From assembly GCF_000010985.1 (NCBI RefSeq), contig NC_013939.1, positions 1,641,501-1,705,500 of the forward strand: a stretch of DNA of 64,000 nucleotides, given 5' to 3'. Positions within the stretch are counted from its first letter, which is position 1, and the number at the start of each line of letters is the position of its first letter. The position numbers and the translations under genes are program-made. Source of the DNA: Deferribacter desulfuricans SSM1 (GTDB lineage: Bacteria > Chrysiogenota > Deferribacteres > Deferribacterales > Deferribacteraceae). Shown in pieces: positions 1 through 64,000 of the stretch. Below the pieces are notes generated by a model. It had not been told where the DNA came from. It worked only from the letters and a program-made list of their open reading frames with translations, and searched no databases.

Positions 1-1872
1 TTTACTATATGATTCAAGATTTATCCCTTTTGAAAATCCCAATAAATATGCAATTTCAACATCTGATTTAGCATCTACTTCTGGCTCTATCACTTTTACA
101 TACTTGATGACTCTACCGTCAACAGTAATGTAAGTCCCCTCAGACTCCAAATGAGCTAAAACTGGTAAAATAGCAAATGCATTTTTATTAAAATCGTTTA
201 AGAATAAATCAGCTGAAATGAAGTAATCTACTTTATTTATCGCATTTCTTAACTTCTTATAATAACCTTTAGTGTCAAATGGATAAAAATCAGCAACAAA
301 CAGAAACTTAATCTTACCATCTTCAATCTCATTAGTTAACTTATCAACATCATATCTATTAAAAAGGTTTAAATTAAACATAGCGTTTATATTTGGTTTA
401 TCGAATGTATAGAAAAAGCCATTCAAATTATCATGACCTATATAATCAACAAATGCAAAAACTGATTTATAATTAGCTTCAGCTTCTAAAAATTCATTGC
501 CAACTATAAATGTTACATTTTTTGCTTTAGAAATATATTCTCTAATATCCTTATATATTTGATCATCATCATTCTTTATCTTTTCAAATTCATTTGCAAA
601 GTTTCCATAATCAGCAACAATAGAAACATCTGTGTAATAATCATATTCATATCTCTTTAATCCAATTGTAACCAATTTTGAATCGTTATGAACTACACCA
701 TTTGTTAAAAACCACTTATATCCTAAAGACTCCCTTTGTAAATCAGCTCCAATAACAAAAATCAAATCTGATCTTTTAATATCCTCTAACTTCCCTACAA
801 CATCATATGTTTCAAACTTTTCGTAATAATCATTAAAAAACTTTTGGTTATAAAAAGCTACATCCGTAACAATCTTTTCACATCCAATAGATTCAGCTAA
901 CTTTTTATAATTATACAGTGCTTCATTTGATAACCTACTCCCTAAAACAAATGCAACACTATCCTTACCATATCTATCCAAAACTTCATCAAGCTTTGAT
1001 TTTACCACATCAATAGCAGCATTCCACTCTATAGACTTAAATTCGCCATTCTCTTTAACAAGAGGAGTTTTTACCCTATCGCTATGCTCAGTATATTTAT
1101 AAGCATATCTTGCAAGAGAACAAATATAACTATTTTCCCCTTTTTCACTTTTGTATATTACATTTTCATGCTTGCCATATTTTACCGAGCACCCTACAGG
1201 GCAATAATTACAAGAAGTTTCAACATACTCTAAATCCCAATTTCTAACACTATGTTTATAAGGTTTATCAAGCAATGCCCCAACAGGGCAAAAATCAACA
1301 CAAAGACCGCAAAAATCGCAGTCTAATCCAGATTCATTGACTGTAGTAATGAGATTGTTAAATCCCCGCTCCTCAATTTTCAAAGCACTACACCCTGCAA
1401 TTTCATGACATACTTTAACACACCTTTCGCATAAAACACACAAATTAGCATCGTGAATAATCATATCCCAGTCAAACTTGGGCTTATTAGGTTTTGTAGA
1501 TTTTACAGACTCCTCGTTTATACCAAATTCATAAGTTGTATCCTGCAACATACATTCTCCAGCTTTATCACAAACTGGACAATCGAGAGGATGTTTAATA
1601 AGTATAAACTCAAGATTTCTTTTACGCTGTTTCCAAACAGTTTCTGTATCTGTATAAACTTTCATCCCATCTATGGCATAAGTTACACAGGATGCAACAG
1701 GTTTTTCCAACCCCTCAACTTCAACAAGACACAATCTACAAGCACCAGTAGGAGTGATGTCTTTCAAATAACACATAACTGGTATATAGATATCATTTCT
1801 TCTTGCGACATCTAAAACTGTTTCACCCTCTTTAAAATCGTAAGGCTTATCATTTATAAAAATTTTACCCAT
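1..1872 (-). CDS. sfrA: SfrA-like / NuoG-like iron-sulfur and molybdopterin-fold oxidoreductase subunit (C-terminus cut by window edge)
   Basis: An open frame runs without a stop from about 1890 to the left edge. Cysteine motifs come in the NuoG order: plant-type [2Fe-2S] (C34, C45, C48, C62), His-Cys3 (H94, C98, C101, C107), two [4Fe-4S] sets (C145/148/151/155 and C185/188/191/195), then the molybdopterin-domain cluster (C221/224/228/251). No Cys or Sec is seen at the usual metal-ligand position of formate dehydrogenases, which favours a NuoG/SfrA-type electron-transfer subunit. The ATG at 1872 is chosen because AGGAG lies 7 nt upstream and the protein then begins MGKIFIND, as in this family. 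An upstream ATG at 1890 (GGAG 7 nt before) is the alternative. It directly follows sfrB. The Geobacter SfrAB pair is an NADPH-dependent Fe(III) reductase; a complex I subunit or FDH-like protein is the other reading. Confidence 0.75.
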   Translation of the reverse strand, partial: MGKIFINDKPYDFKEGETVLDVARRNDIYIPVMCYLKDITPTGACRLCLVEVEGLEKPVASCVTYAIDGMKVYTDTETVWKQRKRNLEFILIKHPLDCPVCDKAGECMLQDTTYEFGINEESVKSTKPNKPKFDWDMIIHDANLCVLCERCVKVCHEIAGCSALKIEERGFNNLITTVNESGLDCDFCGLCVDFCPVGALLDKPYKHSVRNWDLEYVETSCNYCPVGCSVKYGKHENVIYKSEKGENSYICSLARYAYKYTEHSDRVKTPLVKENGEFKSIEWNAAIDVVKSKLDEVLDRYGKDSVAFVLGSRLSNEALYNYKKLAESIGCEKIVTDVAFYNQKFFNDYYEKFETYDVVGKLEDIKRSDLIFVIGADLQRESLGYKWFLTNGVVHNDSKLVTIGLKRYEYDYYTDVSIVADYGNFANEFEKIKNDDDQIYKDIREYISKAKNVTFIVGNEFLEAEANYKSVFAFVDYIGHDNLNGFFYTFDKPNINAMFNLNLFNRYDVDKLTNEIEDGKIKFLFVADFYPFDTKGYYKKLRNAINKVDYFISADLFLNDFNKNAFAILPVLAHLESEGTYITVDGRVIKYVKVIEPEVDAKSDVEIAYLLGFSKGINLESYSK

Positions 1873-1891
1873 ACCAGTACTCCTACTCATT

Positions 1892-3847
1892 TTATTTCTC
1901 CAAACCTATCATTGCCATTCTTACACATCTCAAACATCTTGTAGCTTCTAAATAAGCTTGACTTTCAGTATACGGTTTTTCAATCTCTTCAAAATTTCTA
2001 ACTCTCACTTCTGGAGGCAATTTTTCTTGATGTACCCTTGGAATCGTATGAGTTTCCTGAATCCTTTCGTTTTTATCAAATACCTTATTTCTATAAAGTG
2101 TCAATTCCAACTTCTCTTGATCAGTCAAATAAGGCTCACCTTCCATCAAATATCTATTGATCATCTTAGCAGCCCATCTTGCAGCACCAATAGCTTTAAC
2201 TACAGTTGCTGGTCCCCATTCACAGTCACCAGCTGCAAAAATACCCGGTACGTCAGTCATATACAAATCTTCTTTAACAGCTATCGTATTCCACCTTGTA
2301 ACTTTTATACCATCCTCTTCACTTAAAAAGTCTAGATCAGGGAACTGTCCAATAGCTGGTATAATCGTATCACATTCTATTACAAAATTAGACCCTGGAA
2401 TTGGCTCAGGTCTTCTTCTACCAGATTCATCAGGCTCACCAAGTTGCATTCTAACACATTCAACACCAACGAGCTTTCCATTTTCAGCTATAAGTTTAAC
2501 AGGATTACATAAAAAGTGAAACTTTACACCTTCCTCTTCCGCATCAGCCACTTCATAATCCTCAGCTGGCATTTCTGCTCTTGACCTTCTATATACAAGA
2601 TTAACATCTTCACTACCCAATCTCAACGCAGTCCTTACACAGTCAATAGCTGTATTACCACCACCAACCACAACAACTCTATTACCTATTTTTACCTCTT
2701 CACCTAAAGCAACTCTTCTCAAAAACCCAATACCGCTATCCATTACTCCTTCATAACCTTCTTTCTCACCCTCAACACCCATATCACGACTTTTAAAAGC
2801 ACCAATTGCAAGCAAAACTGCATCATATTTCTGCTTTAAATCTTTAAGAAAAATATCTCTACCAAGCTTTGTGTTATATTGTATTTCTACTCCTAAAGAT
2901 TGAACAATCTCTACTTCTCTTCTAAGCAAATGTCTTGGTTGTCTATAATCAGGGATACCAACTGCTACCATCCCTCCAGGTTCTGGCAACATTTCATAGA
3001 TTTTTACCTGATGCCCCACAATTGCAAGATAATATGCAGCAGTTAAGCCAGCAGGGCCTGCACCCACAATAGCAACCTTTTTACCGGTATCTTCTTCTCT
3101 AATCCTTTCAATATCAGGCTCTTTATGATGATAATATTCATAATCCCATGGTGTTCTTTTCAATACCATAATATTCACAGGATCATCGATAAGCCCTCTC
3201 CTACAATTTGACTCACATGGGTGAGGACAAACTCTACCGCAAACACCAGGAAGAGGCATCGTTGTTCTAATAATTTTTAAAGCTTCAAGATATCTATGAT
3301 CTTTTATCGCTTCAATAAACTCTGGAATTTTTACATTTGCAGGACATCCAGCTGTACAAGGTGCTGTAAGATGTTTAACATAATTCAAATCTTTATTTTC
3401 TGCAGAATCCAAAGTTTCGAACTTATCTTCCATAAAATTTTTCAAAAACTGTCTTACTGGCACAGTTGAAGTAGGCGCAACAGTACATTTAGCTGAAACA
3501 TAAATAGAATAAGCTATATCATAAGCTAATTCTATATCCTCTTTTTTGAATCCATCATTTTTAATCTTTTGAAGTTGTTCAGCCAAAATCCTTGTACCCA
3601 TCCTACCTGGGAAACATCTACCACAGCAACCATAACTACTTATCTCAAACATATACTCAGTCAAAACATCAAGGATATTGACATCTTTATCAAAAACCAA
3701 AAACCCGTTCCAATTTACAAAAACTTTTAATTTTTTACCGTTAAAATTCTCATCAATTTTGATAGGAGCTTCACTCCACTCCTCATATGGTTTTTCTCTA
3801 TTATCAATAAGTTGATCATTCCAAAAACCGTAGTAAACTTTTGCCAT
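1892..3847 (-). CDS. sfrB: SfrB-like NADPH oxidoreductase: NuoF [4Fe-4S] domain fused to GltD-type flavoprotein
   Basis: 651 residues. Residues about 60-145 resemble the C-terminal [4Fe-4S] domain of NuoF (CGRCFPGRMG at 75-84, C121 in a CTVAP segment), but the third NuoF cysteine is Gly here and an extra C74 precedes. Residues 160-215 carry the N-terminal cluster cysteines of the glutamate synthase small subunit family (C164, C168, C203, C207, C211, C215). A first dinucleotide fold (GAGPAG, about 252) should bind FAD and a second (VVVVGGGNTA, 381-390) NAD(P)H. The end has a CLRC motif. This architecture and the adjacent NuoG-like gene match SfrB of the Geobacter NADPH:Fe(III) oxidoreductase. 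It is probably cytoplasmic, passing NADPH electrons to SfrA. GGAGAGG precedes the ATG. An NfnB-like or complex I input module is an alternative. Confidence 0.75.
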   Translation of the reverse strand: MAKVYYGFWNDQLIDNREKPYEEWSEAPIKIDENFNGKKLKVFVNWNGFLVFDKDVNILDVLTEYMFEISSYGCCGRCFPGRMGTRILAEQLQKIKNDGFKKEDIELAYDIAYSIYVSAKCTVAPTSTVPVRQFLKNFMEDKFETLDSAENKDLNYVKHLTAPCTAGCPANVKIPEFIEAIKDHRYLEALKIIRTTMPLPGVCGRVCPHPCESNCRRGLIDDPVNIMVLKRTPWDYEYYHHKEPDIERIREEDTGKKVAIVGAGPAGLTAAYYLAIVGHQVKIYEMLPEPGGMVAVGIPDYRQPRHLLRREVEIVQSLGVEIQYNTKLGRDIFLKDLKQKYDAVLLAIGAFKSRDMGVEGEKEGYEGVMDSGIGFLRRVALGEEVKIGNRVVVVGGGNTAIDCVRTALRLGSEDVNLVYRRSRAEMPAEDYEVADAEEEGVKFHFLCNPVKLIAENGKLVGVECVRMQLGEPDESGRRRPEPIPGSNFVIECDTIIPAIGQFPDLDFLSEEDGIKVTRWNTIAVKEDLYMTDVPGIFAAGDCEWGPATVVKAIGAARWAAKMINRYLMEGEPYLTDQEKLELTLYRNKVFDKNERIQETHTIPRVHQEKLPPEVRVRNFEEIEKPYTESQAYLEATRCLRCVRMAMIGLEK

Positions 3848-3872
3848 AAGCCTCTCCGTAACATATGTTATG

Positions 3873-3885
3873 GTATACTGTATAC
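3873..3885. promoter_or_regulatory. Palindrome GTATACTGTATAC upstream of sfrB, candidate operator
   Basis: A palindrome of two GTATAC half-sites lies 26 bp upstream of the sfrB start. Read toward sfrB it is TTGTATACAGTATACC. Nearly the same word (TTGTATACAATATAC) occurs upstream of the TorD-like gene at 17508-17522. It resembles sites bound by dimeric repressors such as GntR-type proteins, but the regulator is unknown. Confidence 0.4.
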
Positions 3886-4037
3886 AATTTTGATTTATAA
3901 CACAAAAATATGATATTGTCTATATTAAAAAACAACTATTTATAAAACCTTTTTATAAAAAACAACAAACTTTGTTATAATATGCTATAATATATAAAAG
4001 ATGAAATAATATGGCACAATAAGAATAGGAGGTTACA

Positions 4038-4769
4038 ATGAAACAGGTTAACTTATTTTTAACATTATTACTATTTTTACTTTATCCATTAGTTTCAACT
4101 TCAGGTGTTATTTTAACAGCACACCAAAATAACACAACAACAAAAGATTATATTGAAGGAAAATGGTTAAAGAGTGTTACTGGTAACTTTGAGTTCATTT
4201 TTAATGGCTCTAAGAAAACAGCGTATTTAGTAAATCATAAAGAAAAATCTGTCACAATCACTACACAAGAAGATTTGGCCAAAATGAAAAAATTTAGTGC
4301 AATGATGGGAAACAGTTTTGGCTATACCAACCAAAAACCACCTAAAATAACAACTAAAGTAGTAAAAATCGGAAGAAAAAGAATAGCAGGTTGTAATACC
4401 ACTGGCTATAAAATATATTCCGATAACAGCGATGTTGAAGAAGTTTACTTCTGCAATGATTCAAAATTAATAAAAAGTTTTAACACAGCTTTAGCAAATG
4501 ACTTAAAGGAGTTTTCTTCTTTTAACGAATCTCAGGACATATATAATTATAATTTGAAAAAATATGGTATACCTTTTCTTATTAAAGATGTAAAACGAAA
4601 CCAAATTATTTATGAGGTAAAAAACGTTGAATATAAAAAATTAAAAAGTTCAACTTTCAGTTACCCCAAAAATTACAAAATAATTAGAACAGCTGATATG
4701 TTTAAACAAATTCCACAAATACCACAAGGTTTGCCAGGGAATATCCCAAACATACCAGGTCAATATTGA
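4038..4769 (+). CDS. Exported protein of unknown function, DUF4412-like
   Basis: 243 residues with an N-terminal signal peptide (MKQVN, then a Leu-rich hydrophobic stretch to about residue 22). The remainder is soluble, basic and predicted beta-rich, with two cysteines (ACG-CNTTG and YFCND segments) that could form a disulfide in the periplasm. The pattern of a KK...VNH...K segment followed by an RKRIAGC...Y.IY segment recalls the DUF4412 family, whose function is not established. The tail is Pro/Gln/Ile-rich (IPQIPQGLPGNIPNIPG), like a flexible C-terminal extension. AGGAGG lies 6 nt before the ATG. A TATAAT (3986-3991) sits upstream without a clear -35. The gene is divergent from sfrBA and separated from the thi operon by its riboswitch. 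Confidence 0.6.
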   Translation: MKQVNLFLTLLLFLLYPLVSTSGVILTAHQNNTTTKDYIEGKWLKSVTGNFEFIFNGSKKTAYLVNHKEKSVTITTQEDLAKMKKFSAMMGNSFGYTNQKPPKITTKVVKIGRKRIAGCNTTGYKIYSDNSDVEEVYFCNDSKLIKSFNTALANDLKEFSSFNESQDIYNYNLKKYGIPFLIKDVKRNQIIYEVKNVEYKKLKSSTFSYPKNYKIIRTADMFKQIPQIPQGLPGNIPNIPGQY

Positions 4770-4812
4770 TTAAACAGCTTGAAATTTTACAATTTTAAAC
4801 TATTATAAATTT

Positions 4813-4893
4813 TACCGTGGGGGTGCTCCATATGGGGCTGAGATAATACCCCTTGAACCTGATCCGGATAATGCCGGCGCAGGGAAACGGTTT
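4813..4893 (+). promoter_or_regulatory. TPP riboswitch (THI element)
   Basis: The diagnostic TPP aptamer strings are present in order: GGGGGTGCTCC, CTGAGA, ACCCCTTGAACCTGATC, and GGATAATGCCGGCGCAGGGAA, closed by ACCGT/ACGGT as P1. It lies in front of thiC. The 3' strand of P1 (AAACGG, 4885-4890) can also pair with CCGTTT (4913-4918) that forms part of the following terminator. This gives a simple antiterminator/terminator switch: bound TPP frees the terminator. Confidence 0.95.
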
Positions 4894-4904
4894 AGGAAAA
4901 ACAT

Positions 4905-4943
4905 AATCCTTTCCGTTTTCTGCGGCGGAAAGGATTTTTTTTT
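4905..4943 (+). terminator. Intrinsic terminator of the TPP riboswitch
   Basis: AATCCTTTCCG (4905-4915) pairs with CGGAAAGGATT (4926-4936), followed by a run of T to 4943. It is the expression platform of the riboswitch and sits just before the thiC ribosome-binding site (GAAAGGAG). Confidence 0.9.
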
Positions 4944-4957
4944 AGAAAGGAGAAGTT

Positions 4958-6235
4958 ATGACTCAAATTGAAGCAGCTAAAAAAGGTATAATAACCGATG
5001 TAATGAAAAAAATCGCTTTGGATGAAAAAATTGATGCTGAAGAGCTAAGAAACCTTGTTGCTGAAGGGAAAGTTGTTATTCCCAAAAATAAAAACCACAA
5101 TTTCCCAAATGTTATGGGTATAGGTAAAAAACTTCGCACTAAAATCAACGCAAATATAGGCACAAGTATCGACTGCCCTTCTATTGAAAGAGAAATAAAA
5201 AAACTACATGTTGCTATAAAAGCTGGGGCAGACAGTATAATGGACTTATCCACTGGTGGGGATTTGCAGGCTATTAGAAAAGCAATTTTAGAAGAATCCA
5301 CTGTTATGGTGGGAGCTGTCCCAATATATGCCGTTGCAGCAAAATTAGCAGAAAAGGACATCCCTACTCATAAAATGGATCCAGAGGAATTATTACGTTC
5401 AATTGAAGAACAGTGTAAAGAGGGTATAGATTATATAACTGTTCATTGCGGTGTCACTAAAGAATCCGTTGAAAGGATGGACCGCACAGATAGAGTATGC
5501 GGTATTGTAAGCCGTGGTGGTTCCATTTTAGCTGATTGGATTAGAAAAAACAATAAAGAAAACCCTCTTTTCGAATATTATGATGATCTACTATCAATCG
5601 CTTATAAATATGATGTTACCTTAAGCCTTGGAGATGGTTTTAGACCTGGAGCTATAGCAGATGCCACTGACAGAGCCCAAATTGATGAGCTTATAATTTT
5701 GGGTGAATTAGCTAAAAGAGCACGCGAAAAAAATGTTCAAGCTATGATTGAAGGGCCAGGACACGTTCCTATAAATCAAATCGAAGCAAATATCCTTTTA
5801 GAAAAAAGATTATGTGATGAAGCACCTTTTTATATTTTAGGACCATTGCCAACAGATATTGCACCTGGCTACGATCATATTACGAGTGCTATTGGTGGAG
5901 CAATTGCTGGAGCAGCTGGAGCTGATTTCCTCTGTTACGTAACCCCTGCTGAACATTTATGTTTACCCGATGAAGAAGATGTACATCAAGGTGTAATTGC
6001 TTCTAAAATTGCTGCACATATTGCAGATATTGCAAAAGGGGTTCCAGGAGCTTTTGAAAGAGACTATATGATGAGTAAATATAGAAAAGAGCTAAACTGG
6101 GAAGGGATGTTTTCTTTAGCAATTGATCCAGAAAGAGCGAGAGAAAAATTTCAGAAAAATAGAGACATTGAATCATGCACAATGTGTGGTAAATTATGCG
6201 CAGTAAAGATAGATCAAAAATTGCCGACTATCTAA
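4958..6235 (+). CDS. thiC: Phosphomethylpyrimidine synthase ThiC
   Basis: 425 residues, the normal length for the short bacterial ThiC. This radical-SAM enzyme converts aminoimidazole ribotide to hydroxymethylpyrimidine phosphate, the pyrimidine half of thiamine. Recognisable stretches are GADSIMDLSTGGDL, the IEGPGHVP region and, at the C-terminus, the CxxCxxxxC cluster motif (SCTMCGKLC) that ligates its [4Fe-4S] cluster. GAAAGGAG precedes the ATG. It is the first gene of thiC-thiE-thiL and is controlled by the TPP riboswitch directly upstream. Its 3' end overlaps thiE by 40 nt. Confidence 0.97.
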   Translation: MTQIEAAKKGIITDVMKKIALDEKIDAEELRNLVAEGKVVIPKNKNHNFPNVMGIGKKLRTKINANIGTSIDCPSIEREIKKLHVAIKAGADSIMDLSTGGDLQAIRKAILEESTVMVGAVPIYAVAAKLAEKDIPTHKMDPEELLRSIEEQCKEGIDYITVHCGVTKESVERMDRTDRVCGIVSRGGSILADWIRKNNKENPLFEYYDDLLSIAYKYDVTLSLGDGFRPGAIADATDRAQIDELIILGELAKRAREKNVQAMIEGPGHVPINQIEANILLEKRLCDEAPFYILGPLPTDIAPGYDHITSAIGGAIAGAAGADFLCYVTPAEHLCLPDEEDVHQGVIASKIAAHIADIAKGVPGAFERDYMMSKYRKELNWEGMFSLAIDPERAREKFQKNRDIESCTMCGKLCAVKIDQKLPTI

Positions 6236-6837
6236 AGTGTTATATAATTTTAGAAACCGATTTAATCAAACTCCCATTAGAAGAGTTTCTTAATCAGTGT
6301 ATCGAAGCTGGAGCTAAAATGTTCCAGCTTCGCAATAAACATAAAACAGCAAGAGAAAACTTTCATATTGGAGAATCAATTAAAAAAATTCTCGATGGAA
6401 AAGATGTTTTTTTCATAATTAATGATAGAGTTGATCTTGCTCTCTGTTTAGATGCTGATGGAGTACATCTGGGAGAAAAGGATCTACCAGCAGATATTGT
6501 CAAAAGAAAATACAAAGATTTAATTATAGGTTATTCTTGTAATAATCTAAGCGATATTAATTATGCAAATCAAACAAATGTAGATTATATTGGCATTGGC
6601 CCAGCATTTCCTACTAAAACAAAAGAGGATCATAGAACAGTTTTATCTAAAGAAGATTATAACAAATTATTAAGCCATACAAATTTACCTGCAGTAGCTA
6701 TCGGTGGAATTACTCCTAAAAACATATCTAAATTTCATGACATTCCAATTTCTGGATTTGCAGTTAGTTCTTACATATGTGCATCAGAAAACCCTTTTGA
6801 AGCAGTTAAAAATATTTTGAGTTTTTTTCATGAATGA
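6196..6837 (+). CDS. thiE: Thiamine-phosphate synthase ThiE
   Basis: 213 residues, a TIM-barrel enzyme joining HMP pyrophosphate and thiazole phosphate to make thiamine phosphate. Family motifs visible are FQLRNK (about 42-47), INDRVDLAL, ADGVHLGEKDLP, IGIGPAFPTKTKEDH and VAIGGITPKNI. The only in-frame ATG lies inside thiC, giving a 40-nt overlap, so translation is probably coupled. The first 14 residues are extra to the usual family start. It overlaps thiL by 8 nt. Confidence 0.93.
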   Translation: MRSKDRSKIADYLKCYIILETDLIKLPLEEFLNQCIEAGAKMFQLRNKHKTARENFHIGESIKKILDGKDVFFIINDRVDLALCLDADGVHLGEKDLPADIVKRKYKDLIIGYSCNNLSDINYANQTNVDYIGIGPAFPTKTKEDHRTVLSKEDYNKLLSHTNLPAVAIGGITPKNISKFHDIPISGFAVSSYICASENPFEAVKNILSFFHE

Positions 6838-7711
6838 ATTTGATTTTATAGAAGCCCTGAAGACATTATCAAAGAACAAAGATATTTCACTAAACTTATC
6901 AGATGATGCTGCAGTTTTAAACAATTATATAATCAGTAAAGACATATTAATAGAAGACGTTCATTTTATATATAGACAAAACTTAGATGATATCATATTC
7001 AAAGCTGTCACCTCAAATGTCAGTGACATTGCCGCAATGGGCGGAACGGCAAAATATATAATGGCAGGTTTTGGGCTATCTCAAAAAATAGATAAAAAAA
7101 AGCTAATAGATTCACTCAAAATTGCTCTGGATTTTTACAACTTAGATTTAATAGGTGGAGACACCTCTTATTCCGACAAATTTTTTATTTCCATAACTAT
7201 AATTGGAACAAAAAATAAATATTTATTAAAAAGAAGTGGTGCCAAAGCTGGTGATTTAATATGCGTTTCAAGACCTGTGGGGTATGCAAAAAAATATTTA
7301 GAGGAAGAACTTTCTGGTAAAAATGAAAACAGACATTATAGATTTACTGCGGAAACAAAACTTGGTGAATATCTTGGAAACAATGAAGGTGTTACCAGTT
7401 GCACGGATATAAGTGATGGACTGGGGATTGATACTACCTCAATTGCAATTGCAAGCAATAAAAAAATTTTTCTATTAGGTGAAAACTTATCAGAGCTATC
7501 ACCAGATTTACCAATTGATGATGTTTTAAGTTCTGGCGAAGAATACGCCCTTTTATTTACAGTAAATCCTCTTTATTTTGATAATCTTTTAAAGAATGCA
7601 CCTAAAAAATTTCATGTAATTGGCGTTGTAATTGAAGGGGAAGGTGCTTATCTACTGAGTGAAAAAAGGTACGAAAGGTTATCAAAGTTTGGTTTCACAC
7701 ATAAACTTTAA
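6830..7711 (+). CDS. thiL: Thiamine-monophosphate kinase ThiL
   Basis: 293 residues. It phosphorylates thiamine monophosphate to the cofactor TPP, the last step of the pathway started by thiC and thiE. It shows the PurM/ThiL-fold features: LSDDAAVL (metal-binding acidic residues), EDVHF, a Gly-rich SDIAAMGG segment, LIGGDTSY and TDISDGLGID. Slightly shorter than the roughly 320 residues typical of enterobacteria. Start overlaps the thiE end by 8 nt, consistent with one operon. Confidence 0.93.
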   Translation: MNEFDFIEALKTLSKNKDISLNLSDDAAVLNNYIISKDILIEDVHFIYRQNLDDIIFKAVTSNVSDIAAMGGTAKYIMAGFGLSQKIDKKKLIDSLKIALDFYNLDLIGGDTSYSDKFFISITIIGTKNKYLLKRSGAKAGDLICVSRPVGYAKKYLEEELSGKNENRHYRFTAETKLGEYLGNNEGVTSCTDISDGLGIDTTSIAIASNKKIFLLGENLSELSPDLPIDDVLSSGEEYALLFTVNPLYFDNLLKNAPKKFHVIGVVIEGEGAYLLSEKRYERLSKFGFTHKL

Positions 7712-7740
7712 ATTTAATTTATATAAATTTTAATTTAATC

Positions 7741-7769
7741 TTGACATCATTTTTTTATTTTTTTATTGT
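7741..7769 (+). promoter_or_regulatory. Promoter for Rrf2 regulator-cydAB
   Basis: TTGACA (7741-7746), 17-nt spacer, TATTGT (7764-7769). It lies between thiL and the Rrf2 gene, and its -10 is embedded in the palindrome that follows. Confidence 0.65.
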
Positions 7770-7789
7770 TTACCTGAGAGGTAAACAAT
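7765..7789. promoter_or_regulatory. Perfect 10-bp inverted repeat covering the -10, RBS and start of the Rrf2 gene
   Basis: ATTGTTTACC (7765-7774), TGAGA spacer, GGTAAACAAT (7780-7789). The repeat starts in the -10 hexamer and ends at the base before the ATG, with GAGAGG serving as RBS inside it. As an operator it would block transcription initiation; as RNA it would bury the RBS. Autoregulation by the Rrf2 protein is a reasonable inference. Confidence 0.6.
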
Positions 7790-8212
7790 ATGGCTGAGTA
7801 TATCACAAGAGAAGTTGATTACGCTATAAGGATTGTTGCTTATCTTGCAGGTAAAGATGAAAGAATAAAAATAGATGAAATATGTAAAAAACTTTATCTA
7901 AAAAGACCTTTCGTAATAAAAATCATTCACAAACTTAACAAATGTCATATATTAAAAACATATACCGGTAAAAACGGTGGAATTTTATTGGCTATGGATG
8001 TTTCAGAGCTTAGCCTATACGACATTTTTCAATGTCTCGGATTTAAAACAACAATAAATATATGCACAGAAAAACCTGAGCATTGTGAATTAAATCCAAT
8101 TTGCAATATCACAACCTTTTTTGCAGGGATAGAGAAATCTTTAGTAAACAAGCTAAAAAATGCAAAAATAAAAGATTTCATCTTTAACGATGAAGATTTA
8201 AATAAAATGTAG
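7790..8212 (+). CDS. Rrf2-family iron-sulfur transcriptional regulator (IscR/NsrR-like)
   Basis: 140 residues. The N-terminal winged helix (YAIRIVAYLA, then a helix-turn-helix around residues 28-50) is typical of Rrf2 proteins. Three cysteines, C92-x6-C99-x5-C105, sit where IscR and NsrR bind a [2Fe-2S] or [4Fe-4S] cluster, so it should sense oxygen, NO or cluster status. C32, C52 and C82 are extra. It is 9 nt upstream of cydA and almost certainly controls the cytochrome bd genes, and itself through the palindrome at its start. Which signal it senses cannot be told from sequence. Confidence 0.85.
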   Translation: MAEYITREVDYAIRIVAYLAGKDERIKIDEICKKLYLKRPFVIKIIHKLNKCHILKTYTGKNGGILLAMDVSELSLYDIFQCLGFKTTINICTEKPEHCELNPICNITTFFAGIEKSLVNKLKNAKIKDFIFNDEDLNKM

Positions 8213-8221
8213 GAGGCAGAT

Positions 8222-9568
8222 ATGGATGTTGTCACACTGTCAAGGATCCAATTTGCAATGACAGCCATGTTTCATTTTATCTTCGTACCATTAACACTTG
8301 GTCTTTCTATCCTTGTTGCTATTATGGAAACACTTTATGTCAAAACCGGTAACGAACTCTATCTGAGGATGACAAAGTTTTGGGGTAAGCTATTTCTTAT
8401 CAATTTTGCTCTTGGAGTAGTTACCGGTATCACAATGGAATTCCAGTTTGGTATGAACTGGGCTGAATATTCAAAATACGTGGGTGATATTTTTGGTGCT
8501 CCACTTGCTATCGAAGCAACTCTCGCATTCTTCTTAGAATCCACATTCTTGGGTATCTGGATTTTCGGTTGGAAAAAGATATCTAAAAAAGCACATGCTT
8601 TTGCTATCTGGATGGTTGCTATCGGATCTAATATCTCAGCATTATGGATATTAGTAGCAAACGCCTGGATGCAGCACCCAGTAGGTTATGTTTTGAGAAA
8701 TGGAAGAGCTGAAATGACAAACTTTTTTGCTCTTTTCTCTAGTTATGCAATTACAAAATTTTTCCATCAAATCTTAGCAGGTTATACAGTTGGTGCTTTT
8801 TTTGTTATGGGTGTATCAGCTTATCATTTGTTAAGAAAGAGCAATTTGGAGTTTTTCAAAAAATCTTTTAAAATTGCAGCAACATTTGCACTAATCGTAG
8901 CTTTTGCAGAAATTGTTGTAGGTGACTGGCATGCATATGAAGTTGCAAAAACTCAACCAACAAAACTTGCAGCAATGGAATCTCATTGGGAAACTCAAAA
9001 AGGAGCTCCAATGTATCTATTGGTATTTCCAAATGAAGCAAAAGAAAAAAATGCTATAGAACTTTTGCCTATACCAAAACTTTTAAGCTTCTTGGCAATC
9101 CATGATTTTAATGGGGAAGTAAAAGGTTTAAAAGATTTCCCAAAAGATGAAAGGCCACCGGTTTTAATAACATTTTTAAGCTTTAGATTGATGGTAGGAT
9201 TAGGGATGTTATTTGCATTGCTAGCTTTAATAGGTTTTTACCTTTCTAAAAAGGATAAACTTGTTGATACAACACTTTTTCTTAAAATAATGCTCTATAT
9301 GATCCCAATCCCTTACATAGCAAACTTCTTAGGTTGGACAGTAGCTGAAGTGGGAAGACAACCATGGATTGTTTATGGTGTACTGAAAACAGCAGATGCA
9401 GTATCAAAATCGATATCAACTAGTCAAGTATGGATGTCACTTTTTGGATTTGTTGCTTTTTACAGTTTGCTTGGTGTTATAGATATCTATCTTTTGACAA
9501 AATATGCAAAAAAAGGGCCTGAAGAATCTGCTATATCAGCTAAAAAAGCTGAAGCAGTAACAGCGTAA
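8222..9568 (+). CDS. cydA: Cytochrome bd ubiquinol/menaquinol oxidase subunit I
   Basis: 448 residues with multiple membrane helices. Haem ligands and key acids are in place: H18 (haem b595 type), E98 and E106 (GAPLAIEATLAFFLEST), H182 (FFHQILAG, haem b558) and the GWTVAEVGRQPW segment with the quinol-site region. The loop between the middle helices is short compared with the 522-residue E. coli protein, so this is a short Q-loop bd oxidase. It reduces O2 to water with quinol electrons at high affinity, suiting O2 scavenging in an anaerobe. Strong AGGAGG precedes the ATG. Confidence 0.96.
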   Translation: MDVVTLSRIQFAMTAMFHFIFVPLTLGLSILVAIMETLYVKTGNELYLRMTKFWGKLFLINFALGVVTGITMEFQFGMNWAEYSKYVGDIFGAPLAIEATLAFFLESTFLGIWIFGWKKISKKAHAFAIWMVAIGSNISALWILVANAWMQHPVGYVLRNGRAEMTNFFALFSSYAITKFFHQILAGYTVGAFFVMGVSAYHLLRKSNLEFFKKSFKIAATFALIVAFAEIVVGDWHAYEVAKTQPTKLAAMESHWETQKGAPMYLLVFPNEAKEKNAIELLPIPKLLSFLAIHDFNGEVKGLKDFPKDERPPVLITFLSFRLMVGLGMLFALLALIGFYLSKKDKLVDTTLFLKIMLYMIPIPYIANFLGWTVAEVGRQPWIVYGVLKTADAVSKSISTSQVWMSLFGFVAFYSLLGVIDIYLLTKYAKKGPEESAISAKKAEAVTA

Positions 9569-9580
9569 GGGAGGTTAGTT

Positions 9581-10609
9581 ATGGTATATCAAATTATATG
9601 GTTTGCATTATGGGGGCTTTTGTGGGCAGTTTATTTTATGCTTGATGGTTTTGACTTTGGTGCTGGAATTTTACACCCCTTTTTAGGAAAATCTGATGAA
9701 GAAAAAAGGATGATTATAAATACATTAGGTCCAGTTTGGGATGGTAATGAAGTTTGGCTTATCACAGCAGGTGGAGCAACATTTGCTGCCTTCCCTACAA
9801 CCTATGCTTATATGTTTAGTTATTTATATACTCCACTTTTAATTATACTTTTTGCTCTGATATTTAGAGGTGTTGCATTTGAATTTAGAGGAAAAGGGAA
9901 AAGTGAACAATGGAAGAAACTCTGGGATGTAGCTATTTTCGCTGGAAGCCTAATCCCAACAATTCTATTTGGCGTAGCTTTTGGAAATATCTTTCAAGGG
10001 TTACCAATTGATGCAAATGGATATCATGGTAGCCTAGCCTATCTCTTAAACCCTTATGGAATCCTTACTGGATTGTTTTTCTTACTTCTATTTTTAGAAC
10101 ATGGTGCTTTATGGCTAGCAATTAAGACAACTGGCGAATTACCAATAAGAGCTAAAAGCGTAGCTAAAAAAGTATGGCCACTTCTTGTTGCCGTAGCAGT
10201 CATATTCTTAATCTTTTCGGCATTCAAAACTCATCTGTATGACAATTATTTGAAAAACCTTGTATGGTTTATAGTTCCAATAATTGCAGTAATTGCATTA
10301 TTAGCGATATTCTTTTTTACAGAAAAATCACCTGTTAAAGCATTTTTTGCATCCTGTATTACGATTTTAGCAGTAGTTTTCACAGGGATAATTGGTTTAT
10401 ATCCAAATCTTATTCCATCAAGTATTGATCCAAAATACAGTTTAACAGCTTTTAACTCATCTTCTAGCCCATATACTTTGAAAATAATGACAATTGTTGT
10501 GATTATATTTGTGCCAATAGTGCTGCTATATCAGATCTGGACATATAAGATATTTAAAGATCCAGTAACACCAGAAGAAATCAATGATCCAGAAGTAGAA
10601 ACTTATTAA
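9581..10609 (+). CDS. cydB: Cytochrome bd oxidase subunit II
   Basis: 342 residues with eight or nine predicted membrane helices. Family features include WFALWGLLWAVYFMLDGFDFG at the N-terminus, GPVWDGNEVWLI and a C-terminal GLYPNLIPSS segment before the last helix. It partners CydA, 12 nt upstream, in the inner membrane. GGGAGG lies before the ATG. No CydX-like or cydDC genes follow; a strong hairpin terminator ends the unit. Confidence 0.96.
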   Translation: MVYQIIWFALWGLLWAVYFMLDGFDFGAGILHPFLGKSDEEKRMIINTLGPVWDGNEVWLITAGGATFAAFPTTYAYMFSYLYTPLLIILFALIFRGVAFEFRGKGKSEQWKKLWDVAIFAGSLIPTILFGVAFGNIFQGLPIDANGYHGSLAYLLNPYGILTGLFFLLLFLEHGALWLAIKTTGELPIRAKSVAKKVWPLLVAVAVIFLIFSAFKTHLYDNYLKNLVWFIVPIIAVIALLAIFFFTEKSPVKAFFASCITILAVVFTGIIGLYPNLIPSSIDPKYSLTAFNSSSSPYTLKIMTIVVIIFVPIVLLYQIWTYKIFKDPVTPEEINDPEVETY

Positions 10610-10615
10610 TAAAAA

Positions 10616-10640
10616 TGGGGGCTAAAGCCCCCCGTTTTTC
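10616..10640. terminator. Bidirectional intrinsic terminator after cydB
   Basis: GGGGGC (from 10617) pairs with GCCCCC across a TAAA loop, flanked by AAAAA on the left and GTTTTT on the right. It can therefore stop transcription both from cydB and from pheST on the opposite strand. Confidence 0.85.
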
Positions 10641-10668
10641 TCAAGATATAAAAATAAATCATTTTATT

Positions 10669-10779
10669 AGATTGCTTCGGCAACTTACATTGCCTAGCAA
10701 TGACCCAAAATTGCTGTCATTGCGAGCGTTAGCGAAGCAATCTGAGGTGTTTAAGCAATTATTATTGTGCAACACCCTC
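10669..10779. repeat. Dispersed palindromic repeat, copy 1 (left end truncated)
   Basis: Core AGATTGCTTCG...CGAAGCAATCT (10669-10742) with inner GCAATGAC/GTCATTGC, then the right arm ending ATTGTGCAACACCCTC. The right terminal repeat stops 1 bp before the pheT stop codon. No left terminal repeat is seen; that side is replaced by the cydB terminator region. Confidence 0.85.
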
Positions 10780-10780
10780 G

Positions 10781-13165
10781 TTATCTTAGTGAAGCGTCAA
10801 ACTTATCCTTTAACAATTCTATTATCTCATCCAGCAGTTTATTGGTTTCATCATCAGTTAGTGTTCTTTCAAGTGAGCTAAAGTAAACTCTAAAAGTTAA
10901 ACTAACTTTATTTTCACCAATATTCTTACCCTCATATATATCATATAACACAACATCATCAATCAACTTACTTATATTTTTTATCTCATTAATCATATCA
11001 TTTACTAAAGTGCCTTTGTCAACTATTACAGAAATATCCTTTGTAACAAAAGGGAATTGTGAAAACTTTTCATATTTAATTTTTCTATTCTCTATTATTT
11101 CAACTAAATCATCAAAAAACAGCTCAGCAACATAAAGCTTCTTATCCAAATCCAATTTTTCTAAAATATCAGGGTGTAACTCACCCATAAAACCAACAAC
11201 TTTGTTATCAATTTTTAAATATGCAGATTTGCCAGGATGAAGAAACTCTTTATCTGCTCTCTTGTAATCAGCTTTTAATTTATAACTACCTAAAATATCG
11301 TCAATTACCCCTTTTAAATAATAAAATGGCTCAATATCGTTTTTCTCAGCCCAAGATAGAGGCCAGAAATTTTCTGTAATACCTATTGACAGATGCATCT
11401 TCTGTAATGGCAACTCTTTCTCACCTTTATTTATAAAAACATTTGCAAACTCAAAAAATCTAAGACTTGCATACTGCTGCCTGATATTACTAACCATATT
11501 GGCTATTAATCCAGGGAAAACAAAAGTTCTTAACGTATTCATATCCTCGCTAAGAGGATTTTTTAAATACACAAAATTTTCTTTACCATCAAAATTTGAT
11601 AAAAACTCATCACTCATAAATGAAAAGTTTATAGCCTCATAAAATCCAAGGGATTTGAGGGAATATCTTATCTCTCTTTGTGTTTTTAAACTTAAAGATG
11701 GCTGATTGCTATCAGCATTGATTTCAGGAACAGTTGTATCAATTTTATTATAACCGTATATCCTTGATAACTCTTCAGCAATATCAACCCATCTTTCAAT
11801 GTCCACTCTATATGTTGGGACTTCTACTTTAAAATCACCCCCCTGCTCTTCAACAATTTTAAAGTTGAGTTTTGTTAAAATATCTTTTGATTCTTCCTTT
11901 GATAATTCTGTTCCTAGCAATCTGTTTACTCTATCAAGGTTAAAACTTACACTTTTTGGTTTTACCTTTTCATATTCATCAGTGACTATACCTTTTAATA
12001 CTTTACCATTTGCATATTCTTGTAAAAGGTATGCAGCATAATCAACCATTTTAAAGACATTACCTTTATCTATCCCTCTTTCAAACCTGTATGATGAATC
12101 TGTCTGCATCCCAAGTCTTCTTGCGGTAATCCTTATACTTTCAGGTTTAAAATATGCACACTCTAAAAAGACATCCTTTGTATTATCATCAATCCCTGAA
12201 AACTCACCACCCATAACACCAGCTACAGCAATTGCCTTTTTCTCATCAGCAATTACAAGCATATAATCCTTTAATTCTCTCTCTTTGCCATCAAGAGTCA
12301 TAATCTTTTCGCCAGGTTTAGCAGTCCTGATAATGACATTGCCTTCAAGTTTATTCATATCAAATGTGTGTAGGGGCTGGCCATATTCAAAAAGGACATA
12401 ATTTGTAATATCTACCACATTATTTATTGGTCTCACACCAACAGATCTGAGTCTATTTTGCATCCAGATAGGAGATGGCTTTATTTCAACATCTTTTATG
12501 ACCCTACCGAGATAAATAGGGCATTTATCTTTGTCTTCTACTATCACTTTTTTAAGATTTTCAGCTGGCTCATTCTCTTCTTTCAAATCAAAATGTTTCT
12601 CTTTTAAGCTGAGTCCATAAAGGGCAGCAATCTCTCTTGCAATACCAATGATACTCAAACAATCAGCTCTATTTGGAGTAATGGAAATATCCAAGATAAC
12701 ATCTTCTAAACCAAGATAGGAGCTAACATTTTTGCCAAGATAAGATTCATCCACATCTAAAACCATAATCCCATCACTCTTTTCTTCCAAACCAAGCTCA
12801 GCAGCAGAGCATATCATTCCAAAAGATTCTACACCTCTGATTTTTGCTTTTTTAATTTTTAGCCCTATAGGTAATTTTGCTCCAATTTTTGCAAAAGGGA
12901 TTATTTGACCAGCAGCAACATTTGCAGCTCCACAAATCACCTGATAAGTTTCACCCCCATCAAAAACTTTACAAATTGAAAGTTTATCAGCATCAGGGTG
13001 CTTCTCTTTTTCCAAAACCTTTGCAAAAACAACATTTTCTACCTTCTCTTTAACGATTAGTTCTTCCACCTCAAGTCCAGCCATTGTGAGCTTATCTACA
13101 AGATCCCTTGGGTCAATCCCCTTTACATCTATAAAATCTGACAACCAGCTATAAGAAACTTTCAT
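10781..13165 (-). CDS. pheT: Phenylalanyl-tRNA synthetase beta subunit
   Basis: 794 residues, full length for the bacterial long form. Domains in order: N-terminal EMAP/OB tRNA-binding domain (about 40-150, with ADKLSICKV), B3/B4 editing-domain region, B5 DNA-binding-like fold, catalytic-like core and the C-terminal ferredoxin-fold anticodon-binding domain (KFSQFPFVTKDISVIVDK onward). It forms an alpha2-beta2 enzyme with PheS and charges tRNA-Phe in the cytoplasm. It follows pheS by 12 nt. Its stop codon abuts a dispersed repeat. Confidence 0.97.
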   Translation of the reverse strand: MKVSYSWLSDFIDVKGIDPRDLVDKLTMAGLEVEELIVKEKVENVVFAKVLEKEKHPDADKLSICKVFDGGETYQVICGAANVAAGQIIPFAKIGAKLPIGLKIKKAKIRGVESFGMICSAAELGLEEKSDGIMVLDVDESYLGKNVSSYLGLEDVILDISITPNRADCLSIIGIAREIAALYGLSLKEKHFDLKEENEPAENLKKVIVEDKDKCPIYLGRVIKDVEIKPSPIWMQNRLRSVGVRPINNVVDITNYVLFEYGQPLHTFDMNKLEGNVIIRTAKPGEKIMTLDGKERELKDYMLVIADEKKAIAVAGVMGGEFSGIDDNTKDVFLECAYFKPESIRITARRLGMQTDSSYRFERGIDKGNVFKMVDYAAYLLQEYANGKVLKGIVTDEYEKVKPKSVSFNLDRVNRLLGTELSKEESKDILTKLNFKIVEEQGGDFKVEVPTYRVDIERWVDIAEELSRIYGYNKIDTTVPEINADSNQPSLSLKTQREIRYSLKSLGFYEAINFSFMSDEFLSNFDGKENFVYLKNPLSEDMNTLRTFVFPGLIANMVSNIRQQYASLRFFEFANVFINKGEKELPLQKMHLSIGITENFWPLSWAEKNDIEPFYYLKGVIDDILGSYKLKADYKRADKEFLHPGKSAYLKIDNKVVGFMGELHPDILEKLDLDKKLYVAELFFDDLVEIIENRKIKYEKFSQFPFVTKDISVIVDKGTLVNDMINEIKNISKLIDDVVLYDIYEGKNIGENKVSLTFRVYFSSLERTLTDDETNKLLDEIIELLKDKFDASLR

Positions 13166-13177
13166 CTTTTTCTACCC

Positions 13178-14191
13178 CTAAAATTGTTTTAAAAATTTTA
13201 TTTTGTTATCGTAAAATAGTCTCAAATCATCTATACCAAATTTGAGCATTGCGATACGCTCAATCCCCATACCAAAGGCATAACCTTGATACTTTTCTGT
13301 ATCATAATTTACAGCTTTAAAAACCTCTGGGTCAACCATTCCGCACCCAAGTATCTCAAGCCAACCTGTATGTCCACAAACTCTACATCCACTTCCACCG
13401 CAAATTACACACCCCATATCCACTTCAGCACTTGGCTCAGTAAAAGGGAAAAAACTTGGCCTAAATCTAACAGGGATATCTTCTCCAAACATACGCTTAA
13501 TAAAAAGTGTCAAAGTCCCTTTCAAATCAGCAAAGGTTACTTTTTCATCTACAAGTAACCCTTCCACCTGATGAAACATTGGTGAATGGGTAACATCATG
13601 GTCACATCTATAAACTTTACCTGGTGCAATAATCTTTATTGGTGGTTTATTTGCTTCCATTACTCTGATTTGGACAGGCGATGTATGAGTCCTAAGGAGT
13701 ATCTCATCAGTAATATAAAATGTATCTTGCATATCCCTTGCAGGGTGCTCTTTTGGAATGTTTAATGCCTCAAAGTTGTAATAATCAAACTCCACCTCAG
13801 GGCCAGTTGCAACCTCAAAACCCATTGATGTAAAAATATCTACAATTTCATAGTATGTTATAGTAATTGGGTGAATAGCTCCTGGCTTAAAAGGGAAACC
13901 TTCTCTTGTGATATCAATAAATTCTTCTTTTAATTTTTTCTCTTTTTCAAGCCTTTTAAGATCATTATATTTTTCATCATAAAGTGCTTCAAATCTTTTT
14001 CTTACTTCGTTTATCTTTTTACCAGCTTCTGCACGATTTTCTGGTGCAATATTTTTGAGCTGCTTGTTTAAAAGTGTAATGCTACCTTTTTTACCAAGAT
14101 ATTTAACTTTTATCTGATAAAGCTCATCAAGGTTTGTTGCTCTACTTATCTCTTCTTCAAAACCTTCCACTGTTCTTAAATCCAAATCCAT
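13178..14191 (-). CDS. pheS: Phenylalanyl-tRNA synthetase alpha subunit
   Basis: 337 residues, normal length. The N-terminal coiled coil (about 1-85) that grips tRNA is followed by the class II synthetase core: motif 2 around [19 protein letters not shown] and motif 3 [39 protein letters not shown] contains four cysteines spaced as CxxC...CxxC and may bind zinc, as in some bacterial PheS. GAGGTGATAAA provides the RBS. First gene of pheST. Confidence 0.97.
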
Positions 14192-14264
14192 TTTATCACC
14201 TCAAATAATTTTAACCTATTTCGATTTAGCTATATTAAAAAATGTTTGATAAAAATTCCAAACA

Positions 14265-14292
14265 ATCATAGTTTTTTTAACAAATTTTTCAA
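14265..14292 (-). promoter_or_regulatory. Putative pheST promoter
   Basis: On the minus strand TTGAAA (14287-14292), 16-nt spacer, TATGAT (14265-14270). The leader to pheS would be about 65 nt. No T-box motif was recognised in it. Confidence 0.5.
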
Positions 14293-14323
14293 GGAAAAGT
14301 TTTAAATTGATAAAGTACGTGTG

Positions 14324-14355
14324 AACGTTTTAACGTTCTAACGTTTAAACGTTTT
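14324..14355. repeat. Four tandem AACGTTNN octamers
   Basis: AACGTT occurs at 14324, 14332, 14340 and 14348 with an exact 8-bp period, separated by TT, CT and TA. Each hexamer is itself a palindrome. It lies between the pheST promoter and the porin terminator. Confidence 0.8.
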
Positions 14356-14369
14356 ACTAGTGAAACAAA

Positions 14370-14395
14370 AAAAGCCGGGGAAATCCCCGGCTTTT
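14370..14395. terminator. Intrinsic terminator after the DUF3373 porin gene
   Basis: AAAAGCCGGGG pairs with CCCCGGCTTTT across an AAAT loop. On the minus strand it is followed by a T-rich tract, so it ends the porin transcript. Confidence 0.9.
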
Positions 14396-14420
14396 ATCTA
14401 TCTCATACCTACAGGAGATA

Positions 14421-16283
14421 TTAGAATCTAAATGTTAATTTAGCGTAGTAATTATCTACTTTATCAACTACAGGCATCAAAGTGTTGAATGCTGTAGCAT
14501 CTTCAATCTTAACTGGTTCACCCATATAGTTACCACTATTTGTGTATTCGTAGTCATAGTGAATGTAACCAAGAGTTAAGAAAAACTTACTTCCAACGAT
14601 TGGCTGGTGGTAGTAAACTTCATACACATCACCACGTGTAGCAAGTTTTGCAGCATCCCATGTGTTCATAAATGGCTGCCAGTATTTGCTACCATGGTTG
14701 TATTCAAAACCAAGTTTACCAGCAGTAAATGGAAGTTCTGGAGTCATAATACCAACCCATACACTATGGCCAGTTCCATCCATCATTTCATCCATTCCCA
14801 TAAATTGATACATTGGATTTGCACTTCTACCAGTTGGGTCAGTCTTACTCATTGAATATGCTGCAAACCAGCTGAAGTCAAAAGTATTACCTTGTACGAA
14901 TATAGAGTGTAAGTCAATATTACCAACTTCGCTCATTGGCTCTATTCTTGATACAAAACCACCATAATTAGGCGTTAAAGTATAAGTATCATATTGACCA
15001 TCTAAATCATAATCATTTCCAGAAATATAAAATGGAAATACAGCCATTCCTATGAAACCATCAGTAAGTCCATATCCATGTGCCCAGTTGTAAACAACTC
15101 TGTAATCATCATTATCAAAAAGTTTTACTATAGCACCAAAGAAATGAACATCATTTACATCAGCTTGAGAATTTAAAGAGTTAAGTGTTCCATACTGACC
15201 TTCAAACCCTTGACCATAGCAGAATTTAATATTTAAGCCAGGGATACCTGTCAAATCTTCCAAAGAAAACCCTAAAGAAGCACCATCAAAGTTCATCTGA
15301 ATGATAGAACCAAGAGGAGAGCCACCCAGTACAGCATTCTCATGGTTTTCCATACCATAACCATAAGCTGCTGGTCTTCTACCAACAGAGAAATGCCAGT
15401 GAACATCACCTATACTATTTTTATATACAAAATAAGCTCTTTCAACCCTTACACTGTCATCAGTAGGATATTGAGCAGAATTACTATCTAAAAACATACT
15501 GCTCATAGTACCATTGAAAAAGTGAACTGGCGTAGAATCGCCAAAAGTTTTATACATTACAAGACGGCCAGTAAATGAAAGATGCTCGTTTACTTTAGCT
15601 TTAAGACGAAGTCTCAATCTTTCAGTCATCATATAGTCATTGTTTGCATCATACTTTTTAGGTTTAATATTTTTAAAAGCTGTAACTATTGCACTTGCTT
15701 CATCTTTAGTCAAAGTTCTATCAGATAGCATTTGAGCAAAAGCATCCATACCAAAAGCCATCATTGCATTAGCGCCAAAATTTGTTGTATAATAACTTTG
15801 TTGTGCAGCAGGTAAATTATTCCACATTTGTTGCAACATCCCTGATACTTCAGGGGTCCCCATTAAAGTTTGAAAATCAGAAAAATAAGTATTTAAAAAA
15901 GTATCATTCCATCCATCAGTGGTTGAAGTTGTCATTCCCATAAACGCTTGTAAATCCCAATTGGTTGGTGTTGATGTTTGAGTTCCTGAAGATTGAGTAA
16001 TGGTTTCAGCTAACCATAATCCCATCATGTCGCTAGCAAAATCTGGTAATGCTCTTACATCTTTGTACTGAAAACTGTCGAGTCTTGTCATGAATTCTGC
16101 ACTGATAGAAAGCTTATCAGTTGCTGCATGACGAGTGTTGGTGTTTACAAACTTACTCATCATATCAACTTGAGCTTGTAGGTCTGCAACCTGCTTTTTC
16201 AACTGCTCAAGGTTTACATCCTGTGCAAAAACAAAAGATGAAGCAAATAAAACTCCAAATAAAACTGCTAAAAACTTTTTCAT
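14421..16283 (-). CDS. DUF3373-family outer-membrane porin-like protein
   Basis: 620 residues. A signal peptide (about 1-20, ending FVFA) is followed by a short heptad coiled coil (LEQLKKQVADLQAQVDMM), then a long beta-rich body of alternating aromatic and polar residues, ending in the aromatic AKLTFRF typical of outer-membrane barrels recognised by the BAM machinery. The combination matches the DUF3373 family found in Deferribacteres and Epsilonproteobacteria; its transported substrate is unknown. AGGAGG is 6 nt before the ATG. It lies downstream of the small cytochrome gene, but a hairpin separates them, so it is probably expressed independently. Confidence 0.8.
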   Translation of the reverse strand: MKKFLAVLFGVLFASSFVFAQDVNLEQLKKQVADLQAQVDMMSKFVNTNTRHAATDKLSISAEFMTRLDSFQYKDVRALPDFASDMMGLWLAETITQSSGTQTSTPTNWDLQAFMGMTTSTTDGWNDTFLNTYFSDFQTLMGTPEVSGMLQQMWNNLPAAQQSYYTTNFGANAMMAFGMDAFAQMLSDRTLTKDEASAIVTAFKNIKPKKYDANNDYMMTERLRLRLKAKVNEHLSFTGRLVMYKTFGDSTPVHFFNGTMSSMFLDSNSAQYPTDDSVRVERAYFVYKNSIGDVHWHFSVGRRPAAYGYGMENHENAVLGGSPLGSIIQMNFDGASLGFSLEDLTGIPGLNIKFCYGQGFEGQYGTLNSLNSQADVNDVHFFGAIVKLFDNDDYRVVYNWAHGYGLTDGFIGMAVFPFYISGNDYDLDGQYDTYTLTPNYGGFVSRIEPMSEVGNIDLHSIFVQGNTFDFSWFAAYSMSKTDPTGRSANPMYQFMGMDEMMDGTGHSVWVGIMTPELPFTAGKLGFEYNHGSKYWQPFMNTWDAAKLATRGDVYEVYYHQPIVGSKFFLTLGYIHYDYEYTNSGNYMGEPVKIEDATAFNTLMPVVDKVDNYYAKLTFRF

Positions 16284-16335
16284 AAACTACCTCCTATAAA
16301 ATAAACTACCCATCAAATAGGGTTATTTCTTAATC

Positions 16336-16359
16336 AAAAAGAGGGTGTATAACACCCTC
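16336..16359 (-). terminator. Intrinsic terminator after the small cytochrome gene
   Basis: GAGGGTGT (16341-16348) and ACACCCTC (16352-16359) form a hairpin. On the minus strand it is followed by TTTTTGATT, so it acts on the gene ending at 16379. Confidence 0.8.
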
Positions 16360-16378
16360 ATATTTTCTAAATTAAATC

Positions 16379-16708
16379 TTAACCACAAGTTTCTGGCTGA
16401 TCAGAATCAAGAGCATGATCAAAAAGATACTGGAACATGTTCTCAATATCTTTGTCTTTTAACTTCTTAGCAGATTTGTGAGCAGCACAATCTTTGATTT
16501 TTGGCAACAATGCTTTCCACTGAGCCTGAGTTTTGCTCACTGGGCTAAGTGCTGGTGCACCAGCTTTGCTACCATCATGGCACGCAAGACGGCAGTTTTT
16601 CTTCCAAACCCTTTTCCCTTTTCTTGCATTAGCTTTTGCAAAAACTGCAGTAGTTGCAAATATAGCAATTAAAGCAACTACTAAAAGTGAAACTAATGTT
16701 TTTTTCAT
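16379..16708 (-). CDS. Small periplasmic monohaem cytochrome c with CX3CH motif
   Basis: 109 residues with a signal peptide (1-24, ending AVFA). The haem-attachment site reads C39-R-L-A-C43-H44, one residue longer than the standard CXXCH; the codons TGC CGT CTT GCG TGC CAT confirm it. The surrounding KRVWKKNCR...CHDGSKAGAPAL and a C-terminal helix are typical of small class I cytochromes, and a Met in the C-terminal part (NMFQYLF) could be the sixth ligand. It should shuttle electrons in the periplasm. AGGAGG precedes the ATG. C73 (KDCAAH) and C108 are not in a CXXCH. Confidence 0.75.
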   Translation of the reverse strand: MKKTLVSLLVVALIAIFATTAVFAKANARKGKRVWKKNCRLACHDGSKAGAPALSPVSKTQAQWKALLPKIKDCAAHKSAKKLKDKDIENMFQYLFDHALDSDQPETCG

Positions 16709-16758
16709 GGCAACCTCCTTTTATTAGGCTTATGTAGCCTTATTTGCCTTTATCCAAA

Positions 16759-17442
16759 TTAATTTGCCTCTAATATATCAATAAATATTTCATCTATTTC
16801 CACAAAAAGCCCCTTCAAAGCCTTTGCAGCATCTCTGTAAAAATCCAATTTTGACTCGTTTATCACCTTATCGCTAAAATCAACAACAAATCTGCCTATA
16901 TAAGCATACAAAACTGTAAAAAGCGTGGCAAGAGTTTTTTTATAATCTTCCCCAGACTTGTTTAAATCTATAATTTTATTTATCAAACTCGAAGCAAATT
17001 CTAATAATATGTAAATATGATCAGGGACTTCTTTTATATCCTCTTTTAAAATAAACCCTTCTTCCTCCATCATATCTCTCAACTGAACAGTGCTTTCACC
17101 CATCAACAACTTTTCCTCTTCAAGATAAAAAGAAGCATATGGTACAGCAATTACTCCACCATAATTTGTGACAAATAATCTAACATACTCTGCTTCCATC
17201 TCTGATTGGTCTTCCAACATAAGCTCTTTATTTAGATAATCTTCAAAAAAATCTTTAAATGAAGGTAAAAGCTCTTTTAGTTTGTTGTAAACATTATCAT
17301 CAGGATATCTAAAACAGAGAGAAAGAATAAAAAAGACTGAAGACAAACTCTCAAAACCTATTTCATCAAATTTTAAAGAATCTGGTATTTTGGAAAAATC
17401 CTCTTTTAATAAACTCTCTTTTAATAAACTAAAATCAATCAA
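16759..17442 (-). CDS. TorD/DmsD-family molybdoenzyme chaperone
   Basis: 227 residues, all-helical. The EAEYVRLFV segment (about 83-91), the following VPYASFYLEE and the PDHIYILLEFASSL segment match the TorD/NarJ-type chaperone family, which guards cofactor insertion and Tat export of molybdenum reductases. No reductase gene is next to it here, so its client is elsewhere. The start is a TTG with AGGGG 6 nt upstream; no nearer ATG exists. A promoter (TTTACA-N17-TAATAT) and a GTATAC palindrome lie upstream. Confidence 0.75.
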   Translation of the reverse strand: MIDFSLLKESLLKEDFSKIPDSLKFDEIGFESLSSVFFILSLCFRYPDDNVYNKLKELLPSFKDFFEDYLNKELMLEDQSEMEAEYVRLFVTNYGGVIAVPYASFYLEEEKLLMGESTVQLRDMMEEEGFILKEDIKEVPDHIYILLEFASSLINKIIDLNKSGEDYKKTLATLFTVLYAYIGRFVVDFSDKVINESKLDFYRDAAKALKGLFVEIDEIFIDILEAN

Positions 17443-17470
17443 CTTGTGCCCCTTATTTGTTCTTTAGAAT

Positions 17471-17522
17471 ATATTAATATCCCAATTTTTGTTTGTAAAG
17501 ACTTTTTTTGTATACAATATAC
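17471..17522 (-). promoter_or_regulatory. Promoter of the TorD-like gene with upstream GTATAC palindrome
   Basis: On the minus strand TTTACA (17494-17499), 17-nt spacer, TAATAT (17471-17476). Ten bp upstream of the -35 lies GTATACAATATAC (17510-17522), which matches the palindrome before sfrB except at one position. Its place upstream of the -35 would suit an activator. Confidence 0.5.
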
Positions 17523-17528
17523 ATTTTT

Positions 17529-18662
17529 TTATGAACATTGTTTTACAAACAAATTAGCAAATAAAATCATAGCTGCGAGAAAAAAAAGAACTACAAACCA
17601 ACCAAAATGTCTGTAAATATAAACTGCCAAATAAGACCCAATACTTCCTCCCGTATAATAAAAGGAAACATACAGACCATTAACAACACCCTTATTTTCC
17701 ATAGCAAGCCTATTTAGATAGCCAGAAAGTGTAGAGTGCACTGTAAACATCCCACCACAAAAAAGAAACATACCTAAAAATAATAACACAACAGAATTAA
17801 AGGACATAACAAACAGTGACACCAAATATATTGTTAAACCAATAATTACTAATAATTTTGCAGAATTATTTAATTTTTTCAATATCTTAACATTGTTTAA
17901 AGATATCAATACTCCAAGCATATAACCAGAATACATAATTCCTGTTTTAAACTCAGTTACTTTAGAAGAAACAGTAAACATCCTAAATGGCAAAATATTT
18001 AAAAATCCTGCAAAAACAAAAAATGTGAAAAAAATAGTCAAATAGCAAAATAAAAACTCTTTTTTCTTAAGTATATTTTTGGCCATATCAAGTTTCAATT
18101 TGCTTACATTTAACCTATCATCTTTCTCCAGTTGTAAAATCAAAAGCAATGAAATTAATAAAGTGAAGAATAGGAATAAAAAAACATATCTCCAACCAAA
18201 ATATGTGGAAATAAAACCAGAAACAAGCCTACCAGAAAACCCACCAACAATAGTACTTGCTATATAAAATGCCATAACCCTTTGAACATTCTCTTTAGAA
18301 GTACTGATAGAGATATATGTCATCAAGCCTGTTAAAATAGCAGGTAAAACTAAACCGTTTAACAATCTAATTAGTAAAAACAGTGTAAAATTATGAGTAA
18401 AATAAACAACAACTTCACTCAACGCCAAAATTGTAAAAGACAATGATATTACAACCTTTGCAGAAAATTTTTCTAGTATATACCCATAAAAAAGTGGTGC
18501 AAGTGCAAGTGGAATAAGCGTTACGGTAATAAGAAGTGAAGCAGCATCCTTTGTAACATTAAAATCTTTTGCAATTACTGGAAGCAAAGGCTGCGGAGCA
18601 TAAAGAGCAGAAAAGACCATTATTGTGGAAAAAGCAATTATAAAAAGGTATTTTTTACTCAT
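17529..18662 (-). CDS. MFS transporter (YnfM-like efflux type)
   Basis: 377 residues with about 12 predicted membrane helices. The N-terminus (FSALYAPQPLLPVIAKDF) and the loop 2-3 region (YGYILEKFSAKVV) are those of the major facilitator superfamily drug/proton antiporter type, closest in feel to YnfM. Its substrate is unknown. The start codon is only 11 bp from the large composite repeat, and no clear RBS is seen. A TATAAT lies 3 bp before the ATG (GATATAATGATATG), so the promoter may come partly from the repeat or the start may be misassigned. Confidence 0.75.
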   Translation of the reverse strand: MSKKYLFIIAFSTIMVFSALYAPQPLLPVIAKDFNVTKDAASLLITVTLIPLALAPLFYGYILEKFSAKVVISLSFTILALSEVVVYFTHNFTLFLLIRLLNGLVLPAILTGLMTYISISTSKENVQRVMAFYIASTIVGGFSGRLVSGFISTYFGWRYVFLFLFFTLLISLLLILQLEKDDRLNVSKLKLDMAKNILKKKEFLFCYLTIFFTFFVFAGFLNILPFRMFTVSSKVTEFKTGIMYSGYMLGVLISLNNVKILKKLNNSAKLLVIIGLTIYLVSLFVMSFNSVVLLFLGMFLFCGGMFTVHSTLSGYLNRLAMENKGVVNGLYVSFYYTGGSIGSYLAVYIYRHFGWFVVLFFLAAMILFANLFVKQCS

Positions 18663-18673
18663 ATCATTATATC

Positions 18674-18911
18674 AAAAGAGATTGCTTGCCCACCATATTT
18701 AGATTGCTTCGGCAACTTTTGTTGCCTCACAATGTCTGGAAATTGCCGTCATTGCGAACGAAGTGAAGCAATCTCTAAACCTATTATCTCACGAGAGATT
18801 GCTTCGTCGCTACGTTCTTCGCAATGACTTTGTGGGAACGTCATTTCGAAAATTACCGAAGCAATCTAAGTCAATGTTTTTTAACCAAAATTTGGGCAAG
18901 CAATCTCTTTT
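18674..18911. repeat. Dispersed palindromic repeat, copy 2: nested double inverted composite
   Basis: Two core units in opposite orientation (18701-18774 and 18796-18867) lie inside an outer perfect 19-bp inverted repeat, AAAAGAGATTGCTTGCCCA at 18674-18692 and its complement at 18893-18911. It fills the gap between the MFS gene start and the argG end. The usual GAGG...TTGCACAATA ends are missing. Confidence 0.85.
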
Positions 18912-18922
18912 AAGCATTTATC

Positions 18923-20134
18923 TTACTTATCTCTTCTTCTTGCATTTGCAATTAATGGTAAAGAGTTCAATTTTATAAAACCTGTTGCATCAGCCTGATT
19001 ATAAGCACCTTTATCATCATCCATAGACACAAGCATCTGATCATAAAGTGAATATTTAGATTCTCTACTCACAATTGTTATATTCCCTTTGTAAAGCTCT
19101 ACTTTTACTTTACCCGTAACATACTTTTGAGACTCCTCCACAAAGGCTCTCAGGCAATCCATCTCACTGCTAAACCAATACCCAGCATAAACAAGATAAG
19201 CAAATCTTGGCATAAGCATATCTTTTAAATTAATAAGACTCCCTTCAAGTGTCAAACCTTCAAGGTCTCTATGAGCAGCCATCAAAATTGTTCCACCAGG
19301 GGTTTCATAAACACCCCTTGACTTCATCCCCACATATCTACTTTCAACTATATCTATCCTTCCAATCCCATGTCTGCCTCCAATCTCATTTAAAGTCTGA
19401 AGCAATTTTGCTGGAGACAGTTTTTCACCATTTACTGCTACAGGTTCACCTTTTTCAAATTCAATTTCCACTTCTTCTGGTGTATCAGACGCATTTTTGG
19501 GATCAACTGTTAGTTCAAACATATCCTCAGGTGGTCTTTTTGCTGGATCTTCTAAAATACCAGCTTCAAAACTGATATGCATAAGGTTTTCATCACTACT
19601 CCAAGGTTTATCTTTTGTTGCTTTAACAGGAATTCCATATTTAGCAGCAAAATCAATAGCTTCTTGACGCCCTTTTATCACATTGAAAAATTCTGGAATT
19701 CTCCATGGAGCAATAACTTTTAAATCTGGAGCAAGGGCAGCAACAGAAAGCTCAAATCTCACCTGGTCGTTACCTTTACCTGTTGCACCATGAGCTACAT
19801 ATTTTGCCCCTGTTTTCCTTGCGATATCCACCATCCCTTTAGCAATTACTGGTCTTGCAAGAGAAGTACCTAAAAGGTATCTACCTTCATAAACTGCATT
19901 GAATTTTATTGAAGTATAAACATAGTTTTTAACAAATTCATCCTTTAAATCTACTATATAAAACTCCTTTGCTCCCGACTTATAAGCCTTTTCTTCAAGA
20001 GCTTCTAAATCGTCCCTTTGACCTAAATCTGCCACATATGCAACCACATCATAACCTTGCAAATCAAGCCATTTTAAAATTACAGAGGTATCAAGACCTC
20101 CAGAATAAGCTAAAACTACTTTTTCTCTACTCAT
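18923..20134 (-). CDS. argG: Argininosuccinate synthase
   Basis: 403 residues, normal length. It joins citrulline and aspartate with ATP. The ATP-binding AYSGGLDTSVILKWL motif is at residues 9-23, with VAHGATGKGNDQVRFE and the KDKPWSSDENLMHIS region further on. It is the last gene of argD-argF-argG, 20 nt after argF, with AGGAGG before the ATG. The product is cleaved by ArgH, which is not in the window. Confidence 0.97.
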   Translation of the reverse strand: MSREKVVLAYSGGLDTSVILKWLDLQGYDVVAYVADLGQRDDLEALEEKAYKSGAKEFYIVDLKDEFVKNYVYTSIKFNAVYEGRYLLGTSLARPVIAKGMVDIARKTGAKYVAHGATGKGNDQVRFELSVAALAPDLKVIAPWRIPEFFNVIKGRQEAIDFAAKYGIPVKATKDKPWSSDENLMHISFEAGILEDPAKRPPEDMFELTVDPKNASDTPEEVEIEFEKGEPVAVNGEKLSPAKLLQTLNEIGGRHGIGRIDIVESRYVGMKSRGVYETPGGTILMAAHRDLEGLTLEGSLINLKDMLMPRFAYLVYAGYWFSSEMDCLRAFVEESQKYVTGKVKVELYKGNITIVSRESKYSLYDQMLVSMDDDKGAYNQADATGFIKLNSLPLIANARRRDK

Positions 20135-20154
20135 TTTCTATGTTCCTCCTTATC

Positions 20155-21099
20155 TCAATTATCTATCTGTTCAAAAAGCCATTTCATAATAGCTTTTTGA
20201 GCATGAAGTCTATTTTCTGCTTCATCAAAAACTATTGATATTTCTGACTCAAAAACTTCTTCTGTAACTTCCTCACCAAGATGAGCTGGTAAACAGTGCA
20301 TAAAATATGTCCTTTTCCCTGTGGCTTCTAAAAGATTCTTATTAACTTGATAATCAATAAAAATTTTCTTTCTTTCCTCTGCCTCATCTTCAAAACCCAT
20401 ACTTGCCCAAACATCTGTATAAATAAAATCAGCTCCCTTTACAGCTTTAAATGGGTCGTTTGTAATCTCTATTTTTGCACCAGTTTCAGCTGCAATTGTC
20501 TTTGCTTTTTCAACTACATCTTGTAAACACTGATATTTTTCTGGTGTAGCAATAGAAATATCTATCCCAAATTTTGCACAACCAATTAATAAAGAGTGAG
20601 CCATATTATTTCCATCACCTACATAAGCAAGCTTAACACCTTCATATTTACCCATTTTCTCATAAATTGTCATAATATCTGCCATCACCTGACATGGGTG
20701 AAACTCATTTGTAAGGCCATTTATCACAGGCACACTTGCAAATTTAGCAAATTCTTCAATCCTTTCATGCTCAAATGTTCTTATCATAACCATATCCACA
20801 TATCTAGAAAGTGTTCTTGCCGTATCCCTTATACTTTCACCTCTTGCAAGCTGAATATCATTTCTACTCAAAAAGAGTGGGTAGCCCCCCATTTCAGCAA
20901 CACCAACTTCAAAAGAAACCCTTGTTCTTGTAGATGATTTTTCAAAAATTAAAGCTACTTTTTTATTTTCTAAATATTTTCTAAAAATACCATTTTTTCT
21001 TTCTTCCTTTAATTTTATGGCGCTTTCTATCATTTCTTTAAGCTCTTGTGTAGAAAAATCTGCCAAAGTCAAAAAATCTCTTTTCACTTTTACCCCCAT
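20155..21099 (-). CDS. argF: Ornithine carbamoyltransferase, anabolic
   Basis: 314 residues. The carbamoyl-phosphate motif FEKSSTRTRVSFE (about 52-64), the HPCQVMADIMT segment and the ornithine-site HCLPAHLGEEV are intact. It makes citrulline from ornithine and carbamoyl phosphate. The ATG overlaps the argD end by 10 nt with a weak RBS. A GTG four codons in (GGGGG just upstream) would start the protein at KRDFLTLADF and is a plausible alternative. Confidence 0.96.
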   Translation of the reverse strand: MGVKVKRDFLTLADFSTQELKEMIESAIKLKEERKNGIFRKYLENKKVALIFEKSSTRTRVSFEVGVAEMGGYPLFLSRNDIQLARGESIRDTARTLSRYVDMVMIRTFEHERIEEFAKFASVPVINGLTNEFHPCQVMADIMTIYEKMGKYEGVKLAYVGDGNNMAHSLLIGCAKFGIDISIATPEKYQCLQDVVEKAKTIAAETGAKIEITNDPFKAVKGADFIYTDVWASMGFEDEAEERKKIFIDYQVNKNLLEATGKRTYFMHCLPAHLGEEVTEEVFESEISIVFDEAENRLHAQKAIMKWLFEQIDN

Positions 21100-22250
21100 A
21101 GCTTATTAATCACTTTTTCTAACTTTGTAATACCTTCGTCAATTTCCTCTTTTGTAACAGTTAGTGGTGGATACAGCCTCACCACATTATCCCCAGCAGG
21201 CACAGCTAACATAAACTCTTTATGTAGCTCATTTATAAAATCCATATTATTTACATCATTTAGTGCAACACCAAGCATAAGCCCTTCGCCACGGACTTCA
21301 CCTTTTCCACTAAAAATCTCTTTTAATTTAGATTTTAGATATAAACCTTTTTCTTGAACTGATTGTAAAAGCTCATCATCGATTAAGTCCAAAACCTTGT
21401 TTGCTACTGCACAGGCAAGATAATTTCCACCAAATGTGGATGCATGAGTACCAGGTGAAAGGTATTCTGCAAATTGTTCTTTTGCCATCATTGCACCTAT
21501 TGGGACACCATTACCCAACCCTTTTGCCAAAGTAATCACATCAGGAATTACATCATAATGTTGATAAGCAAAAAGTTTACCTGTCCTCCCTATCCCTGTC
21601 TGCACCTCATCAAAAATCAAAAGGATATCAAGCCTATTACACAACTCTCTGACATTTTTTAAATAAGCTATATCAGCTTTCTTTAAACCACCTTCCCCCT
21701 GAATTACCTCTAACATTATCGCAATAACATCACCATCTTTAACCACATTGTATAAACTATCATAATCGTTGTAAGGAACATGCACAAAAAAATCCATTGG
21801 TGGCTCAAACCCTTTTTTCACTTTTTCCTGACCTGTGGCAGAAAGAGTAGCATAAGTCCTGCCATGGAAAGACCCTTCCATCGTAACTATTTTGTATCTG
21901 ACTCCATCATATTTTTTATTCCCATAAATTTTAGCAAGTTTAATAGCAGCTTCATTTGCCTCAGCACCGGAATTACAAAAGAATACTTTTCCGCCAAATC
22001 CTCTTTTTGAAAGTTTTTCAGCTAATTCTTCCTGAGATGAAATTTTATAAAGATTAGAGGTATGCAATAATGTTTTTGCCTGATTGCAAATAACTTCGGC
22101 AATCTCTTTGTTTGCATGCCCCAAATTTGTAACAGCTATACCAGAAGCAAAATCCAAATATCTATTCCCATCTTTATCAAAAAGATATGAACCATCACCT
22201 TTTACAAATTCCAAATCAAAACGGCTATATGTGTTCATCACAAACGACAT
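21090..22250 (-). CDS. argD: Acetylornithine aminotransferase
   Basis: 386 residues, a fold-type I PLP aminotransferase converting N-acetylglutamate semialdehyde to N-acetylornithine. Motifs include FCNSGAEANEAAIKLAK, SFHGRTYATLSATGQ, IFDEVQTGIGRTG and the PLP lysine in TLAKGLGNGVPIGAMM. GGGAGG stands 6 nt before the ATG. It leads the argDFG operon, whose upstream region is occupied by dispersed repeat copy 3. No ARG box was recognised. Confidence 0.95.
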   Translation of the reverse strand: MSFVMNTYSRFDLEFVKGDGSYLFDKDGNRYLDFASGIAVTNLGHANKEIAEVICNQAKTLLHTSNLYKISSQEELAEKLSKRGFGGKVFFCNSGAEANEAAIKLAKIYGNKKYDGVRYKIVTMEGSFHGRTYATLSATGQEKVKKGFEPPMDFFVHVPYNDYDSLYNVVKDGDVIAIMLEVIQGEGGLKKADIAYLKNVRELCNRLDILLIFDEVQTGIGRTGKLFAYQHYDVIPDVITLAKGLGNGVPIGAMMAKEQFAEYLSPGTHASTFGGNYLACAVANKVLDLIDDELLQSVQEKGLYLKSKLKEIFSGKGEVRGEGLMLGVALNDVNNMDFINELHKEFMLAVPAGDNVVRLYPPLTVTKEEIDEGITKLEKVINKLWG

Positions 22251-22279
22251 TACAAACCTCCCAAACTAAAAATCTTTTC

Positions 22280-22569
22280 GAGGCTGTTACAAAACAGTCT
22301 AAGTCTATCAAAATACTACTTATAAGATTGCTTCGTCACTACCACTCCTCGCAATGACTGTGGAATTTGCCATTGCGAGCTTTATGAAGCAATCCTGGTA
22401 AATAATACATCGAGGGTATAGCACAATAATAATTACTCAAACACCTCAGATTGCTTCGCTGACGCTCGCAATGACAGTATTTTTGGGTCATTGCGAGGCA
22501 ACAAAAGTTGCCGAAGCAATCTCTAAACCATATTGATATCAAAAAGTTGATCCATTGTGTAACATCCTC
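22280..22569. repeat. Dispersed palindromic repeat, copies 3a and 3b in tandem
   Basis: A GAGGCTGTTACAAAAC end at 22280 precedes core 3a (22325-22394). A second left end (GAGGGTATAGCACAATAATA, 22412) precedes core 3b (22448-22522), and the right end ATTGTGTAACATCCTC closes at 22569. Unit 3b with both ends is one of the best complete copies (158 bp). The following 22570-22690 is A+T-rich with nothing recognised. Confidence 0.85.
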
Positions 22570-22690
22570 ACATCACCTATTTTACAACACACAGATTTTT
22601 TTATACAATATTTTTTAAAAATAATAAAGCAAAAGTAAACAGAAGGTTAGCCAATATATACCAAAAAATTTAATATTTTCCTATCCACTT

Positions 22691-22846
22691 GAGGGTATTG
22701 CACAGTAATAGCTACTCCATATCCCAGATTGCTTCGCTAATGCTCGCAAAGTCAGCTAGGCAGTCATCGCGAGGAAGCATAAGCTGACGAAGCGATCTCA
22801 TAATTGTGATAATTATCAAGTTGTTAGTCTATTATGCAACTGTTTC
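22691..22846. repeat. Dispersed palindromic repeat, copy 4, overlapping the end of the next gene
   Basis: Left end GAGGGTATTGCACAGTAATA at 22691, core CAGATTGCTTCGC...GACGAAGCGATCTC, right end TATTATGCAACTG. The right end extends into 22832-22846 and so supplies the last codons and TAA stop of the ornithine cyclodeaminase-like gene. Confidence 0.8.
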
Positions 22847-23776
22847 TTTTTTATAAAATATATATGCAGAATATAGATCAAAGCCTGCATTGCCAACGGA
22901 TTTAAAAATTGTTCTTTTATTTTTAAAGTCTTTATTAGAATTTATAACAGCGCCTAAGTTAATAATTTCATCTTCTTTTATCCTACCATTTCTTAAAGCT
23001 AAAATGATATCACCACTCTCTTTTATACAACCCTCTTTGTTATCAGCAAAAACGCTGCAAATTAGATATAAATTTGAATCAATTTCCTGCATATCAGGTT
23101 TAAAAGACCCAATCGCATTGATATGAACATGCTCTTTTAAGTTTAATTTACCACTTTCAAAAAGAGGATGTTTACTATTTGTAGCAGCTATAATAATATC
23201 CGATTCTTCTAACAATCTTAAATTATCTGTTAGAATTATATCCCCTGAAAAATACTGCTTTATTATTGAAACAAAGCGATTAGCTTTATCTTTATTTCGA
23301 TAATAAAGATATATTTTCTCAATTTTCCTCACTGATATAGCTGCCCTAATTTGAGTTTCTGCCTGAGCCCCAGTTCCAAAAACGGATAAAACCTTTGCAT
23401 CATCAGAAGCAAGAATATCGATCGCAGCACCTCCAACTGCACCTGTCCTAAGAGCAGTTAATTTTGCACCTTCAAACATTGCTTCCACAATACCGGTTTT
23501 TCCATCTGCCAAAAAAACAACACCATTAATAACAGGTAGCCCTCTGTTACTGTTTTCGTTGCATACTGCCACATATTTAAAACCAACTTTATCAAGTTTT
23601 TCAGAATAAACAGGCATAAAAAGATATGTGGAATCATGTAATGAGCTTAAAATATGATGTCTGTCTGGAACAATTATATTATGTCTATCCAAATCAAACA
23701 AAGCATCTTTCATGACTTCAATCAATTTTTTCATATTTAATAATTTTTCTAAATCTTCTGCTTTAAATGTTTTCAT
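22832..23776 (-). CDS. Ornithine cyclodeaminase/mu-crystallin family, probable delta1-pyrroline-2-carboxylate reductase
   Basis: 314 residues. The family signature AKLTALRTGAVGGAA (about 104-118) and the nucleotide-binding SVFGTGAQAETQIRA are clear. The family includes ornithine cyclodeaminase, alanine dehydrogenase and NAD(P)H-dependent delta1-pyrroline-2-carboxylate reductases. The gene starts 3 nt after a Thr-type proline racemase family gene whose product would be delta1-pyrroline-2-carboxylate, so reduction of that compound to L-proline is the preferred function. The last codons lie inside a dispersed repeat end. Confidence 0.75.
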   Translation of the reverse strand: MKTFKAEDLEKLLNMKKLIEVMKDALFDLDRHNIIVPDRHHILSSLHDSTYLFMPVYSEKLDKVGFKYVAVCNENSNRGLPVINGVVFLADGKTGIVEAMFEGAKLTALRTGAVGGAAIDILASDDAKVLSVFGTGAQAETQIRAAISVRKIEKIYLYYRNKDKANRFVSIIKQYFSGDIILTDNLRLLEESDIIIAATNSKHPLFESGKLNLKEHVHINAIGSFKPDMQEIDSNLYLICSVFADNKEGCIKESGDIILALRNGRIKEDEIINLGAVINSNKDFKNKRTIFKSVGNAGFDLYSAYIFYKKETVA

Positions 23777-23779
23777 AAT

Positions 23780-24826
23780 TTACCTCATAAAAAAGCCATA
23801 CTTTATTTCATCCTCATTATCCACAAAAAACTCATTTTTGCCTATGATATGTGCTTTACCTTCCACCTCAGGTATGACAGATTTATAGCCATAAAAATCA
23901 ACAACACTATAAATTCTCCCTTTAAATTTAGAACCAACGATACTTTCTACTACAATCTCATCATCTTTTTGAATCTCATTTTTAAAATAGTGAAGAGCCA
24001 TTCTACCACTTACCCCTGTCCCAGTAGGGCTTCTATCAACTTCTCCGTCAGCAAATATACACACATTTTTGCTCACTTTATCTTTCCCATTATTTCCATC
24101 ATAAAATATCACTCCATATAAAAAGCTTAAATCATCATACTCAGGATGTTTAATTTCACATTTATTCATCACAGCCATTTTTATTTTTCTCCCCAAATTT
24201 ATAAGCTGTTGGACATTTTCCTTGTCTAAACTAATATTTAAATTCTTTACATTTACATACGCATAATATGCACCACCAAAGGCAATATCAAAAACAACAT
24301 CCCCTAAACCATCGATATAAACTGAACAATTAGACTTATAAATAAATGAAGGTACATTTCTAAAGTAGTATTTATCAAGTTTACCATCACTAATTTCGGC
24401 AAATGCTGTGACAATACCAGCCGGAGTATCTATTTTTATTTCTGTTATAGGTTCTTTAAAATCAATAAGTTTAAGTTCATATGCAAGTTTTATCAAAGCG
24501 ATAATACCGTGCCCACACATTGTGCTGTACCCTTCATTGTGTAAAAAAATCACTCCAAAATCTACACCTTCTCTATAAGGTGGTAATAAAATTGCTCCAT
24601 ACATGTCGGCGTGCCCTCTTGGCTCCAAAATCACTGTTTCTCTAATATAATCATAGTTCTCTTTCATTATTCGTCTAAATTCCAATACTGAGTTTGCTTT
24701 AATGTCAGGGATACCATCATAAATAACTCTAAGCGGTTCTCCCCCAGTATGTAAATCGATTGTTTTAATAGCTAAGCCTTTATTTTTGTCTATTTTAAAC
24801 TCATCAAACTTTTCTTTACCCCACAT
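23780..24826 (-). CDS. Proline racemase family, predicted trans-3-hydroxy-L-proline dehydratase
   Basis: 348 residues. The first catalytic cysteine is present in STMCGHG (C104). The second catalytic position is Thr in DRSPTGTG (T268). Racemases and 4-hydroxyproline epimerases have Cys at both places, whereas a Cys/Thr pair marks trans-3-hydroxy-L-proline dehydratases. The predicted product, delta1-pyrroline-2-carboxylate, is the substrate expected for the downstream enzyme, giving a two-gene path to proline. GGGAGG precedes the ATG. Family membership is certain, the exact substrate is inferred. Confidence 0.8.
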   Translation of the reverse strand: MWGKEKFDEFKIDKNKGLAIKTIDLHTGGEPLRVIYDGIPDIKANSVLEFRRIMKENYDYIRETVILEPRGHADMYGAILLPPYREGVDFGVIFLHNEGYSTMCGHGIIALIKLAYELKLIDFKEPITEIKIDTPAGIVTAFAEISDGKLDKYYFRNVPSFIYKSNCSVYIDGLGDVVFDIAFGGAYYAYVNVKNLNISLDKENVQQLINLGRKIKMAVMNKCEIKHPEYDDLSFLYGVIFYDGNNGKDKVSKNVCIFADGEVDRSPTGTGVSGRMALHYFKNEIQKDDEIVVESIVGSKFKGRIYSVVDFYGYKSVIPEVEGKAHIIGKNEFFVDNEDEIKYGFFMR

Positions 24827-24929
24827 TTTAAACCTCCCTTATTGATTATAATTCAAGTTTATAACAAATACTTTACATTGGCAAACTTTTTTACTATTAC
24901 TAAAAAACATACTAAACAAGGAGGGTTTG

Positions 24930-25574
24930 ATGGATCATATCAAAAAATGGTTTTATGAAAAAATTGCAAACAAAACAATTGAAGCTTTTACAAAAAATGG
25001 ATTTAAAGCAACTTATTTTGAAACAAAAGAAGAAGCTATTAACCACTTTATAGAAAATGCTAAAAACTATGAATCAATCGGTTTTGGTGGCTCTATAACT
25101 GTAGTAAAAGAATTAAAGTTAGTTGAAGAAGCAAAAAAGCTAAATAAAAAAGTGCTAAATCATGGAGATCCAAATTTAACTCCAGAAGAAAGAAATCAAG
25201 TCAGATTAGCCGAACTCACTTGTGACTTGTTTGTCACATCAACAAATGCATTAACTATCGACGGGAAATTAGTCAATATAGACGGTACAGGAAATAGGGT
25301 AAATGCAATGGCTTTTGGTCCCAAAAAAACTATTATTTACACAGGGATTAACAAGGTTGTTGAAAATGTCGATGACGGAATAAAGAGAATCAAAAATATT
25401 GCATCACCTATGAATGCAAAAAGACTAAATTTTAACACTCCGTGCGCTCAAACAGGTTTCTGCGCTGACTGTAATTCTCCACAAAGAATTTGCAGAATAA
25501 TAACTATAATAGAAAAGAATCCACCTTTATCAGATATTGAAGTTGTAATAATCGGTGAATCATTAGGATTTTAG
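24930..25574 (+). CDS. LUD-domain protein (DUF162, lactate-utilisation-like)
   Basis: 214 residues. The family pattern is seen in the FGGSITVVKEL, NHGDPNLTPEE and LVNIDGTGNRVNAM segments, and a C-terminal cysteine cluster (PCAQTGFCADCNSPQRICR) as in short LUD proteins. LutC-type relatives take part in lactate oxidation, but this short cysteine-bearing class is not well characterised. The ATG at 24930 is preferred over an adjacent TTG because AGGAGGG is then properly spaced. It is monocistronic, ended by a hairpin, and divergent from the hydroxyproline pair. Confidence 0.75.
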   Translation: MDHIKKWFYEKIANKTIEAFTKNGFKATYFETKEEAINHFIENAKNYESIGFGGSITVVKELKLVEEAKKLNKKVLNHGDPNLTPEERNQVRLAELTCDLFVTSTNALTIDGKLVNIDGTGNRVNAMAFGPKKTIIYTGINKVVENVDDGIKRIKNIASPMNAKRLNFNTPCAQTGFCADCNSPQRICRIITIIEKNPPLSDIEVVIIGESLGF

Positions 25575-25576
25575 CT

Positions 25577-25603
25577 AATTTAGGGGGATACCCCCCCTAA
25601 ATT
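25577..25603. terminator. Intrinsic terminator after the LUD gene
   Basis: AATTTAGGGGG pairs with CCCCCTAAATT, followed by ATTTTAAAATTT on the plus strand. Confidence 0.75.
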
Positions 25604-25628
25604 ATTTTAAAATTTGTTAAAATAAAGC

Positions 25629-25656
25629 TTGCTTTAATTATTTTTAAGTGTATATT
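25629..25656 (+). promoter_or_regulatory. Promoter of the cold-shock gene
   Basis: TTGCTT (25629-25634), 16-nt spacer, TATATT (25651-25656). The transcript would carry a leader of roughly 90 nt before the ATG at 25753, typical of cold-shock genes. Confidence 0.6.
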
Positions 25657-25752
25657 GTGCTTAGTTGTTCAGGGCAGTTCGAGAGTTATTCTGGTTTTTC
25701 CAAAGTAATTTCCACTGACAAACAACAAAACAAAATAATACGAGGTATAGTT

Positions 25753-25953
25753 ATGAGAGAAGGAACAGTAAAATGGTTTAACGATTCAAAAGGTTATGGT
25801 TTTATAACCGAGGATAATGGACAGGATGTATTTGTACATCACACATCTATCCAAAAAGATGGATTCAAATCTTTAGCTGAAGGCGAAAGAGTTAAGTTTG
25901 AAGTTGAAAAAAGTCCTAAAGGGCTTGCTGCAATAAATGTAGTATCACTTTAA
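25753..25953 (+). CDS. Cold-shock domain protein
   Basis: 66 residues, a single cold-shock domain. RNP-1 (GYGFITE) and RNP-2 (DVFVHH) motifs are intact, in the order [12 protein letters not shown]...DVFVHHTSI. It binds single-stranded RNA or DNA. The frame is open further upstream to a GTG at 25648, but that codon overlaps the -10 hexamer, and ATG 25753 gives the canonical MxxGTVKWFN start with GAGG nearby, so the shorter form is taken. Confidence 0.95.
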
Positions 25954-25980
25954 TTAACAAAAATTAATCCTAAAAATTAA

Positions 25981-26006
25981 AAGCCGCTTTTATAGCGGCT
26001 TTTTTG
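25981..26006. terminator. Intrinsic terminator after the cold-shock gene
   Basis: AAGCCGCTTTTATAGCGGCTTTTTTG: AAGCCGCT pairs with AGCGGCTT, followed by T residues. It can also serve nrdG from the other strand. Confidence 0.85.
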
Positions 26007-26019
26007 TTTTCTTTTATAT

Positions 26020-26703
26020 TTACACAAAATTTCTAACTACCACATTTGAAAAACACTCCTGAAAAATTTTGATATTTCTTTCGAAATCAACATTTCTTAC
26101 AAAAGATGCAAACCTTTTATCCAAAAATGGCTTATCAAATATCGGCTTTTGTAAAATAATTTTATCATTTCTATCTACAAAACTTAAAAAATGTAACAAA
26201 TCTTCTTTGTCAAAATCCTTCCACATGGTAATTCTCAACTCAAAAGGGATGTCATAACTTTTTAACAATTCATAACTTTTCAAAAAATCTCTAAAACGGT
26301 AATTTTTTCTTGTAATAAATCTAATATCTTCATCACTAAACCCTTTTACATCCATTGCCACATAATTCAGCAAACTTTTTTCTAACGCTTTTTTAAATTT
26401 GGCATAAGAAAAACCATTAGTATCTAATTTTATGCTAACACCTAACTTTTTTAATTTCTCAAAAAAATCTAAAATATGGGGGTGAAAAAGTGGCTCACCC
26501 CCAGTAATAGCAACATACTTTATTTTATTAAGTATCAAATATTCAAAAAAATCTTCTGTTTTATCTTTTACTAATTTTTTTAAAACTAGTTCTCTATTAT
26601 AGCAAAACCTACACAGCAAATTGCAACCAGAGATAAACACAACTGCAGAAACTTTCCCCGGATAATCATTTAAAGATACTGGCTCAAAGTCTGCAACAAT
26701 CAT
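26020..26703 (-). CDS. nrdG: Class III ribonucleotide reductase activase (radical SAM)
   Basis: 227 residues. The radical-SAM cluster motif C27-x3-C31-x2-C34 (SGCNLLCRFCYN) is followed by TGGEPLFHP. It is the pyruvate-formate-lyase-activase-like class that installs a glycyl radical. It is the third gene behind nrdD and the separate glycyl-radical peptide and overlaps the latter by 20 nt, so its target is almost certainly that peptide. The class III enzyme makes deoxynucleotides without oxygen. Confidence 0.88.
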   Translation of the reverse strand: MIVADFEPVSLNDYPGKVSAVVFISGCNLLCRFCYNRELVLKKLVKDKTEDFFEYLILNKIKYVAITGGEPLFHPHILDFFEKLKKLGVSIKLDTNGFSYAKFKKALEKSLLNYVAMDVKGFSDEDIRFITRKNYRFRDFLKSYELLKSYDIPFELRITMWKDFDKEDLLHFLSFVDRNDKIILQKPIFDKPFLDKRFASFVRNVDFERNIKIFQECFSNVVVRNFV

Positions 26704-26878
26704 ATTCTAACCCAAATTCATACCTTTCCTTAAATTCTTCCTGTTTCCCATCATTCCAGTTTTGCACAGGTCTATGATACCCCACCACTCTTGAATATAC
26801 TTCGCACTTTTCCCCTTTCACATTTTCCAACTCATTTTCAAGTTCTTTAATTTTCTTCAAAACATCTTCTTTTTTCAT
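26684..26878 (-). CDS. Separate glycyl-radical subunit of class III ribonucleotide reductase
   Basis: 64 residues. After a charged helical segment (about 1-22) comes CEVYSRVVGYHRPVQNWN, then GKQEEFKERYEFG, the C-terminal glycyl-radical loop normally fused to NrdD; G33 in RVVGY is the expected radical site. The large NrdD upstream stops just before this part would begin. The gene has its own AGGAGG 5 nt before the second of two adjacent ATGs, so it looks like a true separate cistron and not a frameshift. It lies between nrdD and nrdG. Its tail adds a CC pair. Confidence 0.82.
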   Translation of the reverse strand: MKKEDVLKKIKELENELENVKGEKCEVYSRVVGYHRPVQNWNDGKQEEFKERYEFGLEYDCCRL

Positions 26879-26901
26879 CATAACCTCCTTGATTAATATA
26901 A

Positions 26902-28935
26902 TTATTCTTTAAGTAATGATTTTAATTGCTCTATTTCCTGCAATATCTTCATCTTTTTCTCTTCCTTACATATTGGACACTCAAAATGTCTCCCTGATAA
27001 ATACCCATGAACAGGGCAAACAGAAAAGGTTGGTGTAATGGTAAAATAAGGCATTCTAAATTCTGTGCCTATTCTCTTTACAAGTTCTTTTAACGAATCA
27101 ATATCTTCTACAGCTTCACCTAAAAAAGCATGAAAAACTGTTCCACCTGTGTATAAAGTCTGTAATTTATCCTGATGATTTAAAGCACTAAATAAATCAA
27201 CCCTTTTATTGACGGGTAACTGAGTAGAATTTGTATAATAAGGTTTCTCTTCTCCACAGGTTATTATATCAGGAAAGTTATTTTTATCTATTTTTGCCAG
27301 CCTGTAACTTGTACTTTCAGCCGGAGTTGCCTCCAAATTGTAAAGCATATCATCCTCTACCTGAAATTCTCCGAGTCTATTATTGATAAACTGCAACACT
27401 TTCACTGCAAACTCCACCCCTTCCTCATGAACAATATCCACACCTATAAAATTCAGCAGTGACTCATTCATCCCAACAATACCAATAGTATTAAAGTGAT
27501 TTTTCCAATACTGCCCAAATCTCTCCTTTATTTCTGAAAGATAATACTTTGCATAAGGGTAGAGCCCCTTGTCAGTTAGGTTTTCAAGTGTTTTTCTTTT
27601 AATTTTTAGACTTGTTCTTGCAAGTTCTAATAGTTTATTAAGCCTATCAAAATACTCATCTTCACTTTTTGATAAATAACCTATTCTTGGCAAATTGATA
27701 GTGACAACACCTATTGAACCAGTTAAAGGGTTTGCTCCAAAAAGTCCACCACCCCTTTTTCTGAGCTCTCTATTATCAAGTCTTAATCTGCAACACATAC
27801 TTCTTGCATCATCAGGACTCATATCACTGTTGATAAAGTTGGCAAAATAAGGGATTCCATACTTACCGGTCATTTTCATCAACTCTGCCACTATTTCACT
27901 ATCCCAATCAAAATCTTTGGTTAGATTATACGTCGGAATTGGAAAAGTAAAAATTCTCCCCTTTGCATCCCCTTCACACATCACTTCAATAAAAGCCTTA
28001 TTTATCATATCCATCTCTTTTTGAAATTCTGCATAAGTTTTATCTTTCACCTCTCCACCGACTACTACAGCTTCATTTTCATAAGTTGAAGGTACCTTTA
28101 AATCCATTGTTAGATTTGTAAAAGGGGTCTGAAAACCTACTCTTGTAGGGATATTTAAATTGAACACAAATTCTTGAATACACTGTTTTACCTCTTTATA
28201 GCTCAAGTTATCGTAGTAGATAAAGGGAGCCAAAAGTGTATCAAAATTTGCAAAAGCCTGCGCGCCAGCAGCCTCTCCTTGTAAAGTATAAAAAAAGTTT
28301 ACAATTTGCCCAAGTGCACTTCTAAAATGCTTTGGGGGAGCACTTTCAACTTTCCCCTCAACACCCCTAAAACCTTTTAGCAATAAATCTCGTAAATCCC
28401 AACCACAGCAGTAAACAGAAAGCATTCCAAGATCATGAATATGGAAATCTCCATTTTCATGAGCATGCTTTATCTCTTCTGGGTAAATTTTATTTAGCCA
28501 ATACTTAGCGGTAATTGTTGAAGAAATGTAATTATTTAACCCCTGCAATGAATATGTGGTATTACTGTTTTCTTTTACTCGCCAGTCGTTATTCCCAAGG
28601 TATTCATCAATTAATTCAAAGGCATCATCAAGGGCATTTTTCAAGTCCCTCATATCAGATCTTTTTTTACGATAAAGGATATAAGCTTTTGCAGTTTTTG
28701 CATGGCCATTTTCTATTAAAACTTTTTCAACAATATCCTGAATCTCTTCAACTGTGGCAACTCCAAGCTGTCCAAATTTTTCATCTGCTATTTTTGAAAC
28801 CTCTAAAGCAAGCTTGTTGGCTATATTTCTATCCTCACCACCAACAGCTTTTGCTGCTTTAAAGATTGCATTTGCTATCCTTTCATAGTCAAAAGACACA
28901 ATACGACCGTCACGTTTTATAATTTTACTTATCAC
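26902..28935 (-). CDS. nrdD: Anaerobic (class III) ribonucleotide reductase large subunit lacking the glycyl-radical tail
   Basis: 677 residues. An ATP-cone (about 1-95) gives allosteric control, followed by the ten-stranded barrel with conserved segments HIHDLGMLSVYC, GIPYFANFINSD and NPLTGSIGVVTINLPR. The C-terminus holds CPVHGYLSGRHFECPIC, a likely zinc site, then ends in a short helix; the RVxGY motif is absent and is encoded by the next gene. Start is GTG at 28935, with GGAGG 6 nt upstream; a TTG four codons earlier overlaps that RBS. A cobalamin riboswitch precedes it. Confidence 0.92.
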   Translation of the reverse strand: MISKIIKRDGRIVSFDYERIANAIFKAAKAVGGEDRNIANKLALEVSKIADEKFGQLGVATVEEIQDIVEKVLIENGHAKTAKAYILYRKKRSDMRDLKNALDDAFELIDEYLGNNDWRVKENSNTTYSLQGLNNYISSTITAKYWLNKIYPEEIKHAHENGDFHIHDLGMLSVYCCGWDLRDLLLKGFRGVEGKVESAPPKHFRSALGQIVNFFYTLQGEAAGAQAFANFDTLLAPFIYYDNLSYKEVKQCIQEFVFNLNIPTRVGFQTPFTNLTMDLKVPSTYENEAVVVGGEVKDKTYAEFQKEMDMINKAFIEVMCEGDAKGRIFTFPIPTYNLTKDFDWDSEIVAELMKMTGKYGIPYFANFINSDMSPDDARSMCCRLRLDNRELRKRGGGLFGANPLTGSIGVVTINLPRIGYLSKSEDEYFDRLNKLLELARTSLKIKRKTLENLTDKGLYPYAKYYLSEIKERFGQYWKNHFNTIGIVGMNESLLNFIGVDIVHEEGVEFAVKVLQFINNRLGEFQVEDDMLYNLEATPAESTSYRLAKIDKNNFPDIITCGEEKPYYTNSTQLPVNKRVDLFSALNHQDKLQTLYTGGTVFHAFLGEAVEDIDSLKELVKRIGTEFRMPYFTITPTFSVCPVHGYLSGRHFECPICKEEKKMKILQEIEQLKSLLKE

Positions 28936-29027
28936 AATAACCTCCAAATAGTTTTTGATGATTTAAATAAGGATTCTTCAGATAATATGGATGATCAGAA
29001 ACATCCTACCCTCCGTAGGTCTTTTTT

Positions 29028-29186
29028 GCAGGCCGGTCTCCTGGCTCGCCTTCATCCTACTCGCCCGCCTTCCCACCATGCACCTAAAATACTTTAGATG
29101 CTCGGTAGTGGCACGAAAGGGCTTTCGTCCAGCTCACAGTTGCGGGGGCAGCGCCGGATTTTCACCGGACTTCCCGTCACCTGCTA
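29028..29186 (-). promoter_or_regulatory. Cobalamin (B12) riboswitch in front of nrdD
   Basis: On the minus strand the classical B12-element is complete: GGGAA..CCGGTG, the B12-box core CGGCGCTGCCCCCGCAACTG, GCCACT, GGGAAGGCG, and AGCCAGGAGACCGGCC, closed by a GCAGG/CCTGC stem. It lies about 95 nt upstream of the nrdD start. The expression platform is not a clear T-tailed terminator. CCTAC/GTAGG and GGATG/CATCC pairs occur at about 28992-29020. Confidence 0.95.
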
Positions 29187-29191
29187 AATTG

Positions 29192-29219
29192 ATTATAGCA
29201 CAACCTTTAATATTTTCAA
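29192..29219 (-). promoter_or_regulatory. Promoter of the B12 riboswitch-nrdD transcript
   Basis: Minus strand TTGAAA (29214-29219), 16-nt spacer, TATAAT (29192-29197). Transcription would begin at about 29185, right at the first aptamer stem. Confidence 0.75.
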
Positions 29220-29221
29220 AC

Positions 29222-29947
29222 TCAAAATATTATTTTTTTATTACAAAAAACTTCACTTAAAACTTTTGTAATTTCTTGTTGGTTATCTATTTTACTGTTT
29301 TCAAAACCTTTAAATTCAACCTTCAGATAATCACCAAAATATCTCACTCTTATATCAGGAAAGTTATTCCTCAATCTATCTTCTGCAATTTCAATCTTTC
29401 TCATTATCTTATGATTAGCACCATTTGCTTTAATTCTTGTAGCTATGCACGATTGAGTATGAAAATCTATCTTTGATAAAATTGACTTCTTAATCGCTTC
29501 TTTTACAAAATCTTTTCCAAGCCCATTTTCCAATAACGGCGATTTAATATCATACATCTTTAAAGCTTTAAGTCCTGGTCTAAAATCATTTAAGTCATCA
29601 AAGTTCGTCCCATCAAAAATCACATCCATATCAAGCTCTTTTTTAATTTTTATAAGTTCTTCCATTATATTATTTTTGCAATAAAAGCACTTTTCACTAT
29701 CACTATTAAACAGATTTTTGGCAAGCTTTGAGTAAAAAGGCTTCCATGAAACATCTAATAAACTTGCAATTTTATAGGCTAAATTTATTTCATATGTAAA
29801 CATATTGAGATTTACGCAAGTTGCAGCTACAACATTGCCTTTACCGAGAAAATTAGTTGCTAATTGAAGTACAACAGCACTATCTGCCCCACCACTTAAG
29901 GCAACAATAGCACTTTTAAAACGTTTAAAATATGTTTCTATATTCAC
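29222..29947 (-). CDS. larE: LarE-type ATP-dependent sacrificial sulfur transferase
   Basis: 241 residues. The PP-loop SGGADS (18-23) binds ATP. CFYC (C87, C90) and SCIATR with C167, the position of the sacrificial or cluster-binding cysteine in LarE, identify the family. LarE donates sulfur to the nickel-pincer nucleotide cofactor of lactate racemase and relatives. larC is in the same region at 33585, but larB and larA are not visible here. Start is a GTG with a weak RBS. It follows the membrane protein by 18 nt in what appears to be one operon. Confidence 0.85.
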   Translation of the reverse strand: MNIETYFKRFKSAIVALSGGADSAVVLQLATNFLGKGNVVAATCVNLNMFTYEINLAYKIASLLDVSWKPFYSKLAKNLFNSDSEKCFYCKNNIMEELIKIKKELDMDVIFDGTNFDDLNDFRPGLKALKMYDIKSPLLENGLGKDFVKEAIKKSILSKIDFHTQSCIATRIKANGANHKIMRKIEIAEDRLRNNFPDIRVRYFGDYLKVEFKGFENSKIDNQQEITKVLSEVFCNKKIIF

Positions 29948-29965
29948 AAAAAATAACCAACTATC

Positions 29966-31792
29966 TTAATTTAAAAAATCACCTAATCCTCTTTTCACCT
30001 TGTTTTCAAGCTTGTTTTGATACTTTTTCTTCAATTTATCTTTCTCTTCATTTAATCTTCTTTTCACTTCAGATTTTAATTTGTTTTTCCATAAACCTTT
30101 TAACTGATCAGTAATCGTTTTTGTATCAACTTTAACCACTGGATTATCAAGCTCCCCTGTTAAATAGACAGGGAATGTCAAAAGTTTTATTTTCTGGTCA
30201 CCTAATTTAGGAACAGCTACCAAACTGTCTTCCAATCTAACATCTAGTTTTAAATTAAGTTTAACGTCATCATTTTCACTAAAAAACGACCCAACCCCTT
30301 TTAAGGTAACATATCCATCTTTTATTTGGTTTGGCACTTTTACTTTAACAACATCTAACGCCTTATTTAAAGCTACTTTATTCATTGAAATATCAATATT
30401 ATTCTTACCACCAGTTTTAGATAACTCATTAAATACAGTATTTAAATAAAAAGTATTTTTAGAAGATCTTGCAACTATCTCTGGTGCCTGAGTGGACAAA
30501 TTAGGGTTAGTAGAAATTTCCTTTATTGTTATCGCTAATGTTTCATCTTTAAAGTAATTTGAAGCCTTTATATTGTTTGCTGTAATAAGAGTAGCTGCAA
30601 AGACCGGAGCACCTTTAATCAAATAAGATGCTTTTACATTTTGATAACCCATAGCAAGAGCCTTCTCTTTTAATGCTTCTTTGTATGATTTATCTTTTGG
30701 TTCAATTTTTAATTTTTTTCTAGCCACTAAATCTTTCAATTTTTTGTACCAGTTTTTAATCTTTGCTAATTTGATTTTCCAATCTTTAGCATTTGATATA
30801 TAATCTTCTAAAGAACCTTTATCTTTTACGACTGTTTTCTTTTCTGTTTTCTTCTCGACTTTTTTTTCACTGACCTTGAGTGGAGTTATAATCTTTCCTG
30901 GTTTTACACGTTTGCTTGATAGCTCACCATCAAACACCTCAACTTTGTCAAGTCTTAATCTTTTTAACAACAGCTGATTTACACTCAAATCTGCAACAAT
31001 TCTTTTTGCTGAGAAAACATTTTCATCCAACTTTTCCGGATCACAAATTTCTAATTTATTTATAATCAGTTTACCTTTATTAAAACTTACATCAACACTA
31101 CCAACATCAACAGTAGCACCATTTATCCTTTCTAACCCCTTCACCATGAACTTCTTTATCATTGCTCCAGCAAATAATTGTTGAAAAACAAAAAAACCAA
31201 TAATAATAACAACGACTAAAGCTACACCTGTAATTCTTATAGGCAAAACCCTTTTAGTCGTAGTTTCTTCTATATCTTTTCCACTTCCAAACAATATCCA
31301 GAAAATAATTTTTCCGACAAATGAGTTTTTAAATTTTTTAAATTTTGGAGAACTCTCTGATAATCCAGTTTCAGACATTTTAAAAAGTTTTGATAAATAA
31401 AAAATAATCAGACCAAATAAAATACCTAAAAATATCCCAATCAAAAATCCACCACTTGTAAGATAATATTCAAAACCAAACAAAGCTAAAACAGGTGTAT
31501 TTACAATATATTCAAATAAAGATGTCGCAGCTCTATCAATCAAAAACACACCGATATTAAAAACTAAAGGGATAAACAAATAAAATAAAATCTTAGATAT
31601 TGCAAAAACAAAGAGAAAAATACCGAGATTTGCATTCAAAATCAAAAAAAGAAAAATAACAAAAATTGTTAGGCCAGGTGCTCTAACAAATCCTGGAGTA
31701 AAACCCAACACTGCTCCTAATATACTGGCAAACAAAACTTGTAAAAATGTATTTTGCCCTCTTAATATCTTAAAAAATTTTCTAATAAACAT
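29966..31792 (-). CDS. Membrane protein: N-terminal multi-helix domain plus AsmA-like C-terminal region
   Basis: 608 residues. The first 210 residues contain about five or six membrane helices and begin like DUF2062/TIGR03546 proteins (FLQVLFASILGAVLGFTPGF). After a further helix (about 190-215) comes a long periplasmic region with AsmA-like features (VGSVDVSFNKGKLIINKLEI, repeated beta segments, a Lys-rich linker at about 310-375) resembling TIGR03545. In other genomes these two families are often neighbouring genes, here they appear joined. A role in envelope assembly or lipid transport is a guess. AGGAGG precedes the ATG. Confidence 0.6.
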   Translation of the reverse strand: MFIRKFFKILRGQNTFLQVLFASILGAVLGFTPGFVRAPGLTIFVIFLFLILNANLGIFLFVFAISKILFYLFIPLVFNIGVFLIDRAATSLFEYIVNTPVLALFGFEYYLTSGGFLIGIFLGILFGLIIFYLSKLFKMSETGLSESSPKFKKFKNSFVGKIIFWILFGSGKDIEETTTKRVLPIRITGVALVVVIIIGFFVFQQLFAGAMIKKFMVKGLERINGATVDVGSVDVSFNKGKLIINKLEICDPEKLDENVFSAKRIVADLSVNQLLLKRLRLDKVEVFDGELSSKRVKPGKIITPLKVSEKKVEKKTEKKTVVKDKGSLEDYISNAKDWKIKLAKIKNWYKKLKDLVARKKLKIEPKDKSYKEALKEKALAMGYQNVKASYLIKGAPVFAATLITANNIKASNYFKDETLAITIKEISTNPNLSTQAPEIVARSSKNTFYLNTVFNELSKTGGKNNIDISMNKVALNKALDVVKVKVPNQIKDGYVTLKGVGSFFSENDDVKLNLKLDVRLEDSLVAVPKLGDQKIKLLTFPVYLTGELDNPVVKVDTKTITDQLKGLWKNKLKSEVKRRLNEEKDKLKKKYQNKLENKVKRGLGDFLN

Positions 31793-31793
31793 C

Positions 31794-33332
31794 TTAACCT
31801 CCTGAGATTTTGTTCATTACAAAATTATTTTTATTATAACTTCTTGCAATTTCTTCAAATATCTTTCTAAAATGATAACCACATATAGCTAAATAAACAG
31901 CTAATGGGAAGGTTTTTGGTTTTTTTAAAACAACCCAGATCAAAAACCTAAAATAATACCATCTTTCTTTTCCTAAAATACCTAGTTTGATTAAAGACTT
32001 AAAAAAAGCTTTTATTCTCTCTTTTGACAAATTATTGACTTTTTCAGGTAAAAAGGGTGGAGTATATGTCTGTATAAAGTATTTTAACCGCTCATAAAAA
32101 TTTTTTGGATTATAAATAGTTGTTACAATTTTTAGATAACCATCAATAAGTTTTTTTGGTTCTATCTTTGGCTTAAAATTGATGCTAATATCTGTATTAT
32201 TTCCTGTAAAGATATTTTCCAATAAGCGATTCTCTTTTTTCAATTTGTCGTATAACTTTGTGCCAGGCGGTGCGTTTAAAATACCTACCATTGCTGAAAT
32301 AATTCCACTTTCTTGAATGAAATTAATTTGCTTATCAAAAATATCTTCTCTATCATTATCAAAACCAACAATAAATCCACCTTGCACTTGAAGCCCTTTT
32401 TTATGCAATTTTATAATAGACTTTTTTAAATCTCTTTTAACATTTTGATATTTATTACTTTCTATTAAACTATCCTCATTTGGAGATTCTATTCCAATAA
32501 ACACAGTATCAAAACCAGCTTTAACCATCAAATCTATCAACTCATCATCATCGGAAATATTTATAGAAACCTGTGTAAAAAATTCAAAAGGGTATCTCTT
32601 TTCTTTCATCCAATTAATTAATTTTGGCAACAAGTCATTCTTTAACTTGCTTCTATGTGCAATAAAATTATCATCAACGAAAAACACCCCTCCTCTAAAA
32701 CCTGTATTATAAATTTTTTCTAGCTCAAATAGAATCTGCTCAGAACTTTTTGTTCTTACTTTATGTCCAAACATAGATGTAACATTACAAAAATCACAAC
32801 TATAAGGACACCCTCTAGAAAACTGGAGGCTCAATGTAGCATAATCATTTATGTTTATAATTTCCCAAGATGGAGCTGGTGATTTTGTCAAATCAGCAAA
32901 ATTTTCCGATTTGTATATTTTAGATTCAACACCTTTTTTTATATCATATACAAAATCTTCGATATGTAATTCGCCTTCTCCTATAAAAAGGTAATCAACA
33001 TCTTTAAATTTTTCAAACTCAACAGTAAAAAGTGGCCCACCACCAGCAATCTTTACCCCAAAATCTTTACATTTTTTTATAACTTCTAAAGTTGAATCTT
33101 TTTGGACAGACATTGCACTTATCATAACAATGTCAGCCCATCTAATATCTTCATCATTTAACTTTTTGATATTCATATCGATTAATTTTAATGTCCAATC
33201 TTTTGGTAACATTGATGCAATTGTAAGTAATCCAAGTGGCGGTAAGCTTGCTTTTTTATTAATAAATGAAATGGCATATTCAAAGCTCCAAAAAGTTTTA
33301 GGATACTTTGGATAAATTAGTAAAACTTTCAT
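31794..33332 (-). CDS. B12-binding radical SAM protein, DUF4070 type
   Basis: 512 residues. An N-terminal cobalamin-binding Rossmann-like domain (about 1-150) is followed by a radical-SAM core with SRGCPYSCDFCNV (CxxxCxxC), a GIESPN segment, and a C-terminal DUF4070-like region. The family includes the hopanoid C-2 methylase HpnP, but most members have no assigned substrate; no hopanoid genes are seen here. It is the first gene of a unit with the AsmA-like protein (1 nt gap) and larE. RBS is weak. A dispersed repeat lies upstream. Confidence 0.8.
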   Translation of the reverse strand: MKVLLIYPKYPKTFWSFEYAISFINKKASLPPLGLLTIASMLPKDWTLKLIDMNIKKLNDEDIRWADIVMISAMSVQKDSTLEVIKKCKDFGVKIAGGGPLFTVEFEKFKDVDYLFIGEGELHIEDFVYDIKKGVESKIYKSENFADLTKSPAPSWEIININDYATLSLQFSRGCPYSCDFCNVTSMFGHKVRTKSSEQILFELEKIYNTGFRGGVFFVDDNFIAHRSKLKNDLLPKLINWMKEKRYPFEFFTQVSINISDDDELIDLMVKAGFDTVFIGIESPNEDSLIESNKYQNVKRDLKKSIIKLHKKGLQVQGGFIVGFDNDREDIFDKQINFIQESGIISAMVGILNAPPGTKLYDKLKKENRLLENIFTGNNTDISINFKPKIEPKKLIDGYLKIVTTIYNPKNFYERLKYFIQTYTPPFLPEKVNNLSKERIKAFFKSLIKLGILGKERWYYFRFLIWVVLKKPKTFPLAVYLAICGYHFRKIFEEIARSYNKNNFVMNKISGG

Positions 33333-33382
33333 ATATATATTTTATAACTCACTCCAACAAAAATCAACGAAAGTAATGAATT

Positions 33383-33541
33383 GAGTACGTTGCACAATAA
33401 ACTAATGTATTGATAACTATCACAATCATGAGATTATTTCGGCAACTTTTGTTGCCTCGTAATGACTGAAAAATGTCGTCTTTACTAGCTTCAGCGAATC
33501 AATCTAAGGTACTTAAGCAATTATTATTGTGCGATATCCTC
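33383..33541. repeat. Dispersed palindromic repeat, copy 5 (both ends present)
   Basis: Left end GAGTACGTTGCACAATAAAC, core GAGATTATTTCGGCAACTTT...GCGAATCAATCT (partly degenerate), right end ATTATTGTGCGATATCCTC. 159 bp, between larC and the radical SAM gene. Confidence 0.85.
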
Positions 33542-33584
33542 TCATCAATTTTGTAGCACGTTGAAATTGATGATATTAAGTAGA

Positions 33585-34739
33585 TTAATTATTAGCTTCA
33601 TATTTTTTTAAAATATCTATTTCAAGTTTTAATGGAGGAATATTTAAACTTTGTGAAAGTTTTTTTAAATCTTCCCATTCAACCTTAACCTTTTCTATAT
33701 CGTTATATCGATAAACTTTTAACCTTACATCCACACCCTTATAATTAAAATTTTTAATCTCTCTTTGCATAACAATTCTATCAATTTTACTAAATCTAAT
33801 ACCACTACTGCTACTAAACTTAAAAATTATATTCACTATACTATCAAATAGCTCCTCTTTACATAATACAGACAATTTATACGCTGGTCTATTTTTTTTC
33901 ATATAAATAGGGGTGTAAAAAACATCTAACGCACCCACTTCAAAAAATTTTTCCATCAAAAATCCAAACTTTTCGGCATCCATATCATCTATATTTGTTT
34001 CAATTTCAATAATACCCTCATCTTCTACATCTTCCAGCTTTAACAACCTTATCAGATTGGGGTATCTTTCAAAACTTTTTGAACCTGTCGCATAAAAAAT
34101 ATTTTTGACTTTACCACAGACCTTTCTTGTAAAACCTTTAGAATAAAATTTCACTATTGCTGCACCAGTTGGGGTGGTAAGCTCTTCATCGATATCTAAT
34201 CTTTCAAAATTGCAATCTCTTACTATTTCTAATGTTGCTGGTGCTGGAACAGGTATAACCCCATGCTGAGAATTAACGAAGCCATTTCCAAGTCTAAAAT
34301 AACTTGATTTAATTATTGGCCTATTTAGCTTATTATAAAACCAAGCTGCACCAACAATATCTATAATTGAATCAATAGCTCCCACCTCATGGAAGTGAAC
34401 TTCATCGATATCTTTCCCATGAATTTTAGCTTCTGCCTCAGCTATAATACGAAAAATTTCTATCGCATCAGATTTAATATTTTCATCAAAATGCGAGCTC
34501 TCAAGCATCTTTCTTATATCTTTAAAAGTCCTATGGATATGCGGTTCTTTAGAAATTTTTAGATTCAATTTATAAGCTCTAATCCCATTTACAAGTTTTT
34601 CTTCTAAGTTTAAAGTCATTTCGGTATCTAAAAATATAGATAATTCAGCACCAAGCTTTTCAAAATTACCATATAACTGCCCCATCAACGATAAAAAGAT
34701 ATCACCTGAAATACCTGAAATCATATCTAAATAAAGCAT
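33585..34739 (-). CDS. larC: Nickel-pincer cofactor biosynthesis protein LarC
   Basis: 384 residues, in one uninterrupted frame; in Lactiplantibacillus the protein is made by a programmed frameshift, which is not needed here. Family hallmarks (formerly DUF111) are YLDMISGISGDIFL, DEVHFHEVGAIDSIIDIVGAA and ELTTPTGAAIV. LarC inserts nickel, with CTP, into the pyridinium dithiocarboxylate cofactor. It begins directly after the nth stop codon (TAA ATG) as the last gene of menG-ubiD-nth-larC. larE lies 3.6 kb away in a separate unit. Confidence 0.9.
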   Translation of the reverse strand: MLYLDMISGISGDIFLSLMGQLYGNFEKLGAELSIFLDTEMTLNLEEKLVNGIRAYKLNLKISKEPHIHRTFKDIRKMLESSHFDENIKSDAIEIFRIIAEAEAKIHGKDIDEVHFHEVGAIDSIIDIVGAAWFYNKLNRPIIKSSYFRLGNGFVNSQHGVIPVPAPATLEIVRDCNFERLDIDEELTTPTGAAIVKFYSKGFTRKVCGKVKNIFYATGSKSFERYPNLIRLLKLEDVEDEGIIEIETNIDDMDAEKFGFLMEKFFEVGALDVFYTPIYMKKNRPAYKLSVLCKEELFDSIVNIIFKFSSSSGIRFSKIDRIVMQREIKNFNYKGVDVRLKVYRYNDIEKVKVEWEDLKKLSQSLNIPPLKLEIDILKKYEANN

Positions 34740-35378
34740 TTAAGCCTCACTATTTGCAAATTTACAAACATCTCTCATTTCACAAATATCACACTTTGGT
34801 TTCTTTGCAGTACATATCTTTCTACCAAAATCAATTACCTGATGAGACCACTTAGTCCATTTTTCTTTTGGAATAACTTCCATTAAATCCTGCTCTATTT
34901 TATCTGGATTATCGTTATCTGTTAACCCAAGTCGCTGACTTATTCTTTTTACATGGGTATCTACAACAATACCTGGGATATTAAAGCAGTTGCCAAGCAA
35001 CACATTTGCTGTCTTTCTACCAATACCTGGCAATTTAACAAGCTCATTAATATCTACTGGAATTACGCCCTCATATTTTTCTAAAATAACTTCACTAAGT
35101 TTTTTTATATTCTTCGCTTTATTTCTAAAAAAACCAGTTGGTCTAATATCCTCCATTATCTCTTCTAAATCAGCGTTTTTAAAATCTTCAAAATTTTTAT
35201 ACTTCTTAAAAAGTGTCGCTGTTACCTTATTTACCCTTTCATCAGTACACTGAGCACTTAAAATTGTTGCTATTAAAAGCTGAAATGGGTTTTCATATTT
35301 TAAACTACACTTTGAATCAGCAAAATTTTCATCTAAGTATTTAACAAATTTCTCTGCAATTTCTTTTCTATTTGTCAT
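34740..35378 (-). CDS. nth: Endonuclease III
   Basis: 212 residues. The helix-hairpin-helix LVKLPGIGRKTANVLLG contains the catalytic Lys, VDTHVKRISQRLGL contains the catalytic Asp, and the C-terminal C-x6-C-x2-C-x5-C motif (from CTAKKPKC) binds the [4Fe-4S] cluster. It removes oxidised pyrimidines. The ATG at 35378 is used; an adjacent TTG lies one codon upstream. The start is inside the end of the ubiD-type gene (11-nt overlap), so translation is probably coupled. Confidence 0.95.
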   Translation of the reverse strand: MTNRKEIAEKFVKYLDENFADSKCSLKYENPFQLLIATILSAQCTDERVNKVTATLFKKYKNFEDFKNADLEEIMEDIRPTGFFRNKAKNIKKLSEVILEKYEGVIPVDINELVKLPGIGRKTANVLLGNCFNIPGIVVDTHVKRISQRLGLTDNDNPDKIEQDLMEVIPKEKWTKWSHQVIDFGRKICTAKKPKCDICEMRDVCKFANSEA

Positions 35379-36831
35379 CAAGCTTTATCCCGTATTCTTC
35401 CCATTTCTCATCTACAAGTTTTTTAATATCCTCGCTCATCACTATATCATCTGGCCACTCTCTTGTGTGCCCTTCTTCTGGCCACTTTTTAGTAGCATCA
35501 ATACCTATTTTTGCACCCCAAAATGGGTAAGGTGAAGAGTGATCAAGAGCATCCAATGGACCTTCCATAATTACAATATCTCGTTTCCAGTCAACATTAT
35601 TACCCATTCTCCAAAGCACTTCTGATGTGTTTTGCACATCCACATCTTTATCAACAACCACAATCATTTTGGTAAACATCATCTGTCCTGTACCCCAAAC
35701 ATAATTCATAATCTTTTTTGCATGCATAGGGTACTTTTTATCAATTGAGATAAACATTATATTATGAAATACCCCTTCTAAAGGTAAAGCCATATCCACA
35801 ATTTCAGGAACCTGTTTTTTCAATAGAGGTAAAAATATCCTTCCAGTAGCAACCCCCATATAGCAATCTTCCATTGGTGGCTTACCAACTATTGTAGTGG
35901 GATAAATGGCATCTTTCCTATGTGTAATACATGTTATATGAAAAACAGGATACATATCTGCTAAAGAGTAATATCCTGTATGATCTCCAAAAGGTCCTTC
36001 TAACCTTAGTTCATCTATATCAACATACCCTTCTAAAACAATTTCGCTATTTGCTGGCACTTCTAAATCCACTGTCTCACATTTTACAAGTTCTACAGGC
36101 TTTTTCCTGATAAATCCTGCCAGTAACATCTCATCAATACCATCAGGTGCTGGAGCTGTAGCAGCATAAGTCACTGCCGGGTCAGCACCTATAGCAACAG
36201 CCACTTCTAATCTTTTTAGCCCCAGCCTTTTTGCTTTTCTAAAATGGTCAGCTCCATGATGATGAATATGCCAGTGCATACCTGTTGTCTTTTTATCGTA
36301 AACTTGCATCCTATACATCCCACAATTCCTTGCACCTGTTTCAGGGTCTTTTGTAAAAACACAAGGTAGAGTAATAAATCTTCCACCATCCTGTGGCCAG
36401 CATTTCAAAACTGGAAACTTCAAAACATCTACCTCATCCCCTTTTAAAATAACCTCTTTACAAACCCCTTTCTTAACTACTTTTGGAAAAATCTGATTTA
36501 ATTCCATTAGCATCGGCAAAGATTTCATCTTATCAAAAAAGTTTTGAGGGACATTCCTATCAATGAGATTTATTATCCTCTCCCCCAATTCATCAAGATT
36601 ATCTACCTCTAAAGCCAGATTCATCCTTTTGAATGAACCAAAAGCGTTTATCAAAACTGGGTGCTCACTCCCCTTTACATTCTCAAAGAGAAGAGCTGGA
36701 CCATATTTTTTTGATACCCTATCAGTAATCTCCGTAATCTCTAAAATGGGATCTACCTCTGTTTTTATTCTGACTAACTCACCCTGTTTTTCCAACACAT
36801 TTATAAATTCTCCTAAATCTTTATAAGCCAC
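35368..36831 (-). CDS. UbiD-family decarboxylase, probably for menaquinone biosynthesis
   Basis: 487 residues. UbiD enzymes use prenylated FMN to decarboxylate aromatic acids. Conserved stretches include NCGMYRMQVYDKKTTGMHWHIHHHG, LEVAVAIGADPAV, LRLEGPFGDHTGYY with the acidic catalytic residues, and DHSSPYPFWGAKIGIDATKKWPEEG. It follows menG/ubiE, so a role in quinone (probably menaquinone by the futalosine route, MqnP/MqnL type) is likely. The prenyl-FMN synthase UbiX is not in the window. Start is GTG with GGAGG 6 nt upstream. Confidence 0.85.
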   Translation of the reverse strand: MAYKDLGEFINVLEKQGELVRIKTEVDPILEITEITDRVSKKYGPALLFENVKGSEHPVLINAFGSFKRMNLALEVDNLDELGERIINLIDRNVPQNFFDKMKSLPMLMELNQIFPKVVKKGVCKEVILKGDEVDVLKFPVLKCWPQDGGRFITLPCVFTKDPETGARNCGMYRMQVYDKKTTGMHWHIHHHGADHFRKAKRLGLKRLEVAVAIGADPAVTYAATAPAPDGIDEMLLAGFIRKKPVELVKCETVDLEVPANSEIVLEGYVDIDELRLEGPFGDHTGYYSLADMYPVFHITCITHRKDAIYPTTIVGKPPMEDCYMGVATGRIFLPLLKKQVPEIVDMALPLEGVFHNIMFISIDKKYPMHAKKIMNYVWGTGQMMFTKMIVVVDKDVDVQNTSEVLWRMGNNVDWKRDIVIMEGPLDALDHSSPYPFWGAKIGIDATKKWPEEGHTREWPDDIVMSEDIKKLVDEKWEEYGIKLDDK

Positions 36832-36848
36832 ATCTATCCTCCATTTTC

Positions 36849-37529
36849 TTATTTATAGCAAATTGTTGCATCACATATATTAAAAGTCAAAGGGTTAAAC
36901 TCCACCTTTTTAAACCCAGCACTTAAAATCATTTTTTCATATTTATCCTTTTTTGGAAACTTATAAACTGAGTCTGGTAAATACTCATATGCACTTCTAT
37001 TGCCAGAAATTAACCCACCTATGAATGGAAGTACTTTTGTAAAATAAAATCTATAAACCTTAGAAAAAAATTTATTATCTGGCTGAGAAAATTCTAATAT
37101 GCAAGCTTTCCCCCCCTTTTTCAAAACTCTATACATCTCTTTCAATCCCTTTTCCTTGTCAGTCACATTTCTAAATCCAAAAGCTATTGTAATATAATCA
37201 AAAGACTCATCTTTAAAAGGTAAAAAATGAGCATCTGCACAAGTAAGAGGTAAATCATTTAACTTCTTTTTAGCAATCATAAGCATATTAAAGCTAAAAT
37301 CACCTCCTATTACATTACACTTTACCTTCATCTTTTTTAATTCTAACAACATATCACCTGTACCACAGGCAAGATCTAATATCCTTGAGCCTTCATTAAT
37401 TTTCAATAAAGATATCGCTTTTTTACGCCAATAAACATCTCTTCTAAAGGATAACAATCTATTTAAAAGATCATATTTGCCGGCAATACTATCAAACATA
37501 CCTTGGATTTTTTTCGATTGCTCATTCAT
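36849..37529 (-). CDS. menG: Demethylmenaquinone methyltransferase (UbiE/MenG)
   Basis: 226 residues. The N-terminus FDSIAGKYDLLNRLLSFRRDVYWR is diagnostic of UbiE/MenG, followed by the SAM site ILDLACGTGDML and the GFRNVTDKEKGLKEMYRVLKKGG segment. It adds the last methyl group to menaquinone. GAGG precedes the ATG. It lies just downstream of the PP2C gene and leads into the ubiD-type gene. Confidence 0.93.
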   Translation of the reverse strand: MNEQSKKIQGMFDSIAGKYDLLNRLLSFRRDVYWRKKAISLLKINEGSRILDLACGTGDMLLELKKMKVKCNVIGGDFSFNMLMIAKKKLNDLPLTCADAHFLPFKDESFDYITIAFGFRNVTDKEKGLKEMYRVLKKGGKACILEFSQPDNKFFSKVYRFYFTKVLPFIGGLISGNRSAYEYLPDSVYKFPKKDKYEKMILSAGFKKVEFNPLTFNICDATICYK

Positions 37530-37567
37530 ATCAACCTCTAAATTGATTAAAGTAGATAAAAAAAATA

Positions 37568-39130
37568 TTATTTAAAATATAAGTACAAACAGGTAAAATC
37601 ATCTTTTTGTTTTTCTTTATCAAACACTAATTCTGTATAAAATTTATCGATGAAATCTTTATCATAGTTTTTCATTTCTAACAATCTGTTTTTAATATCA
37701 TTATATTCTATATATTCTGTAATCCCATCAGAATAAATAAATAATTTATCCCCACTATTAATTTTGCATTCAAAATAACTATACTTTTCTTCAAAAATAC
37801 CTATAGGGAGATATTCAGACTTAAGTTCTTTGCACTCCCCATTACTTATTAAAAATGCAGGCTCATGACCAAGAGAAATATAACGAAACAATCCATCATT
37901 TTTATTATAATAAGAGAAAAAAGCCGTAATAAATTTTCCATCAAAATTCTTTTTACAAAGGATGCTATTTAATAACTCCAATTTCTCAATAAAATTTTTT
38001 ATATCAACACCAACCTCTATAAAAGTACTTAAAACAACTGTCAAGATAGATGCAGAATACCCTTTGCCACAAACATCAGCAATAGTACTAAAATATCCAT
38101 CATCGATAACTCTAAAATCTAAAAAATCACCCCCTGCCATTTTAGCAGGTCTATTTATCCCTGTAGCAATTAAATTTTCATCTTCAAAATCTATTCTCTG
38201 ACTACTGAATTTATTTAATATTTCTACAGTATAATTTATTTCTTGCTCTTGTAGTTTATAGTTTACAATTTCTTTATGTCTAATGGCATTTTTCAAAGCA
38301 ATTCTTAAAATAGAGCTTATAATCTCAGCAAATTCTTTATCAGGTATAAAATCATACTTAATATTAAATAAAACCACATATATATCAAATTCCTCTATGT
38401 ATATTATAAATATATTGTTTATATTAAATTTATCGCAACTTATCCCACTATCTACAAAAATAGTATTTTTCTTTTTAATTAAAAGATCTTCTATTGGTGA
38501 GTCCTCTACCTTTATCAATTTTAGATCATCTGAATCTAAACCTATAAAGTTAAACTTCCCATTATATTTGACAAAGGCTGCTTCAGCTGAAAATGTATCC
38601 ACAAAAAAAGCTAATGATTTAATTATCACTTCATCTTCATCTAAAATGCTTAAAATGAAATCCGCATTTTTAATAAATTCTATTTTTTGCTGATATAAAA
38701 CAAACGCCTTAAGCCTACTTTCTTTTGCCATTAATTCATAATATTTGTAACCAAACGATGAAAAAAACGGTTTAAAATTTTTAACAGCGGATAAATCATC
38801 CAATTTCAAAACAACTGTAAAAAAAACTTTATTTTTGAATTTAACATTTATAAGGATATCCCCTTCGATTTTCTCATCAAAAGAATCAATCTTTATTTCA
38901 CCTTCATTAAAAATACCATAATTATAAACATCTGATATATCGATAAACGATTCAAATTGGTACCCTTCATTGTAAATGGACGCTAATATCCCCCTTTCTT
39001 CTTTCAATACGATTAATTTTTCAGGATTAAAACATTTAAAAAAACTTATTAAATTTTTTTCAAAACCAGATAAACTGTCAGACTTAAATAAATTTGAAAG
39101 GTAATTGTAAATATTAGATAAATTCTTCAT
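37568..39130 (-). CDS. SpoIIE-type PP2C protein phosphatase with unknown sensor region
   Basis: 520 residues. The C-terminal half (about 310-520) is a SpoIIE/RsbU phosphatase: MAGGDFLDF (D335), IADVCGKG (D352), LGHEPAFLI, YSDGITEY and KDDFT supply the metal-binding acids. The N-terminal 300 residues are soluble and alpha/beta, possibly two degenerate GAF-like units, with no identifiable ligand site. It should dephosphorylate an anti-sigma antagonist or similar partner. Its start overlaps the HDOD gene by 17 nt, making it the last gene of the signalling operon. No anti-sigma kinase gene is in the window. Confidence 0.8.
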   Translation of the reverse strand: MKNLSNIYNYLSNLFKSDSLSGFEKNLISFFKCFNPEKLIVLKEERGILASIYNEGYQFESFIDISDVYNYGIFNEGEIKIDSFDEKIEGDILINVKFKNKVFFTVVLKLDDLSAVKNFKPFFSSFGYKYYELMAKESRLKAFVLYQQKIEFIKNADFILSILDEDEVIIKSLAFFVDTFSAEAAFVKYNGKFNFIGLDSDDLKLIKVEDSPIEDLLIKKKNTIFVDSGISCDKFNINNIFIIYIEEFDIYVVLFNIKYDFIPDKEFAEIISSILRIALKNAIRHKEIVNYKLQEQEINYTVEILNKFSSQRIDFEDENLIATGINRPAKMAGGDFLDFRVIDDGYFSTIADVCGKGYSASILTVVLSTFIEVGVDIKNFIEKLELLNSILCKKNFDGKFITAFFSYYNKNDGLFRYISLGHEPAFLISNGECKELKSEYLPIGIFEEKYSYFECKINSGDKLFIYSDGITEYIEYNDIKNRLLEMKNYDKDFIDKFYTELVFDKEKQKDDFTCLYLYFK

Positions 39131-40148
39131 ACTCTGTATTAACTACCATCTCTATACGAGGATATAAATCATAAAAATTCAAATTCATATCTTTTGCTAC
39201 ATATTCAACATCCTTTTCAATATCTTCAGATTTAGAAAGTAAATTAGCATAATAAACACATTTCTTATACAAATCATCACTTTTTATATGATGCTCTCTC
39301 ACTGCATCTACTATTTTATCACTAATATTCCATTTTTGTAAAATAATTGCAGATACCTCAGCATGATTTATCCCAAGCATCTTTGTCTCTTCATCCACAC
39401 TTGATATCTGAGTAGTTAGAAAATCTACTAACACTATTTTACCTAAATCGTGCATTAAACCAGCTAAATATAAACCACCTTTATCATCAAATCCTATTAA
39501 TGATTCTAACTCTTCACAAATACGTGCAACTAAAAAAGAGTGTAACCATAACTTTTTAGGGCTAGTGCCATAAACTGAAAGATTTTTGTTAAACAGTTCA
39601 AAACTAAATGCAGCAAGTGCTATATTTTTGATTGTGTTCATCCCAAGTAAAACAGCAGATCTCTCAACGCTTGTAATCTCTTTACGAATACCATAAAATG
39701 GTGAATTTACAATTTTCAAAACTTTACCAACAAGCCCCTGATCCTTCTTTAGCTCATCAATAATCTCTTTAAATGTGGACTTGTCATTATTTGTAAGTGA
39801 AATCAATTTCTGAATAACAGTAGGCAAAGCTGGTAAACTTTCTGCTTTAGCAATTACTTTTGATTTTATAATTTCATAATCAAAATCGTTGTCTTGAACT
39901 TTTTTTTGAAAAACATTCAAAAGCTTTTCTCTAGTCAAAGGCGGGAAAATTACCCCGCCTAATTTATAAGACTTTAACTTAATCAGCAAATCTTTATTTT
40001 TAGCTCTAAGATAAACATAAGTTTTTTCATCAAACTTATCAATTTTAGTTATATCATCAAAATCATCAACTACATAAATATTAATATCATCCTTAGATAT
40101 TCCTAATTCTTTTAACAAACTTTCTAATTCTAAATCTTTCTTATTCAA
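39114..40148 (-). CDS. HDOD-domain signalling protein with receiver-like N-terminus
   Basis: 344 residues. Residues 1-85 have the alternating fold of a degenerate receiver (VVDDFDD near 26-32). Residues about 98-300 form an HDOD domain: LPALPTVIQKL, VLKIVNSPFYG, SVERSAVLLGMNTIKNIALA, then an intact HD pair in MHDLGK (H233, D234). HDOD proteins act in bacterial signalling, often with two-component or cyclic-di-GMP circuits, and usually lack enzyme activity. Start is TTG after AAGGG. It overlaps the PP2C gene and follows a glycine-zipper gene by 9 nt. Confidence 0.82.
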   Translation of the reverse strand: MNKKDLELESLLKELGISKDDINIYVVDDFDDITKIDKFDEKTYVYLRAKNKDLLIKLKSYKLGGVIFPPLTREKLLNVFQKKVQDNDFDYEIIKSKVIAKAESLPALPTVIQKLISLTNNDKSTFKEIIDELKKDQGLVGKVLKIVNSPFYGIRKEITSVERSAVLLGMNTIKNIALAAFSFELFNKNLSVYGTSPKKLWLHSFLVARICEELESLIGFDDKGGLYLAGLMHDLGKIVLVDFLTTQISSVDEETKMLGINHAEVSAIILQKWNISDKIVDAVREHHIKSDDLYKKCVYYANLLSKSEDIEKDVEYVAKDMNLNFYDLYPRIEMVVNTEYEEFI

Positions 40149-40157
40149 AATTTACCC

Positions 40158-40514
40158 TTAATATCTAACTTTTATTAAATTTGCAGTGGCAGACAATGAG
40201 TCCCCTTTTTTCTCAGTGATAATTGTTGGCATTGCTACTTTAACCTTATTATTGTCGATTTCTACCAATGCTGTTGCTTCATAGACGCCATAAACAGCTC
40301 CAACAATAGCGCCTGCTGCTGCACCATAAGTAATATATTCTAAATGGTCACCAGGATCTTCTTTAAAAGCTAAAAGTGCTGCACCGATAATTGTCCCTGT
40401 TAAAGCACCATAAAACGTATCTTGTAAAATTACACCACCTCTAGTTTCAGCTTTTACCACTGAAAAGGTACTAAATACAAACAAAATAGCCACTACTAAT
40501 GCAACTTTTTTCAT
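40158..40514 (-). CDS. Small exported glycine-zipper protein
   Basis: 118 residues. Signal peptide about 1-22 (ending VVKA), then two hydrophobic Gly/Ala-rich segments, TFYGALTGTIIGAALLAF and YGAAAGAIVGAVYGVYEA, with GxxxG spacing of glycine-zipper proteins that insert in or pack against membranes. The C-terminal part is a short beta-like tail. No enzyme motif. It is lodged between a CheY-like gene (4-nt overlap) and an HDOD gene, so it may be the envelope component of that signalling unit. Confidence 0.6.
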   Translation of the reverse strand: MKKVALVVAILFVFSTFSVVKAETRGGVILQDTFYGALTGTIIGAALLAFKEDPGDHLEYITYGAAAGAIVGAVYGVYEATALVEIDNNKVKVAMPTIITEKKGDSLSATANLIKVRY

Positions 40515-40867
40515 TTTATCCCCCTTATTTTATTTATTAAATCCTTTGGACTAAAAGGCTTTGTAAGATAATAAGCAGCTTTTAAATCCTTCCCTTTTTC
40601 AATAGACTCCATATCTGCTTTTGCAGTTAAAAAAATGATAGGTATATCTTTCAATTTTTCACTACTTTTCAATTCCCTTGCTGCCTCAAAACCATCCATC
40701 ACAGGCATATTTATATCTAAAACAATCAAATCAGGATTCAAACTCAAAGCAAGCTCAACAGCCTCTTTGCCATTGCTGGCCTCATATACATCAAATCCAT
40801 TCTTTTTTAAATGCAATGAAACAATTTTCCTTAACCTCAACTCATCATCAGCAATAACAATCTTCAT
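40511..40867 (-). CDS. Single-domain response regulator, CheY-like
   Basis: 118 residues, a stand-alone receiver with all catalytic positions: D7 and D8, phospho-acceptor D51 (LIVLDINMP), T81 and K103 (LTKPF). No output domain, so it must act by protein contact. It overlaps the kinase-like gene upstream and the glycine-zipper gene downstream by 4 nt each, pointing to a fixed partnership. Confidence 0.92.
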   Translation of the reverse strand: MKIVIADDELRLRKIVSLHLKKNGFDVYEASNGKEAVELALSLNPDLIVLDINMPVMDGFEAARELKSSEKLKDIPIIFLTAKADMESIEKGKDLKAAYYLTKPFSPKDLINKIRGIK

Positions 40868-41421
40868 TTTATCCTAACCTCTAAACATTCCTTGCTTTTA
40901 TATAATAAAACACCATAATTTTCCATAATTTTATTAATATCAAATAACACTTCAGGTATATCTTTGACATCTGAATGAATAAAAACTGATTTTTTCTTAA
41001 TCTCAATAAGTAATTTATTTTCTTGATACTTTATAGCCTCTGCAATAATTATTGATAATAAATTTTTAACAACAATCAGATTACATTCTGCATTACCATC
41101 TTCTATAATTTTAACATCTATAAACACATTGTTTGATTTAAAATTATTAAATACTTCAGCTAATTTTTTAACTTTTTCTCCTAAACTAAATACCTTAAAG
41201 TTTTCATTAAAGTATTTACCATCAAAGGAATCAAGTAAAACCCCCAAAATAGCATCATAACAATCTATGAGAAAACTTGAAAAGTTAATTGAATCTTTAA
41301 TATCTAAAAATTCCTGCTCAAAATCTAGCAGTTCGGTGCCACTAACTATAATCGCTAGCTGCGTCCTGATGTTGTGTAAGAAAAAATTATTAATCTTTTT
41401 AATTAACTCAATATCATTCAT
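40864..41421 (-). CDS. Histidine kinase-like or phosphotransfer protein, degenerate
   Basis: 185 residues, no membrane segment. The N-terminal helical pair contains FFLHNIRTQLAIIVSG (H16), which resembles the DHp phospho-acceptor box (HDIRTPL-like). The C-terminal half has the topology of an HATPase domain (NLLSIIIAEAIKYQENK in N-box position) but lacks recognisable N, G1 and G2 ATP-binding motifs. It could be a phosphotransferase of the ChpT kind that passes phosphate to the overlapping CheY-like protein. This assignment rests on faint similarity and context. Confidence 0.5.
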   Translation of the reverse strand: MNDIELIKKINNFFLHNIRTQLAIIVSGTELLDFEQEFLDIKDSINFSSFLIDCYDAILGVLLDSFDGKYFNENFKVFSLGEKVKKLAEVFNNFKSNNVFIDVKIIEDGNAECNLIVVKNLLSIIIAEAIKYQENKLLIEIKKKSVFIHSDVKDIPEVLFDINKIMENYGVLLYKSKECLEVRIK

Positions 41422-42034
41422 TTTTTCTAAATAACCTACTCAAAAAACCTTTCTTCATATCTACAATTTTATCTTTTAGAGCCTCTTTAGGATACCCATG
41501 TTCTATCGCTTTTTTATAATATTGGTTTGCTACTTTGTATATCTCCCTTTTATAATATACATCGCCTAAAAGCACATAATTTTCTGGATCCCAAGGCTCT
41601 TCCCTAATTAATTCAAGACATAACTCTTTTGCATCAAAAAGTCTTCTGGGCTTTAAAAGTAAACACTTTACAATCCATTTTTTATATTTTGGATTGTTAT
41701 CCTTTCTATAAGCTTCCTCAAAAGCATTTAAGGCATTATTAACATCACCTTCACGAAAGTATTTTACACCAACGGCATAAAGCTTTCTTGCAATCTGTTT
41801 ATAATTTTCCTTCTTTTCGTTAAAAATTTCTTCTATATCAGGAGCTTTATCACTATCTTTATTTTTTATCAAATAATTATAAGCTTTTGAAATCGCAACA
41901 AATTGGTCACTTTTCCCATCGTTTACATCAGGATGATATTTTTTGACAAGCTCTAAGTATCTTCTTTTTATATCATTTTTTGTAGCAGTAGAATCCAACC
42001 CCAAAATTTTTAAATAAAAAGATTTTTTATCCAT
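41414..42034 (-). CDS. DnaJ-domain protein with TPR repeats
   Basis: 206 residues. An N-terminal J domain (about 4-62) carries the HPD motif (KKYHPDVND) needed to stimulate DnaK. It is followed by an acidic linker and two or three TPR-like helical pairs (ARKLYAVGVKYFREGD, VLLGDVYYKREIYKVANQYYKKA). It should recruit Hsp70 to a particular client. It overlaps the kinase-like gene by 8 nt, so it may be the first gene of the signalling operon that follows. Confidence 0.85.
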   Translation of the reverse strand: MDKKSFYLKILGLDSTATKNDIKRRYLELVKKYHPDVNDGKSDQFVAISKAYNYLIKNKDSDKAPDIEEIFNEKKENYKQIARKLYAVGVKYFREGDVNNALNAFEEAYRKDNNPKYKKWIVKCLLLKPRRLFDAKELCLELIREEPWDPENYVLLGDVYYKREIYKVANQYYKKAIEHGYPKEALKDKIVDMKKGFLSRLFRKNE

Positions 42035-42107
42035 AATACCCCAAAATAAACATCATATTGATATTATAACATAAAAAACAAAATAATTAAGCAAAAATAA
42101 GTATCAA

Positions 42108-42743
42108 TTAGACATACTTAATTTTTTTAATGTTAATTATATCATATATGCTATCAAAAGCATAATCAAATTCATCAGATTTATCCCAAACAAGAGCAGT
42201 TTTAAAACCTAACTCCTTAGCACCTCTTAAATTTTTTGGCATATCCTCAAAAAAAATTGTTTCTTTTGGGTTTATTCCAGATCGTTCAACAAAAAAATCA
42301 AAGCTTTTTTTATAAGGTTTTGGATGAAAATCTGTATCTTCTATGGAAAATATTTGCTCAAAATACTCTTTTATCCCAAGGCGCTCTAAAACATTTAAAG
42401 CATGCTTTTTGGAACCATTTGTAAAAATATACTTTTTTTCGTCAAACTCACTCAAAATTTTTATTAAAAGATCGTCTCTACAAAAATATTTGTCATAGCA
42501 AACATCATGGACAAATTCTAAATACTCGTGAGGATTAATATTAAAATGTTTTATTAGACCATTTAATGTTGTGCCATATTTATCCCAGTATTCTCTCCTT
42601 AGACTATCAACATCATCACTAGATATACCCACTTTAAAAACCATAAACTCGTTTATCTTTTTATCCACCTCTTTTAAAATACTTTTATCAGGGGGGTAAA
42701 GTGTGTTATCTAAATCAAAAACTAAATATTTAATATTACTCAT
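42108..42743 (-). CDS. HAD-family phosphatase, pyrimidine 5'-nucleotidase type
   Basis: 211 residues. HAD motif I is DLDNTLYPP (D10, D12), motif II FTNGSKKHA, motif III Lys in PKPYKKSF and motif IV FFEDMPKN. The NTLYPP string and SIEDTDFHPKP match the SDT1/PHM8 pyrimidine nucleotidase group. Probable nucleotide salvage or detoxification. GGGAGAGGG precedes the ATG, which overlaps the zinc-ribbon gene end by 8 nt. Confidence 0.82.
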   Translation of the reverse strand: MSNIKYLVFDLDNTLYPPDKSILKEVDKKINEFMVFKVGISSDDVDSLRREYWDKYGTTLNGLIKHFNINPHEYLEFVHDVCYDKYFCRDDLLIKILSEFDEKKYIFTNGSKKHALNVLERLGIKEYFEQIFSIEDTDFHPKPYKKSFDFFVERSGINPKETIFFEDMPKNLRGAKELGFKTALVWDKSDEFDYAFDSIYDIINIKKIKYV

Positions 42744-43221
42744 CCCTCTCCCAGTAAACCCTAGTAAAAATATTATTATCCGACCATTTAATACTTAAAT
42801 CCCCTTTATATGCTTTAAAAAGTGCTTTACCTAGCCTATAAGCAAGCTTATCATTTGTTGTATATACAATCATTCCATCTTCATTTTCCTCTATTTTCCC
42901 TATTCTTGGCAGCGCAGTTCTTAATCTCTGTCTATGTTCTTCATTTTTTATCAAATTGATAATCTCATCCTTATGACTTTTATAAAAGTTACCCGAAATA
43001 TACAATATCCCTTCAAAATAGTTGTCTTTGATCTTTCTACAAGCTGGACAAACTATAGGGTTCTTATTCAAAGAATCATCAACATCAAGTTTCCAGTTTT
43101 TATCTATATAAGCTATCCCACATTCAGTGCAGTAAGAATAATTTGGGTATTCACTCCTGTATGGGTCATCATAATCTTCTGCAAATTTCAAGTATGGCAG
43201 TCTTTTATTCTTTTTACTCAT
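42736..43221 (-). CDS. Zinc-ribbon protein, BCAM0308-like
   Basis: 161 residues. Two CxxC pairs (CTECG and CPACRKI) separated by about 28 residues form a probable zinc ribbon, followed by a region of YISGNFYKSHKDEIINLI and a C-terminal alpha/beta part. The pattern matches a small conserved family (BCAM0308) of unknown function; a link with RNA or ribosomes is only a guess. ATG 43221 is chosen because GGGAGGGGAG lies directly before it; a longer frame starts nine codons upstream but contains that RBS. Confidence 0.7.
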   Translation of the reverse strand: MSKKNKRLPYLKFAEDYDDPYRSEYPNYSYCTECGIAYIDKNWKLDVDDSLNKNPIVCPACRKIKDNYFEGILYISGNFYKSHKDEIINLIKNEEHRQRLRTALPRIGKIEENEDGMIVYTTNDKLAYRLGKALFKAYKGDLSIKWSDNNIFTRVYWERDE

Positions 43222-43298
43222 AACTCCCCTCCCTTTTATATTGTTCATCCTATAATTTAATTTAGTCTTAGAAAATAAATCATCAAGTAAATTAATGG

Positions 43299-43778
43299 TT
43301 ACTTTATCATCGTTGCCACTGCAACAGCAGCAATTCCCTCTTTTCGCCCGGTAAATCCTAAATACTCAGTAGTAGTCCCTTTAATAGTAATATTTTCAAT
43401 AGGTATACCTATAATATCTGAAAGAACTTCTCTCATTTTATAAATATAAGGGGAGATTTTAGGCTCTTGTGCAATTATTACAGAATCAATATTATTTATA
43501 TCAAAACCTTTTTCTACAACCATTTGAACAGCTTTCTTAAGCAATATTTTTGAATCTATATTTTTAAACTCCTCACTGGTATCAGGAAACAATTTACCAA
43601 TATCTGTAGCCAAAGTAGGTGACACAATTGCATCAATAATTGCATGAATTAACACATCAGCGTCTGAATGCCCTTTTAAACCAAACTCATAAGGTATTTT
43701 TACCCCACCTAAATAAAGATCTCTATCTTTAACAAACTGATGTACATCAAAACCAATACCAGTTTTAATCTTTATCAT
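43299..43778 (-). CDS. ispF: 2-C-methyl-D-erythritol 2,4-cyclodiphosphate synthase
   Basis: 159 residues, normal size. TGIGFDVHQF gives the metal-binding Asp and His, GHSDADVLIHAIIDA the second zinc His, and DIGKLFPDT, KISPYIYKM and GRKEGIAAVA complete the family pattern. It forms the cyclic diphosphate of the MEP isoprenoid pathway. ATG 43778 is chosen because the protein then starts just before TGIGFDVH; the open frame extends 13 lysine-rich codons upstream inside the preceding small gene. Confidence 0.95.
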   Translation of the reverse strand: MIKIKTGIGFDVHQFVKDRDLYLGGVKIPYEFGLKGHSDADVLIHAIIDAIVSPTLATDIGKLFPDTSEEFKNIDSKILLKKAVQMVVEKGFDINNIDSVIIAQEPKISPYIYKMREVLSDIIGIPIENITIKGTTTEYLGFTGRKEGIAAVAVATMIK

Positions 43779-43929
43779 TTTTTTTATCTTCCTCTTCTTC
43801 CTCTTCTTCGATATCAAGAGTAAGATCTCTGCTAAAATCTACGCATTTAGAAGGATCCTTTATATAATACTTTTTATTACAGTGCTCTCTCCATGCACAA
43901 ATAGCACAGCTTATTTTCCTTTTTTCCAT
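43765..43929 (-). CDS. 54-residue cysteine-rich small protein upstream of ispF
   Basis: The minus-strand frame ATG 43929 to TAA 43765 encodes 54 residues: four cysteines in SCAICAWREHCNKKY...KCVDFSRDL, followed by a run of seven Glu and an acidic-basic tail. AGAGG lies before the ATG. It overlaps ispF by 14 nt and follows the hydrolase stop. Similar small CxxCxxxxxC proteins ending in DF(S/T)RDL are known to me from other deep-branching and deltaproteobacterial genomes, with no function. Probably binds a metal. Confidence 0.7.
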   Translation of the reverse strand: MEKRKISCAICAWREHCNKKYYIKDPSKCVDFSRDLTLDIEEEEEEEDKKNDKD

Positions 43930-43933
43930 TTAT

Positions 43934-44458
43934 CTACCTCTCATCTATTTTTTCTAAAAATAGTTTAAATAATTTTGATATATAATCTATACTTGATAAC
44001 AATCTATGTCCATCATCTAGTAAATGTAAAGTAACTCCAAATCTTTTTGAATAAAAAATAATATTATCAACAGGAACTATATTGTCTTTTAAACCATGAA
44101 CAATTTCTATACATGTATTCTCAGGATAAATATATTTATTTTTATACTCCAGATTTTTCATACCAATTGCTGGAGCTAATAGAAAAAGCCCATTTGTTTT
44201 AAAATGTTCTGCTACAGATAAAGAAACATATCCGCCCATACTTGATCCCACTAAAACTAAGTGTTCGTAATCAATTGAACTAATAAAGCTCTTTAATTTT
44301 TCAACCCTTTCCTCTGGATCATAAATCCCTCGATAATCCAAACTTACACATTCCCAACCAATACTTTTTGCCACACCTGATAAGACTTTTATCTTTTTTC
44401 CATCAGGTGTTCCTTCTTTACCATGCGAAAAAATAACTGTTTTTGCCAATGATTTCAT
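43934..44458 (-). CDS. Small alpha/beta hydrolase (YqiA/YcfP-like esterase)
   Basis: 174 residues. The nucleophile elbow GSSMGG (S73), the FSHGKEGTPDGKK oxyanion-side loop, and a C-terminal DDGHRLL (H about 151) give a serine-hydrolase triad, with Asp probably in HGLKDNIVP. Compact, no signal peptide, so cytoplasmic. Substrate unknown. No clear RBS. Its end lies 4 nt from the small cysteine protein. Confidence 0.75.
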   Translation of the reverse strand: MKSLAKTVIFSHGKEGTPDGKKIKVLSGVAKSIGWECVSLDYRGIYDPEERVEKLKSFISSIDYEHLVLVGSSMGGYVSLSVAEHFKTNGLFLLAPAIGMKNLEYKNKYIYPENTCIEIVHGLKDNIVPVDNIIFYSKRFGVTLHLLDDGHRLLSSIDYISKLFKLFLEKIDER

Positions 44459-44562
44459 GGCAACACTTTATATTAAAAGTATCATTAAATCAATCCTAAG
44501 GATTTTTGCATAAAAAATAACAAAATTAGTTAATAAATTTTAGTTTTCTAAATATTTAAAAC

Positions 44563-45678
44563 ATGTTATACAAAATTATGAATGAATTTTTGTATATAAT
44601 ATTACTGTTTACAATAGCTTTTTTCAGCTCACTGATTTATCTTACAAAAAAGAAAAGTAGTTCACTACTGTCTTATCTATTAAACCTTAATATAGAATAC
44701 ATTTTAGTAGGAATAATAATATCTTATACTATTAAATCTAACAATGTCACTTTTAGTCAAGATTTCACACCATATTTATATTTTACACTATTTCTTACTG
44801 GTATACTATTTGGCGCTCAATATAAATTCAGTTTATTAAAAACTATTAACGCAAAGTTTTATTTATTTATATTTATAATCTTTCTGCTTTACACTTTTTC
44901 ATTAGTAGTTTTTTTAAAATTACTAGGATTTAATTCACAATTCGCAATACTGTTAAATACCACATTCCCTTTTAGCTGTATTTTACTGAATAAGCTTATG
45001 AAAAATAAAGCTAGCAATTATTACAACAACCTAATATTATTATCCCTATATCCATTATTCTCATATACAGCATACACTATCTTTGTAAACTCATTTCTAA
45101 ATACTATAAATTTTATAATGTTTTTTTTAATAAGCGCTTTTGTAATAATAATTATTTCAAAAACTATACATTTTAATGATAAAAGAGTTTTATACACCCT
45201 TAATATAATCCTTTTAATATTATTTACTGGATTAACTATGACATTTAACCTTTCCCCTCTTTCAGCAGGTTTTGTAATTGGTATTTTTATTGCCAATATT
45301 AAATATGGTGATGTGTTTATTAATACAACAGATTTTCTTGATAAATTTTTATACATAATATTATTTATATTGATAGGTATTTATTTGTATGACAAAATAA
45401 TGTTGATTAATATATCAAAAATAGTAGCTCTCATTTCTATTTTATTTGTTACACTATTTACTCGCAAATATTTAGCTCAACAACTTTTTAATAAACTTAT
45501 CTTAAATTCAAACGACAAAATAAACCTTGTAAATATAGGAATAATACCAATTCTATTCATAATAGAGATAAAAACTATTGGTATTATTGACTTAACTGAT
45601 ATGCTCCCAACAATTTTTTTACTATTTATTATAACAGAAATTTATAACTTTATGGTTTTGAAAAATGAAAATAGCTAA
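44563..45678 (+). CDS. Degenerate cation/proton antiporter-like membrane protein
   Basis: 371 residues with about 11-12 membrane helices. LSPLSAGFVIGIFIAN is typical of the CPA antiporter fold, and overall layout parallels the next gene, but the equivalent of that gene's NATSPS...IKD ion-binding region reads NTTFPF and lacks the acidic residue. It overlaps the next gene by 14 nt. A regulatory or dimer partner of the true antiporter is a reasonable inference. No good RBS; ATG at 44563 or 44578 may be used. Confidence 0.55.
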   Translation: MLYKIMNEFLYIILLFTIAFFSSLIYLTKKKSSSLLSYLLNLNIEYILVGIIISYTIKSNNVTFSQDFTPYLYFTLFLTGILFGAQYKFSLLKTINAKFYLFIFIIFLLYTFSLVVFLKLLGFNSQFAILLNTTFPFSCILLNKLMKNKASNYYNNLILLSLYPLFSYTAYTIFVNSFLNTINFIMFFLISAFVIIIISKTIHFNDKRVLYTLNIILLILFTGLTMTFNLSPLSAGFVIGIFIANIKYGDVFINTTDFLDKFLYIILFILIGIYLYDKIMLINISKIVALISILFVTLFTRKYLAQQLFNKLILNSNDKINLVNIGIIPILFIIEIKTIGIIDLTDMLPTIFLLFIITEIYNFMVLKNENS

Positions 45679-46903
45679 AAATACCATTTTAATTGCTCTT
45701 TTAATATTTTTAACGATATTACTGATTAATTTCTATGAAGTACATTACACCCTAAAAATAGGGATATCTTTTTTAATATCATTAATTGTAGCTGAAACAC
45801 TCTATGATATTGGTATTCCAAGATTATCATCTTTTCTAACAATGGGACTTTTGCTGGGGCCAAATATTTTAAATATATTTGATTACGGATTATTAAATAA
45901 AATGAAATTTCTTGATAATATAGCATTAGGCCTTATAGCTTTAGTAGCTGGATGCGAAATAGATTTTAAAAAAGATCTAGAAAGTTTTATTAGATATGGG
46001 AAATACACATTTTTACAAATACTTATTATGTCATTGATTTCAATACCTGTTTTGTACATAATCTTTTTACTACTATCTAAAGAATTTGCTCTATTAGCAC
46101 CCGTAATCTTTTTGACCATAATATTTAATGCCACTTCACCTTCAACCACAATAGCAATCATAAAAGAAACAAAGTCAAATAACGAGCTATCACACCTTGT
46201 TTTAACATCTGCCATAATAAAGGATATTGCTTTAATTCTGTTATTCACAGCAGCTTTATCTTTCTTTGCTGCAAACAAAGACAGCTCTGTAGCACTTGTT
46301 ATCTTTCATGAAACACTATCCATTTTATCAGGAATTATATTAGGATTTATAATTAAGTACTATGTCAAGTTTATAAAAATTAACTTAGGTTCATTCCTGT
46401 TAATAATACTGATAACTATAGGATTTATAACAGAATATTTTCATTTAAACAATTTGCTACTATTTCTTATTGCAGGAATTATTATTAATAACTTTTCAAA
46501 TTATGGTAAATTATTAAATGAAATTACTGAACAAAACTTTGAGTTAATACTTTTAATATTCTTTTTCTCAGCTGGAGCTTCAATAGATATTTTTGCACTA
46601 AAAACTATGCTTTTTATTACAATCGTTTTAGTCTTTATTAGGATAGCAATATTATACATATCATCTATATCAGCAGGAAAATTATTCAATATTGATGATA
46701 AAGTAGCAAAATATTCCACATTGGGTTTTATAAGTCAGGCTGGAGTCAGTCTTGGTTTTGCCAAAATAATTTCATATAATTTTGCGTGGGGGAAAGATTT
46801 TGGTACCCTACTTTTTGCCATGATTGGTTTAAACCAGATAGCTGGACCACTGCTGTTTAAATTAGCACTATCAAATTTTCATAAATCAGATAAGCAAAAT
46901 TAA
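45665..46903 (+). CDS. Cation:proton antiporter (Na+/H+ exchanger family)
   Basis: 412 residues with 12-13 membrane helices. GIPRLSSFLTMGLLLGPN is the N-terminal antiporter signature, and NATSPSTTIAIIKE...AIIKDIALI contains the membrane Asp and broken-helix region of the CPA family. It probably exchanges Na+ or K+ for protons. It overlaps the degenerate paralogue upstream by 14 nt, and its stop overlaps the convergent gene by 4 nt. Confidence 0.8.
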   Translation: MKIAKNTILIALLIFLTILLINFYEVHYTLKIGISFLISLIVAETLYDIGIPRLSSFLTMGLLLGPNILNIFDYGLLNKMKFLDNIALGLIALVAGCEIDFKKDLESFIRYGKYTFLQILIMSLISIPVLYIIFLLLSKEFALLAPVIFLTIIFNATSPSTTIAIIKETKSNNELSHLVLTSAIIKDIALILLFTAALSFFAANKDSSVALVIFHETLSILSGIILGFIIKYYVKFIKINLGSFLLIILITIGFITEYFHLNNLLLFLIAGIIINNFSNYGKLLNEITEQNFELILLIFFFSAGASIDIFALKTMLFITIVLVFIRIAILYISSISAGKLFNIDDKVAKYSTLGFISQAGVSLGFAKIISYNFAWGKDFGTLLFAMIGLNQIAGPLLFKLALSNFHKSDKQN

Positions 46904-48366
46904 TTGTTCTCCCCCTTTTTTATAAATTTATCAAATTCAGGTAGTTCTATTCTTTTAATACCTTCTTTTGTTAGAACCAAACGAACCTTGTGTAATCTAT
47001 GGTCATTATCAGATTTAAACTCTATCACCAAATTGACATGATATACCTTTGAAGCAGAAACTTTCTCTATTTTTCCATTAACTGTTTTGTAAAGAGTCTC
47101 GTATGGGTCATCAAGTTTTTTTGTAAAACTACTAATATTAAATCTGATAATATCGTTGAGCCCCTCTATCTTATCTGCAAAAAAATCGGTTATCCTTTTA
47201 TTAAACAGTTTTATTTTACGCTCGTACTTCAAAATATTTTCACCCAAAAACCAAGTAGACATCCTACCATCTGTTTTATACAATCTTTTATTCAAAATTA
47301 ATTCTGGTAAATTTTTATCATCTATAAACCTTACTCTCTCCTTATAATAACCAAACAATCTATTTTTTTCCAAATCATAAATCTTATTTCTATAATCATA
47401 AACTTTTCTAAAAACAAACCTATCATCAAATAACTGTCTGAAAAAGTCTTTCATCCGATCTTTAAACATATAACTCACAACCAAAGCCACAAAGAAAGGT
47501 AAAGTGTAGCTTCCATATTTTTTTTGAGAAAAAAATGCAACGGCAGTGGCAAAAATCATCGCAATACCAGCAGCTATTGCATAAGCAAAATGTCTTACCT
47601 CAGTATAATCTTCTCTCCTTTTTTGATAAAGGAACAAAATACTATAGAAAAACTTTTTATATACAGAATATTTATATACTAATTCCTCATTTTTCTCTTC
47701 ATTTTTAGAAACTACTGAGTAACCTCTCTGCTTTCGATACTCAACCTCACTTTCAACAAGTCCAAGCAAGATATTTTTTATATCTTCACTACATTCACTA
47801 CTTAACAACCTAATAATTCTAAAGATATAAACATCCACCAATAAACTACTATATTCATCAGCAAACAAGAATAAATCTTCTATCTTTTTTGAAGATGAAT
47901 AATGAATATAGTCAAGCAACCTATTTATATCTTTTCTAAATTGTTTTATTTCATTAACCAACTCCACATATTCATGGTAGCTACACATCCCATTTTTAAC
48001 AGCGTTAGAAAATTTTCTTAGATAAACCCTATATGAACATATTATTATCTTTAATTCATAATTTATATGCTCAAAATGTTTATCTATTTTTAATTTATTT
48101 TTTTTGATAAACTCACTCAGATTCTCAAGTCTATCAATAATTTCTGTTAAACTGTTTTTAGGTGTTATCAATCGCACATAACTGTAAAAATCCTCAAAAA
48201 ACTGATTATTTGAATATGTATATTTATTTATCCCAATACTTTTTGGTATAAAAAAATATATATTAATATCGTACTCAGTTTTTTTCTTAGTGTGATCAAT
48301 TAAATAGCCTAATTTAATCTCAAATTGATTTTTATCATGAATTCTTACTAACTCATTTACGTCCAT
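46900..48366 (-). CDS. Conserved-looking protein of unknown function with two membrane segments
   Basis: 488 residues. Not recognised. Residues 1-255 are charged, largely helical and cytoplasmic-looking. Two hydrophobic segments follow at about 261-280 and 288-302 (AYAIAAGIAMIFATAVAFFS, LPFFVALVVSYMF). The C-terminal 185 residues are basic and aromatic, with YDYRNKIYDLEKNRLFGYYKE and a beta-rich end. No catalytic motif found. GGTGAACT lies before the ATG. It is convergent with the antiporter pair and monocistronic. Confidence 0.6.
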   Translation of the reverse strand: MDVNELVRIHDKNQFEIKLGYLIDHTKKKTEYDINIYFFIPKSIGINKYTYSNNQFFEDFYSYVRLITPKNSLTEIIDRLENLSEFIKKNKLKIDKHFEHINYELKIIICSYRVYLRKFSNAVKNGMCSYHEYVELVNEIKQFRKDINRLLDYIHYSSSKKIEDLFLFADEYSSLLVDVYIFRIIRLLSSECSEDIKNILLGLVESEVEYRKQRGYSVVSKNEEKNEELVYKYSVYKKFFYSILFLYQKRREDYTEVRHFAYAIAAGIAMIFATAVAFFSQKKYGSYTLPFFVALVVSYMFKDRMKDFFRQLFDDRFVFRKVYDYRNKIYDLEKNRLFGYYKERVRFIDDKNLPELILNKRLYKTDGRMSTWFLGENILKYERKIKLFNKRITDFFADKIEGLNDIIRFNISSFTKKLDDPYETLYKTVNGKIEKVSASKVYHVNLVIEFKSDNDHRLHKVRLVLTKEGIKRIELPEFDKFIKKGENN

Positions 48367-48437
48367 AGTTCACCTTTTTTTTCAAAATATACCTTTTAAA
48401 AAGAAATTAAAAGAAAAATATTGGACAAAACAAAATG

Positions 48438-49061
48438 TTACTTTTGATAAATATGCAAAAAAACAGGATACTCTCTTTGAGTATTATCAATAGTTTTTCT
48501 TATCACATAAGGGATATTAGATGTTTTAAATCTAAGCCCTATTTCCGATGCAAACTGTTTTAGTTCTTCTTGATTAATACCATTATGTACCGTATCACCA
48601 TCTTGATGATAAGAACCATCCTCTTCGTCAAGATCTGCTAAAGCTAAAAAACCATCGTTTTTTAACATACTCTTGAGCTTAATTAACCCCAATCTGATAT
48701 CCTGAATATGATGAAAAGTCATCAATGTCACAATCAAATCAAATCTTTCAATAGGCAAATTATTTGTATTAAATACATCCATTTTTAATATTTTCATATT
48801 TGTAATGTTTAAACTATTAATCTTCTCCTTCAAAATATCAAGCATATTTTGCGATACATCTATCATTGTAATCTGTTTTACATCCTCTATAAAATTAAAA
48901 CCTAATAAACCAGTGCCACATCCAAAATCAGCTATATGCCAATCTTTATTTATTCTAATACTACTTTTTATATCATCTGCTACAGCTTTTGCTCTCTCAA
49001 CATGCATAGGCTTTAAATCGTAAGTAAATGCATTCTTATCAAATTTGCTTATACCCATCAT
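48438..49061 (-). CDS. Class I SAM-dependent methyltransferase
   Basis: 207 residues. Motif I WHIADFGCGTGLLG, motif II-like MIDVSQNMLDIL, and the LIVTLMTFHHIQDIRLGL region mark a Rossmann methyltransferase of the Methyltransf_11/25 type; the HHI motif is that of small-molecule enzymes. Substrate unknown. Overlaps the preceding methyltransferase gene by 4 nt (ATGA) with GGAG upstream of two adjacent ATGs. Confidence 0.82.
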   Translation of the reverse strand: MMGISKFDKNAFTYDLKPMHVERAKAVADDIKSSIRINKDWHIADFGCGTGLLGFNFIEDVKQITMIDVSQNMLDILKEKINSLNITNMKILKMDVFNTNNLPIERFDLIVTLMTFHHIQDIRLGLIKLKSMLKNDGFLALADLDEEDGSYHQDGDTVHNGINQEELKQFASEIGLRFKTSNIPYVIRKTIDNTQREYPVFLHIYQK

Positions 49062-49687
49062 TTCTCTCCAACTATAACTACAAAGCTCCCTTTGCCGTAC
49101 CCTTCTATTGGTTTTTGCACCTTATTTCTAAAATCATCAAATTCTCCATATAATGTCTGATAAATTTTTACAATCTTAAAATTTGACTCTTTCATAAACT
49201 GAATAACATCTTTCGTAGAATAAAATATTGCTTCATAATAAAATTTACTTTTTGACTTCTTCTCTTGATAAATCTTACCTAAAGGGGAATCTTTATCAAC
49301 AAATCCTATAGCACACTTCCCACCCTTTTTTAAAATTCTATACATCTCTAAAATTGACTTTAGAGGATCATTTACAAAACATATTGTTGTTACCATTATT
49401 ACCCAATCAAATAAGTTATTTTTTATAGGTAAATATTCTGCAACCCCTTCAACAATTTTTACTTTATCTCTTACCTTAGAATACATCTGATATGTGGGTT
49501 CAACACCATACTTTATCCCCAATGGAATAGCAAATTTGCCTGTACCAACACCAATCTCTATGGATTTTCCATAAATTCCAAGTTCCTTAAAAATTTCCAG
49601 CTCTGATTTATAAAGATATTCATTATCTATAAACCACTCATCATATTCCTTAACATGCTGTTTAAAAGCTTCATTTCTAATATTCAT
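49058..49687 (-). CDS. Class I SAM-dependent methyltransferase
   Basis: 209 residues from ATG 49687. IEIGVGTGKFAIPLG is SAM motif I, followed by AEYLPIKNNLFDWVIMVTTICF and ILEMYRILKKGGKCAIGFVD. The start at 49687 is preferred over a TTG 17 codons upstream because a full promoter (TTGATA-N16-TATAAT) ends 7 nt before it, so the upstream codons would not be transcribed; the mRNA may be leaderless. Forms a two-gene unit with the next methyltransferase. Substrate unknown. Confidence 0.8.
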   Translation of the reverse strand: MNIRNEAFKQHVKEYDEWFIDNEYLYKSELEIFKELGIYGKSIEIGVGTGKFAIPLGIKYGVEPTYQMYSKVRDKVKIVEGVAEYLPIKNNLFDWVIMVTTICFVNDPLKSILEMYRILKKGGKCAIGFVDKDSPLGKIYQEKKSKSKFYYEAIFYSTKDVIQFMKESNFKIVKIYQTLYGEFDDFRNKVQKPIEGYGKGSFVVIVGEK

Positions 49688-49694
49688 AGTTATA

Positions 49695-49722
49695 ATTATA
49701 GCAAATCTCTTTTTTTTATCAA
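49695..49722 (-). promoter_or_regulatory. Promoter of the methyltransferase pair, probably giving a leaderless mRNA
   Basis: Minus strand TTGATA (49717-49722), 16-nt spacer, TATAAT (49695-49700), then 7 nt to the ATG. No RBS is present. Confidence 0.6.
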
Positions 49723-49856
49723 CATATGTTAAAATCAAAAGCTTTGACTACAGTAAAACAAACTCTAACTGCCCATAAAATTCTGAGTAAAATTGAATTG
49801 AACAGATTGTGCAGTATAGAATAACCTAAATCCATGATAAATTTTTTAGTAAAAAC

Positions 49857-50090
49857 GAGGGTATTGTCATAATAAATGCTTAAACACATCAGATTGCTTC
49901 GCTAACGCTCGCAAAAACGGCATTTTCTGGTCATTGCGACCCCGCCATTTTTTGGCAGATGTTAAGTTTATAATTTTTTGAGTATATTATGTTATTGATG
50001 AATAACTATCAAGGTGTTAAGTTAATAGCGGGGGAAGCAATCTCAAAACTACAGTTAAATCAAAAAATAACCCTATTTTGCAACAGCTTC
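49857..50090. repeat. Dispersed palindromic repeat, copy 6, carrying the CCCCGCC module
   Basis: Left end GAGGGTATTGTCATAATAAA, half-core AGATTGCTTCGCTAACGCTC and GGTCATTGCGA, then a 95-bp module (49940-50034) from CCCCGCCATT to AATAGCGGGGG in place of the usual GGCAACAAAAGTTGCCG, then AAGCAATCTC and the right end TTTTGCAACAGCTTC. The rest of this gap (49740-49856) holds nothing recognised. Confidence 0.85.
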
Positions 50091-50105
50091 GATTCTATGA
50101 AAAAC

Positions 50106-50681
50106 TTACGATGTCAGTTTCTTTAATGCTTCTTTCAAAATATCTTCAAAACGTAACTTACTTATATCAATATTTTTAATAACTTTTAAACATTCCTGCT
50201 TTTTATATCCTAAATTAATCAAAGCACTTACCACATCTTCTAAAATTTGTACATCCCCATCTTCACTTACTACTTCAACATTATCTAATTTATCTTTCAA
50301 TTCCAATACAATTCTTTCAGCAGTCTTTTTCCCTATACCAGGTATAGAAGCCAGTTTGATATGATTTTTAGAAACAATACACTCCTTTAACTCATCCACA
50401 TTGAATCCTGAAAGGATTGACAATGCTAATTTTGGTCCAACTTTAGATACTTTTATTAATAAATTAAAAAACTCTTTTTCAGCTTCATCGAAAAAACCGT
50501 ATAATGTTATACTATCCTCTTTTACAATTTGCTGAACAAAAATCTTTAAATTAGCCCCTTCCTCAGGAAGCTTAGAAAATGTATTTAGGGAGATATTAAT
50601 ATGATACCCAATACCAAATGTTTCTAAAACGATAAATTCTGGTTTTTTAAAAACAAGTTTTCCATTAATATAGTTTATCAT
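50106..50681 (-). CDS. ruvA: Holliday junction DNA helicase subunit RuvA
   Basis: 191 residues. Domain I OB fold (INGKLVFKKPEFIVLETFGIGYHI), domain II with helix-hairpin-helix motifs (VSKVGPKLALSILSG and LASIPGIGKKTAERIVLELKDK), acidic linker and C-terminal domain III (VVSALINLGYKKQECLKVI) that contacts RuvB. It overlaps ruvC by 17 nt. ruvB is not in the window. Confidence 0.95.
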   Translation of the reverse strand: MINYINGKLVFKKPEFIVLETFGIGYHINISLNTFSKLPEEGANLKIFVQQIVKEDSITLYGFFDEAEKEFFNLLIKVSKVGPKLALSILSGFNVDELKECIVSKNHIKLASIPGIGKKTAERIVLELKDKLDNVEVVSEDGDVQILEDVVSALINLGYKKQECLKVIKNIDISKLRFEDILKEALKKLTS

Positions 50682-51165
50682 ACAATTTACCTTTTAAAAA
50701 TATTGCAAGACATATACCACATGCTAAAGCATCAGATACATCATTTAAAACATTATCTAAAGATATATTTAGTTGCATTTCAACCATTTTCTTTACTTGG
50801 TTTTTATCAGCCTTACCATAGCCAACTACAGATTTTTTTATCTGCAATGCGGTAAATTGAAACACTTTAACACTATGTGATAACAGTGTCGAAATTATAG
50901 CACCTCTTGCCATTCCAAGACTTATGGCTGTTTTAACATTAACCGAATAAAAGCTCTCTTCTACTGCAGCATATAATGGAGAATATCTTTTAACATACTT
51001 TGAAAGACTATCAGTTATTTCAGCAATTTTATCAATAGTTGACAACGAACTCTTATTTTTTAATACAGTATAATCGACACATCTGAAGCTATTGTTGTTG
51101 TCAGCAAGCTCAAGGACTCCTACTCCTGTTTTATTTAAACCAGGGTCTATGCCAAAAATTATCAA
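50665..51165 (-). CDS. ruvC: Crossover junction endodeoxyribonuclease RuvC
   Basis: 166 residues. Catalytic acids of the RNase H fold are seen in FGIDPGLNKTG (D6), AAVEESFYSVN (Glu) and NDVSDALACGI (Asp). It resolves Holliday junctions with RuvAB. The start is TTG, with AGGAG 8 nt upstream at the end of yebC. Position between yebC and ruvA is the classic bacterial order. Confidence 0.95.
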   Translation of the reverse strand: MIIFGIDPGLNKTGVGVLELADNNNSFRCVDYTVLKNKSSLSTIDKIAEITDSLSKYVKRYSPLYAAVEESFYSVNVKTAISLGMARGAIISTLLSHSVKVFQFTALQIKKSVVGYGKADKNQVKKMVEMQLNISLDNVLNDVSDALACGICLAIFLKGKLYDKLY

Positions 51166-51168
51166 ATA

Positions 51169-51918
51169 TTATGCTCCTAACTCCTCCATAACTTTATCAT
51201 CAATATCAAAGTTTGCATATACCTCTTGAACATCATCCAAATCCTCTAATGCCTCAATAAGCCCCAGTAGCTTTTTAGCATTTTCACCTTCTACCTTAAC
51301 TGTATTCTTAGGTTTCATGGTTAATTCAGCATATTCAATCTTTATCCCTTTATCTTCAAGAGCTTTTTTCACATTATAATATTCAGAAGGTTCAGTAATC
51401 ACTTCATAATTATCATCTTCCACTTTAAGATCTTCCGCACCAGCTTCTAAAACTATATCCATTAAAGTATCTTCATCAATTGTTTCTCTCTTAATACCAA
51501 TAACCCCTTTCTTTTCAAAAAGCCATGCCACACAACCAGCTTCACCTAAACTTCCACCCCTCTTTGTTAAAGTACTTCTAACCTCTGCAACAGTCCTATT
51601 TTTATTATCAGTCAAAGCTTGAACTAATATAGCAACACCACCTGGCCCATAACCTTCATAAATTACATCTTCAAAGTTTGATTCATTACCTTCGCCAGTT
51701 CCTTTCTTAATAGCTCTTTCAACATTCTCTTTTGGCATATTAGCCTGTCTTGCTTTTTCGAGAGCCACCCTCAACCTAGGGTTCATTTCAGGATCACTTC
51801 CACCAATTTTAGCAGCAACCATCAACTCTCTAGCGATTTTAGTAAAAATTTTCCCTTTTTTAGCATCCTGTGCAGCTTTTCTATGTTTAATATTCGCCCA
51901 CTTACTGTGTCCAGCCAT
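51169..51918 (-). CDS. yebC: YebC/PmpR-family protein (TACO1 homologue)
   Basis: 249 residues. The canonical start [21 protein letters not shown] fixes the ATG at 51918, with GGAGG upstream; a GTG two codons earlier is too near the [30 protein letters not shown] and [16 protein letters not shown] are family marks. Members act as DNA-binding regulators or help translation of proline-rich stretches. It heads yebC-ruvC-ruvA. Confidence 0.95.
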
Positions 51919-51952
51919 GACCACATACCTCCACTTTTTAAATTGTCGCCCC

Positions 51953-51981
51953 TATATAATTAAATTATTTCAAGTTTGCAA
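51953..51981 (-). promoter_or_regulatory. Promoter of yebC-ruvCA
   Basis: Minus strand TTGCAA (51976-51981), 17-nt spacer, TATATA (51953-51958), about 35 nt from the start codon. Confidence 0.55.
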
Positions 51982-52004
51982 CACAAAAAACTTCTTTATA
52001 GTAA

Positions 52005-52025
52005 AAGGGTGTTAAAAACACCCTT
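52005..52025 (-). terminator. Intrinsic terminator overlapping the leuA stop
   Basis: AAGGGTGTT (52005-52013) pairs with AACACCCTT (52017-52025). On the minus strand the T-rich TTTTAC follows. The 5' arm includes bases of the leuA stop codon. Confidence 0.75.
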
Positions 52026-53574
52026 AGACCGTATCCTTTATCTCTCTTTTGCTATTTTTTCTGCTCAAATATCTATTTAGAGCATGTAAATATGCCCTTG
52101 CACTTGCTACAACAATATCTGTAGAATACCCTTTACCTGTAATTTCATATCCAGACTTTTCAAATTCAACTCCAACTGTAACTTCACCTTGGGCATCTTT
52201 ACCAGCAGTAACTGACTTAATATTGTATTTTTTCAATCTTCCTTGAACTCCTGCAATACGCTCTATTGCTTTGAAAGCAGCATCTACAGGACCATCACCA
52301 ATTGAAGCATCCACTATCACATTACCATCCTCTTTAACCAGCTCTACCGTCGCAGTTGGAATTGCATTATTTCCACTAACAATTGTTATATTTTCAAGAG
52401 AATAATACTCTTTTACTCTACTCATTTGATTTTCTACTATTGCTTCTAAATCCTCATCATAAACTTCTTTCTTTTTGTCTGCAAGTTCCTTAAATTTAGC
52501 ATAGATTATTTCTAACTCTTCCCTTGACAAATCATACCCTAAATCTTTAAGCCTCTGCATCAACGCATGTCTACCAGAATGTTTACCCAACACAAGTTTA
52601 TTAGAAGGGATCCCAACACTTTCAGGGGTCATTATTTCATAAGTTGTTCTTTCTTTTAACACACCATCTTGATGTATACCTGCTTCATGAGCAAAAGCAT
52701 TTTTACCAACAATAGCTTTATTTGGCTGAACTTCAACACCTGTAATTGAAGTAAGGAGTCTACTTGTTCTATAAATTTCTTTTGTGTTTATTTCTGTCTT
52801 AACAAAATCAAATACATCTTTACGCACATTTAATGCCATAACAACCTCTTCTAATGAAGCGTTTCCGGCTCTCTCACCAATCCCATTTATTGTACATTCT
52901 ACCTGCCTTGCTCCTGCATTAACAGCAGCTATAGAATTTGCCACAGCTAAACCCAAATCGTTATGGCAATGCACACTTATGATAGCTTTATCAATATTAG
53001 GAACCTTATTTAATAATGTGCTTATTATTTTTTCAAATTCCATAGGAACTGTATAACCAACAGTATCAGGGATATTTACTGTGGTAGCACCTGCATCAAT
53101 AACAACTTCTACGATTTTACACAAAAAATCCAAATCTGTCCTTGTGGCATCTTCTGCACTAAACTCCACATCATCACAAAGATTTTTTGCAAATTTTACA
53201 GCATCTCTTGCAATCTCAATAACTTCTTCAGGCTCCTTTTTCAGTTTATATTTCATATGAATATTTGATGTCGCTATGAAAGTGTGTATCCTTGGTCTTT
53301 TTGCGTATTGCAAAGCATCCCAACCAACCTCAATATCTTTTCTGTTTGCTCTACATAAACCTGCAACAGCTGGATTTTTTACTGCTTCTGCAACTTTTCT
53401 CACTGCTTCAAAATCACCAGGGGAAGATATGGGAAAACCTGCTTCAATAACATCAACCCCAAGTCTTTCAAGCTGTAATGCCATTTTAACTTTCTCTTCC
53501 ACATTCATACTAAAACCTGGAGCTTGTTCACCGTCTCTCAAAGTGGTGTCAAAAATTATCAACTTTTCACTCAT
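52024..53574 (-). CDS. leuA: 2-Isopropylmalate synthase
   Basis: 516 residues. The catalytic barrel begins with [16 protein letters not shown], and [13 protein letters not shown] binds the metal, distinguishing it within the DRE-TIM family. A C-terminal LeuA dimer/regulatory domain (about 390-500) for leucine feedback is present. First step of leucine synthesis from 2-ketoisovalerate made by the ilv genes upstream. AGGAGG before the ATG. It lies only 35 nt beyond a strong hairpin that follows pssA. Confidence 0.96.
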
Positions 53575-53609
53575 TTTATTTCCTCCTTTTCAAAAATAAT
53601 CTAAAAAAA

Positions 53610-53641
53610 AAAAGGCCTCAACCCTGGGGCTGAGGCCTTTT
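53610..53641 (-). terminator. Intrinsic terminator or attenuator between pssA and leuA
   Basis: AAAAGGCCTCA and TGAGGCCTTTT (53610-53620, 53631-53641) pair, and the minus strand continues with ten T. leuA begins 35 nt further on, leaving no room for a separate promoter after it. The loop contains CCAGGGT, complementary to ACCCTGG in the end of pssA (53670-53676). Confidence 0.8.
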
Positions 53642-53643
53642 AA

Positions 53644-54390
53644 TTACTTAATATGGCCTTCTTCGACCTCCAGGGTCCGATGTTTAAATGCTTTAAGTAG
53701 TTGAAGGAGTAAACCAGATAGAGCATACCCAGTAAAAAATACAAACAAAAATATTTCAGGATATGAACCTATCACAATAATCATTAAGGTAAATCCAACC
53801 AACAACCTAAAAGGTTTTACACATTGAAGCTCAATCTTTTTAAAACTAAAATATTTTACATTACTGACCATTAAAAATGCTAAAAGATATATAAACAGCA
53901 CAAAACTCAAAGGGATAGTAATCCCATCAGGAGTTCCAAAAATCTCTTTTACAAACAATACACTTGAAGCTATAACCCCCGCAGCAGCAGGTATTGGTAA
54001 TCCAACAAAATACTTGTTATCTATCTTTTTTGTCATCACATTAAATCTTGCCAATCTAAGAGCTCCGCAAGCTACAAAAAGGAAAGCGGCCATCCAGCCC
54101 ACCCTTCCATAAGGGGTAAGCACCCAATTATATACCAGTAAAGCAGGAGCAACCCCAAAAGCAACAAGATCACTTAAAGAGTCCATCTGAATCCCAAAAT
54201 CACTGGTAGCATGCAACATCCTAGCTACCTTTCCATCAAGCCCATCAAAAATAAAAGCAAAAAGTATGGCATAAGAGGCCAAAACAAAATTACCGTTTAC
54301 GGATGCTATTATCGAATAAAAGCCAGAAAACATACTCATCAAAGTTATAAAATTAGGTAAGACATACTCTTTTTTAATCATCTTTTTCAT
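53644..54390 (-). CDS. pssA: CDP-diacylglycerol-serine O-phosphatidyltransferase
   Basis: 248 residues with about seven membrane helices. The CDP-alcohol phosphotransferase motif is present as FDGLDGKVARMLHATSDFGIQMDSLSD (DGxxAR...GxxxDxxxD type). It makes phosphatidylserine in the inner membrane, which Psd, overlapping it by 17 nt, converts to phosphatidylethanolamine. The C-terminus is Leu-rich (LLLQLL, codons at 53695-53712) shortly before the hairpin. The ilvC-psd-pssA-leuA order is a conserved neighbourhood in related phyla. Confidence 0.94.
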   Translation of the reverse strand: MKKMIKKEYVLPNFITLMSMFSGFYSIIASVNGNFVLASYAILFAFIFDGLDGKVARMLHATSDFGIQMDSLSDLVAFGVAPALLVYNWVLTPYGRVGWMAAFLFVACGALRLARFNVMTKKIDNKYFVGLPIPAAAGVIASSVLFVKEIFGTPDGITIPLSFVLFIYLLAFLMVSNVKYFSFKKIELQCVKPFRLLVGFTLMIIVIGSYPEIFLFVFFTGYALSGLLLQLLKAFKHRTLEVEEGHIK

Positions 54391-54997
54391 ACCTTGCTAT
54401 AATGCTTTCACCAGCCTTGACCCTATCATTTATTTCAACAGTAATATAGAAGTCCAACGGTAAATATAAGTCAACTCTTGAAGAAAATTTTATAATACCA
54501 ATTCTATCCCCAATTAACACTTTATCGCCTGACTTTACATAAGCAACTGTCCTTCTGGCAACTAGACCAGCAACCTGTTTTAAAACAATTTCACCATATT
54601 TAGTGCTTAATCTTATAATATTCTGCTCATTTTCCAACGAACTTTTGGGGTTATCAGCCGCAAGAAATTTCCCAGGCTTGTGCTCAACTGAAACCACTTC
54701 ACCTTCCAATGGTGCTCTATTCACATGAACATCGAAAATATTCATAAAAATTGAAATCTTTTTAAAAGTTTTATCATCGAAGTTTTCTTCAGTGATTTCA
54801 ACAATTTTACCATCTGCAGGGGAAACAACAATATCATCATAAGGAGGTATGTTTCTCTCTGGATCTCTAAAAAACCATATAAAGAATGCAACTAAAACAA
54901 GTAAAATAATAAGCAAAATATTTTTTGGAAATAACAATATTACAAAAAAAACTATTATGCTTGTAATTATAAAAGGGAACCCTTCTTTAGCTATCAA
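54374..54997 (-). CDS. psd: Phosphatidylserine decarboxylase, short pyruvoyl type
   Basis: 207 residues, with N-terminal membrane helices (about 9-42), then WFFRDPERNIPP and VSPADGKIVEI. The maturation site of this short class is usually FGS; here it reads F171-S172-S173-R174 (KFSSRVD), so the residue before the pyruvoyl-forming Ser is Ser and not Gly. Ser-Ser self-cleavage is known in the pyruvoyl histidine decarboxylase of Lactobacillus 30a. Start is TTG with GGAG 8 nt upstream. It works with PssA to make phosphatidylethanolamine. Confidence 0.9.
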   Translation of the reverse strand: MIAKEGFPFIITSIIVFFVILLFPKNILLIILLVLVAFFIWFFRDPERNIPPYDDIVVSPADGKIVEITEENFDDKTFKKISIFMNIFDVHVNRAPLEGEVVSVEHKPGKFLAADNPKSSLENEQNIIRLSTKYGEIVLKQVAGLVARRTVAYVKSGDKVLIGDRIGIIKFSSRVDLYLPLDFYITVEINDRVKAGESIIARYEKDD

Positions 54998-55060
54998 TAT
55001 AAATCTCCACTTTTTTTTAAATATTATAATTTAATTATCACTATTAGCAATAGAAAATAT

Positions 55061-55088
55061 GAGGCTGTCACATAATAATGACAGCCTC
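55061..55088. terminator. Hairpin between ilvC and psd
   Basis: GAGGCTGTCA (55061-55070) and TGACAGCCTC (55079-55088) are perfectly complementary. On the minus strand it is followed by ATATTTTC, a modest T-tract, so it is a weak terminator or RNA-processing stem. Its sequence resembles the ends of the dispersed repeat family. Confidence 0.55.
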
Positions 55089-55101
55089 TTTACATATTAT
55101 A

Positions 55102-56118
<1,017 letters not shown>

Positions 56119-56140
56119 CTAACCACCTCATATTTTATTT

Positions 56141-56656
56141 TTATGATGTTTTGCTATAATCAGGAGTTGCTTTACTCCCTCTTGCAATCGCCACAAAACC
56201 TGTTTTTATTACCTCAATAATACCGTAAGGTTCAAGCACTTTTATAAAAGCTTTATTTTTATCATCTGTCCCTGTAATTTCAACAATTAAAGAATCACCT
56301 GTAATATCAACAACTTTACCCCTAAATGTGTTAATTATATTAAAAATGTCAGGTCTAGTTTTTGAGGTAGCATGGACCTTGACTAACATCATCTCCCTTT
56401 CTATATGATCCATCGGGGTAACATCTCTAACTTTAATTACATTTATCAATTTTCTGAGTTGTTTTATAATCTGTTCAATAATCCTTTCATCACCAGAAGT
56501 CACAATAGTCATAACAGAAAATCTTGGGTCATGAGTAGTATTTACTGATAGACTTTCTATATTGTAGCCTCTCCCACTAAAAAGTCCGGCAACTCTTGAT
56601 AAAACCCCAAATTTATTTTCTACTAAAACTGATATTATATGTCTCATTTCACCCAT
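56141..56656 (-). CDS. ilvN: Acetolactate synthase small (regulatory) subunit
   Basis: 171 residues, the roughly 160-residue bacterial form. An ACT domain (HIISVLVENKFGVLSRVAGLFSGRGYNIESLSV) binds valine for feedback, followed by the C-terminal domain (FRGKVVDITGDSLIVEITG) that activates IlvB. It starts 1 nt after ilvB ends. Confidence 0.96.
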   Translation of the reverse strand: MGEMRHIISVLVENKFGVLSRVAGLFSGRGYNIESLSVNTTHDPRFSVMTIVTSGDERIIEQIIKQLRKLINVIKVRDVTPMDHIEREMMLVKVHATSKTRPDIFNIINTFRGKVVDITGDSLIVEITGTDDKNKAFIKVLEPYGIIEVIKTGFVAIARGSKATPDYSKTS

Positions 56657-56657
56657 C

Positions 56658-58349
56658 TTAATCCCCCAAGATCATTTCATTTAATGCTGCCCCTGCAGGA
56701 ACCATAGGGAATACATTTTCTTCTCTATCCACTACAAAATCCATTAATACAGGCAAATCTTTTATCTTCATTGCCTCACGCAAAATAGGTTCTACATCTT
56801 CTGGTTTTTCAGCTCTAAAAGCAGGACAACCATAACTCTCTGCAAGTTTTAAAAAGTCTGGCTGACACTCCAGACAGGAGTATGAATATCTATTATTAAA
56901 AAAGAGATTTTGCCATTGCCTTATCATCCCTAAAAATTTATTATTCAAAATTGCTACTTTTACACCAACTCTATACTGAACAGCAGTACAAATCTCTTGC
57001 ATATTCATGAGAAAACTACCATCACCAGCAATATCAAATACCTCTTTATCAGGTCTTCCTATTTTTGCGCCAATAGCAGCAGGGAAACCAAAACCCATAG
57101 TTCCTAAGCCACCTGAAGATATAAATTGCCTTGGATCTTTAAACCTATAAAACTGGCCAGCCCACATCTGATTTTGCCCAACTTCTGTGCAGATAATTGC
57201 ATCCCCTTTAGTTACTTCATAGATTTTCTCAACTACAAACTGAGGTTTAATGATTTTTTTGCTCGGTTTGTATGAAAAAGGGTGCTCACTATCCCAAGCT
57301 TTTATCTGAGCTAACCAATTTTCTCTATCTTTTTTCCTCTTTTCCCAATCATAACTGCCAATATATTTTAATATTTGATTTAAAACTACCTTACAGTCTC
57401 CAACAATTGGAATATCTATCACAACATTTTTACTTATTGATGCAGGATCAATATCGATATGAGCTATCTTTGCATGAGGAGCAAAACCATCTAATCTCCC
57501 TGTGGATCTATCAGAAAATCTTGTCCCTATAGCTATAATAAAATCTGTCTCAGTCATAGCCATATTGGAAGCATAATTTCCATGCATCCCTAACCATCCG
57601 ATAAAATTAGGATGGTCTCCTGGGAAACCACCAAGCCCCATAAATGACGAAACAACTGGTAAGTTAATTTTTTCAACAAATTCCAACAACTCTTTATGTG
57701 CTTCACTAATTCTAACACCACCACCCATATAAATTACTGGTTTCTTAGCACCTTCCAATGTCTTTAAAAGCTTCTTAATTTGCATTGGATGACCTTCATA
57801 GTTTGGATTATATCCAAGTAACTCCACCTTCTCCGGATATTTAAATTTAGTTTTCGATGCTACAACATCTTTTGGTAAATCTATTACAACAGGTCCAGGT
57901 CTTCCAGTTCTTGCAATATAAAACGCTTCTCTAATCGATGGTGCCAATTCTTTAATATCCTTTATCAAATAGCTATGTTTTACTATTGGTCTAGTGATCC
58001 CAATTATATCAGCTTCCTGAAAGGCATCCCCACCAATAAGTGAAGTGGGAACCTGACCAGTAAAAACTACTAATGGTACAGAATCCATATATGCATTTGT
58101 AATACCTGTAACCAAATTTGTGGCACCTGGCCCACTTGTTGCCATACAAACACCAACTTTTCCCGTAGCTCTTGCATAACCATCCGCTGCATGAATACCA
58201 CCCTGCTCATGCCTTGGTAAAATATGTTTTATATCTGCATCAAATAGAGTATCATAAATCCCCAGTAACACACCACCGGGGTAGCCAAAAATAACCTCTA
58301 CATTCTCCCTTTTTAAACATTCAACTAATATTTCTGCGCCTGTTTTCAT
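56658..58349 (-). CDS. ilvB: Acetolactate synthase large subunit
   Basis: 563 residues, a thiamine diphosphate enzyme. GYPGGVLLGIYD and LPRHEQGGIHAADGYARATG (catalytic Glu) in the N-terminal domain, then a FAD-binding middle domain, then the TPP motif GDGSFLMNMQEICTAVQYRVGVKVAILNNK. It condenses pyruvate or ketobutyrate at the branch point of isoleucine, valine and leucine. AGGAG precedes the ATG. Confidence 0.97.
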   Translation of the reverse strand: MKTGAEILVECLKRENVEVIFGYPGGVLLGIYDTLFDADIKHILPRHEQGGIHAADGYARATGKVGVCMATSGPGATNLVTGITNAYMDSVPLVVFTGQVPTSLIGGDAFQEADIIGITRPIVKHSYLIKDIKELAPSIREAFYIARTGRPGPVVIDLPKDVVASKTKFKYPEKVELLGYNPNYEGHPMQIKKLLKTLEGAKKPVIYMGGGVRISEAHKELLEFVEKINLPVVSSFMGLGGFPGDHPNFIGWLGMHGNYASNMAMTETDFIIAIGTRFSDRSTGRLDGFAPHAKIAHIDIDPASISKNVVIDIPIVGDCKVVLNQILKYIGSYDWEKRKKDRENWLAQIKAWDSEHPFSYKPSKKIIKPQFVVEKIYEVTKGDAIICTEVGQNQMWAGQFYRFKDPRQFISSGGLGTMGFGFPAAIGAKIGRPDKEVFDIAGDGSFLMNMQEICTAVQYRVGVKVAILNNKFLGMIRQWQNLFFNNRYSYSCLECQPDFLKLAESYGCPAFRAEKPEDVEPILREAMKIKDLPVLMDFVVDREENVFPMVPAGAALNEMILGD

Positions 58350-58358
58350 ATTTTTCTC

Positions 58359-60017
58359 CTACTGCAATTTTTTAAAGATAGCACCTTCGGCAGCACTACT
58401 AACATTTAAAGCATATTTATACAGATATCCTGTTTTAATTTTAGGCTCAGGTTTAACCCAATTTCTTCTTCTCTTTTCAAGTTCTTCTTCAGATACTAAC
58501 AACTCAATTTTTCTTTCTGGTATATTTATATATATCTCATCACCATCTTCAACTAAACCTATGACTCCACCTTCGGCAGCCTCAGGGGAAATATGTCCAA
58601 TACAAGGCCCCCTAGTGCCACCAGAAAACCTCCCATCGGTAATTAGTGCCACTTTATCTAGCTCCATCCCTGCTATAGCAGCAGTTGGCGCAAGCATCTC
58701 TCTCATCCCTGGTCCACCTTTTGGCCCTTCATAACGGATAACCACAACATTACCATTTTCTATTTTACCACCCATTATAGCTTCCATAGCTTCTTCCTCA
58801 GAATTATACACTTTAGCAGTCCCTTTAAAAACCATCATCTCTTTAGATACAGCAGATTGTTTTACCACTGAACCCATTGGTGCTAAGTTACCTTTTAAAA
58901 CAGCGATACCACCTTCTTTGTGATATGGATTATCAATAGGTCTTATAACATCCTCATCAAAGACAATCGCTCTTTTTGCAATCTCTTTAGTAGTCAAACC
59001 AGAAACAGTTTGATTATCCTCTATCAAAGACTCCAACCTTTTTAAAACCGCAGGTATCCCTCCAGCAAAATCGAGATCCTCCATAAAAAATTCACCACCA
59101 GGTCTCAAATTGCTAATATGTGGAACCTTTTTACTTAGCTCATCAAAAAGATCTAAACTTAACTTTATTCCTGCCTCATGTGCAATTGCAGGTAAATGCA
59201 ATGTGGTGTTTGTAGAACCACCAAGTGCCAAATCAACTATAACAGCATTTTTGAAAGCTTTTTCGTTTAAAATATCTTTAGGTTTAATATCTTCTCTAAT
59301 AAGATCACAAATTCTAACACCACTATCAAAAGCAATATGTTTTTTCTTTGACATTACAGCCAAAGCTGTGCCACAACCAGGTAAGCTCATCCCCATTGTT
59401 TCAGTAAGGCAAGCCATAGTATTTGCTGTGTATAAGCCCTGACAAGAGCCAGCAGATGGGCAAGCACACTGTTCCAAGTTACTCATTTCAAAATCATCTA
59501 TTTCACCCTTTTTATATTTTGCCATAGCCTCAAAAGTATCTCTTACAAAAGATCTTCTTTCCCCTCTCCAATGACCACTAAGCATAGGTCCAGCTGTAAC
59601 AAATATTGAAGGGACATTTAATCTTGCGGCTGCCATCAACATACCAGGGGTAATCTTATCACAGTTTGTCAAAAAAACTACGCCATCAAGCTGATGAGCT
59701 TCCACAACACATTCTATCATATCTGCAATTGCTTCTCTACTAGGTAAAGAGTAATGCATCCCTTTATGCCCCATTGCAATACCATCGCATATCCCTGGAA
59801 CAGAAAAAATAAAAGAATATCCTCCCCCTGTATGAACACCTTTTTCTATAAAACGCTCTAAATCCCTCATCCCAGAATGTCCAGGTATTAAATCTGTAAA
59901 ACTTGAACATATACCTATAAACGGTCTATCCATTGAACTTTTAGGTACTCCACTTCCATGTAAAAGAGCTCTATGTGGTGCCCTTTCTAAACCTTTTTTA
60001 ACATTTTCACTTCTCAT
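58359..60017 (-). CDS. ilvD: Dihydroxy-acid dehydratase
   Basis: 552 residues. Iron-sulfur cysteines are seen in [31 protein letters not shown] and near the N-terminus; [23 protein letters not shown] is the C-terminal family signature. It forms the keto acids for isoleucine and valine. First gene of the ilvDBNC-psd-pssA-leuA unit, with AGGAGAG before the ATG. A dispersed repeat lies about 100 bp upstream. No T-box or leader peptide recognised. Confidence 0.97.
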
Positions 60018-60113
60018 TGCAACTCTCCTGTTTAATGTTACTTAAAATTGTTAAATAATTATCACAGTAATAAATCATTTTCAATCTATTTTTTATTGAA
60101 TTCAAAATTTAAA

Positions 60114-60265
60114 GATTGTTGCACAATAAATCAATTTTTTGATACCAATTTAATTTTGAAATTACATCATCGCTTCTGCTCCTCTCAATAACTGGAAAAT
60201 TGTTCGTTGCAAGCGTTAGTGAAGCAATCTGATGTAGTTAAGCAATTATTATTGTATCCACACTC
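60114..60265. repeat. Dispersed palindromic repeat, copy 7 (degenerate)
   Basis: Left end GATTGTTGCACAATAAATC, decayed core (TCGCTTCTGCTCC...GCGTTAGTGAAGCAATCTGATG), right arm TTAAGCAATTATTATTGTATCCACACTC. Many differences from the other copies suggest an older insertion. Confidence 0.75.
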
Positions 60266-60280
60266 AATCAAAAAATGTCC

Positions 60281-63200
60281 TTATTTTTTAAATTTAATCC
60301 CCACCATAGTAACATCATCTTTTTGTTTATTATCGCCAATAAATTTTAATAATTCTTCATAAATATATGCTATTACTTCCTCGGATGAACCACCGCAATT
60401 ATTTTTGATTGTGGCAAATAACCTTTCCAATCCAAAAAAATCACCAAAAATATTTTCTGCTTCAACAATACCATCGGTATAAACAAAGAGGAATTCATCT
60501 TTTGAAAAACTATATTCAAACTGCTCAAACTCATACTCTTTAATCACCCCTAATAAAGGATCCCCACCTTCCAATTCCTTTATTTCACCCTGTTTGCAAA
60601 CTAGCGGTTTTGGATGGCCAGCATTTGTATAAATAATTTTATTCCTTTTAAAATCTAATCTAAGATATACCAAAGTTATAATAAATTCTAATTTTTCAAG
60701 GTCGTCATAGATTTCATAATTTAATTTTTTAATAATATCTTTAGGTTGTAAATTAGGATTCGTAGCAATTATACTTTTTATAAGTGTTCTGACTTCTGAC
60801 ATCAAAAGAGCAGAGGCAACATTATGTCCAGAAACATCTGCAATTACAACATCTAACACATCATCCCCAATTTCAAAATAATCATAATAATCTCCACCTA
60901 CAAACTCGTAAGCGTAACAAACGCCTGCAAAATCGATATAATTTATAGCTGGAGGTTTATCTGGCAATAATGAGCGTTGGATGCTTCTTGCAATCTCAAG
61001 TTCCTTTGCTATTTCCCTCATTTTAATAATTTCTCTTGTTTGCTCATGGCTTTTTATGGAAAATGCTATCTGATGAGCTACACTTTCTAATAAAGTAATA
61101 AATTCATTGGTATACATCCCCTTGTAAATTTTTGAAAAAAATGAAATCACGCCCTTTACTTCATTTTCAATGATTAGTGGTAAATGACAAAAGGATAAAT
61201 AACCTGCTTCTTTAATTTCCAATACATTCTCATTTATTGGTATTAAATTTATATCATTAACTGCTATAGGTTTTTTCTCTTTAATAGATTTTCCTAAAAA
61301 TGAAGACTCTAACTCTTCCAATTTTCTATCCAAATCCAAGTTTTGTGACAACTGTCCCGCATATGCTGTCATTTTCAACACATCACCTTCTAAAACCCGC
61401 AAAACCACTAGATCAAATTTAAAAGTTTTCTTCAACAAATTTAACGATTTAATAATTTTCTGGTTTAAGCTACCTGGCCCAGAAAATATTTTTGATATCT
61501 CCAATAATACATTTAATTCTGATACCCTTTTCACCAATGTATCTTTTGATTCCCCCACACTATAAGATACCAAATCTTTAAATATATCTATTACCTTATC
61601 TTCACCTTTTCCTAACATATCTAAATATGATTCAACTATTAATTTCGATGCACCAGGCCCCACAATTTCAGAAATAACCTTTTCGGAAAAATCTCTCAAT
61701 TCTGCTAAATCTGATAAGTTTAATTCAGCAACACTCTTACCTTTTTCCTCTAAATGTTTTGTTAACTTTTCATCAGCTAACCTTTCCCCCACAAATTTTG
61801 ATAATAAAGCAAAAATATCGTCATAACTCAAATTTACTATCGTTTTCTTCTTAACACTCATCAATTCCCTTAAATAAAACTCACGTTTAAAAATTAGAGA
61901 AGTTTCAATCTCCAACTCTGTCTGCTTTGTAAGAAGTGAAACAATCACCATAATCGCTATATTGAAAAACATACTCCAAAACATAGAGTGTGACCAAATA
62001 TCCAACGTATCTAAGCCAAACAGTGCATAAGGTTTTAAAAAGGGTAAACCAAATAGACCATCAAACATTATTTTTTCACTTAGTAAACCAGAGTTTATCA
62101 TATCAGGAACAATCAAAGTGAAAAACCATATTAAAAAACCAGAAATAATCCCAGCTATGGCTCCTTTTTCATTTACCTTTTCCCAAAACATACCCAATAA
62201 AATGGCAGGCGCAAATTGGCTAACAGCAGCAAAAGATGTTAAACCTATACTTACCAGAGAAAAATGCTTCCCAATGTATTTAAAATAAAAAAAACTTATC
62301 AACACTATAGCAACGACTAATAACCTTTTAAAAAAAATTAATACAAAAGATAAATTTATTTTAACAAGCCTTTTGACAAAGATTGGTATCACAATATTAT
62401 TGACAACCATATTTGCTATACTTACAGAGGAAACAATAACCATCCCGGATCCAGCAGCAAGACCACCCAAATAGACCAGCAAAGATAAAAATTGATTATC
62501 GTTATTAATGAAAAGATTTAAAATATAATAATCAGGATCACCTGTATTATTGAATATTAAAATCCCTGCAAAAGCTATTGGAATTACAAAAATATTTATG
62601 AGCAAAAGATACAAAGGGAATAAATACATCCCCTTATCTATATGCTCACTATCCAAATTTTCTATCACTGCTACATGAAACTGCCTTGGTAAAAACATAA
62701 CAGCAAACATACTCATTATAATCATTGTAAACCACTGAAAATAACTACTTAAAGACTCTTTGACTGTGATAAGGCTATCAAATTTATTTACAATTAATAC
62801 ATTTTTACTCATTGCCATTTGCTTAAAAATGTCCCCAAACCCATCGAAAAGATAAAAAGTAATATACCCTCCAGCTATTAAGAAAATCACAAGTTTAAAT
62901 ACTGATTCAAAAGCAATTATTGAAATCAAACCAGGATGTTTTCTAGCTTCCGTAACATGCCTGGTACCAAAAAAAGCCCCAATAATACCGATAACAAGAG
63001 AAAAATAGAATGAAAAATCATTTAATATACCACTATTATTACTACTAAAACTCTTACCAGAAACAATAAAAAATGTTTCGTTTATCGCCTTTAACTGCAA
63101 TGCAATATAAGGTATTATCCCAAAGATACAAAATAAAGAAACTGCAATACCCAAATATTTTGATTTTCCATACCTAAAGCTTAGAAAATCGGCTATAGAA

Positions 63201-63490
63201 GTAATATTATATTCTTCTGATATTCTAATTATATGCCTTAAAAATATCCACCATGTAAAAACAACTAAAGTTGGTCCTATATAGATTGTTATAAAATCTA
63301 TGCCACTTGTGGCAGCTCGCCCAACTGATCCATAATAAGTCCAAGTAGTACAATAAACACCTAAAGTTAAAGAATAAACATAAGGATTAGCCAAAATCTT
63401 TTTATTTTTTTTAAATAATTTCTCTCCAATATATGCTATTAAAAATAAAAATAAAAAATACACTGCTGTCAGCAAATATACAACATTCAT
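60281..63490 (-). CDS. Sodium:solute symporter-like membrane domain fused to GAF and SpoIIE-type PP2C phosphatase
   Basis: 1069 residues. Residues 1-520 form a sodium:solute symporter (SLC5) domain of about 13 helices, beginning YSLTLGVYCTTWTYYGSVGRAA as in the CbrA/PutP-like sensor group. Residues 550-625 (ALLSKFVGERLADEKL...EIVGPGASKLIVES) match the linker that in CbrA-like proteins precedes the histidine kinase. A GAF-like domain (about 665-815) and a coiled coil lead to the PP2C (850-1069) with GGD (865-866), DVSGH (D884), NAGHPKPL, YTDGI (D1006) and KDDVT. It likely senses or transports a solute and signals by dephosphorylation. The small partner gene ends 1 nt upstream. Confidence 0.85.
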   Translation of the reverse strand: MNVVYLLTAVYFLFLFLIAYIGEKLFKKNKKILANPYVYSLTLGVYCTTWTYYGSVGRAATSGIDFITIYIGPTLVVFTWWIFLRHIIRISEEYNITSIADFLSFRYGKSKYLGIAVSLFCIFGIIPYIALQLKAINETFFIVSGKSFSSNNSGILNDFSFYFSLVIGIIGAFFGTRHVTEARKHPGLISIIAFESVFKLVIFLIAGGYITFYLFDGFGDIFKQMAMSKNVLIVNKFDSLITVKESLSSYFQWFTMIIMSMFAVMFLPRQFHVAVIENLDSEHIDKGMYLFPLYLLLINIFVIPIAFAGILIFNNTGDPDYYILNLFINNDNQFLSLLVYLGGLAAGSGMVIVSSVSIANMVVNNIVIPIFVKRLVKINLSFVLIFFKRLLVVAIVLISFFYFKYIGKHFSLVSIGLTSFAAVSQFAPAILLGMFWEKVNEKGAIAGIISGFLIWFFTLIVPDMINSGLLSEKIMFDGLFGLPFLKPYALFGLDTLDIWSHSMFWSMFFNIAIMVIVSLLTKQTELEIETSLIFKREFYLRELMSVKKKTIVNLSYDDIFALLSKFVGERLADEKLTKHLEEKGKSVAELNLSDLAELRDFSEKVISEIVGPGASKLIVESYLDMLGKGEDKVIDIFKDLVSYSVGESKDTLVKRVSELNVLLEISKIFSGPGSLNQKIIKSLNLLKKTFKFDLVVLRVLEGDVLKMTAYAGQLSQNLDLDRKLEELESSFLGKSIKEKKPIAVNDINLIPINENVLEIKEAGYLSFCHLPLIIENEVKGVISFFSKIYKGMYTNEFITLLESVAHQIAFSIKSHEQTREIIKMREIAKELEIARSIQRSLLPDKPPAINYIDFAGVCYAYEFVGGDYYDYFEIGDDVLDVVIADVSGHNVASALLMSEVRTLIKSIIATNPNLQPKDIIKKLNYEIYDDLEKLEFIITLVYLRLDFKRNKIIYTNAGHPKPLVCKQGEIKELEGGDPLLGVIKEYEFEQFEYSFSKDEFLFVYTDGIVEAENIFGDFFGLERLFATIKNNCGGSSEEVIAYIYEELLKFIGDNKQKDDVTMVGIKFKK

Positions 63491-63491
63491 A

Positions 63492-63692
63492 TCACTGTTT
63501 CCGTTTTCTTAAAAATAAAACAAAAACATAAACAACTAAAATTGACCCAAACCAACCGATAAAAAAATACAAATATATCAACGGAATCCCAAAGATAAAT
63601 ACTCTTTTGTCAAAAATAGTTATAAAAGGATAATTGATAAAAATAAACCCTAAAATAAATAAAAATAGCCAAACAGTAGTTATCCTACTCAT
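63492..63692 (-). CDS. Small two-helix membrane protein, DUF3311-like
   Basis: 66 residues with two membrane helices (about 6-26 and 34-61) and a basic C-terminus (LRKRKQ). Small proteins of this kind (DUF3311 and similar) commonly precede sodium:solute symporter genes, and this one ends 1 nt before the symporter-phosphatase gene. It is probably an accessory subunit. The ATG follows a TATAAT by 6 nt, so its mRNA may be leaderless. Confidence 0.7.
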   Translation of the reverse strand: MSRITTVWLFLFILGFIFINYPFITIFDKRVFIFGIPLIYLYFFIGWFGSILVVYVFVLFLRKRKQ

Positions 63693-63698
63693 AGTTTA

Positions 63699-63726
63699 AT
63701 TATAACAAATTTAAAGGGTTTGTCAT
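63699..63726 (-). promoter_or_regulatory. Promoter of the symporter-phosphatase operon, probably leaderless
   Basis: Minus strand ATGACA (63721-63726), 16-nt spacer, TATAAT (63699-63704), then 6 nt to the start codon of the small membrane gene. No RBS is seen. Confidence 0.5.
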
Positions 63727-63750
63727 CAAATGTTTTTGTACTACTGAACA

Positions 63751-63960
63751 GAGGATGCTGCACAATAGCCTATAGTGTTGACAATTATCATAATCATGAG
63801 ATTGCTTCCCCCGCCATTAACGTTTAAAATACCCTTAACAAATTTTAAACTCAATAACTCCCACTAAATGGCGGGGTCGCAAAGACCACAAAATGCAGTC
63901 ATTGCAAGCGTCAGCAAAGCAATCTGTATAGTTGCACTGTTTTATTGTGCAACAGCTTTC
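63751..63960. repeat. Dispersed palindromic repeat, copy 8, carrying the CCCCGCC module
   Basis: Left end GAGGATGCTGCACAATAG, half-core GAGATTGCTTC, then a 69-bp module (63808-63876) bounded by CCCCGCCATT and AATGGCGGGG (perfect 10-bp inverted ends), then TCGCAAAGACC...GCAGTCATTGCAAGCG, GCAATCTG and right end TTTATTGTGCAACAGC. The whole unit is in the opposite orientation to copy 6. It fills most of the last 300 bp. Confidence 0.85.
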
Positions 63961-63980
63961 AAAAAGGGCAAAACGCCCTT
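63961..63980 (-). terminator. Probable terminator of a minus-strand gene beyond the right edge
   Basis: AAGGGC and GCCCTT pair across AAAAC. On the minus strand a TTTTTG tract follows. No frame ends inside the window on this side, so the gene lies beyond 64000. Confidence 0.6.
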
Positions 63981-64000
63981 AAACAAAACTACTTTATTTT

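Follow-up and report, generated by a model that had tools for sequence, protein, structure and literature searches.

A conserved module of kinase-fold, receiver, HDOD and PP2C genes as a candidate phosphorelay node in one bacterial order

Introduction

In Deferribacter desulfuricans SSM1, a set of overlapping genes encodes several types of signalling protein. The locus raises the question of whether these genes act in one pathway, and of what a kinase-like protein without ATP-binding motifs contributes to it. The window analysed here is a stretch of 64,000 nucleotides (contig NC_013939.1, positions 1,641,501 to 1,705,500). Six open reading frames were found on its minus strand at 37568-42034. 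From the DnaJ-TPR end to the PP2C end, neighbouring frames overlap by 8, 4 and 4 nt, then stand 9 nt apart, and finally overlap by 17 nt, which confirms the run of six overlapping or abutting genes described in an earlier note in all its ORFs and distances. The features are as follows.

41414..42034, minus strand: DnaJ-TPR gene, upstream of DHP (Pfam DnaJ 6e-13, TPR 7e-8)
40864..41421, minus strand: DHP, 185-aa protein of predicted kinase fold, a DHp hairpin followed by a truncated HATPase-like domain with no recognisable ATP site
41374-41376, minus strand: codon of DHP His16, in the DHp hairpin
40511..40867, minus strand: REC, CheY-like single-domain receiver (Pfam Response_reg 2.7e-29)
40715-40717, minus strand: codon of the REC phosphoacceptor Asp51
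40158..40514, minus strand: secreted glycine-zipper-like protein, between REC and HDOD (sub-threshold Pfam and NCBIfam glycine-zipper matches)
39114..40148, minus strand: HDOD protein (Pfam HDOD 3.9e-47), N-terminus approximately residues 1-94, HDOD domain residues 105-287
37568..39130, minus strand: PP2C, SpoIIE-type phosphatase (Pfam SpoIIE 3.8e-27), PP2C domain residues 343-517
38177-39130, minus strand: tandem-GAF-like sensor region of PP2C, residues 1-318
36849..37529, minus strand: ubiE, quinone methyltransferase of the ubiE/menG type, directly following PP2C (Pfam Ubie_methyltran 5.7e-66)

Conservation of the gene block

The earlier note had taken the close linkage of all six genes to imply one pathway and had proposed a comparison of gene order in relatives. 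DHP homologues were present in 34 of 50 genomes of the phylum, and block counts were made from these 34. The lone REC lay directly after DHP in 34/34 genomes. HDOD was in the block in all 32 DHP genomes in which the contig extends far enough, PP2C and ubiE were in it in all 31 in which both were readable, and the order DHP-REC-HDOD-PP2C-ubiE was kept in 31/31 readable genomes. Outside the window's genus, DHP showed only 17-26% identity to the window's protein, with the order still kept. Because the block is conserved across seven families, the linkage of the four core genes and ubiE exceeds chance; the DnaJ and glycine-zipper genes are excluded from it. The conserved module is thus four genes of the six: DHP, REC, HDOD and PP2C. 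For these a conserved signalling block is supported, but a place in the pathway is not supported for the other two, and the note had omitted ubiE, which was present after PP2C in 31/31 readable genomes.

The DnaJ-TPR gene was found at the block in 2/34 DHP genomes. In 10 further genomes, from three other families, near-full-length homologues lay at a different place in the genome or on a separate contig; two of these 10, G003 and G010, lack DHP and PP2C. No near-full-length homologue was detected in 24/34 module-bearing genomes (E <= 1e-8). DnaJ-TPR was ruled out as a module member because its homologues are scattered, and the suggestion of an Hsp70 recruiter in the pathway was not supported. 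The glycine-zipper match was below threshold (Gly-zipper_OmpA 4e-4, scoring 20.6 bits where the cut-off is 27). Counted in the block only, this gene was present in 2/34, the same two genomes as DnaJ-TPR and both of the window's genus. In that genus it has been added between REC and HDOD, and it was set aside as a module member, and with it the envelope component that had been proposed for the pathway.

Outside the order, DHP was not found in the 2 genomes available from the class, and outside the class it was not found in 3 genomes from the phylum. Searches of other genomes gave 0/35 among those reached via HDOD matches (E <= 1e-5) and 0/395 in one phylum (E <= 1e-6), both weak negatives from sets with no known-positive genome included. 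In another phylum DHP matched in 1/295 genomes (E <= 1e-6), inside a 557-aa ORF, the result being otherwise a weak negative. None of 80 HDOD-gene loci from other phyla contained DHP, and a single one (L134) had an ORF with PP2C as its best match, to which a REC match was equally good. Within the genomes searched, the DHP module was found in one bacterial order only.

Parts of the block also occur. In three genomes of one genus, g14 (G025, G027 and G045), HDOD-PP2C was kept, DHP was not found, and no REC orthologue was detected at E <= 1e-30. A HIT-like gene, read from its translation, lay directly upstream of HDOD in G025; the same gene flanks DHP in many relatives. The f5 genome G005 (96% complete) kept REC-HDOD and had no DHP or PP2C, so REC can occur without DHP. 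These sister groups with part of the block represent natural deletion experiments.

Predicted fold and ATP site of DHP

The window's DHP matched no Pfam family, and its one NCBIfam match, to EnvZ, was weak (E 0.0011, scoring 17.8 bits where the cut-off is 415). Its AlphaFold2 model, a two-helix hairpin plus an alpha/beta domain, had a pLDDT of 90.8 and a pTM of 0.87. The best PDB match of the model was DivL (4q20; Z 13.8, rmsd 3.2, 180/185 residues). Foldseek returned kinases and, ranked 44th, the complex of a phosphotransferase with a receiver in 4qpj, and the DHP family aligned with 8 kinases of the same order in hhalign at E 1.8e-6 and 90% probability. DHP is therefore predicted to have the DHp-plus-catalytic fold of histidine kinases; the protein had earlier been called kinase-like, and the model agrees with this rather than with something unrelated.

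Family searches with 29 DHP members gave no HATPase_c match at E <= 1. The ChpT Pfam family, which we take to be PF10090, and the Spo0B Pfam families were likewise unmatched at E <= 1. Hpt PF01627 was unmatched in the same members, and the model is not of a four-helix Hpt with HxxKG. Altogether 17 Pfam families appeared at E <= 1, most often DAAF9_N, a dynein assembly factor domain (6/29, best E 0.00095); these cross-matches were taken as chance.

The recognisable ATP-binding boxes are lost in DHP. In the register of the kinase hhalign, the N-box Asn is replaced by Glu in 29/29 members. D.G.G was present in 1/29 members versus 92/105 sampled HATPase-bearing ORFs, and a loose G2 pattern in 3/29 versus 105/105 sampled kinase-type ORFs. 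The alignment of DHP with kinases ends at the ATP lid, before the G2 box. On these grounds no kinase chemistry is expected of DHP; the absence of ATP-binding motifs had been claimed earlier for the window's protein. A His of phosphoacceptor type, His16, is kept in 27/29 members, in an H[NH]xRT box that occurred in 0/105 sampled kinase-type ORFs.

Sequence features of REC, HDOD and PP2C

In REC, residues D7, D8, E9, L10, R11, L12, R13, K14, D51 and K103 were invariant in 25/25 sequences, and T81 was Thr in 22/25 and Ser in 3/25. By these residues REC is a CheY-type single-domain response regulator with an intact acceptor site.

H203, H233, D234, H262, H286 and H287 of HDOD were invariant in 25/25. 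The window's HDOD ORF has a TTG start, and about 20 N-terminal residues of most relatives are missing from it in the alignment. In hhalign the HDOD N-terminus matched the lone REC family weakly (probability 29%, E 5.8e-4), its residue 26 aligning with Asp51. Against the PDB, receiver 3cg0 was also a weak match (E 0.21), ranked below a designed protein at 0.025. At the position opposite the acceptor Asp, HDOD had Glu in 19/25 sequences and Val in the window's protein. The alignments weakly suggest a degenerate receiver-like N-terminus without the acceptor Asp.

D335, D352, D468 and D511 of PP2C were invariant in 27/27. SpoIIE was the sole Pfam family above cut-off in the window's PP2C, and a REC-PP2C fusion of the HsbR type was not found. 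In the N-terminal part of 19 members, no Pfam match was better than E 0.007 and no receiver was detected. AlphaFold2 modelled residues 1-318 with a pLDDT of 87.3 and a pTM of 0.54, and the best PDB match of this model was the PDE5A tandem GAF (Z 14.7, rmsd 6.1, 283 aligned). The region is predicted to fold as a tandem GAF.

Proposed phosphorelay and alternatives

DHP is kinase-shaped but lacks the parts for ATP use, and it therefore probably relays phosphate. We lean towards the reading that DHP-REC-HDOD-PP2C is a phosphorelay node in which DHP, descended from a histidine kinase but no longer using ATP, serves as a phosphotransferase. By analogy with ChpT and Spo0B, DHP most likely shuttles phosphoryl groups between itself and the adjoining REC, in either direction and without ATP, and would probably link other signalling proteins in this way to the Ser/Thr phosphatase. 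In the scheme that we infer, His16 of a DHP dimer would receive its phosphoryl group from a receiver, either the REC of a hybrid kinase or the neighbouring lone REC, and would hand it to a second receiver; the lone REC would be either donor or acceptor. HDOD as adaptor and the tandem-GAF PP2C as enzyme would sense, through contact, whether the lone REC is phosphorylated. The output of the His-Asp signal would then be the removal of phosphate from a Ser/Thr-phosphorylated protein, which may be an antagonist of the STAS type. In favour of this reading are the conserved gene order, the predicted kinase fold with its lost ATP-binding boxes, His16 and T20 (H+4), each kept in 27/29 members, the REC acceptor intact in 25/25, and the joint absence of DHP and REC in g14. 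Against it, the H16 column holds Phe or Arg in family f4, and REC occurs without DHP in f5. More tentatively, the module may be an independently evolved relay confined to one order, running from DHP and the lone REC through the HDOD adaptor to the tandem-GAF PP2C, with ubiE tying the operon to quinone biosynthesis.

The residues around His16 bear on a second, somewhat unlikely explanation, namely that DHP is mainly a phosphatase or sink that switches the lone REC off after classical kinases have phosphorylated it. At H+1, where kinases have an acid, DHP has Asn (21/29) or His (8/29). The H+4 residue (T20), at which Thr or Asn is tied to the phosphatase activity of HisKA proteins, is Thr in 27/29 and Asn in 2/29. 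In family f4 (G004, G018), where the H16 column holds Phe or Arg and the next residue is His, H+4 is Asn. A phosphatase would need one REC and one DHP and no third partner, and the REC-HDOD pair of f5 without DHP is also consistent with it. Against this, His16 is kept in 27/29 members, though phosphatase activity alone does not always depend on His, and the known stand-alone proteins of such shape (ChpT, Spo0B, PhyT) are described as phosphotransferases (PMC3433190, PMC5898713).

DHP might instead be a pseudokinase scaffold or reader like DivL, binding REC and changing another protein without chemistry at His16. DivL, an atypical kinase, is the best structural match, the His column is not fully conserved, and some of the residues invariant in 29/29 members (F14, R19, D53, D56, E128) are distant from the H-box. 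Conservation of the H-box in 27/29 and of the receiver acceptor in 25/25 makes this distinctly improbable. That the genes are merely co-located on a conserved chromosomal stretch is very improbable: metabolic ubiE is linked as tightly as the signalling genes and subsets occur in f5 and g14, but the flanks beyond the block vary (HAD upstream in 10/34, DnaJ in 2/34) and DHP and REC are absent together in g14.

Comparison with known systems

To our knowledge, few lineages have stand-alone phosphotransferases of histidine-kinase origin, the examples being Spo0B, ChpT and PhyT. ChpT, in the CckA-ChpT-CtrA/CpdR pathway of Caulobacter and other alphaproteobacteria, is described as not autophosphorylating with ATP (PMC3433190). 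It combines a DHp hairpin bearing the phosphoacceptor His in its first helix with a degenerate Bergerat domain that lacks a functional ATP lid, features that DHP shares by prediction. Unlike ChpT, DHP has no match to that sequence family, has a different H-box, is encoded with a lone REC, HDOD and PP2C, and was found here in one bacterial order only.

Spo0F-Spo0B in Bacillus sporulation is a lone receiver with a dimeric kinase-derived phosphotransferase (PMC3433190, PMC5898713), a pairing that REC and DHP resemble from their genes and the model. Unlike Spo0B, DHP does not match the Spo0B families and adjoins its own receiver gene, in a block without a Spo0A-like output gene. PhyT (formerly PhyP) of Sphingomonas is a degenerate kinase acting as phosphotransferase downstream of the single-domain receiver SdrG (PMC5898713). 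PhyT is membrane-anchored with an HRxxN box, whereas DHP is small with an H[NH]xRT box.

In HptB-HsbR-HsbA of Pseudomonas aeruginosa, a stand-alone phosphotransferase receives input from hybrid kinases and acts on a target that controls a PP2C (PMC6482189). Like the proposed module, that phosphorelay ends in a PP2C; HsbR fuses REC, PP2C and an anti-sigma/kinase domain, whereas in the present block REC is a protein of its own and the PP2C has tandem GAF-like domains instead. HptB and DHP belong to different families of phosphotransfer protein. No description of the DHP-REC-HDOD-PP2C set was found in the open PMC literature, a search that left subscription journals mostly outside. If the proposed reading is true, a further family of this kind beside its own receiver and probable outputs would offer a compact test case for the change from kinase to phosphotransferase, and would bear on the role of HDOD proteins in signalling and on the coupling of His-Asp relays to PP2C phosphatases.

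Candidate partners

An RsbV/RsbW partner switch could not be assigned as the output of PP2C; RsbW-like kinases do not track PP2C. STAS domains were present in 48/50 and HATPase_c_2 in 50/50 genomes, some of which lack this PP2C. Among the matches listed, G003 and G010, both without PP2C, had RsbW-like ORFs that are small and stand-alone (170-172 aa), and g11 genomes with PP2C had only ORFs of 269-272 aa.

Hybrid kinases were considered as obligate partners of DHP. None of the 5 kinase ORFs analysed in each of G025 and G027, which lack DHP, was REC-bearing, while genomes of the same family with DHP had a C-terminal REC on 3/12 (G014) and 4/19 kinases (G007). In G005, 0/6 analysed kinases were REC-bearing, some being cut by contig ends. 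This pattern fits families f7 and f5; it is contradicted by G010, in which at least 6 kinases carry a REC after the kinase domain and DHP and PP2C are absent, so the link is not general.

Hpt domains were scanned in 21 REC-bearing kinases, with 8 of G017 left out, and one, a G010 hybrid, had Hpt by Pfam (E <= 1e-6). According to a domain survey (PMC4558063), more than 90% of Deferribacteres species have Hpt proteins. Together with the G010 hybrid, this suggests that DHP is not the sole phosphotransferase at hand. By eye, an HxLKG-like motif was seen in 3/5 hybrid-kinase tails.

Gene order in the block

ORF positions bore out the gene layout that the earlier note gave for its six-gene overlapping signalling operon without a classical kinase: six minus-strand genes overlap or abut.

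41414-42034 (-), DnaJ-TPR gene
40864-41421 (-), DHP, a 185-residue kinase-fold protein with putative phosphoacceptor His16
40511-40867 (-), REC, a lone CheY-like receiver with acceptor Asp51
40158-40514 (-), glycine-zipper gene
39114-40148 (-), HDOD gene
37568-39130 (-), PP2C, a SpoIIE-type phosphatase

The genome is in two contigs, and the window sits in the one of 2,234,389 bases. Pfam searches confirmed the DnaJ-TPR, REC, HDOD and SpoIIE/PP2C identities, gave a sub-threshold assignment for the glycine-zipper gene, and found no family for DHP. The HDOD ORF in the window has a TTG start; about 20 N-terminal residues that most relatives possess are absent from it, among them the beginning of the receiver-like region.

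A search with the single DHP sequence found homologues in 29 of 39 relatives (E <= 0.01). With a 29-row alignment as query, 34 of 50 phylum genomes proved to carry DHP; all belong to the window's order, where they represent seven families. The remaining alignment matches were weak and came from longer ORFs of at least 378 aa, which are probably kinases. Neighbourhoods were examined for all 34 DHP-bearing genomes, and a gene was counted when its strand and order agreed. REC followed DHP in 34/34, 33 by scripted rule and one (G007) on inspection. HDOD came next in 32, the contigs of the other two stopping too early, and PP2C and ubiE then followed in 31; one contig (G022) stops inside PP2C. In two genomes with short contigs (G018 and G048), HDOD-PP2C-ubiE was found on a separate contig. 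DHP identity to the window protein outside the genus was 17-26%, and the gene order has therefore been retained across long divergence. The immediate flanks were variable, with HAD upstream in 10/34 and DnaJ in 2/34.

The quinone methyltransferase gene ubiE/menG (36849-37529 in the window) lay directly after PP2C in all 31 readable module genomes. Here a metabolic gene is tightly linked to a signalling block.

Families f2, f3 and f8 supplied 10 further genomes with near-full-length DnaJ-TPR homologues away from the block, "away" in draft genomes meaning on another contig; two genomes (G003 and G010) have a homologue without DHP and PP2C. At E <= 1e-8, none was found in f4, f5, f7, f9 or f10, and f6 showed a DnaJ-domain match alone, inside long ORFs of three genomes. 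Because homologues are scattered (2/34 at the block), some in genomes without DHP or PP2C, DnaJ-TPR was rejected as a module component and is regarded as a neighbour. The glycine-zipper gene was within the block in 2/34 and between REC and HDOD solely in the window's genus.

Predicted fold and conserved residues of DHP

The AlphaFold2 model of DHP (29 sequences; pLDDT 90.8, pTM 0.87) begins with a hairpin of two helices and continues into an alpha/beta domain, and its predicted fold is that of a histidine-kinase DHp-plus-catalytic unit. The closest PDB structure was DivL (4q20; Z 13.8, rmsd 3.2, 180 residues); Foldseek returned many kinases and, at rank 44, a phosphotransferase-receiver complex (4qpj). 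The DHP sequence profile reached E 0.08 at best against solved kinases and E 1.8e-6 (probability 90%) against eight kinases of the same order. In this alignment the kinase His falls opposite His16 and the second N-box Asn opposite Glu128, and the aligned stretch ends ahead of the ATP lid and G2 box.

Among 29 DHP members, R19, D53, D56 and E128 were present in all, and His16 and T20 in 27 each (Asn in the other two at position 20). Motifs were compared with 105 HATPase-bearing ORFs of the same order, which are longer than DHP, so that chance matches favour the kinases. An H[NH]xRT box was found in 27/29 DHP members vs 0/105 of these ORFs, a kinase-type H[ED]xR-like box in 2/29 vs 80/105, D.G.G in 1/29 vs 92/105 and a loose G2 pattern in 3/29 vs 105/105. 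No DHP member matched the ChpT, Spo0B or Hpt families in Pfam. By sequence, DHP belongs to no known family.

His16 was lacking only in two genomes of family f4. These proteins (L043/G004 9393-9959; L054/G018 3904-4467) have Phe or Arg at the His column, His next, and Asn at H+4.

Partner proteins

The REC active site is intact and its sequence very conserved: ADDELRLRK was invariant in an aligned sample of 13, and residues 7-14 in 25/25. HD-type residues of HDOD were retained in 25/25. The first 94 residues of HDOD show a weak likeness to receivers (hhalign E 5.8e-4, probability 29%), with Glu at the acceptor Asp place in 19/25 sequences and Val in the window protein. Four Asp residues, taken as metal-binding, were kept in 27/27 PP2C proteins. 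Across 19 members, Pfam matches to the N-terminal 318 residues of PP2C went no lower than E 0.007; these residues are predicted to form two GAF-like domains linked by a long helix (pLDDT 87.3, pTM 0.54), and the model resembled PDE5A tandem GAF (Z 14.7) and phytochromes (about 11-13).

Proposed function

Spo0B, ChpT and PhyT (PMC3433190, PMC5898713) offer the nearest likeness to a kinase-shaped protein without ATP-binding boxes whose gene always adjoins that of a lone, intact receiver. Given this resemblance, we favour phosphotransfer between DHP and REC, by which a phosphoryl group would be exchanged between the two. DHP likely works in a known way, as a kinase-derived phosphotransferase.

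Alternatively, DHP may merely dephosphorylate REC. That would fit the pattern seen: Thr/Asn is retained at H+4, H+1 has no acid, and the f4 proteins lack His16.

If phosphotransfer does occur, hybrid kinases would be likely phosphoryl donors. In family f7, C-terminal REC domains were present on 3/12 and 4/19 analysed kinases of two DHP-keeping genomes and on 0/5 each in two genomes without DHP and REC; G005 of family f5 had 0/6. Against such donors, however, G010, without DHP and PP2C, has at least six hybrid kinases, and ordinary Hpt domains also occur in these bacteria.

Output via PP2C has a precedent in HptB-HsbR-HsbA (PMC6482189). PP2C regulators are linked to respiratory state in mycobacteria (RsfSR, PMC10950880); beside the ubiE adjacency, this link is suggestive, no more.

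In the genomes sampled, no DHP turned up beyond the order, a weak negative. No description of the DHP-REC-HDOD-PP2C set was found in the open PMC literature, subscription journals being mostly outside that coverage, and we know of no earlier example of a kinase-derived phosphotransferase in an HDOD/PP2C setting.

Partial modules in relatives

Neither DHP nor PP2C was found in G003, G010, f9 or f10. Four drafts of 160 to 330 contigs (G011, G012, G036 and G049) also had neither and were left uninterpreted; in G023, HDOD-PP2C stands at a contig start, where DHP presence cannot be judged.

G005 retained REC-HDOD without DHP and PP2C. This pair (L248 7873-9323) lies beside a DAHP-synthase-like gene (translation reading), and its receiver has DDEFKLRK in place of DDELRLRK.

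Genus g14 (G025, G027 and G045) retained HDOD-PP2C, with both DHP and REC absent. In G025, ubiE adjoins this pair, directly after PP2C, and a HIT-like gene (translation reading) lies directly upstream of HDOD; the same gene flanks DHP in many relatives.

Two REC-kinases with N-terminal REC, L262 (G014) 2247-3527 and L289 (G007) 2142-3398 (426 and 418 aa), were reciprocal best matches. Among five kinases each of G025 and G027, L262 had no BLAST match at 1e-10 and L289 weak matches only (60 bits). This REC-kinase is a candidate further absentee alongside DHP and REC.
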